From Terriglobia bacterium (GTDB lineage Bacteria; Acidobacteriota; Terriglobia; Bryobacterales; Bryobacteraceae), in the NCBI GenBank assembly GCA_020073305.1, contig JAIQFK010000005.1, forward strand, positions 186,001 to 250,000: a stretch of DNA of 64,000 nucleotides, read 5' to 3'. Shown one piece after another: positions 1 to 64,000 of this stretch (position 1 is its first letter; every line of letters begins with the position of its first letter). The notes under the pieces are model-generated. The model worked only from the letters and a program-made list of their open reading frames with translations. It ran no database searches and had not been told where the DNA came from. The position numbers and the translations under genes were made by a program.

Positions 1-996
1 CAGCTTCTTCACATCCGGATTCAGCAGCTTTTGAACCTCCGGCTTATCCAAGTCCGCTTTGGTGATTACCCGCGCGCTCAGGTCGATGCGCTTGGGCGGG
101 GTCTTGCCGTTTAGCTTGTCGACCAGCGTCTGCACGGCCTGGTAACCGATGCGGTAGGGGTCCTGGGCCACCAGCGCGTCGATGGTGCCACCTTTTAAGT
201 CTTCGATCATCCCCTCGGCGGCATCGAAGGCGACGAATTTGATTTTGCCCGACAGGCCTCGCGATTTGAGGGCCAGCGCAGTGCCGATCGAGCTGGGCTC
301 GGTGGAGCCGAAGATTCCGTCGAGATTGGGATGCGCCGTCAGGATATTTTCCGCCGCGGCCATGGCTTTGGAGCGGTCCGACATGCCGTATTGCTTCTGC
401 ACAATCTGAATCTTCGGGAACTCCTTGGCCATGGCATCTTCGAAACCGCGCTCGCGTTCCATGGTGGAAAAACTGCCCGGAACGTGCAGCACCATGGCAA
501 TCGATCCCTTGCCGTGAACGAGCTCGGCCAGCTTGCGCGCGGCCATCTGCCCGGCTTCGTAGTTGTTGGTAGCGACGAAACTCATGTAGTTCGTCGAATC
601 GACGCCCGAGTCGAACACGGTCACGGGAATGCCTTCCCTCGCGGCGCGATCGAGCGAGCCATCGAGTGCCGTGCGGTCCTGGGCCGCCAGCGCCAGGCCG
701 TCCACGTGGCGCGCGATCATGGAATCGACAATCTCGATTTGGCGGCTGAAATCGATCTCGGTGGCGGGTCCGTTCCAAAGGACCTCCACGCCGAGATCGC
801 GCCCCGCGGCCATGGCGCCCGCCTCGATGGAAACCCAGAACAGGTGCGAAGTCGCTTTTGGCACCACGCCGATTACCTTCCTTCGGCTGGCGTTGCAGCC
901 TAGGAGAGTGAGAAGGAGAAGACAGACAAGGAGACGGGGAGATGGGGGGACGGGGAGACAGGGAGACGACCGAATATTATGGAATCGTCCAGTCAT
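1..996 (-). CDS. Sugar ABC transporter substrate-binding lipoprotein (C-terminal end outside window)
   Basis: Reading right to left, this frame stays open from an ATG at 996 to the window edge and encodes a periplasmic sugar-binding protein of the Peripla_BP_4/RbsB type. A hydrophobic stretch ends in a lipobox (LLGC, Cys34), so the mature protein should be a lipid-anchored receptor feeding an ABC sugar importer. The mature part has the expected two-lobe pattern: GVVPKAT, then ALAAQD, VTVFDSGVDS, GSIAMV, DGIFGSTEPS and KFVAFDAAEG. No permease or ATPase is visible, because the gene runs off the window. The SDR gene upstream on the same strand suggests a sugar-catabolic operon. The start is odd: ATG 996 lies inside a repeat-flanked insertion, and no in-frame ATG, GTG or TTG exists between it and the lipobox. 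Confidence 0.85.
   Translation of the reverse strand, partial: MTGRFHNIRSSPCLPVPPSPRLLVCLLLLTLLGCNASRRKVIGVVPKATSHLFWVSIEAGAMAAGRDLGVEVLWNGPATEIDFSRQIEIVDSMIARHVDGLALAAQDRTALDGSLDRAAREGIPVTVFDSGVDSTNYMSFVATNNYEAGQMAARKLAELVHGKGSIAMVLHVPGSFSTMERERGFEDAMAKEFPKIQIVQKQYGMSDRSKAMAAAENILTAHPNLDGIFGSTEPSSIGTALALKSRGLSGKIKFVAFDAAEGMIEDLKGGTIDALVAQDPYRIGYQAVQTLVDKLNGKTPPKRIDLSARVITKADLDKPEVQKLLNPDVKKL
941..968 (+). repeat. G-rich inverted repeat, left copy flanking the four-helix-bundle gene
   Basis: The plus strand reads as GGGGAGAC-type units here. It matches the reverse complement of 1371-1398 at 25 of 28 positions by eye. G-rich units of the same kind continue leftward to about 929. The two copies sit as inverted repeats around the four-helix-bundle gene, like terminal repeats of a small cassette. 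This copy also encodes part of the signal peptide of the sugar-binding lipoprotein. Confidence 0.7.
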
Positions 997-1354
997 TGGG
1001 AGTTGACCGCATGCGGACAATCTTACCGACGATATTGTTGTACTGGGCATCCAGATCTTCGACCTCAGGTTTCTTAAGGTAGCCACAGCGGTCCGCGAAT
1101 TCGAGCCAGACTCGCGTTTCTTCGGCTTCACTTTCTGCATCGCTCAATTTGCTGATGAAATGCGCTCTGTAACGCCGTTTTCGCCAAGCTTCGGCAATGT
1201 TGGCGCAGACGGATCGAGAGGAACGTCGAATCTGATCTACCATGGAGTACCTCTCTTCGACGGGAAACGTCTTCGTCAGCTCAAAGATCCGCATCGCCGA
1301 CTCCATAGCGATCTGACAAACCTGCAGCTCTTTGTAGGTGCTGATCTTCGGCAT
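977..1354 (-). CDS. Four-helix bundle protein (23S rRNA intervening-sequence protein family)
   Basis: A protein of about 125 residues of the TIGR02436 four-helix-bundle family, named after proteins encoded in 23S rRNA intervening sequences and related to the Avd accessory protein of diversity-generating retroelements. Recognisable features are the opening YKELQVCQIAMESAMRIFEL, then MVDQIRRSSRSVCANIAEA, FISKLSDAESEAEETRVWLE and a C-terminal helix ending IVGKIVRM. The biochemical role of the family is not established. I chose ATG 1354 rather than the longer reading to 1417, because the extra residues are only translation of the G-rich repeat. A GGGAGA from that repeat could act as a ribosome binding site. 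The 3' end overlaps the lipoprotein start by 20 bases. No reverse transcriptase or template repeat is present nearby. Confidence 0.85.
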   Translation of the reverse strand: MPKISTYKELQVCQIAMESAMRIFELTKTFPVEERYSMVDQIRRSSRSVCANIAEAWRKRRYRAHFISKLSDAESEAEETRVWLEFADRCGYLKKPEVEDLDAQYNNIVGKIVRMRSTPNDWTIP

Positions 1355-1370
1355 CCAGCCGTTGTCTCCC

Positions 1371-1398
1371 CGTCCCCTTGTCTCCCCATCCCCCCATC
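1371..1398 (-). repeat. G-rich inverted repeat, right copy flanking the four-helix-bundle gene
   Basis: On the minus strand this reads as the same G-rich element seen at 941-968, with 3 differences in 28 bases. Related units continue to about 1363. It lies 17 bases upstream of the four-helix-bundle start and 38 bases past the end of the SDR gene, consistent with an insertion between two genes that once were neighbours. Confidence 0.7.
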
Positions 1399-1435
1399 CG
1401 CGATGCGCCAGCATCACCGGGTGCGCAGCGCCCGC

Positions 1436-2194
1436 TCACTGCGCCGTCCAGCCGCCGTCGATCACCACGTCGGTTCCGGTGATGAAGCCGGCTTCCTCGG
1501 AGCACAGGTAGAGCGCGAGCTTCCCGATCTCCTCCACGCGGCCCCAGCGGCCCAGCGGAATCCTGGAAATGAACTGCTGGTTGACCTCCGGATTCTGCAT
1601 CAGCACGGTATTCATCTCGGTAGCGAAAGGGCCGGGACTGATGGCGTTCACGGTGATGGCATCGCCGGCCAGTTCGAGCGCCAGAGCCCGCGTGACGCCC
1701 AGCAGCGCCGTCTTGCTCGCCGAATAGGCCGCTCGCCCGGGCAGCGAGACCCAGCTCATGATAGAGGTCATGTTGATAATGCGGCCGTAGCTAGCGCCTT
1801 TCATGTGCGGGATAAAGGAGCGGCACATGAGAAAAACGCTCGTCAGGTTGGTGTTGAGCACCCGCTGCCATTCTTCGAGCGTGAACTCGACCAGCGGCTT
1901 GCGGACGTTGATGCCGGCGTTGTTGATCAGAATATGCACTTTGCCGCACGATGCGAGAACGTCCCGTTCGAGCTTGCGCACCTGCTCTTCTTCGGAGACA
2001 TCGGCCTGAAAAACGTGTGCGGCGCCGCCCACATCCTCAACCGCCCGGGCCGTTGCGTTCAACTGCTCGACATTGCGCGACACCAGGGCGATGTGGGCGC
2101 CTGCCGCACCTAGGGCCATCGCCATGGCTTTTCCCAGCCCTTTGCTGGCCCCGGTGATCAACGCCACTTTTCCATCCAGCTTTTTGTCGCTCAT
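1436..2194 (-). CDS. Short-chain dehydrogenase/reductase, gluconate 5-dehydrogenase-like
   Basis: A classical SDR of 252 residues, the usual family length. The NAD(P)-binding glycine motif TGASKGLG is at residues 14-21, NNAG at 91-94, and the catalytic set Asn116, Ser144, Tyr157 and Lys161 (YSASK) is complete. The C-terminal pattern NAISPGPFATEM and the ending TGTDVVIDGGW are typical of the gluconate 5-dehydrogenase / 2-deoxy-gluconate 3-dehydrogenase group. It probably oxidises or reduces a sugar-acid keto group in the cytoplasm. The sugar-binding lipoprotein downstream on the same strand supports a carbohydrate role; the exact substrate cannot be read from the sequence. Confidence 0.85.
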   Translation of the reverse strand: MSDKKLDGKVALITGASKGLGKAMAMALGAAGAHIALVSRNVEQLNATARAVEDVGGAAHVFQADVSEEEQVRKLERDVLASCGKVHILINNAGINVRKPLVEFTLEEWQRVLNTNLTSVFLMCRSFIPHMKGASYGRIINMTSIMSWVSLPGRAAYSASKTALLGVTRALALELAGDAITVNAISPGPFATEMNTVLMQNPEVNQQFISRIPLGRWGRVEEIGKLALYLCSEEAGFITGTDVVIDGGWTAQ

Positions 2195-2260
2195 GTATTA
2201 TCCAAAGGCTGATTGTCGGATCGGCCCAAGTATCTTACGATAACTGAGTCAGGAGGAATC

Positions 2261-3283
2261 ATGGTACGAAGATCTGCCCTAATTCTGGTTGCGGCGTGTC
2301 TGCCGGCACTCGCGGACTTTAGCTACGACGAGACATCTAAAGTTACCGGCGGCATGATGGCCGGCGCGATGAAATTCGCCGGAGCATTCTCGAAGCAGGC
2401 GCGCGAGCCCATCGTGAACACAGTGGCCGTAAAAGGGAATCGCATGCTGCATGCCAGCCAGCACCACGCCTCGATCATCGATCTCGACAAGGAAACCATC
2501 ACCGACATCAACTTCGATAAGAAGCAGTACTCCGTGATGACCTTCGCCCAGATGAAACAGATGATGGAAGAAATGTCACAGAGGATGAAATCCTCACCCG
2601 AGGCGCAGAAGGCGGACGTCCAGTTCAAAGTGTCCGCTAAGGATACCGGTGAAAAGAAGACGATCGCGGGTTACGACACCCGCGAGATGATCCTGACCGT
2701 AGAGATGGAGGGCACCGACCAGCAAACCGGAAACAAGGGCGGAATGCTGATGACCAGCGATATGTGGATTGCGCCCAAGGCGGCTGGCTACAACGAAATT
2801 GCCGATTTCCACAAGCGCATGGCGCAGAAGCTCGACTGGACCCCCAGCAGCATGGGCATGATGGGCGCACGGCCGGACATGGCAAAGGGATCGGCGGAAC
2901 TGGCTAAGGAAGTCTCCAAGCTCAACGGCATGCCGGTGTTTCAAACGGTGAAGATGGGCGTGCATGCCGAGGGACAACCGCAGGGCGGACAGCCCGCCGC
3001 GCAGCAGCAACAGCAACAGGATCAACAGGCGGACAAGCCCTCGCTCGGCGGCCTTCTGGGCGGCAAACTGGGAGGCTTCGGACGGAAAAAGAAGAGCCAG
3101 GATGAACAGGCTTCCGAGGGCGGCGCGCCGCCGCAGAATTCCGGTGACGCTTCGGGCTCACTCATGGAGATGACCACGGAAATGAGTGGGTTCTCCGCGG
3201 CTCCGGTCGATGGCTCGAAATTCGAGATTCCAGCGGGGTTCAAGCAGGTGGAGCCGGAGGCCGCGCAGCATCGGCGCCGGTGA
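2261..3283 (+). CDS. Secreted protein of unknown function with Gln/Gly-rich segment
   Basis: About 340 residues with a Sec signal peptide (VRRSALILVAACLPALADF), so exported. I place the start at ATG 2261, because a near-perfect AGGAGG lies at 2251-2256; an in-frame ATG further upstream lacks one. The mature N-terminal two thirds resemble lipoprotein-like DUF4412-type domains that track a metal- or dye-like ligand, but I cannot assign the family firmly. It is methionine-rich (VTGGMMAGAMKF, MKQMMEEMSQRM). A low-complexity linker follows with a run of glutamines, GGLLGGKLGGF and KKK, and then a short conserved tail. No enzymatic motif is seen. The opposite-strand SDR gene diverges from it across about 66 bases. 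Confidence 0.75.
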   Translation: MVRRSALILVAACLPALADFSYDETSKVTGGMMAGAMKFAGAFSKQAREPIVNTVAVKGNRMLHASQHHASIIDLDKETITDINFDKKQYSVMTFAQMKQMMEEMSQRMKSSPEAQKADVQFKVSAKDTGEKKTIAGYDTREMILTVEMEGTDQQTGNKGGMLMTSDMWIAPKAAGYNEIADFHKRMAQKLDWTPSSMGMMGARPDMAKGSAELAKEVSKLNGMPVFQTVKMGVHAEGQPQGGQPAAQQQQQQDQQADKPSLGGLLGGKLGGFGRKKKSQDEQASEGGAPPQNSGDASGSLMEMTTEMSGFSAAPVDGSKFEIPAGFKQVEPEAAQHRRR

Positions 3284-3406
3284 GTTTCGCCTGTAGGCGG
3301 GAATCCCCCGAAACGCCGTTCACACGGCAAAACAGCCTTTTCGCCAACGTCCGGTGTGGTACCGCTTGTCACGCCGCGCATTTGACTGCGGTAAACTAGC
3401 AGCGTA

Positions 3407-5071
3407 ATGGCCCCCGCCCGCGCGCGCGAACTCAGGATCCACGGTCCAGACGGCCAGGCCAAAATCGTTCCCCTCGATGGCGATCATCTCACCCTGGGGC
3501 GTTCCAGCACTGCCGAGTTGTGTTTCGCCGATGATGCCGGCCTCTCACGGCAACACCTTGCGTTTGAACGAGATGGCGATGAATGGAACATCCGGGACCT
3601 GGGCAGTAAAAACGGGACTCTGCTGAACAATGTGCGCCTGAACGGGGCCATGCGCCTGCGATCTGGTGATCGCATCGCCGCCGGGCACCTGATGATCGTG
3701 TACGACGATCCAGGCCGCGCTGCCGTGGCCGCCGGTGTCACCTTCGTGCAAGGCGCGGGTGAAGGAGACAGCCCCACCTCCTCAACTGTGGTGTTCGATC
3801 CCCGCGGTTTGCTGGGGAGCAAGGGCGCTGGCAAGAGCACGATGGAAACCAGCGCATTGGCGATGAGTGCGCTGATCAAGGCGGGCAATGAACTGGGGCC
3901 GCACACCAAGAAGTCGCTGCCGGAGTTGTTCGAGCTGATTTTGAGTCTCTCGATTGAAGCCGTGGGCGCCGAGCGCGGCGTTCTGATGACCGTCGAAAGC
4001 GGCGGTGAACTGATGGTGCGGGCGGCCAAGGGCACCGCCTTCCGCATCAGCACGGCGGTGCGTGATCGAGTGCTGAACGAGCAGGTTTCGGTTCTGGTGC
4101 GCGACACGCAACTGGACGACGCGTTCAAAATGCGCCAGAGCATTGTGGGCCAGCGCGTGCGAACGCTCATCGCCGTGCCGCTTCAGACTAAAGACCGCAT
4201 CATCGGTCTGATCTACGTGGATTCGCCTTCGCTCACGCGCGTCTTCACCAAAGACGATCTCAACCTGCTGACCGTCATGGCCAATACCGCGGCCACGCGC
4301 ATCGAGCACGAACGCCTGGCCGAGATCGAGCATCAGGAGCGGTTGCTGGCGCGCGACCTGGAACAGGCCGCGGATATTCAGCGGCGCTTTCTGCCCGCCA
4401 CGGCGCCCGCCGTACCAGCACTGGACCTGGCGGGACACAACGCCCCTTGCCGAACCGTCGGCGGTGATTACTACGACTTCTTTCCGTATTCCAGCGGGCG
4501 CGTGGCCATGGTGCTGGGCGACGTCTCCGGCAAGGGCATGCCCGCTTCGCTGCTGATGATGAGCCTGCAGGCGTATGTGCAAATGCTTCTCGACGAGCCG
4601 GACAACCTGGGCGCGGTGATGACGAGATTAAACCGCATGACCGCCACCAACTGCCCCAGCAACCGCTTCATTACCTTTTTCATGTGCCTGCTGGACGGCG
4701 GCACGGGCGACCTGATTTACTCCAACGCCGGCCACAATCCGCCCCTGGTGATGCGCGCAGACGGAGAAGCGGAATGGCTGGAGGCAGGCGGGTGTCCGCT
4801 CGGGATCATGGGAGCGATGCAGTACGACGCGGCCCAAAGCCACCTCGGCCCAGGCGACGTGCTGGTCATATTCAGTGACGGCGTGACGGACGCGAACGAT
4901 CCCAACGAGAAGGAGTTCGGCGAGGAGCGGCTGGCCGCCGCGGTTCGCGACCATCGCACAGAGAGCTCGGGCGCGATCCTGGATGCTGTGAACCGGGCCA
5001 TCGCGGACTGGACGGCGGGCACACCCCTGCCGGACGACCTCACGCTGCTCATCGCGCGGCGGGCGGGATAA
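3407..5071 (+). CDS. FHA-GAF-PP2C (RsbU/SpoIIE-type) protein serine phosphatase
   Basis: A 554-residue cytoplasmic signalling protein with three domains. An FHA domain at about 8-100 (GRSS 31-34, SRQH 47-50, SKNGT 67-71) would bind phosphothreonine. A GAF domain lies at about 155-305. A C-terminal PP2C/SpoIIE phosphatase at about 345-554 has the metal-binding GGDYYDFF motif, GDVSGKGMPA, NAGHNPP and FSDGVTDA. Family knowledge says such phosphatases dephosphorylate anti-sigma antagonists or other phosphoproteins. It begins a four-gene same-strand run with a kinase, a regulator and a CRTAC1 protein. A TAAACT hexamer ends 9 bases before the ATG and no Shine-Dalgarno is visible. Confidence 0.93.
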   Translation: MAPARARELRIHGPDGQAKIVPLDGDHLTLGRSSTAELCFADDAGLSRQHLAFERDGDEWNIRDLGSKNGTLLNNVRLNGAMRLRSGDRIAAGHLMIVYDDPGRAAVAAGVTFVQGAGEGDSPTSSTVVFDPRGLLGSKGAGKSTMETSALAMSALIKAGNELGPHTKKSLPELFELILSLSIEAVGAERGVLMTVESGGELMVRAAKGTAFRISTAVRDRVLNEQVSVLVRDTQLDDAFKMRQSIVGQRVRTLIAVPLQTKDRIIGLIYVDSPSLTRVFTKDDLNLLTVMANTAATRIEHERLAEIEHQERLLARDLEQAADIQRRFLPATAPAVPALDLAGHNAPCRTVGGDYYDFFPYSSGRVAMVLGDVSGKGMPASLLMMSLQAYVQMLLDEPDNLGAVMTRLNRMTATNCPSNRFITFFMCLLDGGTGDLIYSNAGHNPPLVMRADGEAEWLEAGGCPLGIMGAMQYDAAQSHLGPGDVLVIFSDGVTDANDPNEKEFGEERLAAAVRDHRTESSGAILDAVNRAIADWTAGTPLPDDLTLLIARRAG

Positions 5072-5100
5072 CTCGCCTCCGGGCTGGGGCTCGTTTTCTT

Positions 5101-6438
5101 ATGCGCCAGCGCATCTCACCCACCGGCCGGTTGATGACCGGCCTTGCCGTCACGCTCGTCGCGGTGAGTTTTTTCTCCTGGTACGCTCTCCATCAGATCG
5201 CCGGCCTCCGCGATTTGCAGGGGCAGTTGGTCGACCGCAACCGCAAGGACTCCCTGCAACTGTTGCGCATCCAGAACAACTTGAACGAATTGGGCCTGGG
5301 GCTGCTCGACATGGTGAACGGCGATGAGCCGTATGGCCTGCAGGCGTATCGAGCGCAGTTCACCCGTATCCGCGCCGACCTGGAAGACGCCCTGCGGCTT
5401 GAAAAAGGCTTCGCTCCGTCCGAGCGCAGCCCCGAGCGGCAGGCCTATTTCGCACAACGGCTGGCGCAGTTCTGGACCTCGGTCGACCAGATGTTTTCTC
5501 TCGCCGCCAGCGGCAACGACGCGCAGGCGCGTAATCTGATCCGCACCTCGCTCGAGTCGCAGCAGGCCGCCATCACGACCACGGTGGCGCGGTTGCTCGT
5601 CGAGAACAATCAATCCGAAGAACGGGCGGCGGAGCGCATCCAGGCAATCTATGCGGGCGTCGAGCGCAACGTTTATTATTTTCTGGGAGCGGCGTTGATC
5701 ATCATCGCGCTCACCAGCGGTTACCTGATCCGGACCAACCGCCGCCTCTTCGACGAACTGGCGAGTCTTTCGACACAACGGAGCGAACTGGCGCGCAAGC
5801 TCATCGGCATGCAGGAGGATGTGTTACGGTCCATCTCGCGCGAGCTGCACGATGAGTTCGGCCAGATCCTCACGGCCATTGGCGCCATGCTGACCCGTGC
5901 CGCCAAGCAGGAACTGCCGCCCGTGTTCCGCGAGAGCTTGCAGGAAGTTCGGGAGATTACTCAATCCACGCTGGAGAAGACGCGCAGCCTGTACCAGTCG
6001 CTTCACCCGGCCATCCTGGATGATGGCGGTCTCGAGCAGGCGTTTGCCTGGTACCTGCCGGTTTTCGAAAGGCAGACGGGCATCCGGGTGCAATATCAGA
6101 AAACCGGACGGAGTCCGGTGATTTCCGACGGCGTCGCCATCCATGTTTATCGCGTCCTGCAAGAGTCGTTGAACAATCTGGCGAAGCACTCGAAGTCTTC
6201 GCTGGCATGGGTGCGTCTGGAGTTCTCGCCGGATCGCCTGCACCTGGAGGTGGAAGATCGCGGCGTCGGCCTGCCGGCCGGGAAGAACTCGGGCGGGCCC
6301 CACGGCATTGGCATGGTGGCCATGCGCGAGCGCGCCGAACTGCTTCGCGGTAAGATCGAATTTCTACGCCCGGCCGAAGGCGGTACACTGGTGCGTCTGG
6401 ATGTCCCGTTAACGGCGGCAGGTCCTTATGAACAATGA
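5101..6438 (+). CDS. NarL-type sensor histidine kinase
   Basis: A 445-residue membrane kinase. TM1 is at about 12-32 and TM2 at about 190-212, enclosing a mostly helical periplasmic sensor of four-helix-bundle type. The HisKA_3 dimerisation segment carries the phosphoacceptor His250 in SRELHDEFGQ. The HATPase domain at about 335-440 shows the N-box QESLNNLAKHS and the G-box GHGIGMVAMRERA. The 3' end overlaps the next gene by 11 bases, so the following LuxR-type regulator is almost certainly its partner. The signal sensed is unknown. Confidence 0.93.
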   Translation: MRQRISPTGRLMTGLAVTLVAVSFFSWYALHQIAGLRDLQGQLVDRNRKDSLQLLRIQNNLNELGLGLLDMVNGDEPYGLQAYRAQFTRIRADLEDALRLEKGFAPSERSPERQAYFAQRLAQFWTSVDQMFSLAASGNDAQARNLIRTSLESQQAAITTTVARLLVENNQSEERAAERIQAIYAGVERNVYYFLGAALIIIALTSGYLIRTNRRLFDELASLSTQRSELARKLIGMQEDVLRSISRELHDEFGQILTAIGAMLTRAAKQELPPVFRESLQEVREITQSTLEKTRSLYQSLHPAILDDGGLEQAFAWYLPVFERQTGIRVQYQKTGRSPVISDGVAIHVYRVLQESLNNLAKHSKSSLAWVRLEFSPDRLHLEVEDRGVGLPAGKNSGGPHGIGMVAMRERAELLRGKIEFLRPAEGGTLVRLDVPLTAAGPYEQ

Positions 6439-7060
6439 AAAGATCTCGGTTCTGCTGGTAGATGACCACAGCCTGGTCCGCAAGGGATTCCGGCGCATTC
6501 TGGAGGACGACCCGGAAATTCAAGTGGTCGGAGAGGCCGCGGATGGCACCGAAGCCGTGAAGCTGGCGCTGGAACTGGAGCCACGGGTCATTGTCATGGA
6601 CATGGCTATGCCGGGCCTGAACGGCATGCAGGCCAGCATCGAAATTTTGAAGTCTCGGCCCAAGATGGCGATCCTCATGCTGAGCATGTACTCGGAAGAG
6701 AACTACGTCCGCAATGCCCTGGACGCCGGCGCCAAAGGCTACATTCTGAAGGACGCGATGGACATCGATCTTGCCACGGCGATCAAGCAGGTGGCAGCGG
6801 GACAGAGAGTGGTCGCGCCGGGACTGCTCACGTCGACCCCTGAGTCCGATGCCGATCACGGCAAGCTCACGAACCGCGAAAAGCAGATCCTGCAGTTGAT
6901 CGCCGAGGGGAAATCGAACAAGGAGATCGCAGCTCTGCTGGATCTGAGCGTGAATACCGTTTCGGTCCACCGGGCGAACTTGATGGAGGCCCTCGGCATT
7001 CATCGCACGGCGGAACTGGTCCTTTACGCGGTGCGCAAGGGCCTGGTCCATATTCCGTGA
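6428..7060 (+). CDS. NarL/LuxR-family response regulator
   Basis: A 210-residue regulator. The receiver domain at 1-125 has acidic residues Asp12/Asp13, phosphoacceptor Asp58 (IVMDMAMPG) and Lys108. The LuxR-type helix-turn-helix at about 145-205 has LTNREKQILQLIAEGKSNKEIA and SVNTVSVHRANLMEAL-like elements. It overlaps the kinase gene by 11 bases and the next gene by 4 (GTGA), giving translational coupling on both sides. It should bind DNA as a phosphorylated dimer; targets are not evident, though the adjacent CRTAC1 gene is an obvious candidate. Confidence 0.95.
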   Translation: MNNEKISVLLVDDHSLVRKGFRRILEDDPEIQVVGEAADGTEAVKLALELEPRVIVMDMAMPGLNGMQASIEILKSRPKMAILMLSMYSEENYVRNALDAGAKGYILKDAMDIDLATAIKQVAAGQRVVAPGLLTSTPESDADHGKLTNREKQILQLIAEGKSNKEIAALLDLSVNTVSVHRANLMEALGIHRTAELVLYAVRKGLVHIP

Positions 7061-8730
7061 CGCGCAGGGAACTCATCCTCGGAAGTCCCCTCCTTTTCAG
7101 CACGGCCCGAACCGAGACCAAATCTGCGCTGCCCTTCCGCCTGGTCGAGGTCACTGCGCAAGCCGGGATCGATTTCGAGCACAATAGCGGCGCGTTCGGC
7201 GGCAAGTATCTCCCCGAAACGCTCGGATCCGGCTGCGCTTTTCTGGATTACGATAACGACGGCTGGCAGGACATTATTCTGATCAATGGAATGGACTGGC
7301 CCGGCCACAAACGCCGGCGGACCACACTCCGCCTCTACCACAACAATCGCAACGGCACCTTCACCGATGTTACCCGGCGTGCCGGTCTGGACGTTGAGCT
7401 GTACGGCATGGGGGTCGCGGTCGGCGATTTCGACAACGACGGATTTCCCGACCTGTTCATCTCATGCGTGGGCCAGAGCCGCCTGTTCCACAATACCGGG
7501 AAAGGCGGGTTCGTCGACGTGACTGAGCGGAGCGGACTGGGCGGCCACAACGCCTTCAGCACGTCGGCGCTATGGTTCGATTACGACCGCGACGGCCACT
7601 TGGATCTTTTTGTTTGCAATTACGTGAAATGGTCGCCCGAGCAGGATGTCTTCTGCAGCCTGGATGGAAAACAGAAGTCTTACTGCACTCCAGAAGCGTA
7701 CCGCGGCGCCACGTCGTGGCTGTTCCGCAACCGCGGCGACGGAACATTCGAAGACGTGACCGCGAAGAGCGGGATTTTCGACAGCAGCTCGAAGTCGCTG
7801 GGTGTGGCTATGCTGGACCACGATCGGGATGGATGGATCGACCTGTTCGCGGCCAACGACACGCAACCCAACAAGCTCTACCAGAACATGCACGATGGCA
7901 CGTTCCAGGACGTCGCGCTCAAAGCGGGCGTGGCCTTCAGCGAAGACGGCAAGGCGCGCGCGGGCATGGGCGTGGACGTGGCGGATTACGACAACTCCGG
8001 CATTCCGGGCCTGGTGGTGACCAATTTCGATAACGAAATGCTGGGATTCTATCGGGGCACTAAGGGCGGTATTTACATCGATCAGGCGCCACGCTCGAAC
8101 ATCGGGCGGCTCTCGCAGCGCAGCCTGGGCTTCGGCTGTTTCTTTTTCGACGCCGATCTCGATGGTCTGCTCGATCTGCTGGTGGTGAACGGCCACATCG
8201 ACGAGACCGTCCGTAACCTTCGGACCGATACCAGCTACGATCAGCCGCCCCATCTGTTCCTGAACCGTGCCAAGGACGGATTCCACGACGTCGCGGCGGA
8301 GGCCGGCGCGGATTTCGCGCGCCCCAAAGTCGGCCGGGGCGCGGCATTCGGCGACTTCGATAACGACGGCGATCTCGACGTTCTCATCACCACCAATCAC
8401 GGTCCCGCGCACCTATACCGCAACGACCAGCTCGCGGGTAACCGCTCGATCCGTGTGCGGCTCATCGGCACGAAATCGAACCGCGACGCCATCGGCGCGG
8501 TCGTGCGGCTCTATAGCGGCGGTCAGTCCATCTCGCGCATGGTGAAGAGCGGCTCGAGCTATCTTTCACAGTCCGAGCTTCCGCTGACGTTCGGGATGGG
8601 AAAGCGGGACGCCGCCGAGCGGCTGGAGATCCACTGGCCCAGCGGCCGCACCGAAGAGTTCAAGAACCTGCGCGCCGGACGGCGCTACGAGTGCGTGGAA
8701 GGCAAAGGGATCAGCGAAGCGAAAGCGTAG
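7057..8730 (+). CDS. CRTAC1-family FG-GAP/VCBS repeat protein with ASPIC/UnbV domain
   Basis: About 557 residues, probably exported: the start has an RR pair and a short hydrophobic stretch (MTRRELILGSPLLF), though the signal peptide is weak. The body is a chain of FG-GAP/VCBS-type repeats with Ca-binding loops (DYDNDGWQD, DFDNDGFPD, DYDRDGHLD, DHDRDGWID, DFDNDGDLD), expected to fold as a beta-propeller. The ASPIC/UnbV domain at about 465-540 ends the protein (IGAVVRLY, LTFGMG, IHWPSGR). The start is a GTG overlapping the regulator stop codon (GTGA). The molecular function of this family is not established in bacteria. Being locked to a two-component system by overlap is notable. Confidence 0.9.
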   Translation: MTRRELILGSPLLFSTARTETKSALPFRLVEVTAQAGIDFEHNSGAFGGKYLPETLGSGCAFLDYDNDGWQDIILINGMDWPGHKRRRTTLRLYHNNRNGTFTDVTRRAGLDVELYGMGVAVGDFDNDGFPDLFISCVGQSRLFHNTGKGGFVDVTERSGLGGHNAFSTSALWFDYDRDGHLDLFVCNYVKWSPEQDVFCSLDGKQKSYCTPEAYRGATSWLFRNRGDGTFEDVTAKSGIFDSSSKSLGVAMLDHDRDGWIDLFAANDTQPNKLYQNMHDGTFQDVALKAGVAFSEDGKARAGMGVDVADYDNSGIPGLVVTNFDNEMLGFYRGTKGGIYIDQAPRSNIGRLSQRSLGFGCFFFDADLDGLLDLLVVNGHIDETVRNLRTDTSYDQPPHLFLNRAKDGFHDVAAEAGADFARPKVGRGAAFGDFDNDGDLDVLITTNHGPAHLYRNDQLAGNRSIRVRLIGTKSNRDAIGAVVRLYSGGQSISRMVKSGSSYLSQSELPLTFGMGKRDAAERLEIHWPSGRTEEFKNLRAGRRYECVEGKGISEAKA

Positions 8731-8834
8731 GCTGGTTGGCGCGTCCGCGTGTGTCAAGAGAACCCAACGCGCTTCCGCCACGGGCAGGAAACTCAGTGTC
8801 TTAGTGTTGGATATCGGCGTGCACGCATCCTGGT

Positions 8835-10886
8835 ATGCGATTGCCATCCAGCGTACTTGCCGCTCTTGCGGCTGTGCTGGCCTGTGCTGGCGCAGCCGCC
8901 GACAACGGATTCCTGCTAGGTCTGGACTACTCTAAGCCAGTGGGCTACGGGTTGCCGTATTCTTCATCTCCATCTCCATCGCTCGGAGCCATCGTGGCGA
9001 CAGCTACCGACCCTTCAGGAGCACTCTACGTTCTGGCTGCCGGCGATCCGAGCTTAGGTCTTCCTGCCACCACCTGGCTGGGGCCTCCGCTAACCTTCAG
9101 TTCCGGCTCACCGACGTTCTACGTGACGAAGTTAACGCCGCAAGGAGACCAGATCTACCTCACGGTGTTGAGTTTCGCGGCCCATGCTCTTGCGGTGGAC
9201 GCGAGCGGAAACGCGTACGTCGCCGGCGGTAATTCGGTGGCGAAGCTGAATGTAGGCGGAACCGCGTACTTATACAGCATTTACTTAGGCCAGGGAGTTA
9301 ATCCTTCGGCAATCGCCGTGGATCCATCGGGCAAGGCTTATGTAACAGGCCTCGCCGACGGGTCCCTTAAGACCACGGCCAATGCATTTGAGCCAGCTTC
9401 CCCGAATGGAGGGGCCTTTGTTGCTCAGTTGAACCCCGACGGTTCGGTCGGCTATGCAACTTATGTTGCGTCGCCGAACGTTGGGGTAAAGGCGATCGCT
9501 GTGGAGGCAACCGGGTCGGCAGTCCTTCTGGGCACCACGGACGGCTTTGGATTTCCCATTACTCCCGGAGCTTACCTGAGCACCGGCGGTCCGGCTTTCC
9601 TCGCGAAGCTCAAACCGGATGGTTCAGGCCTGGTCTATGCGACGTACACAGGAAATGGTGACCAACCCACCGGCCTCGCCCTGGACGCGGCCGGCGATGC
9701 CGTCGTCTCGGTTGTCGGTAGCTATCCAAATCCCCTGAACATTTTAAAGGCCTTCAACTCTACAGGGACCGCACTCCTGTGGACGACGACGCTGCCGACT
9801 ACGCTGTCTTTCCCCACGTTCTCCAATGCGATGGCCGTGGATGGAGGCGGAAACACTTACGTCGTCGGAGCCGCTAACGTCGCGAACCTTCCCGTGAAGA
9901 ACCCCGTATTCTCCTGTGGTTCGGCATTTTTGGCCGTGTACGGGCCGAGCGGCGAACTCCTGCAATCGACTTTTCTGCCCAGTGAAGACCCCGGTTTGTA
10001 CCTGCGGGATGAGGCACAGGTTGGGCTGACTATTGCTCCGGACGGTACGGTCTATGTTGTCGGCAATCCAGCTCAGTTCCAGGCGCCCAGTGGAAGATGG
10101 CTCTTCCTCCACCTTTCGCAGCACCCCAATGCCACGCCCCTGCAACTCGCTTGCGTGGGCAACGCCGCTAGCTATGACCCGGGACCAGTGGCGCCGGGGG
10201 AACTGGTCAGCTTGTTTGGTCAGGGGCTGGGGCCGGCCGAGGGCGTGCAGCCCAAAGTGAATCTGAAGACCGGCTTTCCAAACCAATTAGCGAATGTGCA
10301 GGTGACGTTTGACAATAAGCCCGCACCGTTATTTTACGTGCAAGACAATCAGATCAATACCATAGTGCCGTGGTCGTTGACCGTCGGTGCAACAACCAAA
10401 ATCTGTGTCGTCTACAAGGGGGCAACAACCAATTGTCTTGAGCGCTCCGTCGCCAGCGTAGCCCCTGCCGTTTTCATGACGGATGACGGAATTCACGCGG
10501 CGGCCCTGAATCAGGACTGCTCCGTCAACTCGAGCACGAATCCCGCGAAACCAGGTTCCATTGTGTCCATCTTCTCAAACGGATTAGGCCCAATTACCCC
10601 GGCGCAGCCCGACGGGTCGATTGTGGGGATGCCGCTGCCCGTCAACACGGTGCAGTGGAGCGTGGGGTACCTTTTTGCAACCATTCAGACCGGGGCCTAC
10701 TTCTATGGGATGGATATCACATATGAAGGTCCGGCGCCATTTCAGGCCGCGGGCGTGAGTCAAATCAACTTTACACCCAGCTTCGAATCAGGCATCGATT
10801 TGTACGGAAGCTTGCAATTGCTCAATGGAGATCCATATACGGGCACATTTAGCCCGCAGTTCGTCATCTGGACCGCCGGGCAGTGA
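8835..10886 (+). CDS. Secreted beta-propeller (SBBP-like) protein with TIGR03437 C-terminal domain
   Basis: A 683-residue exported protein with a clear signal peptide (SSVLAALAAVLACAGAAA). Residues of about 50-430 carry repeated segments such as AVDASGNAYVAGG, AVDPSGKAYVTG, AVDGGGNTYVVG and IAPDGTVYVVG, the SBBP type of beta-propeller repeat. From about residue 435 comes the Solibacter-type TIGR03437 module (NAASY, VAPGELVSLFGQGLGP, INTIVPW, PGSIVSIFSNGLGP). This module is expanded in Bryobacterales and is a good lineage marker. Function is unknown; surface or extracellular location is inferred. It is convergent with the cytochrome b gene, only 10 bases away. Confidence 0.9.
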   Translation: MRLPSSVLAALAAVLACAGAAADNGFLLGLDYSKPVGYGLPYSSSPSPSLGAIVATATDPSGALYVLAAGDPSLGLPATTWLGPPLTFSSGSPTFYVTKLTPQGDQIYLTVLSFAAHALAVDASGNAYVAGGNSVAKLNVGGTAYLYSIYLGQGVNPSAIAVDPSGKAYVTGLADGSLKTTANAFEPASPNGGAFVAQLNPDGSVGYATYVASPNVGVKAIAVEATGSAVLLGTTDGFGFPITPGAYLSTGGPAFLAKLKPDGSGLVYATYTGNGDQPTGLALDAAGDAVVSVVGSYPNPLNILKAFNSTGTALLWTTTLPTTLSFPTFSNAMAVDGGGNTYVVGAANVANLPVKNPVFSCGSAFLAVYGPSGELLQSTFLPSEDPGLYLRDEAQVGLTIAPDGTVYVVGNPAQFQAPSGRWLFLHLSQHPNATPLQLACVGNAASYDPGPVAPGELVSLFGQGLGPAEGVQPKVNLKTGFPNQLANVQVTFDNKPAPLFYVQDNQINTIVPWSLTVGATTKICVVYKGATTNCLERSVASVAPAVFMTDDGIHAAALNQDCSVNSSTNPAKPGSIVSIFSNGLGPITPAQPDGSIVGMPLPVNTVQWSVGYLFATIQTGAYFYGMDITYEGPAPFQAAGVSQINFTPSFESGIDLYGSLQLLNGDPYTGTFSPQFVIWTAGQ

Positions 10887-10896
10887 CCGGCAGATT

Positions 10897-12531
10897 CTAA
10901 TCCGGCAGCACAAACAAGTACGCCACGATATTCTTCATCTCCGAGGGTGTGAACTTATAGGGCGGCATGATGCTGCCGGGCGAAAGCGCTTGTGGGTTTT
11001 GGAAATGCTGCTCCACCCATTGTTCGGTCCGGCGCCGCCTCAAGCCGTTGAGCGGCGGACCCAGCTTCACTCCCACCCCGTTGACCATGTGGCAGGAGCC
11101 GCACTGGCTCTTCTGATAAAGCAGCGCACCCTCGGCCGCGAATTCGGGAGCAGATTGCAGCGCGACCGCGTTCCGCGCGTTGAGCTTCAGCAAGAACGCG
11201 GCCAGGGTATTGAGTTGCGCATCGCTCAATTGAATCGGCGGCATGGCGCTGCCCGGCACCATGGCGGCCGGGCGTTTGAAATGCTGGATCATCCACGCCG
11301 CGGTTTTGTGGATCGTGGTGCTCGCCAGATCCGGCCCGATCTTGGGCTTGCCGTCACCCACCGTGTGGCAACTCACGCAGTTCTCCTGACGGAAGTAACC
11401 GATTCCCGCCAATTCTATCGGTGAAAGCTGCAACCAGTCGGTGGGCTGTGAGAAATCGATCTGTTCGGCAACCGCGGGTTTGGGCGTGGTCACCACAGCG
11501 GCCACGGTCAGACCGGCCCAGCCGATCGCCGCCAGGCAGAGGACGGCCCCCGCGAACGCCCGCTCGGTCACTTTGCGCATTTGGCCGCGGTCGACAAATG
11601 GCACGAGCACCAGCGCGAGAATCGCCAGCGTGGGCAGCACCACGGTGCCCACCATCTCGAGCGGGCCGGTGAAGAGCTTGAGCGTCTGGAAGAGAAACAG
11701 AAAATACCATTCGGGCCGCGGGATGTAAGTCGTGTCCGTGGGATCGGCAAGCTGTTCGAGCGGCACCCGCACCACCACCGCCATGACGAACAGGACGGCA
11801 AACGCGATGAAGATCGCCACCGTATCGCGGAACACCTGCTCCGGGAAGAACTTTTTCCGCGGCCGCACCTCATCGCCCGGCGCCGGCGCCACGCCGTGCT
11901 TGCGCACAAGATAAACGTGCAGCACGATCAACAGGCCGGTGGCCGGCGGGAGAAGCAGCACGTGGAGTCCGTAGAAACGCGCGAAGGTCACTACGCCGAC
12001 GTCGCCCTGGCTGCCCAAAAGGCGCAACAGATACGGCCCGACAACGGGCGCCTGCGCCGCGATCTGCGTCGTCACCACGGTGCCCCAATAAGCGCGATTG
12101 TCCCAAGGCAACAGATATCCGGTGAGGCCATAGGCCAGCGTGAGGAGCAACAGGAGGACGCCCGCAATCCAAGTCGCTTCGCGCGGCTTTTTGTATGAGC
12201 CGTAGAGAAAGACCTGAGTCATGTGAAGCACCACCACCACGACCATCATGCTGGCGCCCCAGTGATGCAGGCCGCGCATCAGGCGCCCGCCCGTAACTTC
12301 GGTCATGATGTAGCGCAGGCTGTTGTAGGCGTCACCGGGAGTCGGAGCATAATTGAAGGCCAGCAGGGCGCCTGTGAACGCCTGCACGAGAAACAGGAAA
12401 AGCGCTACGCTGCCGAACACCTGATGCCAGCCGCTGGACGCAGGAATCTGCTCGTACAGGAAATTGCGGACCCCGGTCTCGATCCCGGTGCGATGATCGA
12501 GCCAGCCATGCATTCGCTCCTTCCAGGTCAT
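10897..12531 (-). CDS. Cytochrome b6/subunit IV fused to two cytochrome c domains
   Basis: A 544-residue membrane protein of the quinol-oxidising cytochrome bc complex. The N-terminal b part has haem ligands His89/His103 and His190/His205. The 15-residue step in the second pair is the b6-type spacing. Subunit IV is fused on, with the Qo-site PEWY at 272-275. After the last membrane helix come two c-type haem motifs, CVSCH (384-388) and CGSCH (476-480), each with a downstream Met. One polypeptide therefore combines cytochrome b6, subunit IV and a dihaem cytochrome c. It overlaps the Rieske gene by 4 bases, so the two subunits are co-translated and may form a minimal bc complex. Confidence 0.93.
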   Translation of the reverse strand: MTWKERMHGWLDHRTGIETGVRNFLYEQIPASSGWHQVFGSVALFLFLVQAFTGALLAFNYAPTPGDAYNSLRYIMTEVTGGRLMRGLHHWGASMMVVVVVLHMTQVFLYGSYKKPREATWIAGVLLLLLTLAYGLTGYLLPWDNRAYWGTVVTTQIAAQAPVVGPYLLRLLGSQGDVGVVTFARFYGLHVLLLPPATGLLIVLHVYLVRKHGVAPAPGDEVRPRKKFFPEQVFRDTVAIFIAFAVLFVMAVVVRVPLEQLADPTDTTYIPRPEWYFLFLFQTLKLFTGPLEMVGTVVLPTLAILALVLVPFVDRGQMRKVTERAFAGAVLCLAAIGWAGLTVAAVVTTPKPAVAEQIDFSQPTDWLQLSPIELAGIGYFRQENCVSCHTVGDGKPKIGPDLASTTIHKTAAWMIQHFKRPAAMVPGSAMPPIQLSDAQLNTLAAFLLKLNARNAVALQSAPEFAAEGALLYQKSQCGSCHMVNGVGVKLGPPLNGLRRRRTEQWVEQHFQNPQALSPGSIMPPYKFTPSEMKNIVAYLFVLPD

Positions 12532-13040
12532 GACTTCTGGCTCCCCGGTTCCCGCAAAGCGCCCAGCAACAATTTTCCGTTCTCGATTTTCGTATCGTAA
12601 CGATCAAGCGGGCGTGGCGCCGGTCCGGAAACCACCTTTCCATCAACGGAAAACACCGACGAATGGCACGGGCAAAGAAAGTCCGACGAGCGCTCTTCCC
12701 AGTGGTACGCACAGCCCAGGTGCGTACACTGCGGGCCGAACGCCACAACCTGCTGGTCGGAGAGCTTCACCACCCAGGCAGTCTGTTTCTCGCTCGAAAC
12801 CTTCCAACCGTCGACGCGGTTCTTGCGGAACACCACTTCGACCGGAGTCTTTGGCTGCAGCCTGGTGATGTCGCCGGCTTCGACCCAATCGGACTCGCGC
12901 CGCACTCTAGGCGGCAGGAAGAGATAAATGAGCGCGGGGGCCGCTAGCGCGGCGCTGATCACTCCCCAGAGTCCATAAATGAAGGTGAGGTAAAAACGGC
13001 GGCGCGTTGTCTGCGGGGCAGCTTCTGCAACCTGCTCCAT
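12528..13040 (-). CDS. Rieske iron-sulfur protein of the cytochrome bc complex
   Basis: A 170-residue membrane-anchored Rieske protein. An N-terminal twin-arginine-like stretch (TTRRRFYLTF) and one hydrophobic anchor precede the [2Fe-2S] domain. The cluster ligands are in CTHLGC (105-110) and CPCHSS (123-128), and the disulfide cysteines Cys110 and Cys125 are both present. It accepts electrons from quinol at the Qo site of the downstream cytochrome b and passes them to the fused cytochrome c domains. The stop codon overlaps the cytochrome b start (ATGA). It is 49 bases downstream of a ketoacyl synthase gene on the same strand. Confidence 0.95.
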   Translation of the reverse strand: MEQVAEAAPQTTRRRFYLTFIYGLWGVISAALAAPALIYLFLPPRVRRESDWVEAGDITRLQPKTPVEVVFRKNRVDGWKVSSEKQTAWVVKLSDQQVVAFGPQCTHLGCAYHWEERSSDFLCPCHSSVFSVDGKVVSGPAPRPLDRYDTKIENGKLLLGALREPGSQKS

Positions 13041-13089
13041 GTCTCCATTTTAGGAAGGAGCACGCTTTAGATTTGCAAATTCTCGGCGA

Positions 13090-14298
13090 CTACGCCTTGC
13101 GAAACGCCAGCACAGCGTTCAAGCCGCCGAACGCAAAGGAGTTGGACAGGGCATACTCGAAATCCGCATTGCGCGATACATTGGGAACCACGTCCAGGTC
13201 GCACTGCGGGTCGGGCTCATTGAAATTCGCGGTGGGCGGCAGAAAGCCGTCGCGCAACGCCAGAATGGCCGCCGCAGCTTCGAGCGCGCCGGCTGCTCCG
13301 AGGGCGTGCCCGTGCATGGACTTGGTCGAGCTGACCGCGAGCCGTTCCGCGTACGGGCCGAAGACTGCGCGAATCGCCGCTGTCTCGCTCGAATCGTTGG
13401 CCTGCGTTCCGGTACCGTGAGCGTTGATGTAAGCGACCGCTTCGGGAGTGATACGCGCGTCACACAGTGTGGCGCGCATGGCGCGCGCCGCCCCGTCGGC
13501 CGAAGGTTGCGTGATGTGGCTTGCGTCCGAGGACATGCCGAACCCCACGATCTCGGCATGAATGCGTGCGCCGCGGGCCTGTGCAGCTTCCAGTGGCTCG
13601 AGAACCAGCATGGCCGCGCCTTCACCCAGCACCATCCCGCTTCGATCCTTGGAAAACGGCCGGCAGGTGTCCGGAGAAACCACGCGCAGCGCCTCCCAGG
13701 CTTTCAGGATTCCGAAGCTGAACGGCGCTTCGCTCCCGCCGGCGATGGCCAGCGGCGCCATGCCGTTCCGCACCATCCAGAACGCCTGTCCGATGGCGTG
13801 CGAGGCCGATGAACACGCCGTGGATATCGTGTAGCTGGGACCGGTGATGCCGAACTCCATCGAAATGTGGCTCGCTCCGGCGTTGGCCATAGTCTTGGGG
13901 ATGGTCAAGGGATGAACCCGGTTGAGCCCCAGCTTGTACACGTTGTGGAAACCGGCATCCTCGGTGGACTGTCCCCCCACGCACGAGCCCGTCACGATCC
14001 CCGCGTTCTCCCGCAATTCCGGCGTCCATTCGATTCCGGCATCCAGTGTGGCTTCGCGCGCCGCAATCACCGCAAATTGCGCAAACCGGTCGATGAAATC
14101 GGCGTGCTTGTCATCGAAATAAGGACGATGATCGTACGCCGGCACCTCAGCGCCATTGCGAAAACGCACGTTCGAGCAGTCCGCGGATTGAATGGGCCCG
14201 ATCCCGGAGCGCCCTTCGCGGAGAGCTCGGCCGAACTCCCCGGTGGTGCGGCCCAGCGCGCAGATCACGCCGATGCCGGTAACAGCGACGCGCTGCAT
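13090..14298 (-). CDS. Beta-ketoacyl-ACP synthase (FabF/NodE-like)
   Basis: A 402-residue condensing enzyme with a complete Cys-His-His triad: Cys162 (STACSSA), His294 (AHGTGT) and His331 (HGHALGAAGA). It extends an acyl-ACP by two carbons with malonyl-ACP. It lies 3 bases after an acyl carrier protein gene and that gene overlaps a NodB-type deacetylase. This three-gene set does not contain the usual fatty-acid synthesis neighbours (fabD, fabG, fabH), so a dedicated acyl chain for a lipid, glycan or secondary product is more likely than housekeeping fatty-acid synthesis. That purpose is inference. Confidence 0.9.
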   Translation of the reverse strand: MQRVAVTGIGVICALGRTTGEFGRALREGRSGIGPIQSADCSNVRFRNGAEVPAYDHRPYFDDKHADFIDRFAQFAVIAAREATLDAGIEWTPELRENAGIVTGSCVGGQSTEDAGFHNVYKLGLNRVHPLTIPKTMANAGASHISMEFGITGPSYTISTACSSASHAIGQAFWMVRNGMAPLAIAGGSEAPFSFGILKAWEALRVVSPDTCRPFSKDRSGMVLGEGAAMLVLEPLEAAQARGARIHAEIVGFGMSSDASHITQPSADGAARAMRATLCDARITPEAVAYINAHGTGTQANDSSETAAIRAVFGPYAERLAVSSTKSMHGHALGAAGALEAAAAILALRDGFLPPTANFNEPDPQCDLDVVPNVSRNADFEYALSNSFAFGGLNAVLAFRKA

Positions 14299-14301
14299 GC
14301 T

Positions 14302-14571
14302 TTACGATGTGACGGCTGCGGTATCCGCCGCACCGCCCGCAATCAGCCTTTCCACGCCTTCCATCATCTGGCGTACGTTGCGGATCTGCTTGGCTGCCTC
14401 ATCGGGGATGGTGATGTTGAATTCGTTTTCCAGAGCGAACAGAATGTTGACGCCGTCCATGGAGTCGATCCCGAGTTCCGCAAACGAACTGTCGATGGTG
14501 ATCTTCTCCACAGGAATGCGTTGCGTGTTGGCAATGATGTTTCGGACTCTCTGGATCAGTTCCTCGGACAT
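14302..14571 (-). CDS. Acyl carrier protein
   Basis: An 89-residue acyl carrier protein. The phosphopantetheine attachment serine is Ser37 in GIDSMD. Helix I starts MSEELIQRVRNIIA and helix III has ENEFNITIPDE. ATG 14571 gives the standard ACP length; a longer frame upstream only translates the end of the deacetylase gene in another frame. The start lies inside the deacetylase 3' end (16-base overlap) and the stop is 3 bases before the ketoacyl synthase, so the carrier is matched to that synthase. The C-terminal tail is Ala/Gly rich. Confidence 0.93.
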   Translation of the reverse strand: MSEELIQRVRNIIANTQRIPVEKITIDSSFAELGIDSMDGVNILFALENEFNITIPDEAAKQIRNVRQMMEGVERLIAGGAADTAAVTS

Positions 14572-15278
14572 AGTAGTTGGCTTACGCTTTCGAAACGATA
14601 TCCTTCCCCTTTGAGAATCGGGATGAGGCGGCGCACGGCGTCGATGGTGGGCCCGACATCTGGCCGGATACTCAAGTCTCGCCCGTCGTGCAGGCAAACG
14701 ATGGCGCCATTCTCGATTGTTGGCAGCACGCGCCGGACGATTCCCTCCGCGGCCAGCACCCAGTCGCGGCCGATCACGGTCCACATAACGCCCAGAAGGT
14801 TCAGGCTCTGCTGCGCGCCGCGCAATCCCGGCCACCTCACACCGAATGGAGCGCGGAAAAGAACTGGGGAAACCTGCGTGGCGTTCTCGATGGCGTCCTG
14901 GGCGCGGGCCAGCTCATCGCGCATGAATCCCGGCCCCCGGAAATAGAACTTCGGGTGTGTGTGGCTGTGATTGCCGATCTCGTGACCTTGCCGCGCCACC
15001 TCACGCGCGATCTCCGGCAGCCGTTCCACGTTGGCTCCGCATTGAAAGAAAGTGGCGGGAACATCGTGATCGGCGAGGACCCGCAACAGGCCGGGCGTCG
15101 ACTCGCTCGGCCCGTCATCAAAGGTGAAGGCGATGGCGCGCCGCGAAGCCGGGCCCCGGTACACGGATGGTGCAAATAATGTGGAAGAGCGACCGCGTAC
15201 GCCATAGGCCATCAACGCACCCGCCCCGCAGACGGCCCCGCAAGCCGTTGCCCCAATCACTCCCGGCATGCTCCGCAT
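14556..15278 (-). CDS. Polysaccharide deacetylase (NodB homology domain)
   Basis: A 240-residue carbohydrate esterase family 4 protein. It has an N-terminal hydrophobic segment (about 5-25), so it is membrane anchored or exported. The NodB motifs are present: TFDDGP at 52-57 with the catalytic base and metal Asp, metal ligands His104 and His108 (NHSHTHP), RAPFGVR at 142-148, and a late LHDG. It removes an N- or O-acetyl group from a polysaccharide or oligosaccharide. The gene starts the tight minus-strand set with acyl carrier protein and ketoacyl synthase, an order reminiscent of nodB/nodF/nodE functions, although no nodA or nodC homologue is in the window. Confidence 0.9.
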   Translation of the reverse strand: MRSMPGVIGATACGAVCGAGALMAYGVRGRSSTLFAPSVYRGPASRRAIAFTFDDGPSESTPGLLRVLADHDVPATFFQCGANVERLPEIAREVARQGHEIGNHSHTHPKFYFRGPGFMRDELARAQDAIENATQVSPVLFRAPFGVRWPGLRGAQQSLNLLGVMWTVIGRDWVLAAEGIVRRVLPTIENGAIVCLHDGRDLSIRPDVGPTIDAVRRLIPILKGEGYRFESVSQLLCPRN

Positions 15279-15370
15279 GTTAACACAGACGATGTTTTCT
15301 GTTCTCCGCCGCCTGGCATTACTGAAAGGCGGACGGTCCGCCGGAAAACTCCTTTGCCCTGAAGTGCGTC

Positions 15371-15376
15371 TATAAT
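15371..15376 (+). promoter_or_regulatory. Perfect -10 hexamer just upstream of queG
   Basis: TATAAT ends 9 bases before the TTG that opens queG. No ribosome binding site fits between them. A transcript starting about 7 bases after this box would begin almost at the start codon, so leaderless translation is likely. No good -35 box is seen at the usual spacing. Confidence 0.55.
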
Positions 15377-15385
15377 ATCACCGGC

Positions 15386-16435
15386 TTGACCATAGAACTC
15401 ATCCAGCGGCTAGCCCACGAATGCGGTTTCGAGCTGGCCGGCGCTGCTCCGGCGGTTCCGCTCGGGGAGGCTGGCTACTACAGGCACTGGGTCGCCGCCG
15501 GCTTCGCGGGCGAGATGAAGTACCTGACCGATCATCGCGCCGAGGTCCGCGACGATCCCGGCAAGCTGCTGCCGTCCGCCAGATCCGTGATCTGCGTTGG
15601 CAAACTCTATAACGGTCCGGAGCCCTATTCGACCCAACTCCACGATCGCGAGCTGGCTTGGATCTCGCGATACGCCTGGGGCGAGGACTATCACGACGTG
15701 CTGCGCTGCGGGCTCGCACGCCTGGTCGAGAAGATCCGCGAGCACAGTGCGGGGCCATTTGATTGGAAAATCTGTGTGGACACCGCTCCTTTGCTCGAAC
15801 GCGCCTACGCGCGCCGCGCGGGTCTGGGCTGGATCGGGAAGAACACCTGCCTGATCAACCAGGATATGGGCTCATGGTTCTTCCTTGGCGAGTTGATGGT
15901 GTCGCTCGCGATCGAGCCCGGCGCGCCGCCACCCGACCGCTGCGGCACCTGCACACAGTGCATCGATGCCTGCCCCACCGCGGCCATTGTGCCCGCCGGC
16001 GTTCCGGGAGGCCCCGAATGGGCGATCGATTCACGCCTGTGCATCGCGTATTTTACGATCGAATTGCACGGTTCTGTTCCCGCCGAAGCTCGCGCACAGA
16101 TGGGGAACCATGTTTTCGGCTGCGATATCTGCCAGGATGTGTGCCCATGGAATCACAGCGCTCCGGTCACCAGCGAGTTGGCGTTCTCGCCGCAACATTT
16201 CGCGCCCGACCTCGCGAGGCTGGCACAGATTTCCGAAGAAGAATTCCGCGCTATTTTCCGCTCCAGTCCCGTCAAGCGCGCCCGGTACGCCGGGTTTCTC
16301 AGGAATGTCGCCGTGGCCATGGGCAACCAGCGCTCCGGGCGTTTTCGCCAGCCACTCGAGAGCCTGGCGCGTTCGCCCTATGCGCTGGTGGCGGAGCACG
16401 CGCGCTGGGCGCTCGCGCAATTGGCGCCCAGATGA
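15386..16435 (+). CDS. queG: Epoxyqueuosine reductase
   Basis: A 349-residue cytoplasmic enzyme that reduces epoxyqueuosine to queuosine in tRNA, using cobalamin and two [4Fe-4S] clusters. Cluster cysteines are visible at Cys186/189/192/196 (CGTCTQCIDACP) and Cys246/249/253 (CDICQDVCP), with Cys219 between them. The catalytic aspartate region is VDTAPLLERAYA (Asp132) and GWIGKNTCLI follows. The start is TTG, the only in-frame start before the conserved N-terminus, and it follows a -10 box by 9 bases. The gene overlaps the next by 4 bases (ATGA). Its B12 dependence fits with B12-dependent MetH elsewhere in the window. Confidence 0.95.
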   Translation: MTIELIQRLAHECGFELAGAAPAVPLGEAGYYRHWVAAGFAGEMKYLTDHRAEVRDDPGKLLPSARSVICVGKLYNGPEPYSTQLHDRELAWISRYAWGEDYHDVLRCGLARLVEKIREHSAGPFDWKICVDTAPLLERAYARRAGLGWIGKNTCLINQDMGSWFFLGELMVSLAIEPGAPPPDRCGTCTQCIDACPTAAIVPAGVPGGPEWAIDSRLCIAYFTIELHGSVPAEARAQMGNHVFGCDICQDVCPWNHSAPVTSELAFSPQHFAPDLARLAQISEEEFRAIFRSSPVKRARYAGFLRNVAVAMGNQRSGRFRQPLESLARSPYALVAEHARWALAQLAPR

Positions 16436-16707
16436 GGGCCGCGGTCAGAATTCTCGCCGCCGCCGGATGCTTGATCATCCTGTTTGGGTTCCTTGCCCTG
16501 GATTTCATCCCCGAACGCATTCTGGCCTCGCTGCCAGCCGATCAACGGGCTCGAACGGATCGAAGCATTGTAGAGATGGAGTGGATCACTCGGGGGCTCT
16601 ATAGCATGACAGCGGGCGCTGTCACGCTATTGGCTGCATTGTTGCTCCGCATCATGGGAGGGCGCAGAGGTCGCGCCGGAAACGGAGCCCAGTTAGAATC
16701 GAAGTAG
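16432..16707 (+). CDS. Small membrane protein of unknown function
   Basis: A 91-residue protein with two predicted membrane segments: AAGCLIILFGFLALDF near the N-terminus and MTAGAVTLLAALLLRIM in the second half. A charged loop containing ADQRARTDRS lies between them and the tail is basic. No family is recognised. ATG 16432 overlaps the queG stop codon (ATGA) and the stop is 2 bases before the next gene, so it is co-translated with queG and the TPR protein. Confidence 0.75.
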   Translation: MRAAVRILAAAGCLIILFGFLALDFIPERILASLPADQRARTDRSIVEMEWITRGLYSMTAGAVTLLAALLLRIMGGRRGRAGNGAQLESK

Positions 16708-16709
16708 GA

Positions 16710-17894
16710 ATGTCGCGTTTCTGGATTGCGTTACCGGCTGCTCTGCTGGCTCTCCCTCTCCTTGCTCAGGATTCGCCCGACGCCCGCGGCCTGAATCACT
16801 TTTACAGCCTCGAATACGATCAGGCGCTGGCGGAATTTGAAAAAGCCGAGCAGCAGAATCCGCAAGCCATCGGGCCGCACAATCACGTCGCGCAGACGCT
16901 GCTCTACCGGGAGATGTACCGCAACGGCGCGCTCGAGACGGAGTTGGTGTCCGGCAACAACCCGTTTCTGCGGCGGGCGAAAATGAATCCCAGTCCCGCG
17001 ATTGAGAAACGGTTCAGTGACGAGATTCAGAGGGCTCTCGACCTGGCGAACGCCCGGCTCGCCCGGAATCCCAATGACACTGGGGCGCTGTACGGCCGGG
17101 GCGCTGCTTATGCTTTGCGCGCCAATTACGAGTTTCTGGTGAGGAAAGCCTGGCGGGATGCGTTGCACGACGCTACCTCAGCGCGCAAGGATCACAATCG
17201 TATTACCGAACTGGAGCCTTCGAATTACGATGCGCGCTTCATTCAAGGCCTGCACGATTACGTGGTGGGCAGTCTGCCGTGGCACTGGAGGCTGCTGGGG
17301 TTCCTGGTCGGCTTCCATGGCGACAAAGACAGAGGCATTCACACGGTGGAGGAAGTCGCGCGCAAGGGTAGCAACAACAAGGTGGATGCCGAAATGCTGC
17401 TCTGCGCTCTCTACCGGCGCGAGGAGAAACCGAAGCAGGCCATTCCTCTGCTGGAAGATCTGCTGCGCCGCTTCCCGCACAACAACCTGCTGCTGTTTGA
17501 AGAAGCACAAATGTACAGCTCTCTCGGCAACAAGGACAAGGCCATCGGGGCAATTGAACGCATCGCGGCAATGAAGCAGGGCGGGCTGCCGGGCTTCGCC
17601 GATGTACCTTGGGAGAAGATTTATTTCCAGCTCGGGAACATCGAGTTCTGGTACAACGATCTCGATCGCGCGATCGAGAATCTTAGGAAAGTCACCGCCT
17701 CCCGGAACGAAGTGGACCTCAACACCGGCGTGCTGGCGTGGATGCGCCTGGGCCAGATCTACGATATGAAGAACCGCCGCGCCGAGGCTCTCGATGCCTA
17801 TAAACACGCCATCGCCTTTGCACCCGAGGCCGACGCCGCCAGGGAATCGCGCGGCTACATGTCGTCACCGTACCGCCGGGAAAAGCAATCGTAG
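16710..17894 (+). CDS. Exported TPR-repeat protein
   Basis: A 394-residue protein with a signal peptide (ALPAALLALPLLAQ) and TPR-like helix pairs through most of its length, for example LEYDQALAEFEKAEQQNP near residues 31-50, an internal pair around KPKQAIPLLEDLLRRFP, and a C-terminal repeat with RLGQIYDMKNRRAEALDAYKHA. It probably acts as a periplasmic scaffold; no enzymatic motif is seen. It starts 2 bases after the small membrane protein, and the last residues RREKQS are basic. The partner is unknown. Confidence 0.82.
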   Translation: MSRFWIALPAALLALPLLAQDSPDARGLNHFYSLEYDQALAEFEKAEQQNPQAIGPHNHVAQTLLYREMYRNGALETELVSGNNPFLRRAKMNPSPAIEKRFSDEIQRALDLANARLARNPNDTGALYGRGAAYALRANYEFLVRKAWRDALHDATSARKDHNRITELEPSNYDARFIQGLHDYVVGSLPWHWRLLGFLVGFHGDKDRGIHTVEEVARKGSNNKVDAEMLLCALYRREEKPKQAIPLLEDLLRRFPHNNLLLFEEAQMYSSLGNKDKAIGAIERIAAMKQGGLPGFADVPWEKIYFQLGNIEFWYNDLDRAIENLRKVTASRNEVDLNTGVLAWMRLGQIYDMKNRRAEALDAYKHAIAFAPEADAARESRGYMSSPYRREKQS

Positions 17895-17941
17895 GAAGCA
17901 AGAATGGAGCAGCGGCTACCGTGTAAACTCAAGGAAGCCGC

Positions 17942-19234
17942 ATGCCCCGTTTCTTCGTCCAGAATTTCGGCTGCCGTGCGACGCAAGCGGATGGCGCCGC
18001 GCTTGAGGCGCAACTGCGAGCGCGCGGTCTTGAGTGCGCTCCCGACCGCCCCGCCGCCGACTTCGTCATCCTGAACACGTGCACCGTCACCTCTTCGGCC
18101 GACGACGACGTGCGCCAGACCGTGCGGCGCGTGCATCGCGAGAATCCCGAAAGCCGCATTCTGGTGACGGGCTGCTATGCGCAGCGCGCGCCCGAAGAGC
18201 TGGCCGCGCTACCCGGCGTCGCATGGGTTGTGGGCAACTCGCATAAAACCGGCATTGCGGATCTGCTGGCGGGCGCCCCCTACCATGGCCAGATTCTGGT
18301 AGGCGACATCTTCGCCTCGCAGGATTTTCTCACCGCTCCGGTGATGGAAGCCACAGTTGATCGCGCGCGGCCCAATCTTAAAATTCAGGACGGCTGCAAC
18401 AACCGTTGCTCGTTTTGTATTATTCCGTTCGTGCGCGGACGATCGCGCAGCTCGTCGTCCGATTTCGTCGTCGAGCAGGTCCGGAACCTCGCCGGCCGCT
18501 ATCGCGAGGTCGTGCTCAGCGGCATCAATCTGGGTCGCTGGGGCCGGGAACCGGGGAGCAACCTGCGCCTTGCCGGCCTGATCCGCCGCCTGCTGGCCGA
18601 GACCGAAATCGACCGGCTGCGCTTAAGCTCGGTCGAGCCAATGGATTTCTCCGACGAGCTGCTGAACCTGATGGCTGCATCGCCACGCATCGCCAAGCAC
18701 GTGCACGCCCCGTTGCAGTCAGGTTCCGATCGCGTGTTACGCCGCATGCGCCGCAAGTACCGGCCGCGTCATTATGCCGACCGCATCATCAGAGCCCGCC
18801 GCTTGATGCCAGACGCGGCCATCGGCGCCGACGTGATGGTGGGTTTCCCCGGAGAGACCGACTCCGAATTTGAGGAGAACCGCGCGTTCATCGATTCCCT
18901 TCCCTTCACCTACCTCCACGTGTTCACCTATTCCGAGCGTCCTGGCACACCGGCCGCCGCGATGCCGGACCCTGTGCCCATGCACGTTCGGAGACATCGC
19001 AGTCGCATCTTGCGCGAGCTGGCAGCGGAGAAGAATCTCCAGTTCCGCCGCCGGATGATTGGCCGCAAGCTTTCGGTCGTTACGCTCGAAGAACCGCGCG
19101 TTGCGCTGAGCGATAACTTTCTAAAGGTGGAGTTGCCAGCGGCGCGGCCGGCGAATGAATTGATCGACGTGGAAATCGGCGGGCTGACCGCGGCGGGACT
19201 CCGCCAAGCCGCCGCCCTGCCGGTCGTCATTTGA
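17942..19234 (+). CDS. mtaB: tRNA t6A37 methylthiotransferase MtaB
   Basis: A 430-residue radical-SAM enzyme that converts t6A37 to ms2t6A37 in tRNA. The N-terminal UPF0004 domain has cluster cysteines Cys11, Cys47 and Cys78. The radical-SAM motif CNNRCSFC holds Cys152, Cys156 and Cys159. A TRAM-like domain closes the protein. The opening NFGCRATQADG and the LQSGSDRVLRRMRRKY segment are typical of the MtaB branch rather than MiaB or RimO. AAGGAAG at 17931-17937 is a good ribosome binding site. It sits in a tRNA-related neighbourhood with queG and a tRNA-binding-domain protein. Confidence 0.93.
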   Translation: MPRFFVQNFGCRATQADGAALEAQLRARGLECAPDRPAADFVILNTCTVTSSADDDVRQTVRRVHRENPESRILVTGCYAQRAPEELAALPGVAWVVGNSHKTGIADLLAGAPYHGQILVGDIFASQDFLTAPVMEATVDRARPNLKIQDGCNNRCSFCIIPFVRGRSRSSSSDFVVEQVRNLAGRYREVVLSGINLGRWGREPGSNLRLAGLIRRLLAETEIDRLRLSSVEPMDFSDELLNLMAASPRIAKHVHAPLQSGSDRVLRRMRRKYRPRHYADRIIRARRLMPDAAIGADVMVGFPGETDSEFEENRAFIDSLPFTYLHVFTYSERPGTPAAAMPDPVPMHVRRHRSRILRELAAEKNLQFRRRMIGRKLSVVTLEEPRVALSDNFLKVELPAARPANELIDVEIGGLTAAGLRQAAALPVVI

Positions 19235-19237
19235 ACT

Positions 19238-19720
19238 ATGACCCCTGACCCCAAACGCGAACTTCTCCGTCATACCGTCGGCACGCTGGCTTACCGGGGA
19301 GGCAAAGCGGTGCGCGGCGCGCCGGCTGGATTCGCCGAATTCCGCGCAGGCACGAAAACTCGCACGCCAGGACAGATCCTGGCCCACGTCGGAGATCTCC
19401 TCGACTGGGCTCTCGCCATGGCGCGAGGAAAGCACGAGTGGCACACTTCTGCGCCGCTTCCATGGAACGAAGAAGTCAGCCGGTTCTTTGCGGCTCTCGA
19501 AGCGTTCGATGCATACCTGGGTTCGGACTCGCCGCTCGGTTTTTCATCGGAAAAGCTCTTTCAAGGGCCCGTCGCCGATGCTCTGACGCACATTGGCCAG
19601 ATCTCGATGCTCCGCCGCCTCGCGGGCGCCCCGGTGAAGGGCGAGAATTATTTCCGCGCCGCGATCACGGCCGGCCGCGTCGGGCCCGATCAGGCCGCGC
19701 CCGTGCAGGAGTTTGAATGA
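19238..19720 (+). CDS. DinB-superfamily protein
   Basis: A 160-residue protein with the layout of the DinB four-helix metal-binding fold. The segment TPGQILAHVGDLLDWALAMARG holds the first expected metal histidine, and DALTHIGQISMLRRLAG holds the other. The spacing fits DinB/YfiT-type thiol transferases or damage-inducible proteins of unknown reaction. It begins 3 bases after mtaB and its last 4 bases overlap the next start, so it belongs to this operon. The substrate is not evident. Confidence 0.78.
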   Translation: MTPDPKRELLRHTVGTLAYRGGKAVRGAPAGFAEFRAGTKTRTPGQILAHVGDLLDWALAMARGKHEWHTSAPLPWNEEVSRFFAALEAFDAYLGSDSPLGFSSEKLFQGPVADALTHIGQISMLRRLAGAPVKGENYFRAAITAGRVGPDQAAPVQEFE

Positions 19721-20070
19721 CTCCCGCTCCCATCAAGCCGCCCATATCCATGGATGTTCTCAACCAGGTCGACATTCGCACCGGCACCATCGAGTCCGTC
19801 ACCGACGTCGCCGGTTCAGACAAGCTGGTCGCGCTGCGCGTGAATTTCGGCGATCACACGAGGACCATTGTAGCGGGCCTCAAGCAGGAACGCGCCAATC
19901 CTCGCGAGATCGAAGGCCGCCAGGCGCTGTTCGTCGTCAACCTGGAGCCGCGGAAGATGCGCGGTGTGCTCTCCGAAGGCATGCTCTTCGATATCGGCTA
20001 CGCCGATGGAGTGCGGCCCGTGCTTGCGGTCACCGAATCACCCGTTCCCGACGGCTCGCGCGCCGGGTAG
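19717..20070 (+). CDS. Stand-alone tRNA-binding (OB-fold) domain protein, CsaA/MetG C-terminal type
   Basis: A 117-residue protein that is essentially one EMAP-II/tRNA-binding OB fold, as in CsaA and the C-terminal domain of methionyl-tRNA synthetase. Typical pieces are VDIRTGTIESV, LRVNFGDHTRTIVAGL, LFVVNLEPRKMRGVLSEGM. It likely binds tRNA non-specifically as a dimer, perhaps as a chaperone. The ATG overlaps the DinB stop (ATGA). Its neighbours mtaB and queG also act on tRNA, which makes a tRNA role plausible. I leave out a gene symbol, because CsaA and trbp111-like proteins cannot be told apart here. Confidence 0.88.
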   Translation: MTPAPIKPPISMDVLNQVDIRTGTIESVTDVAGSDKLVALRVNFGDHTRTIVAGLKQERANPREIEGRQALFVVNLEPRKMRGVLSEGMLFDIGYADGVRPVLAVTESPVPDGSRAG

Positions 20071-20111
20071 AATTTTGAGACCTCAGACCGATTTCCGGCA
20101 TCTATATAAGC

Positions 20112-20756
20112 ATGAAGATCGGCATCATTGGAGCGGGCAATATCGGCGCGACCGCTGCTCGCCTTTTTATCCATGCGGGCCACGAGGTCGCAATCAGTAA
20201 TTCCCGCGGACCGGATTCACTGCGTGAGCTCGTAGTACTGCTTGGTCCGCGCGCGCACGCCATGACGGTGGATGACGCCGCGGGATTCGGCGATGTGATT
20301 GTGCTCGCTGTTCCGTGGCGGTCGCCGGAAGCGCTGCCCAAACCCGAGACGGTCGACGGGAAGATCGTCATCGACGCGATGAATCCGTATAAACCCGATT
20401 TCACTTTCTACGATCTGGGCGATTCGACCTCCAGCGAAGAAACCGCCAAGCGGCTTCCGGGAGCACGCCTGGCGAAGGCATTCAATACCATCTACTATCA
20501 GCACCTGTCGGACCGCGGCCGCACGGACTTGCCGGTGGATGAGCGGCACGCGATCTTCGTCGCCGGCGATGACCTGGAGGCTAAGCGCGCAGTCATGCAA
20601 TTGATCGAAGAGATCGGTTTCGCGCCGGTCGACACTGGTTCGCTTCGCGATGGCGGCCGGAAGCAGCAGCCCGGTAGTGCGATTTACAATAAGCCCATGA
20701 CCGGGCTGGAAGCCAAAGCGGCCCTTACCCGGCTCGCGCAGGCGTATGCTGGCTGA
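20112..20756 (+). CDS. F420-dependent NADP reductase-like NAD(P)-binding protein
   Basis: A 214-residue Rossmann protein. The nucleotide-binding loop GAGNIGATAARLF follows immediately after the start (residues 6-18), then AISNSRGP, which favours NADP(H). The later segments AKAFNTIYYQHLSD and PVDTGSLRDGG are typical of the Fno-like family annotated as NADPH-dependent F420 reductase. Whether this organism makes F420 cannot be judged from the window; many bacterial members act without F420. A TATATA-like stretch lies just before the ATG. Confidence 0.83.
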   Translation: MKIGIIGAGNIGATAARLFIHAGHEVAISNSRGPDSLRELVVLLGPRAHAMTVDDAAGFGDVIVLAVPWRSPEALPKPETVDGKIVIDAMNPYKPDFTFYDLGDSTSSEETAKRLPGARLAKAFNTIYYQHLSDRGRTDLPVDERHAIFVAGDDLEAKRAVMQLIEEIGFAPVDTGSLRDGGRKQQPGSAIYNKPMTGLEAKAALTRLAQAYAG

Positions 20757-20771
20757 ATAAGGATATTGAAG

Positions 20772-21329
20772 ATGATCAGATACACTGGCTCGTCACTGCT
20801 GTTTTTGTCTCTGTCTCTCACTGCCTTCGCGGCGCAGGACGTGGTGAGCGCCGTTTCAGGCACCGTGAAGAAAGTGGATGCGACTACCAAAACCATCGTC
20901 GTCAAGACCGCTGACGGCGCCGAGCACACGTTTCACTTTGTCGGAAAGACCACGGTGCACGGCGCGGAGGCAACCGGCGAGGCCGCGCAAGATGCGTTCC
21001 ACGGTTTAAGGGAAGGCAGCGAAGTGGCGGTGCATTACGCCACCAAGGGCTCCGAAGAGACGGCCGAGGAGGTCGACAACGTTGGAAAGAGTGGGCTGAA
21101 GGCGACCGAGGGTACTGTCTCGCGCATTGGCAGCGGAGGTAAGACCATCGTCGTAAAGACCGCCGACGGCACGGAAGAAACCTATCAATTCGCCAGCCAC
21201 GCGGCCAGTGCAGCCGGCAAGGACATCGCCGCGGGAAGCGAAAAGTCAGCCAAGGTGACGGTTTACTACACGGAGAAGGCCGGGCACAAAATCGCCCATT
21301 TCTTCAAGAGGGCCAAGGACGCGATGTAG
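20772..21329 (+). CDS. Secreted protein with two tandem copies of a short beta domain
   Basis: A 185-residue exported protein with a signal peptide (SSLLFLSLSLTAFAA). The mature part is two copies of one unit: GTVKKVDATTKTIVVKTADG with TFHF, then GTVSRIGSGGKTIVVKTADG with YQF. Each is followed by an Ala/Gly-rich stretch and a VHY or VYY strand, so internal duplication is clear. No enzyme motif is seen. I chose ATG 20772, because the upstream TTG 20766 is just 6 bases earlier. Metal or ligand binding is possible but not shown. Confidence 0.8.
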   Translation: MIRYTGSSLLFLSLSLTAFAAQDVVSAVSGTVKKVDATTKTIVVKTADGAEHTFHFVGKTTVHGAEATGEAAQDAFHGLREGSEVAVHYATKGSEETAEEVDNVGKSGLKATEGTVSRIGSGGKTIVVKTADGTEETYQFASHAASAAGKDIAAGSEKSAKVTVYYTEKAGHKIAHFFKRAKDAM

Positions 21330-21542
21330 GCCGTAGCGATTCGAAGTTCACCTACCGGACAGCGCCGAGTCGCCAGTTCTTGGACAGCAGCATTCCGGGG
21401 TGGAGTGTCCAACTTCCGGCTGGCGACGGCTCACCCGGAGACTCTTTTTGATGTTTCGGGACCAGTCTCCGATAACGCCGTCGTACCGCGACAATCAGAT
21501 TCGCGGGAGGCTGCTCTTTAGACTCGTTTGGAGAAAATGGGC

Positions 21543-21815
21543 CTAATCGTGGACATCTAAGGCCGTCCGATCTTCCGGTCTGGCCTGCTGAACTGGATGG
21601 CACTCGGTCGTGGCACTTTCAACCTGCCACTCAACCCTAGGATCGTCACTGAGGCGAATTCCCTCGCGCATGAATGCATCAGGGTCAAGCGCACGGTTGC
21701 CCTCCTCTGTCGGTTTTGTGATCGCCTCCGTCAGCGGCACATTGACATAGGCATCCTCGATTGTTATGCGCCGCAGTCGCAGCGAGATGCAGTAGATACT
21801 GCCGTCGGGGCTCAT
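21543..21815 (-). CDS. Small conserved-looking protein of unknown function
   Basis: A 90-residue soluble protein on the minus strand. It starts with SPDGSIYCISLRLRRITIED and contains AYVNVPLTEAIT, EEGNRALDPDAFMREG and DPRVEWQVES, a pattern that reads like a real globular protein rather than chance coding. I believe similar acidobacterial hypotheticals exist, but could not check. ATG 21815 is preferred to ATG 21824, because a TAGAAT hexamer ends 6 bases before it, which would suit a leaderless transcript. The stretches on both sides (21330-21542 and 21816-21993) show no other supported gene. Confidence 0.6.
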   Translation of the reverse strand: MSPDGSIYCISLRLRRITIEDAYVNVPLTEAITKPTEEGNRALDPDAFMREGIRLSDDPRVEWQVESATTECHPVQQARPEDRTALDVHD

Positions 21816-21993
21816 TGCCTCCATTCTACGTGTGCGGAACCCTGGACTGCGGATCAGGTCCGTCTGTGCGCACCGCCAACAGTGTGCCTTGTAAGCATTG
21901 CCTGACGAAAAGTGCGTTATCGGAAAGTCCGCTGATTCGACTGAAGTAACGACCTAATCCGGCAGGCGGTTGCGCACTTGCATCTACGCCACT

Positions 21994-22593
21994 TCACATC
22001 TCCCGCCGGCCCTCCATGGCTTTCCAGATCGTCACTTCGTCGGCGAATTCGATATCGCTGCCTACTGGAATGCCCATGGCGATGCGCGTCACGCGGATGC
22101 CCAGCGGCTTGATCAGCTTGGAAAGGTAGACGGCCGTCGCTTCGCCCTCGGCGGTGGGGTTGGTGGCCAGGATCACCTCTGCGATCTGTCCTGCGCCGAT
22201 CCGCTCGATGAGGTTCTTGATCTTGAGCTGCTCCGGACCGATGCCGCGCAAGGGCGATAGTGCGCCGTGCAGCACGTGGTACACGCCAGCGAACTGCCGC
22301 GTGGTTTCGATGCCGATGATGTTGTGCGGCTCTTCCACCACGCACAGCACTTTCTGATCGCGCGTCGTGTCCCGGCAAAACAGGCAGAGTTCACCTTCGC
22401 TGATGTTGTTGCACACCGGGCAAAGGCCCAGCTTGTCCTTCACGTCGAGGATGGCTTGTGCCAGCCGCTCTGCATCCTCGCGGGTGCCGCGCATCAGGTG
22501 AAAGGCAAGGCGCTGCGCGGATTTTTGTCCGACGCCCGGCAGATGCTTGAGTTCGGTGATGAGCCGCGCGAGAGGCTCGGCGAAATCCGGCAT
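21994..22593 (-). CDS. recR: Recombination mediator RecR
   Basis: A 199-residue RecR, the usual length. The N-terminal helix-hairpin-helix ([20 protein letters not shown]) binds DNA. A four-cysteine zinc finger follows (CPVCNN and CLFC). A Toprim domain has [25 protein letters not shown] and [12 protein letters not shown]. It works with RecF and RecO to load RecA on gapped DNA. It is the third gene of the classic dnaX-ebfC-recR order, starting 6 bases after ebfC. Confidence 0.97.
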
Positions 22594-22599
22594 GTAAGG

Positions 22600-22908
22600 T
22601 TAAAACATTCCGGGCGGAAGCCCGAGCCCGCCCAGCAGCCCGCCCATTTTCTGCTTGGCCTCTTCTTCCACCTTCTTCACGGCCTCATTGCACGCCGCCA
22701 GCACCATGTCCTGTAGCATCTCGACATCGCCCGCCACCTCCGGGTCGATCTTCACGCTGAGCAGGTTCTTGTTGCCATCCATCTTGACGCTCACCATGCC
22801 GCCGCCGGACGTGGCTTCCACGCGGATCTGCGCAATCTCTTGCGCCATTTTTTCCTGCATTTGCTGCGCCTGCTTCATCATGGCGCCCATGTTTCCCGGA
22901 AGCTTCAT
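22600..22908 (-). CDS. ebfC: Nucleoid-associated protein, YbaB/EbfC family
   Basis: A 102-residue YbaB/EbfC protein. The N-terminal helix is rich in Met/Gln (GAMMKQAQQMQEKMAQEIAQ), followed by the conserved SGGGMVSVKMDGNKNLLSVKIDP strand region and a C-terminal helix NEAVKKVEEEAKQKMGG. It binds DNA as a dimer and affects nucleoid structure. It lies 32 bases after dnaX and 6 before recR, the conserved order for this trio. Confidence 0.95.
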   Translation of the reverse strand: MKLPGNMGAMMKQAQQMQEKMAQEIAQIRVEATSGGGMVSVKMDGNKNLLSVKIDPEVAGDVEMLQDMVLAACNEAVKKVEEEAKQKMGGLLGGLGLPPGMF

Positions 22909-22940
22909 TTCGTCAGACTCCTTTGCGGCAGAATCATAGC

Positions 22941-24698
22941 CTACTCTACCTTTTTTAGATCGCGCACGGCGCGCACTTCGCCGCCAAAAACCTCGCGAAA
23001 ACGCTGCACTTCGGGGTTGGCCAGCGCGCGCTGCGACGCGTCATCCTTTTTCCGATCAGCCACCGCGCCCGTCTCGGCCGGCGCCACTTCTCGGGCCGCT
23101 ACCTTGATCTTGAACGGCTGCGAGCTGATGCGCTGCACGGCTTTAGATATATCTTCAGCACGCATGGCCAGCATAAACTCTTTCGGCGTCACAAACTCCA
23201 GCACATTGCCCGCCTCGGTCACACGGGAATGCTCCAACGCGTCGGCCGTAAACGGCATCTCGAGTTCCATCAAAGCCGCATGCAGCTTTTCGCGCCACTC
23301 GATGGCGCCGGCCGGTGCTGCCGCCGGCTCCGGAGCGAGCGCCGTTGCGCCAATGGATTGTGGCTCCGGGCGGGTGGCTTTCTTCGCCCGGTCCAACTCG
23401 AAAGGCGACGGCCGCGAGGGACTTGGGTTTTGGGACGTCGTTGGCCTTGGCGCCGTGTCGCCGCCGGAGACCCGTGCTTCACCCGGGCGCCCCCGCGTCG
23501 CGGCCGAAGGCCCGTGCTCCATCCGGGCGTCAGCTTTTGTCTCCCCGTCTCCGCGTCTCCCCGTCTCCCCATCAGCTTTCAGCCCCGCCAGCGCTTCCTC
23601 AATAGACGTCAACCTCCCCGCTTGCACCAGCTTCACCAACCCGATCTCCAGGTGAAAACGCGGCTGCAGTGAGAATTGCAAATCCTTGAACAAATCGAGC
23701 GAAAGCTGCAAGTACCGCGTCAGATCCTCTTCCGAGAACGACGCCGACATCTCCACAAAGCGCGCCCGCTCGTTTGCGGACGCCGCAATCAACCGCGTAT
23801 CCGATCCCGCGATCCGGGACACCAGCAGGTTGCGGAAGTACCGCGCCAGCTCGCGGCTGAAGTGCTGCAGGTTATGTCCGTTGCGCTCGAGTTCGTCCAC
23901 CAGCGTGAGCATGCGCCGCGAGTCCGACGATGCGAGCGCTTGCGTTACGGCTTCGAGCGCCTCCATCGAAAAGGCGCCGAGCAGCGCCCGCACTTCCTTG
24001 GCATCCAGCTTGATTCCGCAGCAGGCAATGGCCTGGTCGAGCGCGGAAAGCGAGTCGCGGATGCTTCCCTCCCCCGCCTGCGCCAGAACCGACAGGACTT
24101 CGGCATCGGCTTCGATGCCCTCCTGCCGGCAGATCCACTCCATGCGCGTCACCACCTCGTCGAAATCCACCGACCGGAAGCTGAAATGCTGGCAGCGGGA
24201 GGCGATCGTCGCGGGAATTTTGTGCGCCTCCGTCGTGCACAGGATGAAAATCACCCAGGACGGAGGTTCCTCAATGGTTTTGAGCAGCGCGTTGAAGGCT
24301 TCGCTCGTGATCTGGTGCGCCTCGTCGATGATGAAGACCTTGTAGCGGTCGCGGACGGGACGATAGCGCACGTTCTCGCGCAGCTCGCGCATTTCGTTGA
24401 TGCCGCGATTCGAAGCCGCGTCGATCTCAATCACATCCGGAGCATTGCCCTGCGCGATCTCGATGCAGCTTGCGCAGGTGCCGTCCGGCGTTGCGGTGGG
24501 ACCTTGCACGCAGTTCACGCAGCGCGCCAGAATCCGGGCTATTGTGGTTTTCCCTGTCCCGCGCTGGCCGGAAAAAATGTAGCCGTGGGCGATGCGTTGC
24601 TGGGCGATGGCGTTTTCGAGCGTCGTCTTGACGTGCTCCTGGCTCACCACGTCGGCAAACGTTTGGGGCCGGTATTTACGCGCGATAACCTGATACAT
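22941..24698 (-). CDS. dnaX: DNA polymerase III subunits gamma/tau
   Basis: A 585-residue clamp-loader ATPase. The Walker A loop is at 44-51 (GQRGTGKT), zinc-binding cysteines are at 60, 63, 75 and 78, and the DEAH Walker B is at 125-128. The AAA+ and collar domains extend to about 370. A C-terminal tau-like domain follows a low-complexity linker at about 375-440. That linker is encoded by G-rich GGGGAGAC-type units (GETGRRGDGETKAD) and by two near-identical GGAGCACGGG-type segments, all in frame, which looks like repeat insertion. The SRP RNA gene lies just upstream. Confidence 0.96.
   Translation of the reverse strand: MYQVIARKYRPQTFADVVSQEHVKTTLENAIAQQRIAHGYIFSGQRGTGKTTIARILARCVNCVQGPTATPDGTCASCIEIAQGNAPDVIEIDAASNRGINEMRELRENVRYRPVRDRYKVFIIDEAHQITSEAFNALLKTIEEPPSWVIFILCTTEAHKIPATIASRCQHFSFRSVDFDEVVTRMEWICRQEGIEADAEVLSVLAQAGEGSIRDSLSALDQAIACCGIKLDAKEVRALLGAFSMEALEAVTQALASSDSRRMLTLVDELERNGHNLQHFSRELARYFRNLLVSRIAGSDTRLIAASANERARFVEMSASFSEEDLTRYLQLSLDLFKDLQFSLQPRFHLEIGLVKLVQAGRLTSIEEALAGLKADGETGRRGDGETKADARMEHGPSAATRGRPGEARVSGGDTAPRPTTSQNPSPSRPSPFELDRAKKATRPEPQSIGATALAPEPAAAPAGAIEWREKLHAALMELEMPFTADALEHSRVTEAGNVLEFVTPKEFMLAMRAEDISKAVQRISSQPFKIKVAAREVAPAETGAVADRKKDDASQRALANPEVQRFREVFGGEVRAVRDLKKVE
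23539..23573 (-). repeat. G-rich GGGGAGAC units inside the dnaX linker
   Basis: On the coding (minus) strand this reads as repeated GGGGAGAC/GCGGAGAC units, similar to the inverted repeats near 941 and 1371. Its length keeps the dnaX reading frame and encodes GETGRRGDGET. Two direct copies of a GCACGGG-containing segment (near 23465-23485 and 23508-23530) lie close by in the same linker. Confidence 0.65.
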
Positions 24699-24716
24699 GC
24701 GGAGGGAAAAGCCAAG

Positions 24717-24809
24717 CCCCGGGTGATCCGCGGCACACGGGTTAAACCGCTACCGTTGCTTCTTTCCAGACCTGGCGGGGTTTGCAGCCGCCCGTTGCAC
24801 GGAGCCCGG
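24717..24809 (-). ncRNA. ffs: Small bacterial SRP RNA (4.5S-like)
   Basis: On the minus strand, the conserved domain IV core is readable: GCCAGGTCTGGAAAGAAGCA followed by ACGGTAGC. The GGAA tetraloop and the AGCA internal-loop side are intact. Flanking arms pair as expected: AACCCCGC with GCGGTT, ACGGG with CCCGT, CCG with CGG, and CCGGG with CCCGG at the ends, giving a single rod of about 93 bases. The RNA binds Ffh to form the signal recognition particle. Placement immediately upstream of dnaX on the same strand is the known ffs-dnaX arrangement. The exact ends are approximate. Confidence 0.88.
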
Positions 24810-24880
24810 AACCTGGCAATCATCCATCCTAACACGATGGACTTTGCGCCGCGGCACGGGAGATCTGTAAGATGGACCCC

Positions 24881-27043
24881 ATGTCCGAACTCGTCCACTA
24901 TGAAATTCGCGATCAGGTGGCTGTCATTACCGTCGACAATCCGCCGGTGAATGCGCTCAGCCCCGGCGTGCCCGAAGCGATCGAAGCGGCCGTGTCGCGG
25001 GCCGCGAAGGATCCGCAAGCCCGCGCCGCCGTGCTCATCGGCGCTGGCAGCACGTTCATCGCAGGAGCCGATATCCGTTTCTTTGAGACCATCGCCAGCC
25101 GCGAGTCCTCGATTGAGCGCTCGCACGCGATTCACGCCCGGCTGGCGCATATCGAGAATTGTTCCAAGCCGCTCATCGCTGCGATTCACGGCACCGCGCT
25201 GGGCGGCGGGCTGGAGTTCGCCATGGCCTGTCATTACCGCGTCGCGGTGCCTGCCGCCAAGGTGGGCCAGCCCGAAGTGCTGTTGGGCATTATCCCCGGC
25301 GCCGGCGGCACGCAGCGGCTTCCCCGGCTCGCCGGCGCGGCCATGGCTCTTGAAATGTGTACGCACGGACAGCACATTCCTGCCGAGCGCGCCTTAGCTG
25401 AGGGGATCATCGATCGGATCATTGCCGGCGACCTGTTATCCGGCGCCATCGCGTTCGCGCTCGAGAAGGCGCAATCCGGAGGGGTTCGGAAGTCCCGGGA
25501 GATCGAGGAGAAAATCCAACCTCGCGCGGCTGCGCTGGCCGCTTGCACCAAGACGCGGGAGGCCCTCGGCAAAACGGCTCGCGGCGCACGCGCTCCGTAC
25601 GCAGCGGTTGAGGCGATGGAGGCAGCCATCGAACTCGGCTTCGATGCGGGAAGCGCCCGCGAGATTGAAATTTTCGCCGATTGTGTGCTCTCCACCGAAT
25701 CCCATGCTATGGTCAAGCTCTTCTTCGCCGAGCGGGAGGTTGCGAAAATTCCCGACGTTCCCAAGGACACCCCCACGCTGGAGATCCGCTCTGCCGCCGT
25801 GGTGGGAGCGGGCACCATGGGCGGCGGCATCGCCATGAATTATGCCAACGCAGGCATCCCGGTGCTGCTCAAAGAAGTCACTCAGGAGGCGCTCGACCGC
25901 GGCTTGGCGATCATTCGGAAAAACTATCAGTCGTCCGCCTCCAAAGGCCGCATCTCACAGCAGCAGATGGACCGTGCCTTGAGCCTGATCACCCCGACCC
26001 TCACGTTCGACGGTTTCGACTCGGTCGATATCGTCACCGAAGCTGTCTTCGAGAATATGGATCTCAAGAAGACCACCTTCGCGGATTTAGGCCGCGTAAC
26101 CAAACCCGATTGCATCCTGGCCAGCAATACGTCGACGCTCGACATCGACGAGTTTGCGCGCGCCAGCGGCCGGCCGGCGAAAGTGATCGGCACGCACTAT
26201 TTCAGCCCTGCGAATGTCATGAAGCTCCTCGAACTGGTGCGCGGGAGTGAAACCTCGAAAGAGACCATCGCCACCGGCATGAAGATCGCGAAAAAGCTGA
26301 ACAAAATCGGTGTGCTGGTGGGCAACTGCTTCGGCTTCGTCGCCAATCGCATGGTCGCCTACTACATGCGTGAGGCGTACCTGCTGCTGGAAGAGGGCGC
26401 GAGCGTGCAGCAGATCGATCAGGCGCTGGTCCATTTCGGCATGCCCGTGGGGCCATTCGGCATGCAGGACATCGCCGGCATCGATGTGGGCGCACGCATT
26501 CGCCAGTACCTGCGGTCCATCGGCAAAGAGCGCTCCGAAGGGCCGCAATCGGTGGTGCCCGATTGGTTGTTCGATATGGGGCGCTACGGCCAGAAAACCG
26601 GCGCTGGGTGGTATCACTACGAAGCCGGCAGTCGCACGCCCATTCCCGATCCGCTCATCGATGATCTGGCCCGTAAGGCAGCAGCCGAACGTTGCGTCAC
26701 CCGGCGCGCCATGACCGATGAAGAGATTGTCGCCCGCATCACGACCGCTCTGGCCAACGAAGGGGCGAATATTCTGGACGAGGGTTTCGCCCTGCGCCCC
26801 GGCGATATCGATGTGATGTATGTCCACGGCTTCGGGTTTCCGCGCCATCGCGGCGGACCCATGTACTACGCCGATACCGTGGGCCTCAAGACGGTCCTCG
26901 ATCGCGTTCACAGGTACCGCGCCGAGTTCGGCGATTACTGGCACCCCGCCCCGCTGCTCGAGCAGCTCGCCACTGCCGGCGGCACGTTTTACGGTCGGAG
27001 TCGGGAAAGCCGCCCGCGGGAGCTTGCTCAAAGAAGTCACTGA
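24881..27043 (+). CDS. Fatty-acid beta-oxidation multienzyme: enoyl-CoA hydratase / 3-hydroxyacyl-CoA dehydrogenase
   Basis: A 720-residue bifunctional enzyme. The crotonase domain occupies about 1-190, with VNALSPGV, the oxyanion loop GAGSTFIAGADIRFFE, HGTALGGGLEFAMACH and PEVLLGIIPGAGGTQRLPR. The NAD-binding 3-hydroxyacyl-CoA dehydrogenase part begins at about 305 (VVGAGTMGGGIAMNYA), with TNTSTL-type ASNTSTLDID, GTHYFSPANVM and two C-terminal 3HCDH domains. It hydrates trans-2-enoyl-CoA and oxidises the product. Because both domains are complete and no isomerase extension is needed, FadJ or peroxisomal multienzyme type is likely. I prefer ATG 24881 to ATG 24872: TAAGAT ends 7 bases before it and overlaps the other ATG. 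No thiolase gene is adjacent. Confidence 0.92.
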   Translation: MSELVHYEIRDQVAVITVDNPPVNALSPGVPEAIEAAVSRAAKDPQARAAVLIGAGSTFIAGADIRFFETIASRESSIERSHAIHARLAHIENCSKPLIAAIHGTALGGGLEFAMACHYRVAVPAAKVGQPEVLLGIIPGAGGTQRLPRLAGAAMALEMCTHGQHIPAERALAEGIIDRIIAGDLLSGAIAFALEKAQSGGVRKSREIEEKIQPRAAALAACTKTREALGKTARGARAPYAAVEAMEAAIELGFDAGSAREIEIFADCVLSTESHAMVKLFFAEREVAKIPDVPKDTPTLEIRSAAVVGAGTMGGGIAMNYANAGIPVLLKEVTQEALDRGLAIIRKNYQSSASKGRISQQQMDRALSLITPTLTFDGFDSVDIVTEAVFENMDLKKTTFADLGRVTKPDCILASNTSTLDIDEFARASGRPAKVIGTHYFSPANVMKLLELVRGSETSKETIATGMKIAKKLNKIGVLVGNCFGFVANRMVAYYMREAYLLLEEGASVQQIDQALVHFGMPVGPFGMQDIAGIDVGARIRQYLRSIGKERSEGPQSVVPDWLFDMGRYGQKTGAGWYHYEAGSRTPIPDPLIDDLARKAAAERCVTRRAMTDEEIVARITTALANEGANILDEGFALRPGDIDVMYVHGFGFPRHRGGPMYYADTVGLKTVLDRVHRYRAEFGDYWHPAPLLEQLATAGGTFYGRSRESRPRELAQRSH

Positions 27044-27060
27044 ACGGTGCGTCGTCCCGT

Positions 27061-27900
27061 TCACAGCAGGCGGAAATTCACTTCGATGGTCGCGGCCGCG
27101 CGAACCGGACGCCCGTTGCGCGACGCGGGCCTGAATCTCCAGCGCGATACCGCTTCCATCGCCTTCTCATCCAGGCCCAGCCCAAGACCGCGTAGCACCT
27201 GGAGTCTGTGCGGTTTCCCGTCTTCGCCGACTTCGATGGTCAGAAGCACCGTGCCCTGGTATTTTGCCTTGCGCGCTTCCTCGGAAAACTCCGGCTCCAC
27301 CTTGTAGAGGACTCTCGGGGCGGTCAGGCTGCCGGCAACATCGATCCCCTCAACACCGCCGCCGTCATGCGATCCAAAGCCCGGGCCCCGTCTGCTGCCG
27401 ACTCCGCCATCCTGGCCGTCTCCGATCCCGCCGCCGCTTCCCGGACCGCTGGATGCAGGCCCTTCGCGCCCAAAAGGATCTCCGAGCTGCGGCAAAGTGA
27501 TATCCGGCAGATGCACGTCCGCCGCCGCGATCAAAGTCGGCTCCATTACCAGGACGGGATGTGTCGCAGGGGGCGTCGCCGAAGGCGGCGTAAACTGTTG
27601 CCGGGCGAGTTTCGGAAGGCGTCCCCGGCTGGCTGGAATCGGCGACCGCTCACCGCCGCCCCCGCCGCCGTGGTATGTAGACGGAAACACCAACCGCGCG
27701 AGATGCGAACTCACCAGAGGCGCTAGAGACCTTCGGACAGGCAGCGATGCGGTCGAGAGGAGCAACGCGATCACGCCTGCGTGCATCAACAGCGACAGGA
27801 TCCTTCCCTTCATGCCAGCGACTTCGCAAATCAGTCGCCAGACGCGCGCGGTCCGTAACCCGTTGCTGGCGCGACGGAATCTCCAAAGGCGAGCGCGCAT
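27061..27900 (-). CDS. TonB-family energy transducer
   Basis: About 280 residues. A short basic N-terminal segment precedes one membrane helix (LLMHAGVIALLLSTASL), then a long periplasmic linker rich in Pro and Gly (HGGGGGGERS, GSGGGIGDGQDGG), and the TonB C-terminal domain over the last 85 residues: YKVEPEFSEEARKAKYQGTVLL, GLGLDEKAMEAVSRWRFRPA, and a final IEVNFRLL. It would transmit the proton-motive force to outer-membrane receptors such as the large receptor at 30210-33608. Start choice is uncertain: ATG 27900 or ATG 27813, the latter right before the helix. No exbB or exbD is nearby. Confidence 0.87.
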   Translation of the reverse strand: MRARLWRFRRASNGLRTARVWRLICEVAGMKGRILSLLMHAGVIALLLSTASLPVRRSLAPLVSSHLARLVFPSTYHGGGGGGERSPIPASRGRLPKLARQQFTPPSATPPATHPVLVMEPTLIAAADVHLPDITLPQLGDPFGREGPASSGPGSGGGIGDGQDGGVGSRRGPGFGSHDGGGVEGIDVAGSLTAPRVLYKVEPEFSEEARKAKYQGTVLLTIEVGEDGKPHRLQVLRGLGLGLDEKAMEAVSRWRFRPASRNGRPVRAAATIEVNFRLL

Positions 27901-28001
27901 AATGTTGGCCGCGTGCCTACACTGTGGAATCCCGGCGTCAACCAATTATGTCAAGCGACCGCCGCCGATTGCCGTCGTCTAAGGGATGAACGGGAGGAAC
28001 C

Positions 28002-28802
28002 ATGCGAAATTGCACTCGACTGACGTTTCTGATGATGAGCTGCCTGCCGGCGCTGATACTGGCGCAGGATCGGGAACGCGAAATGACTTGTGACGACCAC
28101 TGGCAGAGCGACCAGGTTTCCCATTGCGAGATCAACGAAATGACCATTCCAGCCACGCCAAAGCTCAGTGTCGACGGCGGCATGAATGGCGGCATGACGG
28201 TAAAGGGCTGGCAGAAAAATGAGGTTCTGGTGCGAGCCCGCGTCCAGACCGCGGCTGAAACAGATGCCGAGGCAAAAGCGCTTGCACGCCAGGTCATCAT
28301 CCACACGGGCGGCGGCCGGATCGTCGCGGACGGCCCGTCTCAGGCGCGGAACGAAAGCTGGTCCGTCAGTTACGAGATCTTCGTCCCACAGAAGATGGAT
28401 CTGAACCTCAAAGCGCACAACGGCGGGATCCACATCGCCGATGTTCGAGGCCAGATCGAGTTCGAAACCACGAACGGCGGCGTTTCTCTCAACCGCCTCG
28501 GCGGTGCAGTCCACGGGTACACGACCAACGGCGGCCTGTCGGTTGAACTGGCTGGAGATCGCTGGGAGGGCAGCCAGCTTGATGCCCGAACCACCAATGG
28601 CGGCGTTTCGGTGTCAGTGCCCGACAACTATTCCGCGCATCTCGAGACCGGAACCGTGAACGGCCACATCAACGTCGAGTTCCCGGTTACGGTTCACGGG
28701 GAGATTAACCGGCAGCTCTCCATCGATCTGGGTTCCGGCGGACCGCTCGTCCGCGCCGTAACAACCAACGGCGGCGTATCCATCAAGCGCAAGGCTGCTT
28801 AG
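28002..28802 (+). CDS. Secreted DUF4097-like beta-helix protein with TTNGGVS repeats
   Basis: A 266-residue exported protein (signal peptide FLMMSCLPALILAQ). The mature part has the repeated turn motif NGG: HNGGIHIADV, TTNGGVSLNRL, TTNGGLSVEL, TTNGGVSVSV, and a final TTNGGVSIKR. This is the pattern of the DUF4097 family, thought to form a stacked beta fold and linked to cell-surface adhesion; no direct function is known. The 3' end overlaps the convergent MFS gene by 20 bases, so the two transcripts are antisense to each other at their ends. Confidence 0.83.
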   Translation: MRNCTRLTFLMMSCLPALILAQDREREMTCDDHWQSDQVSHCEINEMTIPATPKLSVDGGMNGGMTVKGWQKNEVLVRARVQTAAETDAEAKALARQVIIHTGGGRIVADGPSQARNESWSVSYEIFVPQKMDLNLKAHNGGIHIADVRGQIEFETTNGGVSLNRLGGAVHGYTTNGGLSVELAGDRWEGSQLDARTTNGGVSVSVPDNYSAHLETGTVNGHINVEFPVTVHGEINRQLSIDLGSGGPLVRAVTTNGGVSIKRKAA

Positions 28803-30054
28803 AAGGGGATGTGAACGCCGGATGCATGTGCCCGCGCAAGGCTCGTACCGGAGAAAATATCAGCCACAAGGACGACGCGAAGATTCCCAGCGCGGCGAGC
28901 GTGAGCGTGAAGCGCACGCCGAAACGCTGCGCGAGGAGACCACCCGCCACCGAGCCTAGGGGTACTACGCCTTTGAACAGCATCTGCATGCACGCATTCA
29001 CGCGGCCCAGCACCTCGGGCGGTGTGACCGACTGGCGCAGTGTCAGTTCGTGAATGTCATAGATCGGATAGGCCATGTCGCCGAACAATTGCGAGGCACC
29101 CAGGAACGCCGCGGCCACATACCATGGACCGTGCGCCAGGGGGATCAGCAGCCACATCAATCCCGCAACCACGTGAGTTCCAATCATCACCTTGCCTAAT
29201 GGGAACCGCTCGACGATCCGTTCCGAAATCCACGCTCCGAAGAAATTGCCGAAGCCGCCGAGCGTGATCAGGACACCGAGCACTGCGGGACCAAGCCCCA
29301 GATACTCGATCCCGAACAACGTGTAGAGAGTCGCAAGAAAACCGCTGAAAAACGCAGCCGTCACCGTACGTAGCCCCATGGGCCGAAGCAGCGGATGAGC
29401 GGCAATCGTGCGAAATCCCGCCGTGAGTTCGTGCCAGCCGCGCTCTTGCCGCTTGTACTCGACGGCAGGTTCCCGCCGCTGGATCGCCAGAATGGAAAGC
29501 GCGGAGACCACGAACGACGCCGCATCCAGCAGGATCGCAATAGGTCCGGTCATCACCTTCACCAGGAACCCGGTCATGCCGGGTCCCAGGACTTCAGCCG
29601 TGGAGTTGCTGAGCGCCAGCTTGCGATTGCCTTCCAGCAGTTGGTCCCCGCGAACGAGCACTGGCAAGTACGCTTGATACCCCGAGTCGAAGACAATCGT
29701 GAGCGCTCCCGCGAGCGCCGCCACGATGTAAAGCTGCCACATCTGCATCCGCTGCGACAATGCCGCCAGGGGAATCAAGCTCAGCACGGCGGCGCGGCCC
29801 AGGTCGGCCCAGATCAGCGTGGGCCGCCGGCGATAACGATCCGCCAGGACTCCCGCCAGCGGTCCGGCGGCGAGCGCCGCAGTTCCTCCCAGCGCAACCA
29901 GCAGCCCCATCTGCAAAGGGCTCGCATGCAACATCAGCACTGCAGTGTAAGGCAAGCCGTCCCGCGTGATACGCGAGCCGATCTGCGAAATGGTCTGCCC
30001 GCTCCACAGCTTCAGAAACTCGCGATCGCGCCAGAGGGCGCCGGCGCTCGGCAT
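28783..30054 (-). CDS. MFS exporter of the EntS-like type
   Basis: About 423 residues with twelve hydrophobic segments. The N-terminal FLKLWSGQTISQIGSRI and the loop GVLADRYRRRPTLIWADLGRA (family motif A) are typical of the MFS_3/EntS group that exports siderophores and hydrophobic compounds. I start at ATG 30054, which begins directly before the conserved LWRDREFLKLW; an upstream ATG at 30090 adds 12 non-conserved residues. The cargo is unknown. It is divergent from the TonB-dependent receptor gene, across about 155 bases, which suggests but does not prove a shared substrate. Confidence 0.87.
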   Translation of the reverse strand: MPSAGALWRDREFLKLWSGQTISQIGSRITRDGLPYTAVLMLHASPLQMGLLVALGGTAALAAGPLAGVLADRYRRRPTLIWADLGRAAVLSLIPLAALSQRMQMWQLYIVAALAGALTIVFDSGYQAYLPVLVRGDQLLEGNRKLALSNSTAEVLGPGMTGFLVKVMTGPIAILLDAASFVVSALSILAIQRREPAVEYKRQERGWHELTAGFRTIAAHPLLRPMGLRTVTAAFFSGFLATLYTLFGIEYLGLGPAVLGVLITLGGFGNFFGAWISERIVERFPLGKVMIGTHVVAGLMWLLIPLAHGPWYVAAAFLGASQLFGDMAYPIYDIHELTLRQSVTPPEVLGRVNACMQMLFKGVVPLGSVAGGLLAQRFGVRFTLTLAALGIFASSLWLIFSPVRALRGHMHPAFTSPSKQPCA

Positions 30055-30195
30055 GGCTCGTGCCAGTATCGCATGCGTGATGAAGCGCACCCATGGCGGG
30101 CGGTCCGCTAGATGAACGCAGCCCGCCGCAAATAAAGAGCGGTCGTTCGCGGCTCTAGTATTTTTTTGCTATTTCATTCTTCCGCGCAATTCAGC

Positions 30196-30201
30196 TACAA
30201 T
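30196..30201 (+). promoter_or_regulatory. -10-like hexamer directly before the TonB-dependent receptor gene
   Basis: TACAAT ends 8 bases before the ATG at 30210. The region upstream is AT-rich (a run of seven T near 30161-30167) in a GC-rich genome, as expected of a promoter. No Shine-Dalgarno sequence fits, so a leaderless or near-leaderless mRNA is likely. A clear -35 box at 17 bases spacing is not seen. Confidence 0.5.
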
Positions 30202-30209
30202 CCGACCCC

Positions 30210-33200
30210 ATGAGGCTGGGGGTCTTAACGTTACTCGTGTTACTTTCGTGCGCTTCGCTGTTGGCGCAGGGCAATTTCGCCACGCTCAGTGGAACGGTCG
30301 AGGATGCGCAAGGCGGTCCGGTAACCTCCGCTGCGCTGTCTCTGAAATCCACGGCCACTGGCGAATCCCGCAGCGCGACCGTGAATGCGTCCGGGTTTTT
30401 CGAAATCGCCGGGCTGAAGCCCGGGGACTACCAACTGGAAGCCGGCGCGTCCGGTTTCGCGGTGCTGCAGCGCACCGTATACCTCGAAGTCGGGCAGCAG
30501 ATGCGCCTCGACTTAACGCTGAGCGTTGGAGAACGGCGCGAGACCGTGGACATTGTCGAGCGCGCCGAAGTTCTCAAAACATCAGATGCCAGCTTGGGCG
30601 AAGTGGTGGAGACCAAATCGGTTGAAGAGCTTCCGCTGAATGGACGCATGCTGCTGGATCTGGCCCTGACGGTGCCAGGTGCGCATCACAGTCATGGAGC
30701 GCAGGCGGGTGACATGAATCCTCTGTACTGGCGTCCGGGACAAGCCTCCGCGATCAGCATCAGCGGGGGCCGGCCGAATGCAAATTATTTCCTTGTCGAT
30801 GGCGTGACCAACACCGACCCGACATTCAACACCCAGAACATCAGTTTGTCGCCGGACATGGTGCAGGAGTTCAAGGTGCAGACCGGAAGCTACGCGGCAG
30901 AGCTGGGCGGCGCCGGTGGCGGCCAGATCAACATCGTAACGCGCACGGGCACCAGCCAACTCCACGGCACGGTATACGAGTTTCTGCGTAATAACGCGAT
31001 GGACGCGCGCACGTTCAACGAGATGACCGGTGACAATCACCTGGTGCGCAACAACTACGGAGGTTCCCTGGGAGGACCGCTAGTGGGCAAGAAGACGTTC
31101 TTTTTTGCCAATTTCGAAGGCTTGCGCTTGCGTCAGGCCATGACCATGACGGACACGGTGCCGAGCATGGACGAAGCCGGCGGCGATTTCACCATGAGTG
31201 GCACCACGGTATACGACCCGGCGTCGGCTCACCCCAATCCGAGCTTCGATCCCTCGAAGCCCGCCGGACCCAAGAACCCGCAGCTTCTGCGCGATCCGTT
31301 TCCGAACAACGTCATTCCGGCGGCGCGGTTAAGCCCGGTGGCCGCGACATTTCTCACCCAATACGTTCCCATGCCAAACATGATGGGCGACATGGCCAAC
31401 ATGGGCTCAAACATGGGTTCCAACATGGGTTTGGGAATCGGTGGCGCCATGGGGACACCTTCGGTCTTCGGCGCGGGGACGGATTCCAACAACTACCTCG
31501 ACGTGCGCAATGAGCAGCACCAGCAGGACCAGGGCTCGCTGCGCGTCGACCGCATTTTTGGCAACGGCGACAGCGTGTTCGCGCGCTATTCCATCAGCAG
31601 CGAGGCCGGATTCATGCCGCAGAATCTGCCCGGATTCGGGGCGTTCCATGACAACATGGCGCAAAACTCGAACATCACCTGGAATCGCGTGATCACACCG
31701 AGTCTCTTGAACACGGCCAGCATTGCCTATTCGCGGCTGGCCATGCACCGCTACTCCGAGAATAACGATAGCAACGACATTGTCACGCAGTTGGGCATTC
31801 AGGGTGTCGGCTTCGGCGGCAAGGGAGCCTACGGCGCGCCGTTCTTTAATGTGCAAGGATATTCGGGCCTCGGTGACAGCTTCCTGGCCACACCGATGCA
31901 TGCTTGGGACACGATCCTCGAAGGGCGCGACGTGCTGAGCTGGCAGCACGGGCGGCACAGCCTGAAATTCGGCGCCAGTTACCGCTGGTACATCTGGCCC
32001 ATGTGGGGCTTCTTCCAGAATCGCGGCTACTATCAGTTCACCTCCGGCTTTACGACGCAGACGGCGACCAACGATACCACCGGTTCGGCGCTAGCGAGTT
32101 TCCTGCTCGGACTGCCGGCAGTTCGCCAGCGGCAAGCCGGAATTCCAAGCATGGATCTGCGGCAGTGGTACGCCGACGCCTTCGCGCAAGACACCTGGCG
32201 CATCACGCCCCGAACCACCCTCGATTTCGGTCTGCGCTATGAATTCATGAGTCCCCTGACCGACGTGAAGCGGCAGTGGTCGAATATGCTGACCGATAAC
32301 GGCCATCTCAATGTGTATATCGGCGGGCAGAACGGCATGCCGCGCGGGCTTCTCTACCCGAACAAATTGCGTTTCGCACCGCGCCTGGGCCTCGCTCATC
32401 AGTTCGGCAATTCGGGCTTCGTGTGGCGCATGGCCTACGGCATTTTCTATACGCCGGTGGACATGAACACGTGGTGCAACCAGTTACACAACCCCCCGCT
32501 TGTGTTCGCGGAGACGAACCAGAGCGATAACTTCATCCCCTCGCTGAACGGTTTTAACTTCAACCCCGCCATACTGGGCAAGACCGTGGTCAGCTACTCA
32601 ACCTTCGACCCCCACGCACCGGCTCAATACGTCCAGCAATGGAGCGCTTCGCTCGAAAAGAGCCTGGGGCACGCCACGGTTGTGGAGGTCGGTTATCTGG
32701 GAGACCGCGGGCTTCATTTGCAGAGGGCCCATCTGATCAACAACGCGCTTCCCGGCCCGGGTCCCATTCAGCCGCGCCGGCCGTACAAAACGGCCAGTTT
32801 TGTCGATGGCACCGTATTTCCTCCGAACATCACCATATTCAACACGACGTTTCCCGTCAGCACAGTCAACCTGCTGGAGAACACGGCGCGAAGCTGGTAT
32901 GACGCAGGGTATGTCAACATTCGCCGCCGATACTCAAACGGCCTGAGTCTGCTGGCTAACTACACCTACGCCAAGAATCTGACCAACGCGCCGGACTTCC
33001 GGTCACCTATGTTCGAATCGAGTGTGCCGCAGAACAACACCGATCTGGACGCCGAAAAGGGGCCGGGCTGCGACATCCGCCACCGGTTTTCCCTGAGCGC
33101 GGTCTATGCGATTCCCGCATCCCGGCGGTCGGACTGGATCCGTCTCGCGAGCCAGAACTGGCAACTCTCCACCATCTACCAGGTTCAGAGCGGCTTTCCG

Positions 33201-33608
33201 TTCACCGTCTCTGTGTTCGGAGATACCGCCAACGCAGGCACAGTACTGGGCGAGAATCCCATTCGGGCCAACTACGACGGCCTGCCGCTCTACGGGCCCG
33301 GTACGCAGACCGCCGGCAGATGGTTCAATACCGCGGCATTTCTTGCGCCGCCGGCCTATACTTTCGGAAATGTCGGCCGCAACACGGTCTACGGTCCCGG
33401 CATGCAGACGATGGACGCGGCCCTGGTCCGCCAGTTTGTGTTGTCGGAGAAGTGGCGTTTTCAGATCCGCGGAGAGTTCTTCAACGCCCTTAACCACACC
33501 AACCTCGGCACGCCCAACCGTTTCGTGAACACACCGCAATTTGGAACGATCACCGACGCTGCGACGCCCGGCCGGGAGGTCCAGTTGAGCGCGCGCCTGA
33601 GCTTCTAG
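30210..33608 (+). CDS. TonB-dependent receptor with carboxypeptidase-regulatory-like domain (Oar-like)
   Basis: An 1132-residue outer-membrane receptor. After the signal peptide ([13 protein letters not shown]) comes a carboxypeptidase-regulatory-like domain at about 22-105 ([37 protein letters not shown]), then the plug ([39 protein letters not shown]) and a long beta-barrel ending LSARLSF with the terminal Phe expected for insertion by BAM. Acidobacteria carry many such receptors, often for polysaccharides or peptides. A Met-rich, Asn/Gly-rich insertion ([19 protein letters not shown]) lies at about 400. The ligand is unknown. Confidence 0.93.
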
Positions 33609-33652
33609 AAACATCACGTGTATTCGCCTTCCTCGCAGCTTATATTGGAAGA

Positions 33653-35788
33653 TTGAGACTCTTCGTCGCGGTCGTCCTCGTCCCGCTGGTCATGGTCCTT
33701 CCGATCGTGCATGGCGCGGAACGAAATCAGCGCCACGTTCCTCCCGCCGGCTACCGGGAGTGGAAGGTCTATGGCGGCGGTCCGGAAAGCATTCGCTACT
33801 CCAACCTCGACCAGATCAATCGCGGGAATGTGCAGAAGCTCCAGGTCGCCTGGACGTTCGACACGGGCGATGCCTTCGGCGGGTCGGAGATGCAGTCGAA
33901 TCCCATCATTGTCAATGGGGTGCTCTTCGCTACCACTCCGAAACTGCGCGTCATCGCACTCGACGCCGCCACGGGCCGGCTCCGCTGGGCCTTTGATCCA
34001 AACGAAGGCGCGAAGATCACGCATTCGGTGCGGAATCGCGGTGTCACCTATTGGGAGAACGGAAACGATCAGCGGATCCTCTTCGTCTCGCGACATTACC
34101 TGTACGCGCTGGATGCCCGAACCGGCACGCTCATCACCCGCTTCGGGAATTCGGGCCGCGTCGATCTTCGCGAAGGGCTGGGGCGCGATCCCCGCGAGGT
34201 TTCGATCTCGGCCACCACGCCGGGCATCATCTTTCGCGACCTGCTGATTATCGGCGGTCTGATGAGCGAGGACCTGCCTTGCCCGCCAGGCGATATCCGG
34301 GCCTACGACGTCCGCACGGGAAAACTCCGCTGGAGTTTTCACACCATCCCCCACCCCGGTGAATTCGGTTACGACACCTGGCCGAAAGAGGCCTGGAAGT
34401 ACATTGGCGCGGCAAACAATTGGTCCGGCATGAGCCTGGATGAAAAGCGCGGCCTGGTCTTTGTGCCCACCGGCTCGGCGGCATTCGATTTCTACGGCGC
34501 GAACCGGCTCGGCGACAACCTGTTCGCGAACTCTCTCATCGCGCTGAAGGCCGCAACCGGCGAGCGTGTGTGGCATTTTCAGGCGGTGAAGCACGATCTT
34601 TGGGACCGCGATTTCCCCGCGCCCCCGAATTTGGTGACGGTCGTGCGAGACGGCAAGCTGGTGGATGCCGTCGCACAAACCACCAAAGCCGGCGTGGTTT
34701 TTGTCTTCGAGCGGGAGACCGGCAAGCCCCTGTTCCCCATGGAGTACCGGGAAGTCCCGCGCACGGATGTGGACGGCGAAGTCACCGCGCCGAAGCAGGC
34801 ATTCCCGCTTAAGCCGCCGCCATTCGCCCGTCAAATTTTGACCGAGAACATGCTTACCCAAAGAACGCCCGAGGCGCACCAGGCGGTCCTCGATCAGTTT
34901 CGGAAGATTCGCAGCGCGGGCCAGTTTGTTCCGCCCAGCCTTGCAGGCACCGTCGTCTTCCCGGGTTTCGATGGCGCGGCAGAGTGGGGTGGCGCGGCTT
35001 TCGATCCGGCGACGGGACTGCTGTACGTGAACTCCAACGAGATGCCCTGGATTCTACGCCTGGTCGAGCGGCCCAAGATCGAAGGGCACACCAGCGGCCG
35101 TGAAATTTATCTCGCCAATTGCGCCAACTGCCACCGGCCGGATCTGCGCGGCAGCCCGCCTGATTTTCCTTCGCTCGTGGACATTGGCAAGAAATTATCG
35201 GAGGAGGAAGTGAGCGACGTCGTCCGCGAAGGCCGCGGGCGCATGCCGGCTTTCGCGCAGCTCTCCAGGGACACCATGCGGGCGCTGGTTCAATTTCTGC
35301 TCTCGGGCAAGGACACCGCCGTGGAATTGCAGGCGACGTCGAGTCCCTGGCCCTTCGGGTTGAAATACACCAGTGACGGATACAACAAGTTTCTCGATCC
35401 CGACGGCTACCCTGCCGTCGAACCGCCTTGGGGCACGCTCAACGCCATCAACCTGGATACCGGTGAGATCGACTGGAAAATCCCGTTCGGCGAATTCCCG
35501 GAGCTCGTAGCTCAAGGCGTCCGCAACACCGGCAGCGAAAATTACGGCGGCCCGGTAGTTACTGCGGGCGGCCTGTTGTTCATCGGCGCCACCGACCACG
35601 ACCGGAAGTTCCACGCTTACGACAAAGCTACGGGAAAGCTTCTCTGGGAAACCACGTTGCCTGCAGGCGGCAACGCCACGCCCGCCACATACGAGGTGCA
35701 TGGCCGCCAGTTTGTGGTGATCGCCGCCGGCGGCGGAAAATCGGGCGAGCCGTCAGGTGGGAGCTACGTAGCGTTCGTTTTGCCCTAG
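33653..35788 (+). CDS. PQQ-dependent dehydrogenase with inserted cytochrome c domain
   Basis: A 711-residue exported quinoprotein with a signal peptide ([19 protein letters not shown]). Propeller repeats of the PQQ alcohol/glucose dehydrogenase type are spread along it, for example [44 protein letters not shown] and [17 protein letters not shown] cytochrome c module with CANCH (Cys490-His494) is inserted between propeller parts, so electrons can go from PQQ to haem. The start is TTG with TATATT ending 6 bases before it. Substrate (alcohol, sugar or aldehyde) is not evident. It ends 3 bases from the convergent Kir channel gene. Confidence 0.9.
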
Positions 35789-35791
35789 CCG

Positions 35792-36724
35792 TCACCTGTT
35801 CGACGCCTCGCCCGCTGCCAGCGCTCCCACCTGATTCACCTCGAGCAGAATGTCACCTTCCGGGTCGATGGTAAATGCCGGAGCGAAACGCGCGCCCCAG
35901 ACGATCTCATCGTATCGATACGAATACCGGGAATGGACCGTCTGGCTGAAAGTGTCGTCGAATCCCTTGATGAGAATCAGAATCTCGGCCTGCAGCCGCT
36001 CGAGATCCTCCGGCGTCTTCCCATAAAGTGGACTCTGCGCATCGATGGGGTGCACGAGCGTCCACGTCAAGGGGAGAAAGTAAACCATGCGGCGCTCGAG
36101 CTTGAGCGGCGTGAATTCCCTGCGGAGCTGCCCCGGCGGGCCGACCGCCGTCATCAGCATCACCGAGGCTTCCAACTCCATCAGCGTGTTCGCGCGCTGG
36201 TTCACCACGCGGAATTGCAGGCTCGTCGCGTCCTGATAAGGCGCAACCAGCATGTTCCCGCTATACCCGAGTCTGGCCGACGGCCTCGACACGCGGCCGA
36301 ACAGGAGTCCGGTGGCGAGCGCGAAACCCATCAGCCCGACCATGGCCTCGATCGCCGCCACCACGTTGGCCGCCGTGCCCTTGGGAGAAATGCTGCCGTA
36401 TCCGACCGTGGTCAGCGTGTGAGCGCTGAAGAAGAATGCGTTGAGAAAGTGATCGAATTCCGTGGGCGCATCGGCGCCCTGCAGTTGATTGGGCCCGAGC
36501 GAGTAATACACCAGCGCAAACAGCGTGTTCATCACCACGTACCCCAAGAACATGAGGGCGGAGAAACTCCACCAGCGCGTGTTGATCAGGTAGAGGTACG
36601 GATGCACGTCGCGCCACGTCGTTCCCCGGCGATGTACGTTGAAGCTGCCGTCTTTGTTGATGGCTCGCCGCAGAGTGGCGGTGAATTTCTGAGTCAGGCC
36701 TGGATCGAAGGTCGGCTGTTCCAT
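35792..36724 (-). CDS. Inward-rectifier-type potassium channel (KirBac family)
   Basis: About 310 residues. The pore unit has an outer helix near FSALMFLGYVVMNTLFALVY, a pore helix with the selectivity filter TVGYGS, and an inner helix VVAAIEAMVGLMGFALATGLLF. The C-terminal cytoplasmic half is the immunoglobulin-like Kir domain (RLGYSGNMLVAPYQDATSLQFRVVNQRANTLMELEAS...). The slide helix region VHPYLYLINTRWW is also typical. The protein conducts K+ across the inner membrane; gating ligand is unknown. I use ATG 36724; GTG 36742 is an alternative, which would overlap the divergent neighbour's transcript. Confidence 0.93.
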   Translation of the reverse strand: MEQPTFDPGLTQKFTATLRRAINKDGSFNVHRRGTTWRDVHPYLYLINTRWWSFSALMFLGYVVMNTLFALVYYSLGPNQLQGADAPTEFDHFLNAFFFSAHTLTTVGYGSISPKGTAANVVAAIEAMVGLMGFALATGLLFGRVSRPSARLGYSGNMLVAPYQDATSLQFRVVNQRANTLMELEASVMLMTAVGPPGQLRREFTPLKLERRMVYFLPLTWTLVHPIDAQSPLYGKTPEDLERLQAEILILIKGFDDTFSQTVHSRYSYRYDEIVWGARFAPAFTIDPEGDILLEVNQVGALAAGEASNR

Positions 36725-36759
36725 AACAGATGATTGTTTCACTTGATAATAAGGAAAAG

Positions 36760-37200
36760 ATGCCGGCTGAGCCCGATTCGGTGCGAATCATCCGGAAGCT
36801 CCTGCCCTATGTCTCGGCTGGAGTGGCGCTGGCCGCTCTTTACGTGGCTCTTGTGTTCGGCTCACGCTGGCGGGACAACCAGCGCCTCGAGTCGGCCGCT
36901 GCTGAGGCTGCGCGGGTCAAACGACAGAGGGAGATCAGCGGCATCTACGGAGACGGACGGCTCCGGATTCTCAACTTTTACGTCACGCCCGGTATCATCA
37001 GCCGGGGTCAAACGGCGCTGGTATGCTACGGCGTCGTAAACGCGAAGTCGGTCCGGCTGGAGCCTGCCGTGGAGCGCATGTACCCCGCTATCAGCCGCTG
37101 CTTCGAAGTCGCGCCGCTACACGAGACCCGTTACACGCTGATCGCCGAAGACGCTGGAGGGCACACGGCAACGGAGTCCTTCGTTTTGCAAGTCAGGTAG
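36760..37200 (+). CDS. Membrane-anchored protein with a small C-terminal beta domain
   Basis: A 146-residue protein. AAGGAAAAG at 36751-36759 is a good ribosome binding site for ATG 36760, which decides against the in-frame ATG 30 bases upstream. A single membrane helix (YVSAGVALAALYVALVFGS) is followed by a charged helix and a periplasmic beta domain (RILNFYVTPGIISRGQTALVCYGV, LHETRYTLIAEDAGGHTATESFVLQV) reminiscent of Ig-like or PKD-like folds. No family is certain. It diverges from the Kir channel gene across only 35 bases, so the two promoters must overlap. Confidence 0.78.
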   Translation: MPAEPDSVRIIRKLLPYVSAGVALAALYVALVFGSRWRDNQRLESAAAEAARVKRQREISGIYGDGRLRILNFYVTPGIISRGQTALVCYGVVNAKSVRLEPAVERMYPAISRCFEVAPLHETRYTLIAEDAGGHTATESFVLQVR

Positions 37201-37201
37201 T

Positions 37202-37217
37202 GCCGGGCATGCCCGGC
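37202..37217. terminator. Perfect 16-base GC palindrome between convergent genes
   Basis: GCCGGGCATGCCCGGC reads the same on both strands and sits in the 24-base gap between two convergent genes. CACTTTTT follows about 10 bases later on the plus strand. It could form a strong stem on either transcript and act as a bidirectional terminator, although the U-run is not directly attached. Confidence 0.45.
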
Positions 37218-37224
37218 CATTGAT

Positions 37225-38361
37225 TCACTTTTTCGCCACCAGAACGCGAATGGGCTCGACGATTCCCACCTTGGCCGCGAAAGCCTTGAGGCGGTCCAGA
37301 ACCGAGGGTGTAACTTCCTGACCTTTTGCCAGCAGCAGCAGGCCGTTCTTGGAGCGAACGTCCTGATCGACGATCATGAATCTGCGCAGCTCAGCGGATT
37401 TGAGAACGCGCAGTTCCATGCCAGCTTCGTGAGGCACAAACGTCGCCAGCGCTCTCAGGCACGCGGGGTCGTAATCGTATTCTCGCTGCCGCATATGCGC
37501 GAGCGCCTCCTCTTTCGAGCGATCCCGCGTGATCAGCCGGTCGAAGTCGATGGCGGCGCACAACAAGTGCACTCCCGTAGAGACCACTTCTTGTAGTTGA
37601 GCCCGGGGAGGCGATGGGGGCTGAGCAAGGTTCTGACCGGCGATCATATGCGCCACCGCCTCGAGCCGGGGAATGTGGAGGAGCAGGTCGCGGCCGGCCG
37701 CCGGATGGGCCGCGAACATCTTCTTCTCTTCCGCGGAGAGCTCTTCGCCCGTATAGACGCGATCCAGCGTGCACGGGTCCATGGTGATGCAGCCAATCTG
37801 CGAAAGCAGGGCCGCCACTTCGAACTGCCAGGCATTACCCAGCTTGAGTTCCGCCGCCATGTGCCGCACATAGCGGTGAATGCGGCTGGCGCGGCTGAAA
37901 GCCGCCGGGTGCACCAGGCTGAGCACCTCGGTGAGGACCTTGACGCTCGCGCGCAACGTGTTCTCAAGCAGATTCCGTTCCGCCGTCACCAGCCTGTATT
38001 GCTCCAGGGCCGCTTCAAGCGTCGCCGCCAGTTCCTCCGCCGAACAGGGTTTCGTCAGGAACCGGTAGATGCTGTTCTGATTCACGGCCGCGATGGCCGT
38101 GTGCAAATCGGCCTGGCCGGTCAGCATCACCCGCACCGTATCCGGCGAGAACTCCCTGGCTTTGCCCAATAGCTCGAGCCCGTTCATCCCGGGCATTTGC
38201 AGGTCCGATACAATCACCGCGAACGGGCCATCCCGTTCTATCGCGGCCAAGGCCTTTTCCGCGCCCATCGCGCCTTCGACATGAAACTGCTTTCGCAATT
38301 GCCGCTGCAGCGCCAGCAGGATGTTCAGGTCGTCATCCACGCAGAGGATCTTTTCATCCAT
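37225..38361 (-). CDS. Response regulator with degenerate HD output domain
   Basis: About 378 residues. A receiver domain at 3-115 has Asp10/Asp11 and phosphoacceptor Asp53 (IVSDLQMPGMNG) with a Lys near 103 (TKPCS). The C-terminal part resembles the HD/HD-GYP fold of RpfG-type proteins (SLVHPAAFSRASRIHRYVRHMAAEL; RPIPRLEAVAHMI-like LLLHIPRLEAVAHMIAGQN), but the signature HDIGK position reads SQIGC. The metal-binding His-Asp pair is therefore missing, so cyclic-di-GMP phosphodiesterase activity is unlikely and a scaffolding role is inferred. It overlaps the HDOD gene by 8 bases. ATG 38361 fits the receiver start; a longer frame adds non-conserved residues. Confidence 0.88.
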   Translation of the reverse strand: MDEKILCVDDDLNILLALQRQLRKQFHVEGAMGAEKALAAIERDGPFAVIVSDLQMPGMNGLELLGKAREFSPDTVRVMLTGQADLHTAIAAVNQNSIYRFLTKPCSAEELAATLEAALEQYRLVTAERNLLENTLRASVKVLTEVLSLVHPAAFSRASRIHRYVRHMAAELKLGNAWQFEVAALLSQIGCITMDPCTLDRVYTGEELSAEEKKMFAAHPAAGRDLLLHIPRLEAVAHMIAGQNLAQPPSPPRAQLQEVVSTGVHLLCAAIDFDRLITRDRSKEEALAHMRQREYDYDPACLRALATFVPHEAGMELRVLKSAELRRFMIVDQDVRSKNGLLLLAKGQEVTPSVLDRLKAFAAKVGIVEPIRVLVAKK

Positions 38362-39574
38362 CTGGCGGCCCCTCAGTAGCCATCTGCTGCGCCAGTTCGC
38401 GCCATTCGGAGAGACGGCTGCCCGCGCCCACACCGGCTAAGTACTCGAAGTCGGGTTCAGGATTGTGCCAAGCCGACTCGCTGGCGTCCATCTCGGATGC
38501 AAGAACGTCGGCCACGTGTAATGCGGTCAGCATGGCGGAGCCTGGACGAGGACACTGAGCGGGTGTGTGGTGGTAGGCGACGGCTTCGACGATCGCCTCC
38601 GGCAGACCCCAAAGGCCGAACAGATAGGCGCCTACCTCGGCGTGCGTCGTGCCGAACACTTCACGCTCGGCCTGCCACTCCAAAATGCGCTTCTCTGCGG
38701 CGAGGTGCGGTATCCGTTCGAAACTTTCCGGCAGATTGGCTGCAAGCACCAGGCGCCCGGTGTCGTGCAGCAACCCCATCACGCGCATGTCGATGGTGCC
38801 TTCAGTGCCCGCGGCCGGCAACGACTGCATGATGCGCTCGGCAAGAGCGCCGGTCGCGAGGCTGTGCCGCCACAACGACGCCATGGAGAAATTGACCGGG
38901 CCACCTGGCTGAAACTCCGAAAATGCATGTAAGGTCAGCAACAGCGTGCGGATCGTGTCCAGCCCCAGGTAGGTGACCGCATCCGCCACGCTGCTGATGC
39001 GTCCCGAGGCGCCGAACAGTCCGGAATTGGCCAGTTGCAGCACCTTGGCGCTCATCCCCATGTCTTTTTGGATAATGGCGCTGGCCTTTTCGAGCGACCC
39101 GCCTTTCGATTTCAGGCAGTTCGTGAGCTCCACGTAGAGCGGCGGCACACTGGGAATCGATCTCATGCGCAATACCACCTGCTTGACGGAAGCATTGGCG
39201 AGCAGTTGGCGCAGCGAAACCGCGCGGTTGACGGCCTCTCTTAAGGCTTCGATGGAGCAGGGTTTCGAAAGGTACTGGTGGGTGACGCCGGCGGACTTGA
39301 TGACCGACTCGAGATCGGATTGGCCCGAGAGCACCATCCGCACAATGTCCGGGTAGCGCCGCGTCACCTGCTCGAGTAACGCAGCTCCATCCATGCCGGG
39401 CATCCGCATGTCGGTCACGATGACGTCGAAGGGCTCACCCTCCAGCAGCGCCAGCGCCTCTTCTCCGCCCGTGGCGTATACCGCCTGCCACTCCTTGCGC
39501 AAGGGTCGGAGAGAGCGCTCCAGCCCCTGGAGAATCAGCGGCTCGTCATCCACGAAAAGAATCCGCGTGCTCAT
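38354..39574 (-). CDS. Response regulator with HDOD output domain
   Basis: About 406 residues. The receiver domain has Asp9/Asp10, phosphoacceptor Asp55 (IVTDMRMPGMDG) and Lys near 104. The C-terminal HDOD domain shows SIPSVPPLYVELTNCL, QKDMGMSAKVLQLANSGLFG, LGLDTIRTLLLTLHAF and a second lobe with LHDTGRLVLAANLPE and VGAYLFGLWGLPEAIVEAVAYHH. HDOD proteins regulate cyclic nucleotide or chemotaxis output, but no catalysis is agreed. ATG 39574 overlaps the kinase stop (ATGA), so the kinase at 39571-41481 is the likely phosphodonor. Confidence 0.92.
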   Translation of the reverse strand: MSTRILFVDDEPLILQGLERSLRPLRKEWQAVYATGGEEALALLEGEPFDVIVTDMRMPGMDGAALLEQVTRRYPDIVRMVLSGQSDLESVIKSAGVTHQYLSKPCSIEALREAVNRAVSLRQLLANASVKQVVLRMRSIPSVPPLYVELTNCLKSKGGSLEKASAIIQKDMGMSAKVLQLANSGLFGASGRISSVADAVTYLGLDTIRTLLLTLHAFSEFQPGGPVNFSMASLWRHSLATGALAERIMQSLPAAGTEGTIDMRVMGLLHDTGRLVLAANLPESFERIPHLAAEKRILEWQAEREVFGTTHAEVGAYLFGLWGLPEAIVEAVAYHHTPAQCPRPGSAMLTALHVADVLASEMDASESAWHNPEPDFEYLAGVGAGSRLSEWRELAQQMATEGPPDG

Positions 39575-41481
39575 GGCCTTCCCGGCGGGCAGCCCTCGAT
39601 AGGCAACCGGATGATGAAGGTGGTCCCCTGGCCTTCTTCGGTCTCGAAGTCGAGCGTGCCGCCGTGTTTGGTCACCACCACGGCGTGCGCGATCGCCAGT
39701 CCCTGCCCGGTTCCGCGCCCCATTTCCTTGGTGGTGAAGAAAGGCGTGAAGATGCGGGAGCGCACGGCGTGGGGAATTCCCGTGCCGGTGTCGCGAACGC
39801 GAATCTCGGCCCATTCGCCGTCCCGCCGGGTGCTGATCGTGATCTGGCCCTTGCCGGTGCCCCGGCCGGACACATCGGCGATGGCGTGCGCGGCGTTTAC
39901 CACCAGGTTTAGGATGACCTGATTGAATTCAGCCGGCAGGCAGCGGACCACCGGCAGGTTCGGATCGAATTCCGTGACCGCCTCCGCGACATACTTCCAC
40001 TCGTTGCGCGAGACCGTCAGCGTGCTCTCAATGGCGTGATTGAGGTCGATGGCCTTCATCTCGGCCGACCCCGGATGTGAAAATTCCTTCATGGCGCGCA
40101 CAATGGTCGCGACCCGCTCTACGCCTTCTCCGGACTGCTGGATGGCCCGCGGAATCTCACCGTGTAGGTACTCGAGATCTGCTTCCTCCGCCGCCGCGCG
40201 CGCTTGTTTGACCTCCTCCGCGAGCAGACCCGACGTTTCCGCCGCGCCGGCCAGCGTTTCATAGCTGCGCAGCACGCGGTCCAGGTTGCGGAACGACTCG
40301 TCGAGGAACCGCGTGTTATCTCCCAAATACTGGATGGGTGTGTTGATCTCGTGCGCTACCCCCGCCGTCAGGTGGCCGATGGATTCGAGTTTCTGCGCCT
40401 GCGCCAGCTGGGCCTCCAGCATGCGGCGCGCGCTGGTATCGCGCAGGAAGCTGGTGTAAAACGTGCCCTTTTTCGTGCGCCACTTCGCGATCGTCAGCTC
40501 CAGGGGAAACTCCGTATCGTCCGGCCGCAACCCCGCCACCTCGACGAGTTTGCCGGCCGACGCCTCGCCGCCACGATGCAGGCAACTCAGTTCCTTCTCA
40601 TAGACGGCGCGAGACGCCTGGGTGAAAAATGACGCCAGCGCCTTGCCGCGAACCTCACCTTCCGCGCAGCCGAAGATGTGCTCGGCGCCCTGATTCCAGG
40701 AGGCGATAGCTCCTTCGCTGGTGACCGTAATGATGGCGTCGTGAGCGGAGTCGTAAATGGACCTCAGCTCGGCCGCGTGCTCTCCCAGTTGCGACAACAT
40801 TTCGTTGAACGAATCCACCAGCCGTCCCAATTCGTCCTCGCCGGACTTTTCGGCCCGAAGAGAATAGTCCCGGCCGGCGGCCACCTCGCGGGCCGTCCGC
40901 GCCAGGCGCGTCAACGGAGCCGTGATCACGCGCTGCAATCGGGTGGAAAGCAGTACGGCGATGATGAAGCAAACCGACATCGCCAGGCTGACCATCGACA
41001 GGTCGTGACGCAGCGTTTCAAAAGACACTCGGCCGTCGAAGCGGATCCATAGGGAACCGAGGGGCTGCCCGTGAGCCAGAATGGGTCTCTGGAGCAGCAA
41101 GTCGCCGTTGTGGGAGGAGGCGGTGAGGGAGCCGGCCGCCGCTTGCGAGACTCCTTCCGCGCCCGGCTCGCGCGCATAGCACGCGCGCATCCCTCCCTGG
41201 GCGTCGTAGAGGCACGCGGCCAGAATGCGCGGTTCGGCGGCGAGGGCTCGCAGCACCTCTTCGGCGCCGGCCCGGTCGTGGTCCGCCAGCGCGGCGCGCG
41301 CGCTCGTACCGATCACGTCCGCCACCGTGCTCAGTTGCCGGGTGACATCGTCCTGGAATCGGAACCGTTCATGGGTGATGAATGCCGTGGAAACCAGCAC
41401 CAGAGCGGTGCTGGTGGTGAGCACGTTGATGAACAGCAACTTGCGACGGATGGAGATGTCTCGGAAGTGCACCATGCACAC
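39571..41481 (-). CDS. PAS-containing sensor histidine kinase
   Basis: A 636-residue membrane kinase. TM1 (LLFINVLTTSTALVLVSTAF) and TM2 (MVSLAMSVCFIIAVLLST) enclose a periplasmic sensor domain with RALADHDR-like segments; a HAMP domain (TAPLTRLARTAREVAAGRDYSLRAEK) and a PAS domain (YDSAHDAIITVTSEGAIASWN) follow. His377 is the phosphoacceptor in GVAHEINTP, and the HATPase has NLVVNAAHAI, DTGTGIP and GTGQGLAIAH. It overlaps the HDOD regulator by 4 bases and probably signals to it and to the degenerate-HD regulator downstream. The start could be residue 1 or 3 of the reading. Confidence 0.92.
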   Translation of the reverse strand: MCMVHFRDISIRRKLLFINVLTTSTALVLVSTAFITHERFRFQDDVTRQLSTVADVIGTSARAALADHDRAGAEEVLRALAAEPRILAACLYDAQGGMRACYAREPGAEGVSQAAAGSLTASSHNGDLLLQRPILAHGQPLGSLWIRFDGRVSFETLRHDLSMVSLAMSVCFIIAVLLSTRLQRVITAPLTRLARTAREVAAGRDYSLRAEKSGEDELGRLVDSFNEMLSQLGEHAAELRSIYDSAHDAIITVTSEGAIASWNQGAEHIFGCAEGEVRGKALASFFTQASRAVYEKELSCLHRGGEASAGKLVEVAGLRPDDTEFPLELTIAKWRTKKGTFYTSFLRDTSARRMLEAQLAQAQKLESIGHLTAGVAHEINTPIQYLGDNTRFLDESFRNLDRVLRSYETLAGAAETSGLLAEEVKQARAAAEEADLEYLHGEIPRAIQQSGEGVERVATIVRAMKEFSHPGSAEMKAIDLNHAIESTLTVSRNEWKYVAEAVTEFDPNLPVVRCLPAEFNQVILNLVVNAAHAIADVSGRGTGKGQITISTRRDGEWAEIRVRDTGTGIPHAVRSRIFTPFFTTKEMGRGTGQGLAIAHAVVVTKHGGTLDFETEEGQGTTFIIRLPIEGCPPGRP

Positions 41482-41523
41482 TGTCTATCGGACGGATTTC
41501 CGCTCTTCTTGAGTCGGACCGGA

Positions 41524-45396
<3,873 letters not shown>

Positions 45397-45433
45397 TCTG
45401 TTTAATCGCCCAAAACGCCCTGCGTCTTTAGGC

Positions 45434-45468
45434 TTGACTTCCCTGTCGAAACTATACATAGTCTAGAC
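45434..45468 (+). promoter_or_regulatory. padR promoter with overlapping palindromic operator candidate
   Basis: TTGACT at 45434-45439 and CATAGT at 45457-45462 are separated by 17 bases, a standard sigma-70 spacing. The perfect palindrome GTCTAGAC at 45461-45468 overlaps the end of the -10 region and the expected start of transcription. PadR proteins usually repress their own operon by binding such palindromes, so this is a reasonable PadR site. Binding is inference. Confidence 0.6.
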
Positions 45469-45479
45469 AAGGGAAGACG

Positions 45480-45815
45480 GTGCGCGAACCCACGATTCCG
45501 GAGTTTTTACCCGGCACGCTCTACATGCTGATCCTGCGAACGCTCGCGCGGGGGCCGCTCCACGGTTACGCGATTTCACGGCGCATCAAGGAATCCTCCG
45601 AGGAAGCGCTGGCCATCGAGGAGGGCTCGCTCTATCCCGCGCTGAACCGCATGCTGGTAAAAGGCTGGCTGACGGCCGAGTGGGGCATCTCGGAAAACAA
45701 CCGCAAGGCTCGTTTTTACAAGCTGACCGCGGAGGGAAGAAAGCGGCTGGTGCGCGAATACGGCCAGTTCGACCGGCTGATCCGCGCCATCCAGTTAGTC
45801 ATGAGGTCGGCGTAG
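45480..45815 (+). CDS. PadR-family transcriptional regulator
   Basis: A 111-residue winged-helix repressor of the short PadR type: LPGTLYMLILRTLARGPLHGYAISRRI, EEGSLYPALNRMLVKGWLTAEW and the ending helix. The GTG start is preceded by AGGGA. It directly precedes the large permease (1-base gap), the usual ADOP arrangement in Acidobacteria, where PadR probably represses the transporter until a compound or stress is sensed. A candidate operator lies just upstream. Confidence 0.93.
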   Translation: MREPTIPEFLPGTLYMLILRTLARGPLHGYAISRRIKESSEEALAIEEGSLYPALNRMLVKGWLTAEWGISENNRKARFYKLTAEGRKRLVREYGQFDRLIRAIQLVMRSA

Positions 45816-45816
45816 C

Positions 45817-48435
45817 ATGAACTGGCTGCAGGAACTCGCGCGGCGGCTGTTCTACCTGGGGCGACAGACCAGCTTCAACCACGAACTCGAGGACGAGATC
45901 GAGTTCCATATCGACGCGCGGGCCGAGGAACTGGAAGAGACCGGTATGTCTCGCCAGGATGCGCGCCAACAGGCGCGGCGCGAGTTCGGTTCGAGCGTGC
46001 GCATGAAGGAGCAAACGCGCGCTGCCTGGCAGGTGCATTGGCTGGAAGACCTGCAGTCCGACCTCCGTTACGGTCTTCGAGCTCTGGCGCGCAATCCGGG
46101 ATTTGCGGCAGCAGCGATTTTCTCGCTGGCGCTGGGCATCGGCGCGAACACGACGATTTTCAGCTTGACGACGGAGTTTCTGTTCAGCCAACCCTCGTGC
46201 CGCAATGCGGAGACGCTAGCCTCGATGATTATCGGCGGAAACAGCCATGCCTACATGCCGCATTACCGCTTCCTGCGCGACGCACACATTTTCGAAGGGC
46301 TGGCAGGCAGCAATGAGGAATCAGAGTCAAACTGGCGGTTCGGGAACGACACCTACCGGCTGAATGTGATGCGCGTGACGGACAATTTCTTCCGCGTGGT
46401 AGGCGCGCCGGTGGCCATGGGTCGGCCGATCGAGCCAGGCGAACGTGATGTCGTCGTGCTGAGTGACCGATTCTGGAGGGTGCGGCTGGCGGCCGATCCT
46501 AACGTGGTAGGAAGGGCGCTGATCATCGACGGCCGGCCTTACACCGTTTCTGGCGTCTTGCCGCGCAATCATCGCACGGTGCTGGGGTTCGGCTTCGCGC
46601 CGGAAATGTACGTGCCCGTTTCGAGAGAAAGCGACATCGTGGCATTAATCGCGCGGCTGCCGGAGGGGATGTCTTTGCCGGCTGCTTACGCGCGGCTGGT
46701 GGCAACGTGTAAGCAACTGGACAAGGTCTACCCGCCGGATTCGGGTCCCGGCTCATCCTGGACAAATAATGTTGAAGTCGTTCCCGTCGCCGGGATGGAA
46801 CGGCTGAAATCGCTGAACATCATTCCGTTCGCCGCGTTCTTTGGGATGTTGATGATCGTGGTGGGGCTGGTGCTGCTGATTGCGTGCGCGAATGTTTCGA
46901 GCCTGTTGCTGGCGCGCGCGTCGGCGCGGCGGCAGGAACTTGCGATTCGGCTGGCAATTGGCGCGGGGCGGGGGCGTATTGTGCGCCAATTGCTGGCGGA
47001 GAGTCTGCTGCTGGCTCTGCTGGGTACGTGCGCGGGGCTCATCCTGAACCTCTGGCTGTCGGGTGTGATGAACCGCGTCCAACTGCCGTTGCCGCTACCC
47101 ATGCAACTCCTCATCCAGCCGGACTGGCGTCTGCTGCTCTATTCGATTGCAGTCGCGGGGACGAGTGCCTTGGTTGCGGGGTTGATGCCCGCTCTAAAGG
47201 CGACCCGCGAGGGCGTCAGCGCGGCACTGAAACTTACGGAGCGCCAAGTGGGTGGCCGCTGGACGCTGCGCAATGCGCTGGTTGTGGGGCAGCTTGCCGT
47301 GTCGGTGGTCTTACTGACGACAGGTTTTCTTTTTGTCAGGAACATGACCAAGTCCATGACGATGAGCCCAGGCTTTGACGTTGAACAGACGGTGTGGGCG
47401 TACATGCGGCTGGTTCCGGAAAAATACACAACCACGGAGCAGTTCGAGCGCCTGGTCCGTAACGCGCTGGCCGACCTGCGTGCGCTGCCCGGCGTCGAAG
47501 CGGCAAGCATTGCACGCGTTGTCCCGTTCAATAACAATTCCATTCGCGGCGGCGAGATCCGAACGGACTTGAGCCATCAGCCGGTGCCGGTACGGTTTCA
47601 CAACAACGATGTCTCGCCCAATTATTTCCGCACCATGGGTATTTCTCTTCTCGAGGGGCGCGATTTTTCGTCGTCCGATCGGAGAGGCTCATCCGAGGTG
47701 GCGATCGTCAACGAGAGCCTGGCCCGCCATTTGTTTGGCGACCGAGATCCTGTCGGCCACACGTTTTGGTATCCCGGTCCGCCGTTGAGCCCTCCGGTGA
47801 CTATCGTCGGTGTGGTGAAGAACAGTAAATACTTCACTCTCGGGGAAGACAATCCGCAGGCGATGTATACGCCGTACTTGCAGGGCGGTGACAAGTACGA
47901 CGACGGACACTTCATGGTCCGGAGTTTGCGGCCGCGCGATGTAGTGAAGGAGGTTGCGCAAACCCTGGGCCGGCTGGACGCGTCGGCGGCGATTGAAGTG
48001 AAGCCGATGCGCGATGCGATGGGGTTTGCGTTTCTGCCAAGCCGGATTGGCGCCGCGCTGCTGGGGAGCATGGGACTGCTGGGGCTGGCACTGGCGTCGA
48101 TCGGGCTCTACGGCGTGCTGGCATATTCCGTCAGCCGGCGTATTCGTGAGATCGGGCTGCGCATCGCGCTGGGCGCCGACCGCGGCGCGATCGTCGGCAT
48201 GGTGGTGCGGCAGAGCATGGCGCTGGTGATCGTCGGAATCACGATCGGACTGGGAATCGCGGCGTTCGCCACCAGGCCGCTTGCCATGTTCCTGGTTCCG
48301 GAGGTGAGTTCCACGGACCCGGCGACGTTCCTCGGAGTGGTGGCTGTGTTGCTCGCCGTAGCATTCGCCGCGACGCTCGGACCGGCGTTACGCGCGGTGC
48401 GCGTAGATCCGATGACGGCGCTAAGGTATGAGTGA
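45817..48435 (+). CDS. ADOP-type ABC transporter permease (two MacB-like modules)
   Basis: An 872-residue permease. An N-terminal cytoplasmic prefix domain (ELEDEIEFHIDARAEELEETGMSRQDARQQARREFG) is followed by two MacB/FtsX modules, each with a large extracytoplasmic part: the first with SLALGIGANTTIFSL and four-helix end LLIACANVSSLLLARASARRQELAIRLAIG, and the second ending in SVSRRIREIGLRIALGADRG and a final PMTALRYE. No ATP-binding domain is fused, as is usual for the acidobacterial duplicated orphan permeases. It probably works with a MacB-type ATPase elsewhere to export or transduce a mechanical signal. The cargo is unknown. Confidence 0.93.
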   Translation: MNWLQELARRLFYLGRQTSFNHELEDEIEFHIDARAEELEETGMSRQDARQQARREFGSSVRMKEQTRAAWQVHWLEDLQSDLRYGLRALARNPGFAAAAIFSLALGIGANTTIFSLTTEFLFSQPSCRNAETLASMIIGGNSHAYMPHYRFLRDAHIFEGLAGSNEESESNWRFGNDTYRLNVMRVTDNFFRVVGAPVAMGRPIEPGERDVVVLSDRFWRVRLAADPNVVGRALIIDGRPYTVSGVLPRNHRTVLGFGFAPEMYVPVSRESDIVALIARLPEGMSLPAAYARLVATCKQLDKVYPPDSGPGSSWTNNVEVVPVAGMERLKSLNIIPFAAFFGMLMIVVGLVLLIACANVSSLLLARASARRQELAIRLAIGAGRGRIVRQLLAESLLLALLGTCAGLILNLWLSGVMNRVQLPLPLPMQLLIQPDWRLLLYSIAVAGTSALVAGLMPALKATREGVSAALKLTERQVGGRWTLRNALVVGQLAVSVVLLTTGFLFVRNMTKSMTMSPGFDVEQTVWAYMRLVPEKYTTTEQFERLVRNALADLRALPGVEAASIARVVPFNNNSIRGGEIRTDLSHQPVPVRFHNNDVSPNYFRTMGISLLEGRDFSSSDRRGSSEVAIVNESLARHLFGDRDPVGHTFWYPGPPLSPPVTIVGVVKNSKYFTLGEDNPQAMYTPYLQGGDKYDDGHFMVRSLRPRDVVKEVAQTLGRLDASAAIEVKPMRDAMGFAFLPSRIGAALLGSMGLLGLALASIGLYGVLAYSVSRRIREIGLRIALGADRGAIVGMVVRQSMALVIVGITIGLGIAAFATRPLAMFLVPEVSSTDPATFLGVVAVLLAVAFAATLGPALRAVRVDPMTALRYE

Positions 48436-48577
48436 GCCATGGTCCTGCGGATCATAACGAGTCATGAAAACCGCTTGCTGCGCGCGCGGCTCAGAATGTG
48501 CCTGACGGCGCCCTGACCACCGGGGGAGTGGGTCCGGTTGTTTTTGTAGGAATGATGCTCTACGCTGTCCGTCGAGC

Positions 48578-48688
48578 CTTGTAGCGCAGGTGTACGGCGG
48601 GGTTTGCCGGAGACCTGCGGCTTTTCGTACCTGAACGGCAAAAGGCCGCAGGTCCCCGCCAGAATCGGGCGTGGGCCTGCGCTACAAG
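48578..48688. repeat. Large imperfect hairpin (REP/MITE-like element)
   Basis: The outer arms CTTGTAGCGCAGG (48578-48590) and CCTGCGCTACAAG (48676-48688) are perfect inverted copies, and an inner pair GACCTGCGGCTTTT (48612-48625) with AAAAGGCCGCAGGTC (48640-48654) pairs with one bulge. The whole element is 111 bases. It lies in the 349-base stretch between the permease and the YkgJ-type gene and is probably a non-autonomous mobile or regulatory repeat. The rest of that stretch shows nothing recognisable. Confidence 0.75.
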
Positions 48689-48784
48689 TTCACACGCACG
48701 GGCGTCCGTTGCGCCGCAGATTCCGATTCCGCCAAAAAGCACCAGCAATTCGGCGACCGCACGCGCAAGTTATCCTGGTACGAG

Positions 48785-49288
48785 ATGATTCAGGATCTGG
48801 TGCAGATCCGGCTGCTGGGCGAAAAGAAGCGGCCGGAGAACGAGCGCTTTCGGCGTTATCTGAAGGCGCACGATCACTCCGAACGCCGGATGCGGCGCAT
48901 CGCCGAAGAAATCGAAGAAGAGATCGATTGCACGGTTTGCGCCAACTGCTGCCGCGTGGCCACGGTGAGGGTGAGCGATCGCGATATCGACCGGCTCACT
49001 CGGCATCTCGGCATTACGCGCGCGGAGTTTCTGGCCCAGTACATCACCTTGAGCGACGAAGAAGGCCGCATTTTACACCGCAAAGAGAGTGGATGCGTCT
49101 TTCTGGACGGCAACACCTGCACGGTCTACGAGAACCGGCCGGATACCTGCGAGCGCTTCCCGCACTTGGTGCGCGGCAACGGTTCGATTGCGAGCCGCAT
49201 GTGGCAGTTCATCGACCGTGCCTGCTACTGCCCCATTGTGTACAACGCGCTCGAGGCGTTCAAAGCGGAATCGAAATTTACGAGATAG
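48785..49288 (+). CDS. YkgJ-family cysteine cluster protein
   Basis: A 167-residue protein of the CxxCxxCC family (zinc- or iron-chelating). The cluster is CTVCANCC, followed by CVFLDGNTCTVYENRPDTCERFP and a late C-x-C (ACYC). An N-terminal charged helical part (GEKKRPENERFRRYLKAH) precedes it. The family function is not settled; it may bind Zn or an Fe-S cluster. I start at ATG 48785; the reading is open to a GTG at 48671, but that part runs into the right arm of the hairpin and has no clear domain. Downstream begins the transposase-remnant region. Confidence 0.8.
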   Translation: MIQDLVQIRLLGEKKRPENERFRRYLKAHDHSERRMRRIAEEIEEEIDCTVCANCCRVATVRVSDRDIDRLTRHLGITRAEFLAQYITLSDEEGRILHRKESGCVFLDGNTCTVYENRPDTCERFPHLVRGNGSIASRMWQFIDRACYCPIVYNALEAFKAESKFTR

Positions 49289-49362
49289 GTGGAAAACGCC
49301 CCGGGTTTTCCTCCAAGATGATCTGGTGGACAACCCGGGACAGACCGCCCTTTACTACTCCG

Positions 49363-49479
49363 TCATCGCGAAGTCGAATGACGGTTGGCATCGGAATCGA
49401 AAACCACGCGCCGCGAATTTCCGCGCTGCGTCACATGATGCGCCGCAGCTTCGGCAATCACGGGCGCCATCCTGGCCAT
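49363..49479 (-). pseudogene. REP-associated tyrosine transposase (RAYT), N-terminal remnant
   Basis: Only 38 codons remain. They read as the typical RAYT opening: MARMAPVI, then HHVTQRGN and RRVVF. Full proteins are about 150-300 residues and contain HxH and catalytic Tyr motifs further on; none of that can be read here, and the frame stops after STSR. This is the conserved beginning of an IS200/IS605-like Y1 transposase of the TnpA-REP type, truncated at its 3' end. The GGAAACCC array lies 65 bases upstream of its ATG. The rest of the 49289-50003 stretch has no intact gene. Confidence 0.7.
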
Positions 49480-49543
49480 AGAATGAGATAGTCGATGGGA
49501 AAGAGGATTGTCTCGCAAAACGGGCGGTCTATCCCTAGCAGGC

Positions 49544-49715
49544 CGGAAACCCCGGAAACCCCGGAAACCCGGAAACCCCGGAAACCCCCGGAAACCCGCG
49601 GAAACCCGGAAACCCGGAGGAAACCCGCGGAAACCCGGGGAAACCCGGGGGAAACCCGGGGGGGAAACCCGGGGGGGGGAAACCCGGGGGGGGGAAACCC
49701 GGGGGGGGGAAACCC
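49544..49715 (+). repeat. Tandem array of GGAAACCC-type units
   Basis: About 15 units of GGAAACCC with a variable number of added C or G between them. The G run lengthens from left to right, reaching GGGGGGGG, which looks like expansion by slippage. Translated, it gives GFPPPGFPP-like runs, but these ORFs are low-complexity artefacts. The array stands upstream of the transposase remnant on the minus strand and adjoins a 16-base inverted repeat and an inverted right array. Confidence 0.8.
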
Positions 49716-49777
49716 GGGACAGTACACTCAAATCGGATTTCTGAAAGCGGATGATGGTGTATTGAGTGTACTGTCCC
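49716..49777. repeat. Hairpin between the two arrays, 16-base perfect stem
   Basis: GGGACAGTACACTCAA (49716-49731) and TTGAGTGTACTGTCCC (49762-49777) are perfect inverted copies with a loop of 30 bases. This GGGACAGTACACT motif recurs at the ends of REP-type elements tied to RAYT transposases, and here its two copies mark the centre of a larger inverted structure formed by the left and right arrays. Confidence 0.8.
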
Positions 49778-49822
49778 GCGTTTCCCCCGCGTTTCCCCCG
49801 CGCGTTTCCCCCGCGTTTCCCC
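49778..49822 (-). repeat. Inverted short array of GGGGGAAACGCG units
   Basis: Four units read GCGTTTCCCCC on the plus strand, the reverse complement of a GGGGGAAACGC unit. Together with the left array they form a large palindromic structure around the hairpin. The right arm is much shorter than the left, consistent with the left arm having expanded. Confidence 0.75.
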
Positions 49823-50003
49823 TCGGCGTCGTGATGCCCGGCCGGGCCATCGTGGGGGGAGTGGAGTGGCCGGTGGGGTGGAAATGAGGGAGTCTGTAGC
49901 GCTGTGCAACCGCTTCCTTTGGTTGCGGCTCAATTTCGGCAGGCTTTGTCTGTCCATCCCGGCCTTGCGCCGTTCCGAAGCATTCAGTTAGCATAGCCGC
50001 GAG

Positions 50004-50627
50004 ATGAAAAATTGCGCTGTGCTCTTCTTCCTGGCCCTCCTCCCGCTGTTCGCGGCTGACGAAGGCTTTACCTCTCTGTTCAACGGCAAGGATCTCACCG
50101 GCTGGAAAGTCAACGAGAATGTCGACACCTTTTCCGTCAAAGACGGTGCCATTGTCTCGCACGGACCGCGCAGCCATTGCTTTTACGTGGGCGATTTCCA
50201 CGACCACACGTTCAAGGACTTCGAACTGAAGGTCGACGTCATGACGCTCCCCGGCGCCAACGGCGGCGTCTACATCCAAACCGCATTTCAGGACCGAGGT
50301 TGGCCCGGCAAGGGATTTGAGGTGCAGGTGAATAACACCTTTGTGGGCGATCCACGGAGAACCGCCAGCCTGTATGAAGTGCAAGACAACGCGGGCGAGG
50401 TCGCCAAAGACAACCAGTGGTTCACCGAGGATATCATCGCCAAAGGCGACACCATCATCGTTAAAGTAGATGGCAAGCAGGTGGTGAATTGGACGCAGCC
50501 CGCGAACTGGCAAGGCACCCAAGACTTCTCGAACCGCCGCATTGGCGCGGGCACCATCGCGCTTCAGGGCCATGATCGCGGCAGCACGGTGTATTACAAG
50601 AACATTCGCATCAAGCTGCTTGACTAG
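50004..50627 (+). CDS. DUF1080 (3-keto-disaccharide hydrolase-like) protein
   Basis: A 207-residue exported protein (signal peptide NCAVLFFLALLPLFAAD) made of one concanavalin-like jelly-roll domain. The family hallmark FTSLFNGKDLTGWKV opens it, followed by GAIVSHG, DFELKVDVMTLPGANGGVYIQT, GFEVQVNNT and GTIALQGHD. DUF1080 proteins include 3-keto-glucoside and 3-keto-disaccharide hydrolases; binding of glucans is also reported. It is 10 bases from a GH32 enzyme on the same strand, so the two likely degrade the same oligosaccharide. Confidence 0.9.
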   Translation: MKNCAVLFFLALLPLFAADEGFTSLFNGKDLTGWKVNENVDTFSVKDGAIVSHGPRSHCFYVGDFHDHTFKDFELKVDVMTLPGANGGVYIQTAFQDRGWPGKGFEVQVNNTFVGDPRRTASLYEVQDNAGEVAKDNQWFTEDIIAKGDTIIVKVDGKQVVNWTQPANWQGTQDFSNRRIGAGTIALQGHDRGSTVYYKNIRIKLLD

Positions 50628-50637
50628 CTACGCGGCG

Positions 50638-52143
50638 ATGAAGAGGGGCCTCATCTGCTTCGTGCTCGGCGCGAGCATCTGTTTGCTCAACGCCTCCGAA
50701 CTGTATACAGAACCTTTCCGTCCTCAATTCCATTTCAGCCCAGCCAGGAATTGGACGAATGATCCTAACGGCCTGGTTTTTTATCAGGGTGAGTACCACC
50801 TCTTCTACCAATACAACCCTCTCGGCGACACCTGGGGGCACATGAGCTGGGGCCATGCCGTGAGCACGGACATGGTGCACTGGAAGCATCTGCCGGTGGC
50901 GCTCGCCGAAGAGAACGGCGAGATGATCTTTTCGGGCAGCGCTGTAGTGGATTGGCACAACTCAAGCGGGCTCTGCCGGAATCGAGATCCGCGGGATCAT
51001 TCCTGCCTGATCGCCATCTATACGGGCCACAGCGACCACCAGAGCCAGAGCATCGCCTTCAGCAACGATCGTGGACGGACATGGACGAAATACAAAGGCA
51101 ATCCCGTCATCGATCTGGGCCTGCGCGACTTCCGCGATCCCAAGGTCTTCTGGCATGAGAAAACTCACGAATGGATCATGGTGACCGCGCTGGCCGCCGC
51201 CCACAAAGTTCGTTTCTTCGGCTCCTCCGACCTGAAGCGATGGACCGCCCTGAGCGATTTCGGTCCCGCCGGCGCTACGTCCGGCGCCTGGGAATGCCCC
51301 GACCTTTTTCGTCTTCCCGTGGATGCCGGCCAAACGCGCTGGGTTCTTTCGGTGAACATCAACCCGGGCGCCATCGCCGGAGGATCGGGCAACCAGTATT
51401 TCGTCGGCCAGTTTGATGGGACCCGATTCACGAACGACAACCCGGCTTCACAAACGTTGTGGGCGGATTACGGAAAGGATTTTTACGCCAGCCAATCTTA
51501 CTCCGATATTCCACCGCTAGATGGCCGGCGAATCTGGATGGGTTGGTTCAGCAACTGGCTGTACGCCAATAAAGAACCTACCGATCCCTGGCGCTGCGGG
51601 CAGTCCATACCTCGCGTGCTTAAGTTGAAAAAAATCGGGAACTCGATCCGGCTGGCGCAGGAACCCATCGCCGAACTCGCGTCACTTCGCGGCGAGCATT
51701 TGCATATCGGCCCCGCCGGTGTCGTAGAAGCAAACCTGCGGCTGCGCGGATTTCACTCCGATACTTACGAACTGAGTGCGGAGATCGACACGGCGAGCGA
51801 AGCCGGCTTCAAACTGCGCAAGGGTGCGCCCGAGGAAACACTCGCCGGATATAACGCGAATTCGGCAGAGGTTTTCATCGACCGCACCCGGTCCGGCATC
51901 GTGGATTTCAGCGGCGACTTCCCCGGCCGTCATGCAGGCCCCGTGGTCGCAGCCAACCATCGCATCAGGCTGTGCATCTTCGTCGACCGGAGTTCTGTAG
52001 AGCTCTTTGCCAATGACGGCGGGACGGTCATCTCCGACCGCATTTTTCCGTCACCAACCAGCAACGGGCTCGAGATTTATGCGCTGGGCGGCAGCGCCCG
52101 AGTGATATCCCTCGACGTCTGGAAGCTGAAATCCACTTGGTAG
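50638..52143 (+). CDS. Glycoside hydrolase family 32 fructan/sucrose hydrolase
   Basis: A 501-residue exported enzyme (signal peptide LICFVLGASICLLN). The five-bladed propeller carries the GH32 set: NDPNG at 41-45 with nucleophile Asp42, RDP at 166-168, and the acid/base Glu219 in WECPDLF. A beta-sandwich C-terminal domain follows (LRGFHSDTYELSAEIDTA; ICIFVDRSSVELFANDG). It releases fructose from sucrose, levan or inulin; exo-type levanase or invertase cannot be separated by eye. A DUF1080 partner lies 10 bases upstream, and no transporter or fructokinase is nearby. Confidence 0.93.
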   Translation: MKRGLICFVLGASICLLNASELYTEPFRPQFHFSPARNWTNDPNGLVFYQGEYHLFYQYNPLGDTWGHMSWGHAVSTDMVHWKHLPVALAEENGEMIFSGSAVVDWHNSSGLCRNRDPRDHSCLIAIYTGHSDHQSQSIAFSNDRGRTWTKYKGNPVIDLGLRDFRDPKVFWHEKTHEWIMVTALAAAHKVRFFGSSDLKRWTALSDFGPAGATSGAWECPDLFRLPVDAGQTRWVLSVNINPGAIAGGSGNQYFVGQFDGTRFTNDNPASQTLWADYGKDFYASQSYSDIPPLDGRRIWMGWFSNWLYANKEPTDPWRCGQSIPRVLKLKKIGNSIRLAQEPIAELASLRGEHLHIGPAGVVEANLRLRGFHSDTYELSAEIDTASEAGFKLRKGAPEETLAGYNANSAEVFIDRTRSGIVDFSGDFPGRHAGPVVAANHRIRLCIFVDRSSVELFANDGGTVISDRIFPSPTSNGLEIYALGGSARVISLDVWKLKSTW

Positions 52144-52155
52144 TTGCCGTCGCAT

Positions 52156-52809
52156 TTAGTGGCGGTTAGCCAGCCGATGCACATCGAACACCTTAACCGC
52201 TGGCAGCACGCGCTCGTCCGGTAGCGGCTCGCCCAGCGTCGTTCGCACGGGAACCACCCCCGCCCACACCGGCAGCGAGTAGTCCTCCTCATCATCGAGA
52301 GGCGAACCTGTGCGAATTTTCGCCGAGACTTCGTGGAGTTCCAGCGCTAACACGCTGGTGGCCTTCAGCTCCTGTTCTGTCGGCTGCCGGACTTCTTCCC
52401 AGCGCCCGGGCACCATGTGGTTGGTGAAGCGATGCATGGCTTCCATTTTCTCGGCGGAATCGGTTACCAGCCGCGCTTTGCCCAGCACGACTACCGACCG
52501 GTAGTTCATGGAATGATGGAACGCCGAGCGCGCCAGGACAAATCCATCCACCAGCGTCACCGTCAGGCAAACGTCCACACCCTCATCGAGCGTGCGCAAC
52601 ATCCGGCTGGCCGCGGAACCGTGAATGTAGATCCGGTCTCCTCCGCGCGCGTAGAGCGTGGGAATCACGTACGGCTGCCCGTCAGCCACGAACCCGACAT
52701 GGCAGAGAAAGCCTTCGTCCAAAATCGAGTGTACTTTCTGTTTGTCGTATGCGGCGCGCTTCGGCAGACGCCTCACCCGAGTCCGATCCGTTGGATTATA
52801 GTTTTCCAT
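52156..52809 (-). CDS. Nitroimidazole-resistance/pyridoxamine 5'-phosphate oxidase-like flavoprotein
   Basis: A 217-residue cytoplasmic split-barrel protein of the PNPOx-like, NimA-type family. It starts MENYNPTDRTRVRRLPKRA and contains ILDEGFLCHVGFVADGQPYVIPTLY, IYIHGSAASRML and RSVVVLGKARLV. Members bind FMN or another flavin; some reduce nitroimidazoles. ATG 52809 gives the normal family N-terminus; the upstream part of the open reading is not conserved. The 3' end is 12 bases from the convergent GH32 gene and it is 43 bases from the MDR gene upstream. Confidence 0.88.
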   Translation of the reverse strand: MENYNPTDRTRVRRLPKRAAYDKQKVHSILDEGFLCHVGFVADGQPYVIPTLYARGGDRIYIHGSAASRMLRTLDEGVDVCLTVTLVDGFVLARSAFHHSMNYRSVVVLGKARLVTDSAEKMEAMHRFTNHMVPGRWEEVRQPTEQELKATSVLALELHEVSAKIRTGSPLDDEEDYSLPVWAGVVPVRTTLGEPLPDERVLPAVKVFDVHRLANRH

Positions 52810-52852
52810 CGTGTCTTCCGAATTGTAGCGAAGAAATTTCGCCGGCTGTGCC

Positions 52853-53821
52853 TTACGGGATGACCACAAGCCTCCGGCCCTGCAGATGTTGTCGTTCCCA
52901 GGCCGCCTCGATGCCGGCGAGTGAAACCCGCTCGGTATCGACGCGGAGTTCGCCGCTGGCAGCGTAGGACATCATCTGATGGTACGAGTCGACGATCGTG
53001 TCGAGTGGAGGGACAGCGCCACTGCCGCTCCCCAGGATCTCGAGTTTCGTGCTGCGCAGCACGGCCGCCGGCAGCGAGATGGCGGGTCCCGCGCTTTCGC
53101 CGACTTCGACCAGACGGACGCGGGAGCGCGCCGCAGCAAAGTCTGCGCGGCCCAAAGTAGCGAGCAAGACCTCCGTAGGGTGGCCCCACAAGAAGTCGAT
53201 CACCACGTCGAAACCGATTGCGCCCGCTTCACGGACGAAAACCGCGGTGAGATCCTGATCCGGCGTGTCGAGCCGGATGGTGGCATCGGCGCCGAGCGAG
53301 CCAAGAGTGCTCAGCACCGGCTCATTCCGCCCGGCCGCGACCACACGACCTGCGCCGTGCAGCTTGGCGATCTGCACCGCGAGCTTGCCGGTAACGCCAG
53401 TCGCGCCCAGGATGAGAACCGTCTCGCCTTTGGCGAGCTGTGCACGCCAGGTAAGCGCAAACCAAGCTGACATGCCGGGGTTCAACAGGGCCGCGGCGCT
53501 GTCGTCATCGACGCCATCCGGGATCGGAAAGCAACGGGCGCGCGCCACCGCCGTGCGTTGCGCCATCGCGCCATGCGGCCGTCGGGGCCCGGCGAACACC
53601 ACGCGGCTGCCATCCTCCAGACGCCCGGCGCCATCCAAGCCGCATACCACCGGCAGTTCGCGGAAGCTCGCATAGTGCTCGCCTCGCGCCATCGCCTTGT
53701 CCACGGGCTTTAGTGCCGCCGCCCGCACGTTCACGATCACCTCACCCTCGCCCGCGGAGGGCTCAGGGAATGACTCGAAGCGCGGCGGCTTCCCGAGGGC
53801 ATGCAGTACGGCGGCGTTCAT
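52853..53821 (-). CDS. Zinc-independent MDR dehydrogenase/quinone oxidoreductase-like
   Basis: A 322-residue medium-chain dehydrogenase. The GroES-like N-terminal domain (AAVLHALGKPPRFESF, VIVNVRAAALKPVDKAMARGEHY) is followed by the Rossmann domain with GATGVTGKLAVQIAKLHGAGRV and NADP-type turn AAGRNE. The catalytic zinc ligands of ADHs are not evident, so it is closer to the quinone-reductase/enoyl-reductase branch. It is translated in tandem with the flavoprotein gene. The product and substrate are unknown. Confidence 0.87.
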   Translation of the reverse strand: MNAAVLHALGKPPRFESFPEPSAGEGEVIVNVRAAALKPVDKAMARGEHYASFRELPVVCGLDGAGRLEDGSRVVFAGPRRPHGAMAQRTAVARARCFPIPDGVDDDSAAALLNPGMSAWFALTWRAQLAKGETVLILGATGVTGKLAVQIAKLHGAGRVVAAGRNEPVLSTLGSLGADATIRLDTPDQDLTAVFVREAGAIGFDVVIDFLWGHPTEVLLATLGRADFAAARSRVRLVEVGESAGPAISLPAAVLRSTKLEILGSGSGAVPPLDTIVDSYHQMMSYAASGELRVDTERVSLAGIEAAWERQHLQGRRLVVIP

Positions 53822-53900
53822 GTTCGGATTGGCTTGCGAACCTCTCGATTCTATTACGCTCCAGCTTCACTTGAGGGAAACTGACAGAGAGAACTGCGCG

Positions 53901-55808
53901 ATGTCCTCAAACACTCAGTCCGACCAGCCTCACGATCGCACCCTCGGCATGCAGGAGCCCATCTCCCGCCGCGACTATCTGAACGCCACTCTCCTCGCCT
54001 CCGGCAGCGTGCTGCTCGGTTCGGTGTGCCCTCTGGATCTCGTCGCACAAAACGATTGGGATGGTTACGGCGGCGTCGGCGATTACAGCAGTTCCAACGG
54101 CAATACCTTTGAGGTGATCACCGAAGCCCACAAGATTCGCGACCGCATCTTCGAGCCGCTTCCCGCCGGCGTAGCCGACACTGGCGAACTCTACGACTGC
54201 GTGGTGGTGGGCGGCGGAATCAGCGGGCTCGCCGCGGCCCTCTTCTTCAAACGCCAATACCCCAGCCGCACTTGCCTCGTGCTCGAAAATCACGCCATCT
54301 TCGGCGGCGAAGCCCGGCGCAACGAATTCCGCGTGGATGGACAGCGTCTCATCGCGCACCAAGGCTCCGCCATGATCTTTCCGCCGCTCCCCGGTACTTT
54401 TCTTGAGAATTTCTACAACTCCATCGGCGTTGATCAGTGGCCGTTTCCCTATCAGGCCTGGCGCAGCAACGATCCCGAGATTCCTCTGGGACGAACTCCC
54501 TACCCCGACGGCGCCAGGACGTCCGGATTCTTTTTCGGCCCGAAATTCGGCCAATCACGTGGCAGGTGGGTGACCGATCCCTGGGGAACGAAGCTCGATG
54601 GCGCGCCAATTTCCGAGAGCGCTCGCCGCGAGCTGCTGAGCATGCGCGAAGCCGAAGCCACGCGGCCTCGCAAGCTGCCCGCGCATCACGGTGACCCGAT
54701 CTCGCGCCACCTCGACAGCATCACGCTGGAGCAGGACCTGATGGACACCTACGGCCTCAGCCGTGAGACCGTGCGCACCTTCCTGTCTCCGGTGTCCGGC
54801 GGAGGTTCGGGATTGGGCGCCGACGCCCTTTCGGCCTACGCGGAATACGCTGCAGACGTCCTCCTGCCTTGGGACTATGGCAAAGGCGCGCAGATGTTCC
54901 CCGGCGGCAACGCGGGTGTCGCGCGGCACATCGTCAAGGAACTGATCCCCGATGCACTTCCCGGACCGCGGACGCTCGAGGGGGTGTGCAAATCGTCGAT
55001 CGACTTCTCCGCACTCGACCGCACAGGCCGGCCTTCCCGCATCCGCATTCGTGCCACGGCCATCTCGGTCCAGCATGAAGGCGAGCCGGGAAAATCGAAA
55101 TTTGTCAGGGTCGTTTACGCGCGCAGCGGAAACCTCGCGAGCGTCCGGGCCCGCACCGTCATCATGGCCGGGGGAAGCTGGACCACCAAACACATCGTCA
55201 AGGATCTGCCCGCCGCGCATCGCGACGCCTACGCCCAGTTCTACCGCGCGCCCTGTATGATGGCCAACGTCGCGGTCAGGAACTGGCGGTTTCTGTACAA
55301 GCTGGGCATCAGCGAGTGCCAGTGGTTCGAGGGCATTGGAAATTACACGGCCGTCCGGAAAATGGCCACCTTCGGCGCGCTTTCTCCCACCGTATCGCCG
55401 GACTCTCCAGTGGTCCTCACGCTCAAGATCCTGTTCTCGTCCCCGGGTCTTCCCATCGGCGAGCAAGTGACTCGCGGCCGCGCCGAGCTCATTTCCACAC
55501 CCTTCCACGAATACGAGCGCCGTATCCGCGAACAATTCACCATGCTGTTCTCCAGCGTGGGATTCGATTCCCGCCGCGACATCGCCGGTATCATCCTGAA
55601 CCGCTGGGGACACGCCTATCTTAGTGCGCAAGCGGGGTTCTTCTTTGGCCAGGACGGTAAGCCGGCGCCAGGCGAAGTCCTGCGAAATCACCCGCACGAA
55701 CGTATCGTTTTCGCCAATTCTGATCTGACCGGTATCATGGACCACCGCGCCTCCATTCTCGAAGCGCACCGCGCGGTGGGGCAGTTGGCCGGACGCATCG
55801 AAGCATAG
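53901..55808 (+). CDS. Tat-exported FAD-dependent oxidoreductase (spermidine dehydrogenase-like)
   Basis: A 635-residue protein. A twin-arginine signal at about 20-45 (EPISRRDYLNATLLASGSVLL) points to export folded with cofactor. The Rossmann FAD-binding motif is at about 100-112 (VVVGGGISGLAA), then ENHAIFGGEARRNEF. Substrate-domain segments LSPVSGGGSG and a late HRAVGQLAG are visible. The best match I know is the SpdH-like group annotated as spermidine dehydrogenase or NAD(P)-binding protein in Acidobacteria. ATG 53901 is preferred; an upstream start would run through the MDR gene on the other strand. Confidence 0.83.
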   Translation: MSSNTQSDQPHDRTLGMQEPISRRDYLNATLLASGSVLLGSVCPLDLVAQNDWDGYGGVGDYSSSNGNTFEVITEAHKIRDRIFEPLPAGVADTGELYDCVVVGGGISGLAAALFFKRQYPSRTCLVLENHAIFGGEARRNEFRVDGQRLIAHQGSAMIFPPLPGTFLENFYNSIGVDQWPFPYQAWRSNDPEIPLGRTPYPDGARTSGFFFGPKFGQSRGRWVTDPWGTKLDGAPISESARRELLSMREAEATRPRKLPAHHGDPISRHLDSITLEQDLMDTYGLSRETVRTFLSPVSGGGSGLGADALSAYAEYAADVLLPWDYGKGAQMFPGGNAGVARHIVKELIPDALPGPRTLEGVCKSSIDFSALDRTGRPSRIRIRATAISVQHEGEPGKSKFVRVVYARSGNLASVRARTVIMAGGSWTTKHIVKDLPAAHRDAYAQFYRAPCMMANVAVRNWRFLYKLGISECQWFEGIGNYTAVRKMATFGALSPTVSPDSPVVLTLKILFSSPGLPIGEQVTRGRAELISTPFHEYERRIREQFTMLFSSVGFDSRRDIAGIILNRWGHAYLSAQAGFFFGQDGKPAPGEVLRNHPHERIVFANSDLTGIMDHRASILEAHRAVGQLAGRIEA

Positions 55809-55844
55809 TGGATCAGCTCTGTTAGCCGAGCGCGCCAGACCCGG

Positions 55845-56285
55845 TCATTGGCCAAGGATCAGTGGGTGCACATCCTTGATCCGCGCCAGACCGCGGTCAA
55901 AAGACACGAGCCTCATTCCTCGCACCGAGGCTAGAGCCGCGAGATAGGCATCGGTCCACACGTTGGTGCCTGTGAACCGGCCTTGTGTGTAATCCTTCCA
56001 CGCCGGTTCGATGTCCGGGGGTTCGGACACGAATGTCACCCGCGTGTCACGCGCCAGATCTTCGTATAGCGGCCAAGCATTTCGCTGGCTCACCACGTCA
56101 CCGCCCATCACCCTGGCGTTAGTCGTCAGGCGCAGAAAGCCCATTTGGGTGATCCGGCAAAAAGCGGCTTCACCCGGTTCTAAACCGGCAAACCAGGTCT
56201 TAGCGATTTCGTGATGGACGTGACCCTCCCAAGCGAGGGCGATCCACACGTTGACATCAGGCAAGCAGATCTTCGATTTCGGCAT
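55845..56285 (-). CDS. VapC-type PIN-domain ribonuclease toxin
   Basis: A 146-residue PIN-domain protein. The acidic catalytic residues are visible: Asp10 in LPDVNVW, an acidic site around Glu45-region, Asp112 (WTDAYLAALA) and Asp130 (SFDRG). It is the toxin of a type II system and would cleave RNA, classically tRNA or rRNA. It overlaps the antitoxin gene by 29 bases, giving translational coupling. The second catalytic residue is not as clear as the other three, so activity is probable, not certain. Confidence 0.88.
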   Translation of the reverse strand: MPKSKICLPDVNVWIALAWEGHVHHEIAKTWFAGLEPGEAAFCRITQMGFLRLTTNARVMGGDVVSQRNAWPLYEDLARDTRVTFVSEPPDIEPAWKDYTQGRFTGTNVWTDAYLAALASVRGMRLVSFDRGLARIKDVHPLILGQ

Positions 56286-56481
56286 TCGTCAGCACACGCT
56301 TGCCAGGCTGCTTCGACCGGATGAGCGGCAACCGAACGGTGTGGTCCTTTGCGGACCGCTTGCTCTCCATCTCATGCTCGACGGCGCGCAGCAAGAACTC
56401 TTTCAAACTCAAGCCTCGTAGCGCGGCCGTGGCTTTCATCTTGCGGAAGACAGGATCGGGCACATCGACCGTCGTTCTCAT
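56257..56481 (-). CDS. VapB-type antitoxin
   Basis: A 74-residue protein with a ribbon-helix-helix N-terminus (MRTTVDVPDPVFRKMKATAALRGLSLKEFLLRAVEHEM), a charged linker, and a C-terminal tail (KRVLTNAEIEDLLA) expected to bind the PIN domain. It precedes vapC and overlaps it by 29 bases. The RHH domain should bind its own promoter; the AT-rich region directly upstream of the start is the probable operator. An extended -10 box ends 6 bases before the ATG, implying a leaderless mRNA. Confidence 0.88.
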   Translation of the reverse strand: MRTTVDVPDPVFRKMKATAALRGLSLKEFLLRAVEHEMESKRSAKDHTVRLPLIRSKQPGKRVLTNAEIEDLLA

Positions 56482-56487
56482 AAAAAC

Positions 56488-56496
56488 ATATTAGCA
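56488..56496 (-). promoter_or_regulatory. Extended -10 promoter element of vapBC
   Basis: On the minus strand this reads TGCTAATAT, an extended -10 (TGn plus TAATAT). It ends 6 bases before the vapB ATG at 56481, so transcription would start at or next to the start codon. The area is AT-rich within a GC-rich genome, as is usual for toxin-antitoxin promoters. Confidence 0.55.
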
Positions 56497-56630
56497 TATA
56501 AGCAGGTAGAGCTGGACACCGCATAGAACCGGGTATGTCAGGGTGCTAAGTATCTATTCTTCACACCTCCCGCGAGAGTAACCCTTCCCCGTCCTCACTT
56601 CTTATTCATAAAAACGACAGTGAATTGGGA

Positions 56631-56652
56631 ACCGGCGCAAGGGCCGGCCGGT
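56631..56652 (+). promoter_or_regulatory. Small hairpin with T-rich tail ahead of an unknown gene trio
   Basis: ACCGGC (56631-56636) and GCCGGT (56647-56652) form a 6-base stem, followed by CATTTTTAT. A strong ribosome binding site lies just after. This could be an attenuator or a leader structure for the three small genes downstream; it could also be the terminator of a transcript from the left. No functional test can be inferred. Confidence 0.3.
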
Positions 56653-56678
56653 GCTCATTTTTATAAAGGAGAGGCATT

Positions 56679-56888
56679 TTGAAACATCCACTGACTGTTC
56701 ATGCATTGACCGAAGTGACCTACCGCAGCCATGTGAGGGGTCCAGCGGCAAAAGGCGACTACCCTGGCACGCTGGCGCATTTTCTTATCAAGCATCCCGG
56801 GGCCACGCACGGCGTGTTTGACGCCGAGGCGCGCCTGATCTACATCGGCAAGGAATCCGACCTCAGAGCAGCACACCGGAAACGTTAA
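56679..56888 (+). CDS. Small protein of unknown function, first of a trio
   Basis: A 69-residue protein with a TTG start. AAAGGAGAGG at 56665-56674 is a strong ribosome binding site at the right distance, which decides the start. The sequence has PLTVHALTEVTYRSHV, PGTLAHFLIKHPGATHGVFDAEARLIYIGKES and a basic end (RAAHRKR). No signal peptide, membrane segment or known family is seen. It lies 28 bases before the next gene of the trio, which has its own ribosome binding site. Confidence 0.7.
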   Translation: MKHPLTVHALTEVTYRSHVRGPAAKGDYPGTLAHFLIKHPGATHGVFDAEARLIYIGKESDLRAAHRKR

Positions 56889-56916
56889 TCATCAGTAATC
56901 AAGGAGAAATCATCGC

Positions 56917-57252
56917 ATGACGATCTTATCCCCGTCGGCGGAGGCAGGTCCGTTGACGGTTTCAGGGGCGCCTGTGCCCATCGCAGCAAGTTCCAAGCTG
57001 GTTAACAAACTCTCGGTCAAGCCGCGGCTCGGCCAGTGGTCGAAGGTCCTGATCGGCGGTTCCAACCTGGGCGCCGATGAGAGCAACGCCATGGCGGTTC
57101 TCTATCCCGTGCCCAACGGCGGACAGGCAGACTCGTTCGTGGTGCAGGATGAAGGCGGCCAGAACACCATCGACCTCAGCCAGATCTATGTCTATGCAAC
57201 CATCCCGGGCGATACGCCCATGGTGGAAGCGTTTGAGTACAAAACGGTATGA
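56917..57252 (+). CDS. Small beta-rich protein, paralogue of the next gene
   Basis: A 111-residue soluble protein. AAGGAG at 56901-56906 is a good ribosome binding site. The C-terminal half (KVLIGGSNLGADESN, VVQDEGGQNTIDLSQIYVYATIPGDTPMVEAFEY) aligns well with the corresponding part of the protein encoded directly after it (KIAIGNSGM, NTINLADLYVWPEIAGETPVITAFQL). No signal peptide is present here. The last 4 bases overlap the next start (ATGA). The family is not recognised. Confidence 0.72.
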   Translation: MTILSPSAEAGPLTVSGAPVPIAASSKLVNKLSVKPRLGQWSKVLIGGSNLGADESNAMAVLYPVPNGGQADSFVVQDEGGQNTIDLSQIYVYATIPGDTPMVEAFEYKTV

Positions 57253-57722
57253 ACAGGCGCGAACTCTTTCAAAAAGTACTGGGCGCGGGAGCGGCCGTCG
57301 TCGCCGCCAGCGTGCTGCGCGGACAGAATAGTTCGTTCAGCGGTCCCGCGGGCGGATCGCGCGGATCGCAACTGGTGACGATCCTGACGGGACCGTTCGA
57401 CACTTCGAGCTATCCCAACGGAGTGCGGCCGCTGACCGACACGCCTCAATTTGCGACGTACGTGCGCATCCAGGCGCATCCGGGACAGCAGGGAAAAATC
57501 GCGATCGGCAACTCGGGCATGGCGAGCGCGACGGGCAACATCGCGGACTCGGCCTTCATCGAGCTTTGGCCCAACTGGGACGGCAGCGTGGATAACGGCC
57601 GTTCAGATACATGGGTCCTCAGCGATCCGGACTGGAACAACACCATCAATCTTGCCGACCTGTATGTGTGGCCCGAGATTGCAGGTGAGACGCCGGTGAT
57701 CACGGCGTTTCAGTTGGCGTAG
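57249..57722 (+). CDS. Small beta-rich protein with twin-arginine-like signal, paralogue of the previous gene
   Basis: A 157-residue protein. The N-terminus MNRRELFQKVLGAGAAVVAASVL is a twin-arginine-type signal, so this copy should be exported while its paralogue stays inside. A Ser/Gly-rich linker is followed by LVTILTGPFDTSSYPNGVRPL and the shared domain of about 80 residues. It is co-translated with the previous gene by a 4-base overlap and ends 5 bases from the convergent LytTR regulator. Function is unknown. Confidence 0.72.
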   Translation: MNRRELFQKVLGAGAAVVAASVLRGQNSSFSGPAGGSRGSQLVTILTGPFDTSSYPNGVRPLTDTPQFATYVRIQAHPGQQGKIAIGNSGMASATGNIADSAFIELWPNWDGSVDNGRSDTWVLSDPDWNNTINLADLYVWPEIAGETPVITAFQLA

Positions 57723-57726
57723 GCGA

Positions 57727-58506
57727 TCAGAAAATTTCGCCCAACAGTTCGATCACGCGGTCGCGGTAGGTGCGACTCAAGTTCAGGCGGGTTCCCTCCT
57801 GGAGAATGACCACATAATCGCCGTGGAACCAGGGCTGTAATTCTTTGATCCTGTCGATATTTACCACAGTCGAACGATGGATCCGCATGAACCGGCTGGC
57901 ATCGAGGCGCGACTCAAGCGAACCCATGGTCTCGCGAAGCAGGTGCGACTCGGCGCCCACGTGCAGGCGCACGTAGTTGTCGGCGGCCTCGATCCAGTCG
58001 ATCTCATCGGTTCGCAGAAACATGATCCGGCCGGCGGATTTGATGACGACCCGATCCATGTTCCGCGGCTTGTTCCCCAGGCTATCGAGCAGAGAGGTCA
58101 GGCGATGGTCGAGGTCCGCGCCGGAGTCGTGCCGGATTTGGGCGCGCGCACGGTCCAGCGCCTTCTTGAAGCGAGCGCGGTCGAAGGGTTTCAGCAGGTA
58201 ATCGAGGGCGTGTACTTCGAAGGCGCGCAACGCATATTGGTCAAATGCGGTGACGAAGATAACCGCGGGACTGGTTTTGGGCGGCAGGGATTCAAGTACC
58301 CCGAAGCCATCGATGCCGGGCATTTGAATGTCCAGAAAGACCAGGTCCGGATTCCGCTCCTGAATGAAGCTGACGGCCTTCTGCGGATCACCGCACTCGC
58401 CAACCACCTCCACATCGCTTTCGGTTGCCAGAAGCCTGCGGATGCGCCGGCGAGCCAGCGTTTCATCATCCACGATAAGAGTCTTAATTTTTGCAATTCC
58501 TGTCAT
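57727..58506 (-). CDS. LytTR-family response regulator
   Basis: A 259-residue regulator. The receiver domain has Asp13/Asp14 and phosphoacceptor Asp59 (VFLDIQMPGIDG) with Lys near 105. The LytTR DNA-binding domain covers about 150-255 (RIMFLRTDEIDWIEAADNYVRLHV, SRFMRIHRSTVVNIDRIKEL). The start overlaps the kinase gene by 23 bases, making a standard LytS/LytR-type pair. The unknown trio lies convergent, 5 bases away; regulation of it is a guess from position. Confidence 0.95.
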   Translation of the reverse strand: MTGIAKIKTLIVDDETLARRRIRRLLATESDVEVVGECGDPQKAVSFIQERNPDLVFLDIQMPGIDGFGVLESLPPKTSPAVIFVTAFDQYALRAFEVHALDYLLKPFDRARFKKALDRARAQIRHDSGADLDHRLTSLLDSLGNKPRNMDRVVIKSAGRIMFLRTDEIDWIEAADNYVRLHVGAESHLLRETMGSLESRLDASRFMRIHRSTVVNIDRIKELQPWFHGDYVVILQEGTRLNLSRTYRDRVIELLGEIF

Positions 58507-59638
58507 GGCTAGTAGGTTGTGTTTGCGGTTTGAATGGAATAAGAATCGCCGCCTCTACGCCACCATTAGACGCGCTACGCACCACAAAGTCATGCTCCTT
58601 ACCGTAAATTGTCTCCAGCCTCGCGCGCGTGTTAGCCAGGCCCAAACCCGTTCCGGATGGGCTTGAGGGGTTTTCATCGTTAAGTCCCGGGCCATCATCT
58701 AAGACTTGTAAAATCAACTTACCCTCGCTATAACGCGAACGGATTTCGATTCGGCCTCCCGAGCCACCACCAATGCCGTGGTGTATCGCGTTCTCCACCA
58801 ACGGCTGCAGAATCAGGTTGGGAACCTCCGCGTCGAGCGTCTCCGGATCAATGTCAAACTTCACCGTCATACGATCCTCGAACCGGATTTGTTCGATTCC
58901 GAGATACGACTCGATGAATTCCAGCTCCTTGCTGAGCGGGACCTTCTGGACTCCGTTATTTTCGAGTGACAGGCGCAGTAACTCACTCAAGCGCGCAATC
59001 ATAGTTTCGGCGGCTTCCGGGTCTTCCGGCACCAGGGTGGCGATGCTGTGGAGCGTATTAAACAGAAAGTGAGGTTGCAGTTGCATTTTGAGCGCCTGGA
59101 GCTGCGCCTGGGCCAGCCGTGTCTCGAGTTGCGAAGACTTGACGCGGCCCTCCTGATAGCGGGCGTAATACTTCAGTGCGTAATGGACGAGCAGCACGAT
59201 GCCGTAGAGCATGACACCGTAGTCCAGGGAGACGATAATGATGCGGACAAGGCTGGCAAAATCATGTACGCGCCACTCCTTACTCATAGGGGGATGCAGC
59301 AGCACGAGGGCGCTTCTCTGGATAGAGGTCAGGGCCAGACAGCTGACCACGTGCACGGGCGCCATTCGATACCACCCGTGCTGATCCACGGGAAAGCGAT
59401 CCGCCAGCCACAGAATGAGCGGCGTCAGTAGAGCCCACAGATAGGCATAGATGAATTCCGCGCGGATGGTATACGACCACGTCATGGGCTTGCCCACGAT
59501 CAGGGCCGTGTAGTGCTCCTGCAGCGCCATATACACCGCAAACAGCGACCACAGCAGGAACGTGACGGCTTGACGGGTTAGCCAGCGCCGGAGCATGGGA
59601 GTTGCTCGCAGTATAGCGGGGAATTGGGCAATCCTCAT
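58484..59638 (-). CDS. LytS-family sensor histidine kinase
   Basis: A 384-residue membrane kinase. Four or so N-terminal membrane segments are seen (FLLWSLFAVYMAL, FIYAYLWALLTPLILWLA, VHVVSCLALTSI, VMLYGIVLLVHYALKYY). The His_kinase motif MQLQPHFLFNTLHSIATLV carries His190. The HATPase has LILQPLVENAIHHGIGG, DDGPGL and GTGLGLANTRARLE. It should phosphorylate the downstream LytTR regulator, whose gene it overlaps by 23 bases. Ligand unknown. Confidence 0.93.
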   Translation of the reverse strand: MRIAQFPAILRATPMLRRWLTRQAVTFLLWSLFAVYMALQEHYTALIVGKPMTWSYTIRAEFIYAYLWALLTPLILWLADRFPVDQHGWYRMAPVHVVSCLALTSIQRSALVLLHPPMSKEWRVHDFASLVRIIIVSLDYGVMLYGIVLLVHYALKYYARYQEGRVKSSQLETRLAQAQLQALKMQLQPHFLFNTLHSIATLVPEDPEAAETMIARLSELLRLSLENNGVQKVPLSKELEFIESYLGIEQIRFEDRMTVKFDIDPETLDAEVPNLILQPLVENAIHHGIGGGSGGRIEIRSRYSEGKLILQVLDDGPGLNDENPSSPSGTGLGLANTRARLETIYGKEHDFVVRSASNGGVEAAILIPFKPQTQPTSHDRNCKN

Positions 59639-59683
59639 AAGCGGTGGGGCAGAAGGGTATTGGGGAGGGACGAATGCTCGTTT

Positions 59684-62600
59684 CTAAACTAAGACCGCTT
59701 CGGTTTCTTCGCTCGCCGTGAAGTAGGCGCAGTCGGGATGGTGGAACACCAGCGCGCTGACGCTCGCCTCGGGCTCCATCATCATGCCTTCGGTGAGGTG
59801 CACGCCGATTTCATCCGGGCGGAGCAGTTTCCAGATACCCTGCTGGTCGTCGAGGTTGGGACAGGCCGGATAACCGAAGCTGTAGCGCTTGCCGCGGTAG
59901 CGCGAGGTGAAACGCTCCTGCATGGTCATGGAAGGCGGATCGGGGAAGCCCCAGTCCTCGCGAATGCGGCGGTGCAACCATTCGGCGCAGCCTTCCGCGC
60001 TCTCGATGGCCAGCGCCTGCAGGGCGTGTGCCTTGAAGTAAAGACCGGCTTGCTTTAGCTCCTCGCTCTTTTCGCGAATTCCCGCGCCCGCCGTGACCAC
60101 GAAGATCGCCAGATGATCGCGGACGCCGTCCGCGGGATCAAGAATGTAATCGCTCAGACAGAGTCCGTCGTCGCGGCGCTGGCGTCCGAAGCGAAACGTG
60201 TGGTTCGGGGTTTGCCCGCCACGGGCGAACAGCTGGATGGCGTTGCCTTCGCGCTCAGCTTCGAAGAACTGCCACACGGCTTTGACTTTCATGAACGGAG
60301 CGGCCTCGTGCTTCAAATCTTCCACCATGTGGTAAAGCTCGAGCGCCTTCTCATTGTGCTGCGCCAGCTCTTTTTCAAAATGGCCTTTGTAGCCCAGATG
60401 CCGGCCGTAGAGCATGTGCGGGTTTATGTAGCTCCAGATCTCGGTGAGGTGCGGGACGTCGCGCACCTTGCGATCGAGAGACGGCGCTGCGGGCAGAGGC
60501 AGATCCGTCCGGACTTTCCGGCTGCGATTTTCGGTGACGGGGACGGCGGGCTGCGCGGGCTGCACGGCCTCGATGAGCGGAACCACGTGGGTGTGGACGC
60601 GCACCAGGGCATCGCGCTGCGCGGGATCCATCAGCTCGTTCATGAGCCGCAGACCGGTCATGGCGTCCTTGGCATAGCAAACCGCCTCACCGTACGCCGG
60701 CCCGATCTTGTTGACGGTGAATTTTTCGGACAGCGCCGCACCGCCCACCAGCAGCGGCACGTGAATATCGTGTTCTTTCAGGTCGCCGGCCGTGATGACC
60801 ATCTGCTGCGCGCTCTTCACCAGCAGGCCGGACAAGCCGATGGCATCCGGCGAGTGCTCGCGGTACGCCTCGATCAGCTTTTCAGGAGGCACCTTGATCC
60901 CCAGATTGATGACCCGGTAACCGTTGTTGCTCAGAATGATTTCGACCAGGTTCTTGCCAATGTCGTGCACGTCGCCCTTGACGGTGGCGAGAATGATCTT
61001 GCCGCGCGTGGAGCTTTCGGCCTTTTCCATGAAGCTTTCCAGGTAACTCACCGCGGCTTTCATGGCCTCCGCGGATTGCAGCACCTCGGCGACGATCAGC
61101 TCGTTGTTATTGAACAGGCGCCCGACTTCCGCCATGCCGACCATGAGCGGACCGTTGATGATGTCGAGCGGCGCGGTTCCCTCGGCGAGCTTGCGATCGA
61201 GGTCTTCGACCAGGCCTTCTTTAGTGCCTTCGATGATGTAGTTCCCCAGACGCTCATCGAGCGGCAGGTCCGCGGCCTTGGCCTTGTCCTTCTTGACGGC
61301 ATGGCGGAAGAATTCGGTGATGGCGGCGATGTGGAACTGGTTGATGGCGGCCTTCTGCTCGAGGGTCTGTTGCCGCCAGTCATCCGCAGCGAGCCGGAGT
61401 TCCTCGTCGGGTGAATCCGCCGGCGGAGTATTGAAGAGCAGACCTTCGGCCAGGCGCCGCTCCTCTTCGGGGAGGGAGGCAAAGCGTTCGAGCTTTTCCG
61501 CGTTCACAATCGCGAGGTCCAGGCCGGCCTTGGTGCAGTAGTAGAGGAAGACGGAGTTGACCACCTCGCGCGCCGCCGGGGGCAGGCCGAACGAGATATT
61601 GGAGATGCCCAGCACCGTCTTGACGTACGGGACTTTCTCCTTGATCCATTGCACGGCCTCGATGGTCTCGACCGCGCCGCCGATATAGTTGACGTCGCCC
61701 GTCGCGCAGGGAAAAACCAGCGGATCGATGATGATGTCCTCGGCCGGAATGCCATATTTCCCGGTGAGCAATTGGACGGAGCGCTCGGCCACGGCCAGCT
61801 TGCGTTCCCGCGTGAATGCCTGGGCCTGCTGCTTGTCTTCGTCAATCGTGCCCACGATCAGCGCCGCCCCGTAAGCGCGCGCGACGGGACAGACGCGCTC
61901 GAATTTTTCCTCACCATCTTCCAGATTGATGGAGTTGATGAGGCTCTTGCCCTGGCAGTAAGTGAGGGCCAGTTCGATGGCGCCCGCATCGGTGGTGTCG
62001 ATCATGATGGGCGCCTTCACCAGCCGGATCAACCGCTCATAGAAGAGCGGGATGTCGTTCAATTCGTCGCGATCGGTGGATTGCAGGCACACGTCGATAA
62101 TGTGCGCGCCGTTTTTCACCTGCTGGCGGGCGATCTCCGCCGCCTGCTCCCACTTCTCTTCGGCAATCAGCTTCTTGAATGCCCGCGAGCCGATCACGTT
62201 GGTGCGCTCGCCCACAATCAACGGGCGGTTGCTGTCTTCGGCCTCCACCAGTTCGATACCCGAATACCAGGCGCGATGCGCGGCGGCTTGCGGTACGCGC
62301 GGCTTCTTTCCCTCGGCCATCTGGGCGATGGCCTTTATGTGGGCCGCCGTTGTGCCGCAGCAACCGCCCACCAGATTCAGCCAGCCGTGGTTAGCGAAGC
62401 GCTCGAGCTGTTCGGCGAGCGTTTGCGGCGTCTCCAGGTAATTGCCCTCCTCGTTAGGCAGCCCTGCGTTCGGATAGCAGGAAATGCGCGTCGTAGCCAG
62501 CTCACTGAGCGTGCGGATGTGATCCGTCATGAACTCAGGACCCGTCGCGCAATTGAGTCCGACCGAGAGAAGGTCGACGTGCGAAATCGAACTCAGAAAG

Positions 62601-63244
62601 GCGTCGGCGGACTGGCCGGCGAGCATCGTGCCCATCGGCTCGATGGTTCCGGAGACCATGACCGGAATCTTGCGGTTCAGCTCGCGCATCAGGCGCTGGA
62701 TCCCGAGCAGCCCGGCTTTCACGTTGCGCGTGTCCTGGCAGGTTTCGAGCACCAGAACATCGGCGCCCCCGTCAACCAGCGCCCTGGCCTGCGCGTAATA
62801 GCCTTCTTCCAACTGGCGGAAAGTGATGCCGCCGGTGACGGTGATGGCCTTGGTGGTGGGGCCCATGGAGCCAAGAACCCACCGCGGCCTCGCGGAGGTT
62901 GAGATTTCGTCAGCAGCCTGGCGCGCCAGTTTCGCCGCCGTGTAATTCAGCTCGTAAGCGTGGTCCTGCAGGTGATATTCGGCGAGCACCACGCCGGCCC
63001 CGCCAAAAGTGTCGGTTTCAATAAGGTCTGCGCCGGATTTCAGGTACTCGCGATGAATATCCAGCACGACATCCGGGCGCGTCTTGACCAGATTTTCGTT
63101 GCACCCCTCAAGCGCAGGTCCGCCGAAATCCGCGGCGGTGAGATTGCGTTGCTGCAGCATGGTGCCCATGGCGCCATCGAGCACCAGGATGCGAGTAGCG
63201 AGGGCGTCTTCGAGAGCGGCGAGCCGGTCCCCGGGGTTCGTCAT
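59684..63244 (-). CDS. metH: Cobalamin-dependent methionine synthase
   Basis: An 1186-residue MetH, full length. The homocysteine domain starts LDGAMGTMLQQRNL and has the zinc motif VGGCCG. A pterin-binding domain, B12 cap, B12-binding domain with the axial His in DVHDIGKN at about residue 757, and the SAM activation domain (FGYPACPN) follow. It transfers a methyl group from methyltetrahydrofolate to homocysteine. A cobalamin riboswitch was looked for upstream and not found. The presence of B12 enzymes (with QueG) suggests the cell makes or takes up B12. Confidence 0.97.
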   Translation of the reverse strand: MTNPGDRLAALEDALATRILVLDGAMGTMLQQRNLTAADFGGPALEGCNENLVKTRPDVVLDIHREYLKSGADLIETDTFGGAGVVLAEYHLQDHAYELNYTAAKLARQAADEISTSARPRWVLGSMGPTTKAITVTGGITFRQLEEGYYAQARALVDGGADVLVLETCQDTRNVKAGLLGIQRLMRELNRKIPVMVSGTIEPMGTMLAGQSADAFLSSISHVDLLSVGLNCATGPEFMTDHIRTLSELATTRISCYPNAGLPNEEGNYLETPQTLAEQLERFANHGWLNLVGGCCGTTAAHIKAIAQMAEGKKPRVPQAAAHRAWYSGIELVEAEDSNRPLIVGERTNVIGSRAFKKLIAEEKWEQAAEIARQQVKNGAHIIDVCLQSTDRDELNDIPLFYERLIRLVKAPIMIDTTDAGAIELALTYCQGKSLINSINLEDGEEKFERVCPVARAYGAALIVGTIDEDKQQAQAFTRERKLAVAERSVQLLTGKYGIPAEDIIIDPLVFPCATGDVNYIGGAVETIEAVQWIKEKVPYVKTVLGISNISFGLPPAAREVVNSVFLYYCTKAGLDLAIVNAEKLERFASLPEEERRLAEGLLFNTPPADSPDEELRLAADDWRQQTLEQKAAINQFHIAAITEFFRHAVKKDKAKAADLPLDERLGNYIIEGTKEGLVEDLDRKLAEGTAPLDIINGPLMVGMAEVGRLFNNNELIVAEVLQSAEAMKAAVSYLESFMEKAESSTRGKIILATVKGDVHDIGKNLVEIILSNNGYRVINLGIKVPPEKLIEAYREHSPDAIGLSGLLVKSAQQMVITAGDLKEHDIHVPLLVGGAALSEKFTVNKIGPAYGEAVCYAKDAMTGLRLMNELMDPAQRDALVRVHTHVVPLIEAVQPAQPAVPVTENRSRKVRTDLPLPAAPSLDRKVRDVPHLTEIWSYINPHMLYGRHLGYKGHFEKELAQHNEKALELYHMVEDLKHEAAPFMKVKAVWQFFEAEREGNAIQLFARGGQTPNHTFRFGRQRRDDGLCLSDYILDPADGVRDHLAIFVVTAGAGIREKSEELKQAGLYFKAHALQALAIESAEGCAEWLHRRIREDWGFPDPPSMTMQERFTSRYRGKRYSFGYPACPNLDDQQGIWKLLRPDEIGVHLTEGMMMEPEASVSALVFHHPDCAYFTASEETEAVLV

Positions 63245-63330
63245 AGCGAGTGGTAAATCTTTCTATTTTAGCAGGTTGTGGAGTTTTGGCCACGCCGTTT
63301 ACCGTTACCTGAATCATAAACTCGAGATGC

Positions 63331-63633
63331 GTGTGTCTCGACGAGATGCATATGACGAACAAGCGCGCAAAGGATGCGATTGGACGTATACTGCCTCATG
63401 GCCGGGACGGCAAATTGGAAATCCCGGTTTATCACGGAACGCGTTATGCCCTGGCCCTTGGCGCCCGCGCCGTTGGAATCGGACGGCCTTACCTCTGGGG
63501 CCTGGGCGCATTCGGACAACCGGGCGTCGAGCGCGTCCTTGACATTCTTCGCCACGAGTTGGAACTCGTCATGGCGCAATGCGGCGCACGTTCGCTCGGC
63601 GAGATCCAACCCGCCCACGTGCTTCGCGCGTGA
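63331..63633 (+). pseudogene. C-terminal fragment of an FMN-dependent alpha-hydroxyacid dehydrogenase
   Basis: About 100 codons. From about 63436 it reads as the end of the lactate 2-monooxygenase/L-lactate dehydrogenase family: ALALGARAVGIGRPYLWGLG, then VERVLDILRHELELVMAQCG and LGEIQPAHVLR. Full proteins are about 350-380 residues, with FMN-binding and catalytic His further upstream, none of which is in this window. The codons before the match have no similarity that I recognise. It is either a truncated remnant or the tail of a gene broken by deletion. Confidence 0.72.
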
Positions 63634-63719
63634 GGGAACGGTCCTGTTGGACCAGCCCCAGAGTCCCGGAAATGGCGCCATCCGGATAGGTCGCGAAATT
63701 CGCGGGATTGTTTCTACGG

Positions 63720-64000
63720 TTAAGCCATGGCGGAAAGTGTAACGTTTTCTTCGACTACCAGCCGGTTGCGGCCGTCGAGTTTAGCTTTAGAAAGGGCGCG
63801 TTCGGCGGCGGCGACCAAGTCTTCGGGCGACGGGTCAACCAACGGTCTGGCCGTGGCAGCGCCAAGGCTGATGGTGATCTGCTGCCAACCGGGCGAGCCG
63901 GCGTGAGGAATGGCCAGTTCCAGCACTCGTGTACGCAAACGTTCGGCGACAACGCCGGCTCCAGGCTGATCGGTTGCCGGAAGCAGGACGACAAACTCGC
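63720..64000 (-). CDS. GGDEF-domain protein (N-terminal part outside window)
   Basis: The minus strand is open from the window edge to TAA at 63720 and reads as the C-terminal half of a diguanylate cyclase domain: EFVVLLPATDQPGAGVVAERL directly after where GGDEF would fall, then ITISLGAATARPLVD, EDLVAAAERALSKAKLDGRNRLVVEEN. It makes cyclic-di-GMP if the missing GG(D/E)EF motif is intact; only EF lies at the edge. The sensor part is outside the window. Confidence 0.88.
   Translation of the reverse strand, partial: EFVVLLPATDQPGAGVVAERLRTRVLELAIPHAGSPGWQQITISLGAATARPLVDPSPEDLVAAAERALSKAKLDGRNRLVVEENVTLSAMA

Follow-up and report, generated by a model that had tools for sequence, protein, structure and literature searches.

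Site-private tandem arrays at the ends of a dispersed hairpin family in a Terriglobia (Bryobacteraceae) genome

The ends of a family of hairpins dispersed through this Terriglobia genome carry short tandem arrays, the unit of which, as comparison of the copies shows, is the end of the element joined to letters that are private to each site. The effect is pronounced in this genome; elsewhere it is patchy. The elements themselves belong to the known TIRtron type, and the site-private reiteration of their ends is what seems to be new. The analysis started from one locus in the window, by which we mean the whole stretch of 64,000 nucleotides analysed (C22:186001-250000, in a 6.98-Mb genome of 51 contigs).

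Results

From left to right, the window locus consists of a CxxCxxCC gene, a RAYT remnant with its own terminal repeats, the left array, the hairpin, the right array and a 3-keto-disaccharide-hydrolase gene (Table 1). The original observation was partly borne out: the 38-codon RAYT start lies on the minus strand, the array of about 15 units holds 16 GGAAACCC copies (17 in the whole window), the 16-base stem is perfect (17 bp with one extra pair), and four inverted GCGTTTCC units follow past the stem. The G runs do grow towards the stem, the longest per unit being 9, 9, 9, 7, 5, 4 and then 2 from the stem outwards, with rank correlations with order of -0.88 for the G run and -0.87 for unit length. 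The proposed palindrome of about 280 bases was not recovered; in the predicted fold, only about 49661-49822 (~160 bp) forms pairs that span the centre, and the outer units of the left array are predicted to pair with one another. Compared with shuffles, the DNA fold gave a z of -6.45 for 279 nt and of -8.03 for the 91-nt core. Overlapping triple-GGAAACCC matches numbered 14 here and 2 elsewhere in the genome, with 0 for the reversed pattern; the window array is far beyond chance. The 144-bp copy that begins where the right array stops corresponds to the final portion of a TonB-dependent-receptor gene plus the sequence that follows it.

Table 1. Features of the hairpin locus and its surroundings, in window coordinates
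Feature	Position	Strand	Remark
Neighbouring gene, CxxCxxCC putative metal-chelating protein	48671..49288	+	outside element
Terminal repeat of RAYT remnant, far side, GGGACAGACCGCCCTTT	49337..49353	+	other family than hairpin; like repeat adjoins intact homologue
RAYT remnant, 38 codons	49363..49479	-	similarity to intact homologue ends after ~codon 33
Terminal repeat of RAYT remnant, gene-start side, GGGATAGACCGCCCGTT	49519..49535	-	
Left array, 16 GGAAACCC copies, units 8-15 bp	49545..49715	+	three units nearest to hairpin identical (GGGGGGGGGAAACCC)
Left arm of hairpin, GGGACAGTACACTCAA	49716..49731	+	matches gene-start end of C21 RAYT element
Loop, 30 nt	49732..49761	+	identical in copies on C5 and C37 (two)
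Right arm of hairpin, TTGAGTGTACTGTCCC	49762..49777	+	perfect complement to left arm
Right array, 4 GCGTTTCC units	49778..49822	+	
144-bp copy, 94% identical to C3:173702-173845	49821..49964	+	starts where right array stops
Neighbouring gene, 3-keto-disaccharide hydrolase domain	50004..50627	+	outside element

Two other readings of the window array were tried and rejected. As coding sequence, it has several open frames, in which the unit is stop-free, and a weak collagen-like match (E 0.11) was all that Pfam returned; as a known RNA, it gave six Rfam matches with E values up to 0.1, all of them to microRNA models and far under the gathering scores.

The array had been attributed to the neighbouring RAYT gene, an assignment that did not hold, as the terminal repeat of the remnant is of a different, GGGACAGACCGCCC type. 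Nor is the array an extension of the remnant's own end, since it starts beyond the gene-start-side repeat. The intact homologue of the remnant is found at L110, in another species of the same genus (59% identity over the remnant), and has a GGGGACAGACCGCCC terminal repeat; the remnant itself has neither the H-x-H nor the Tyr motif. Growth of the array had further been tied to decay of this transposase, but family arrays are present with or without a nearby RAYT gene. Among the nine exact hairpins, just one (C39, at 1.7 kb) lies within 80 kb of any of the seven Y1 matches in the genome, and growth therefore needs no locally decayed transposase. From the proposal of slippage expansion after transposase loss we retain slippage as the favoured process and the involvement of a RAYT, although this is another RAYT, encoded on contig C21.

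The last 12 nt of the right arm (GTGTACTGTCCC) have 25 matches in the genome, and the reversed control has none. Both exact arms occur at nine sites, on C5, C6, C7, C22 (twice), C27, C37 (twice) and C39, with array units that differ from site to site and loops that fall into a few subfamilies, and an identical 62-nt core is shared by the window, the C5 copy and the two copies on C37. A tenth, degenerate hairpin on C45 (L048) is without an array. The hairpin foot reads GGGAC/GTCCC. The RAYT gene on C21 (L005:237-950) is intact, encodes 237 aa (PF01797, E 2.1e-8) and is preceded by an end of the hairpin family. Its NHIHL and RYIETNP segments, which we take to be the catalytic residues, align with relatives, the H-x-H and tyrosine motifs being kept. 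Terminal inverted repeats stand on both sides of the gene (GGGACAGTACACTCAA and AATTGAGTGTACTG), the AATTGAGTGTACTG side being cut by another insertion. Because the hairpin at L035 matches the C21 element at either end (the gene-start end over the first 39 nt of the hairpin, with 3 mismatches, and the opposite end of the element at 17/17 nt), we read the hairpins as internally deleted, MITE-like, non-autonomous copies of a TIRtron (62 bp plus ~7 nt per side).

An IS with the end GGTGCAGTCC was seen to adjoin hairpin or terminal-repeat remnants at L024:238, L032:239, L005:215 and L006:971 (AGTACACTCAA, ATACTGTCCC, AGGCTGTCCC). A fifth GGTGCAGTCC match, at the other end of the L006 copy (inside which lies an rve-domain fragment), adjoins no such remnant. 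This IS may target hairpin or terminal-repeat ends.

At least two short units were present at 19 of 24 tested family ends in the genome itself, or 19/25 if one counts the end at L027, which had been left out and shows no array by eye. Relatives had at least two units at 15 of 38 tested ends (15/55 with 17 further ends counted as misses), and shuffled flanks did so in 85 of 3100 cases (2.7%). Ends devoid of an array thus amounted to 5/24 in this genome and 23/38 in relatives. The two ends of one hairpin are non-independent in these counts, as are the two ends at L033, which look onto a single array. A second, independent score was taken as the best self-alignment at a lag of 6-20 within the first 60 nt, for which the pooled 99% control level was 9.5; it was exceeded by 17/24 own ends and 5/55 other ends. 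With own-genome controls alone the 99% level rose to 16.4, which 12/24 own ends passed. The number of own ends over threshold, each out of 24, was 17 at 0 nt, 5 at 40, 1 at 80, 3 at 120, 2 at 200, 2 at 300 and 1 at 400, so that the tandem signal sits at the hairpin foot and fades outwards. Family ends in G057 (11), G067 (2) and G021 (2) stayed under the threshold.

In a screen of the window and 21 own-genome loci for hairpins with stems of at least 11 bp, 7/10 family hairpins had an array. None of the seven non-family hairpins in the same screen had an array of its own, some of these being inside genes and one having a neighbour's array within 60 nt. Throughout 864 kb of the genome (the window plus 40 stretches of 20 kb), arrays with a score of at least 50 were found four times outside ORFs of at least 150 aa and 16 times inside such ORFs, the right array of the window being masked by a chance ORF. 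The four comprise the window array, one at L319 (GCTGTCCC foot, no hairpin detected), one beside an S23 gene, and one at L332, in a palindrome without the family foot. The last of these (L332:3847-3913) has (CACCTAACACCTGG)2 units and their inverted partner 6-10 nt away, and no family terminal repeat. The S23 (23S-rRNA-intervening-sequence) protein gene (window 983-1354, minus strand; PF05635, E 8.8e-32) is located between inverted GGAGACGG/GTCTCCCC arrays at 924-968 and 1362-1399, and a third GTCTCCCC array occurs at 23539-23570; gene and arrays together look like another mobile unit with array ends.

Comparison of the four copies with the identical 62-nt hairpin showed that the first 7-8 nt outside it are common, and that the letters farther out differ from copy to copy and recur from unit to unit of an array; among them are GCAA, GGTGGC and a G run on one side, and TTC, TGGTTC and CCCC on the other. 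Over 34 arrays, the similarity of the letters beyond the 7-nt core was 0.65 within ends and 0.34 between ends (0/2000 permutations). At the tRNA-Pro site, the outermost units (ATAGGGCGAAACC) equal unique flank plus end and pass inwards into (AAACCC)n, and TCTTCCCCTCC is repeated on the other side. The inner private letters at L028 and to the left of the C5 copy are unlike the adjoining flank. Unit lengths range from 6 to 18, and units include from 0 to 9 nt that match the stem. Stem-matching stretches of 5-9 nt were seen in 7/89 unit junctions, with varying depth; at L045, and partly at L133, the match may stem from the unit itself. The L133 units shorten outwards (13, 10, 8 and 6 nt). For the 12 arrays with at least four units, the nearer units were more alike in seven and the farther ones in four, with one tie; an order in which the nearest units are the newest is clear in the window and is not general (7/12).

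The site orthologous to L035 in the same-genus genome G001 (G001:C698) has 2 bp between the homologous segments, as against 367 bp of repeat elements here. G001 also lacks a second repeat element at this place, the whole intergene being absent, and the flanks of the family, where a target-site duplication would stand, are overwritten by arrays. A ~90-bp repeat at L035:1344-1436 (C22, ~156.6 kb), with 90-92% copies on C9, C21 and C34, stands directly before the array. For L039, no whole empty site was found among the matches listed, which were mainly tRNA and other hairpin copies, with one 79% match in G002.

The suggested search for arrays beside RAYT genes found them at some loci in this genome and its relatives, with no clear enrichment over 45 loci (6 own and 39 from relatives, one each): array density was 0.27-0.32/kb within 500 bp and 0.10-0.29 elsewhere. 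An array lies within 500 bp at 5/6 own RAYT loci; arrays are close by on C3, C22, C39 and C45, and there is none on C41. A seventh own locus, on C51 at a contig end, was outside the test. The loci of relatives had arrays at 6/39, of which four were read as outside the gene (L176, L177, L181, L185). For contrast, 15 IS200-like loci had three arrays within 500 bp (one at L215 and two at L226).

A second terminal-repeat family of the same genome (GGACGGTCTCGTCC) has, by reading, reiterated ends at L275, L281, L283 and L287 and lacks them at L279, L280 and the C1:75.8-kb copy. By reading also, units of the TACGTTTCCTCC type accompany the same-genus RAYT L110. The same-genus genomes G001 and G002 have no GTGTACTGTCCC match, and one pattern searched in viral contigs matched nowhere. 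Exact double family hairpins occur on 18 contigs of four named Acidobacteria MAGs, including Candidatus Sulfopaludibacter and a Bryobacterales genome. In JACQZT the copies are mostly clean, in CAITIX both have a five-unit array on one side, and RAYT loci with other ends in G065, G026 and G037 have 3-5 reiterated units. In three loci of relatives (L128, L130 and L135) one hairpin flank is an inverted copy of the other (AGCAGG, CTACTACGC, and the whole contig end in L135), perhaps by template switching or assembly.

SbcD attacks hairpins. No sbcD match was found in this genome (G000), G001, G004, CAMAVI, CAITIX, SHUD or the array-poor JACQZT, drafts that may be incomplete; G065, which has an array beside a RAYT gene, gave a full match. 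The mutS gene is present in G000. No clean host factor emerges from these matches.

Discussion

We consider it rather probable that the units arise in place, when DNA synthesis halts at the foot of the hairpin and the new strand slips backwards. The hairpin would have been inserted first, and the short tandem arrays would have grown at its ends afterwards. When DNA synthesis meets the folded hairpin, it would stall either at the foot or some few nucleotides into the stem; the nascent strand would then realign on the flank one unit (6-18 nt) farther back, and resumed copying would add a further piece of element end plus local flank, the direction of growth likewise being a proposal. Slippage is favoured because the anchoring at the foot, the site-private units, the variable junction depth and the serial shortening all fit it, and the window, where the longest and identical units are nearest to the hairpin, was counted in its favour. 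Polymerase pausing at the base of a hairpin, with misalignment of the new strand on direct repeats, is known, both in vitro and in vivo, as a route to deletions (PMC4134008); the events in the part of that work used here are deletions across the hairpin, in contrast to the repeated addition outside it that we envisage. A hairpin alone may not suffice, given the seven other hairpins without an array of their own, which are a small set. Also counted against slippage are the inner letters at L028 and to the left of C5 that do not match the flank, the ends in G057, G067 and G021 that stay under the threshold, the lack of GTGTACTGTCCC matches in the two same-genus genomes, and the lack of a clean host factor.

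Those array-free hairpins, together with a newest-nearest order in only 7/12 arrays, make the transposase a serious rival as the source of the arrays, although we judge this origin fairly unlikely. The RAYT/TIRYT enzyme would nick near the foot in the manner of HUH proteins, and repeated rejoining or restart of synthesis would leave the units as a by-product of transposition. Consistent with this are the arrays at the ends of more than one RAYT-bearing terminal-repeat family (by reading) and at 0/7 other hairpins, the motifs kept in the C21 RAYT, and L030, where GATTTCGTCGTCCC comprises a full unit of its sister L024 and the beginning of the following one, as though an array had been cut internally. 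A single cut site accords poorly with the varying amount of stem in the units and with their spread of lengths, and arrays would be expected to cluster near the gene more clearly than they do over the 45 RAYT loci. Maintenance by selection, with the array as a multiplied, iteron-like recognition or cleavage site for the transposase or a host protein, seems very improbable to us. The letters that directly follow the stem on its outside, a TTT included, do recur over subfamilies and species; beyond them, every site has unit letters of its own, the TTT core is missing on the right of L039 (TCTTCCCCTCC), and many ends in this genome and in relatives have no array at all. Hardly credible is an assembly or sequencing artefact of a palindrome that is hard to read. 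G9 runs beside a strong hairpin, and the mirrored flanks of L135 at a contig end, are of the kind that would produce one, but differing units are found at many sites of one assembly and also in CAMAVI, CAITIX, JACQZT, G001 and G004. Unit counts may still be off.

TIRtrons, or TIRYTs, are RAYT-like Y1 transposase genes between terminal inverted repeats, which are also dispersed alone and some of which have GGGGWSAS; an Acidobacteria group is named among them (Di Nocera et al., 2013; PMC3733652). The C21 element resembles them in its Y1 gene with H-x-H/Tyr motifs, its inverted repeats on both sides and the dispersed copies of its repeats. At the motif, L110 reads GGGGACAG; CGGGACAG, the version in the C21 family and in the window, agrees at 7/8 positions. 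The arrangements described for TIRtrons in the portion of that paper available to us are dimers or clusters of whole repeats, whereas here arrays of short end plus private flank stand at single ends. With REPINs the family shares two inverted repeats that form one hairpin (in the predicted fold), a tie to RAYT genes and clusters that include flanking sequence; in the REPIN clusters, as far as that source describes them, the whole REPIN is repeated (PMC3116915), unlike the 6-18 nt junction piece here, which leaves the hairpin uncopied. The GTAG or CGTC foot tetranucleotide of REPINs and GTAG REPs is absent, the foot being GGGAC. Class 3 TnpA proteins are likewise acidobacterial Y1 relatives, the flanking structures of which can be numerous (~600 in Solibacter usitatus); the foot given for them, in the text consulted, is CnGA (PMC6006769). 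Numerous short repeats are counted in the paper on the Solibacter genome, which, in the part seen, does not tie them to such ends (PMC3174227). A literature search of mainly open-access work, with few subscription papers covered, yielded no recognised description of site-private reiterated ends.

The family presents one mobile hairpin at many sites, each with a small satellite drawn partly from its own flank, and thus offers natural starting points of tandem arrays. This makes testable the birth of tandem arrays from unique DNA, as well as the effect of hairpin-forming mobile repeats on replication in bacteria without evident SbcD, and it extends the little-studied TIRtrons. A more general statement is put forward tentatively and is unlikely to hold: that the element ends are lengthened by in-place junction units through the action of the RAYT-like HUH transposases themselves, or through a replication fault peculiar to the hairpins of these enzymes. 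If true, it would mean that in Bryobacterales end-capping at the DNA level keeps turning unique flanks into satellites, some of them even telomere-like, as (AAACCC)n is.
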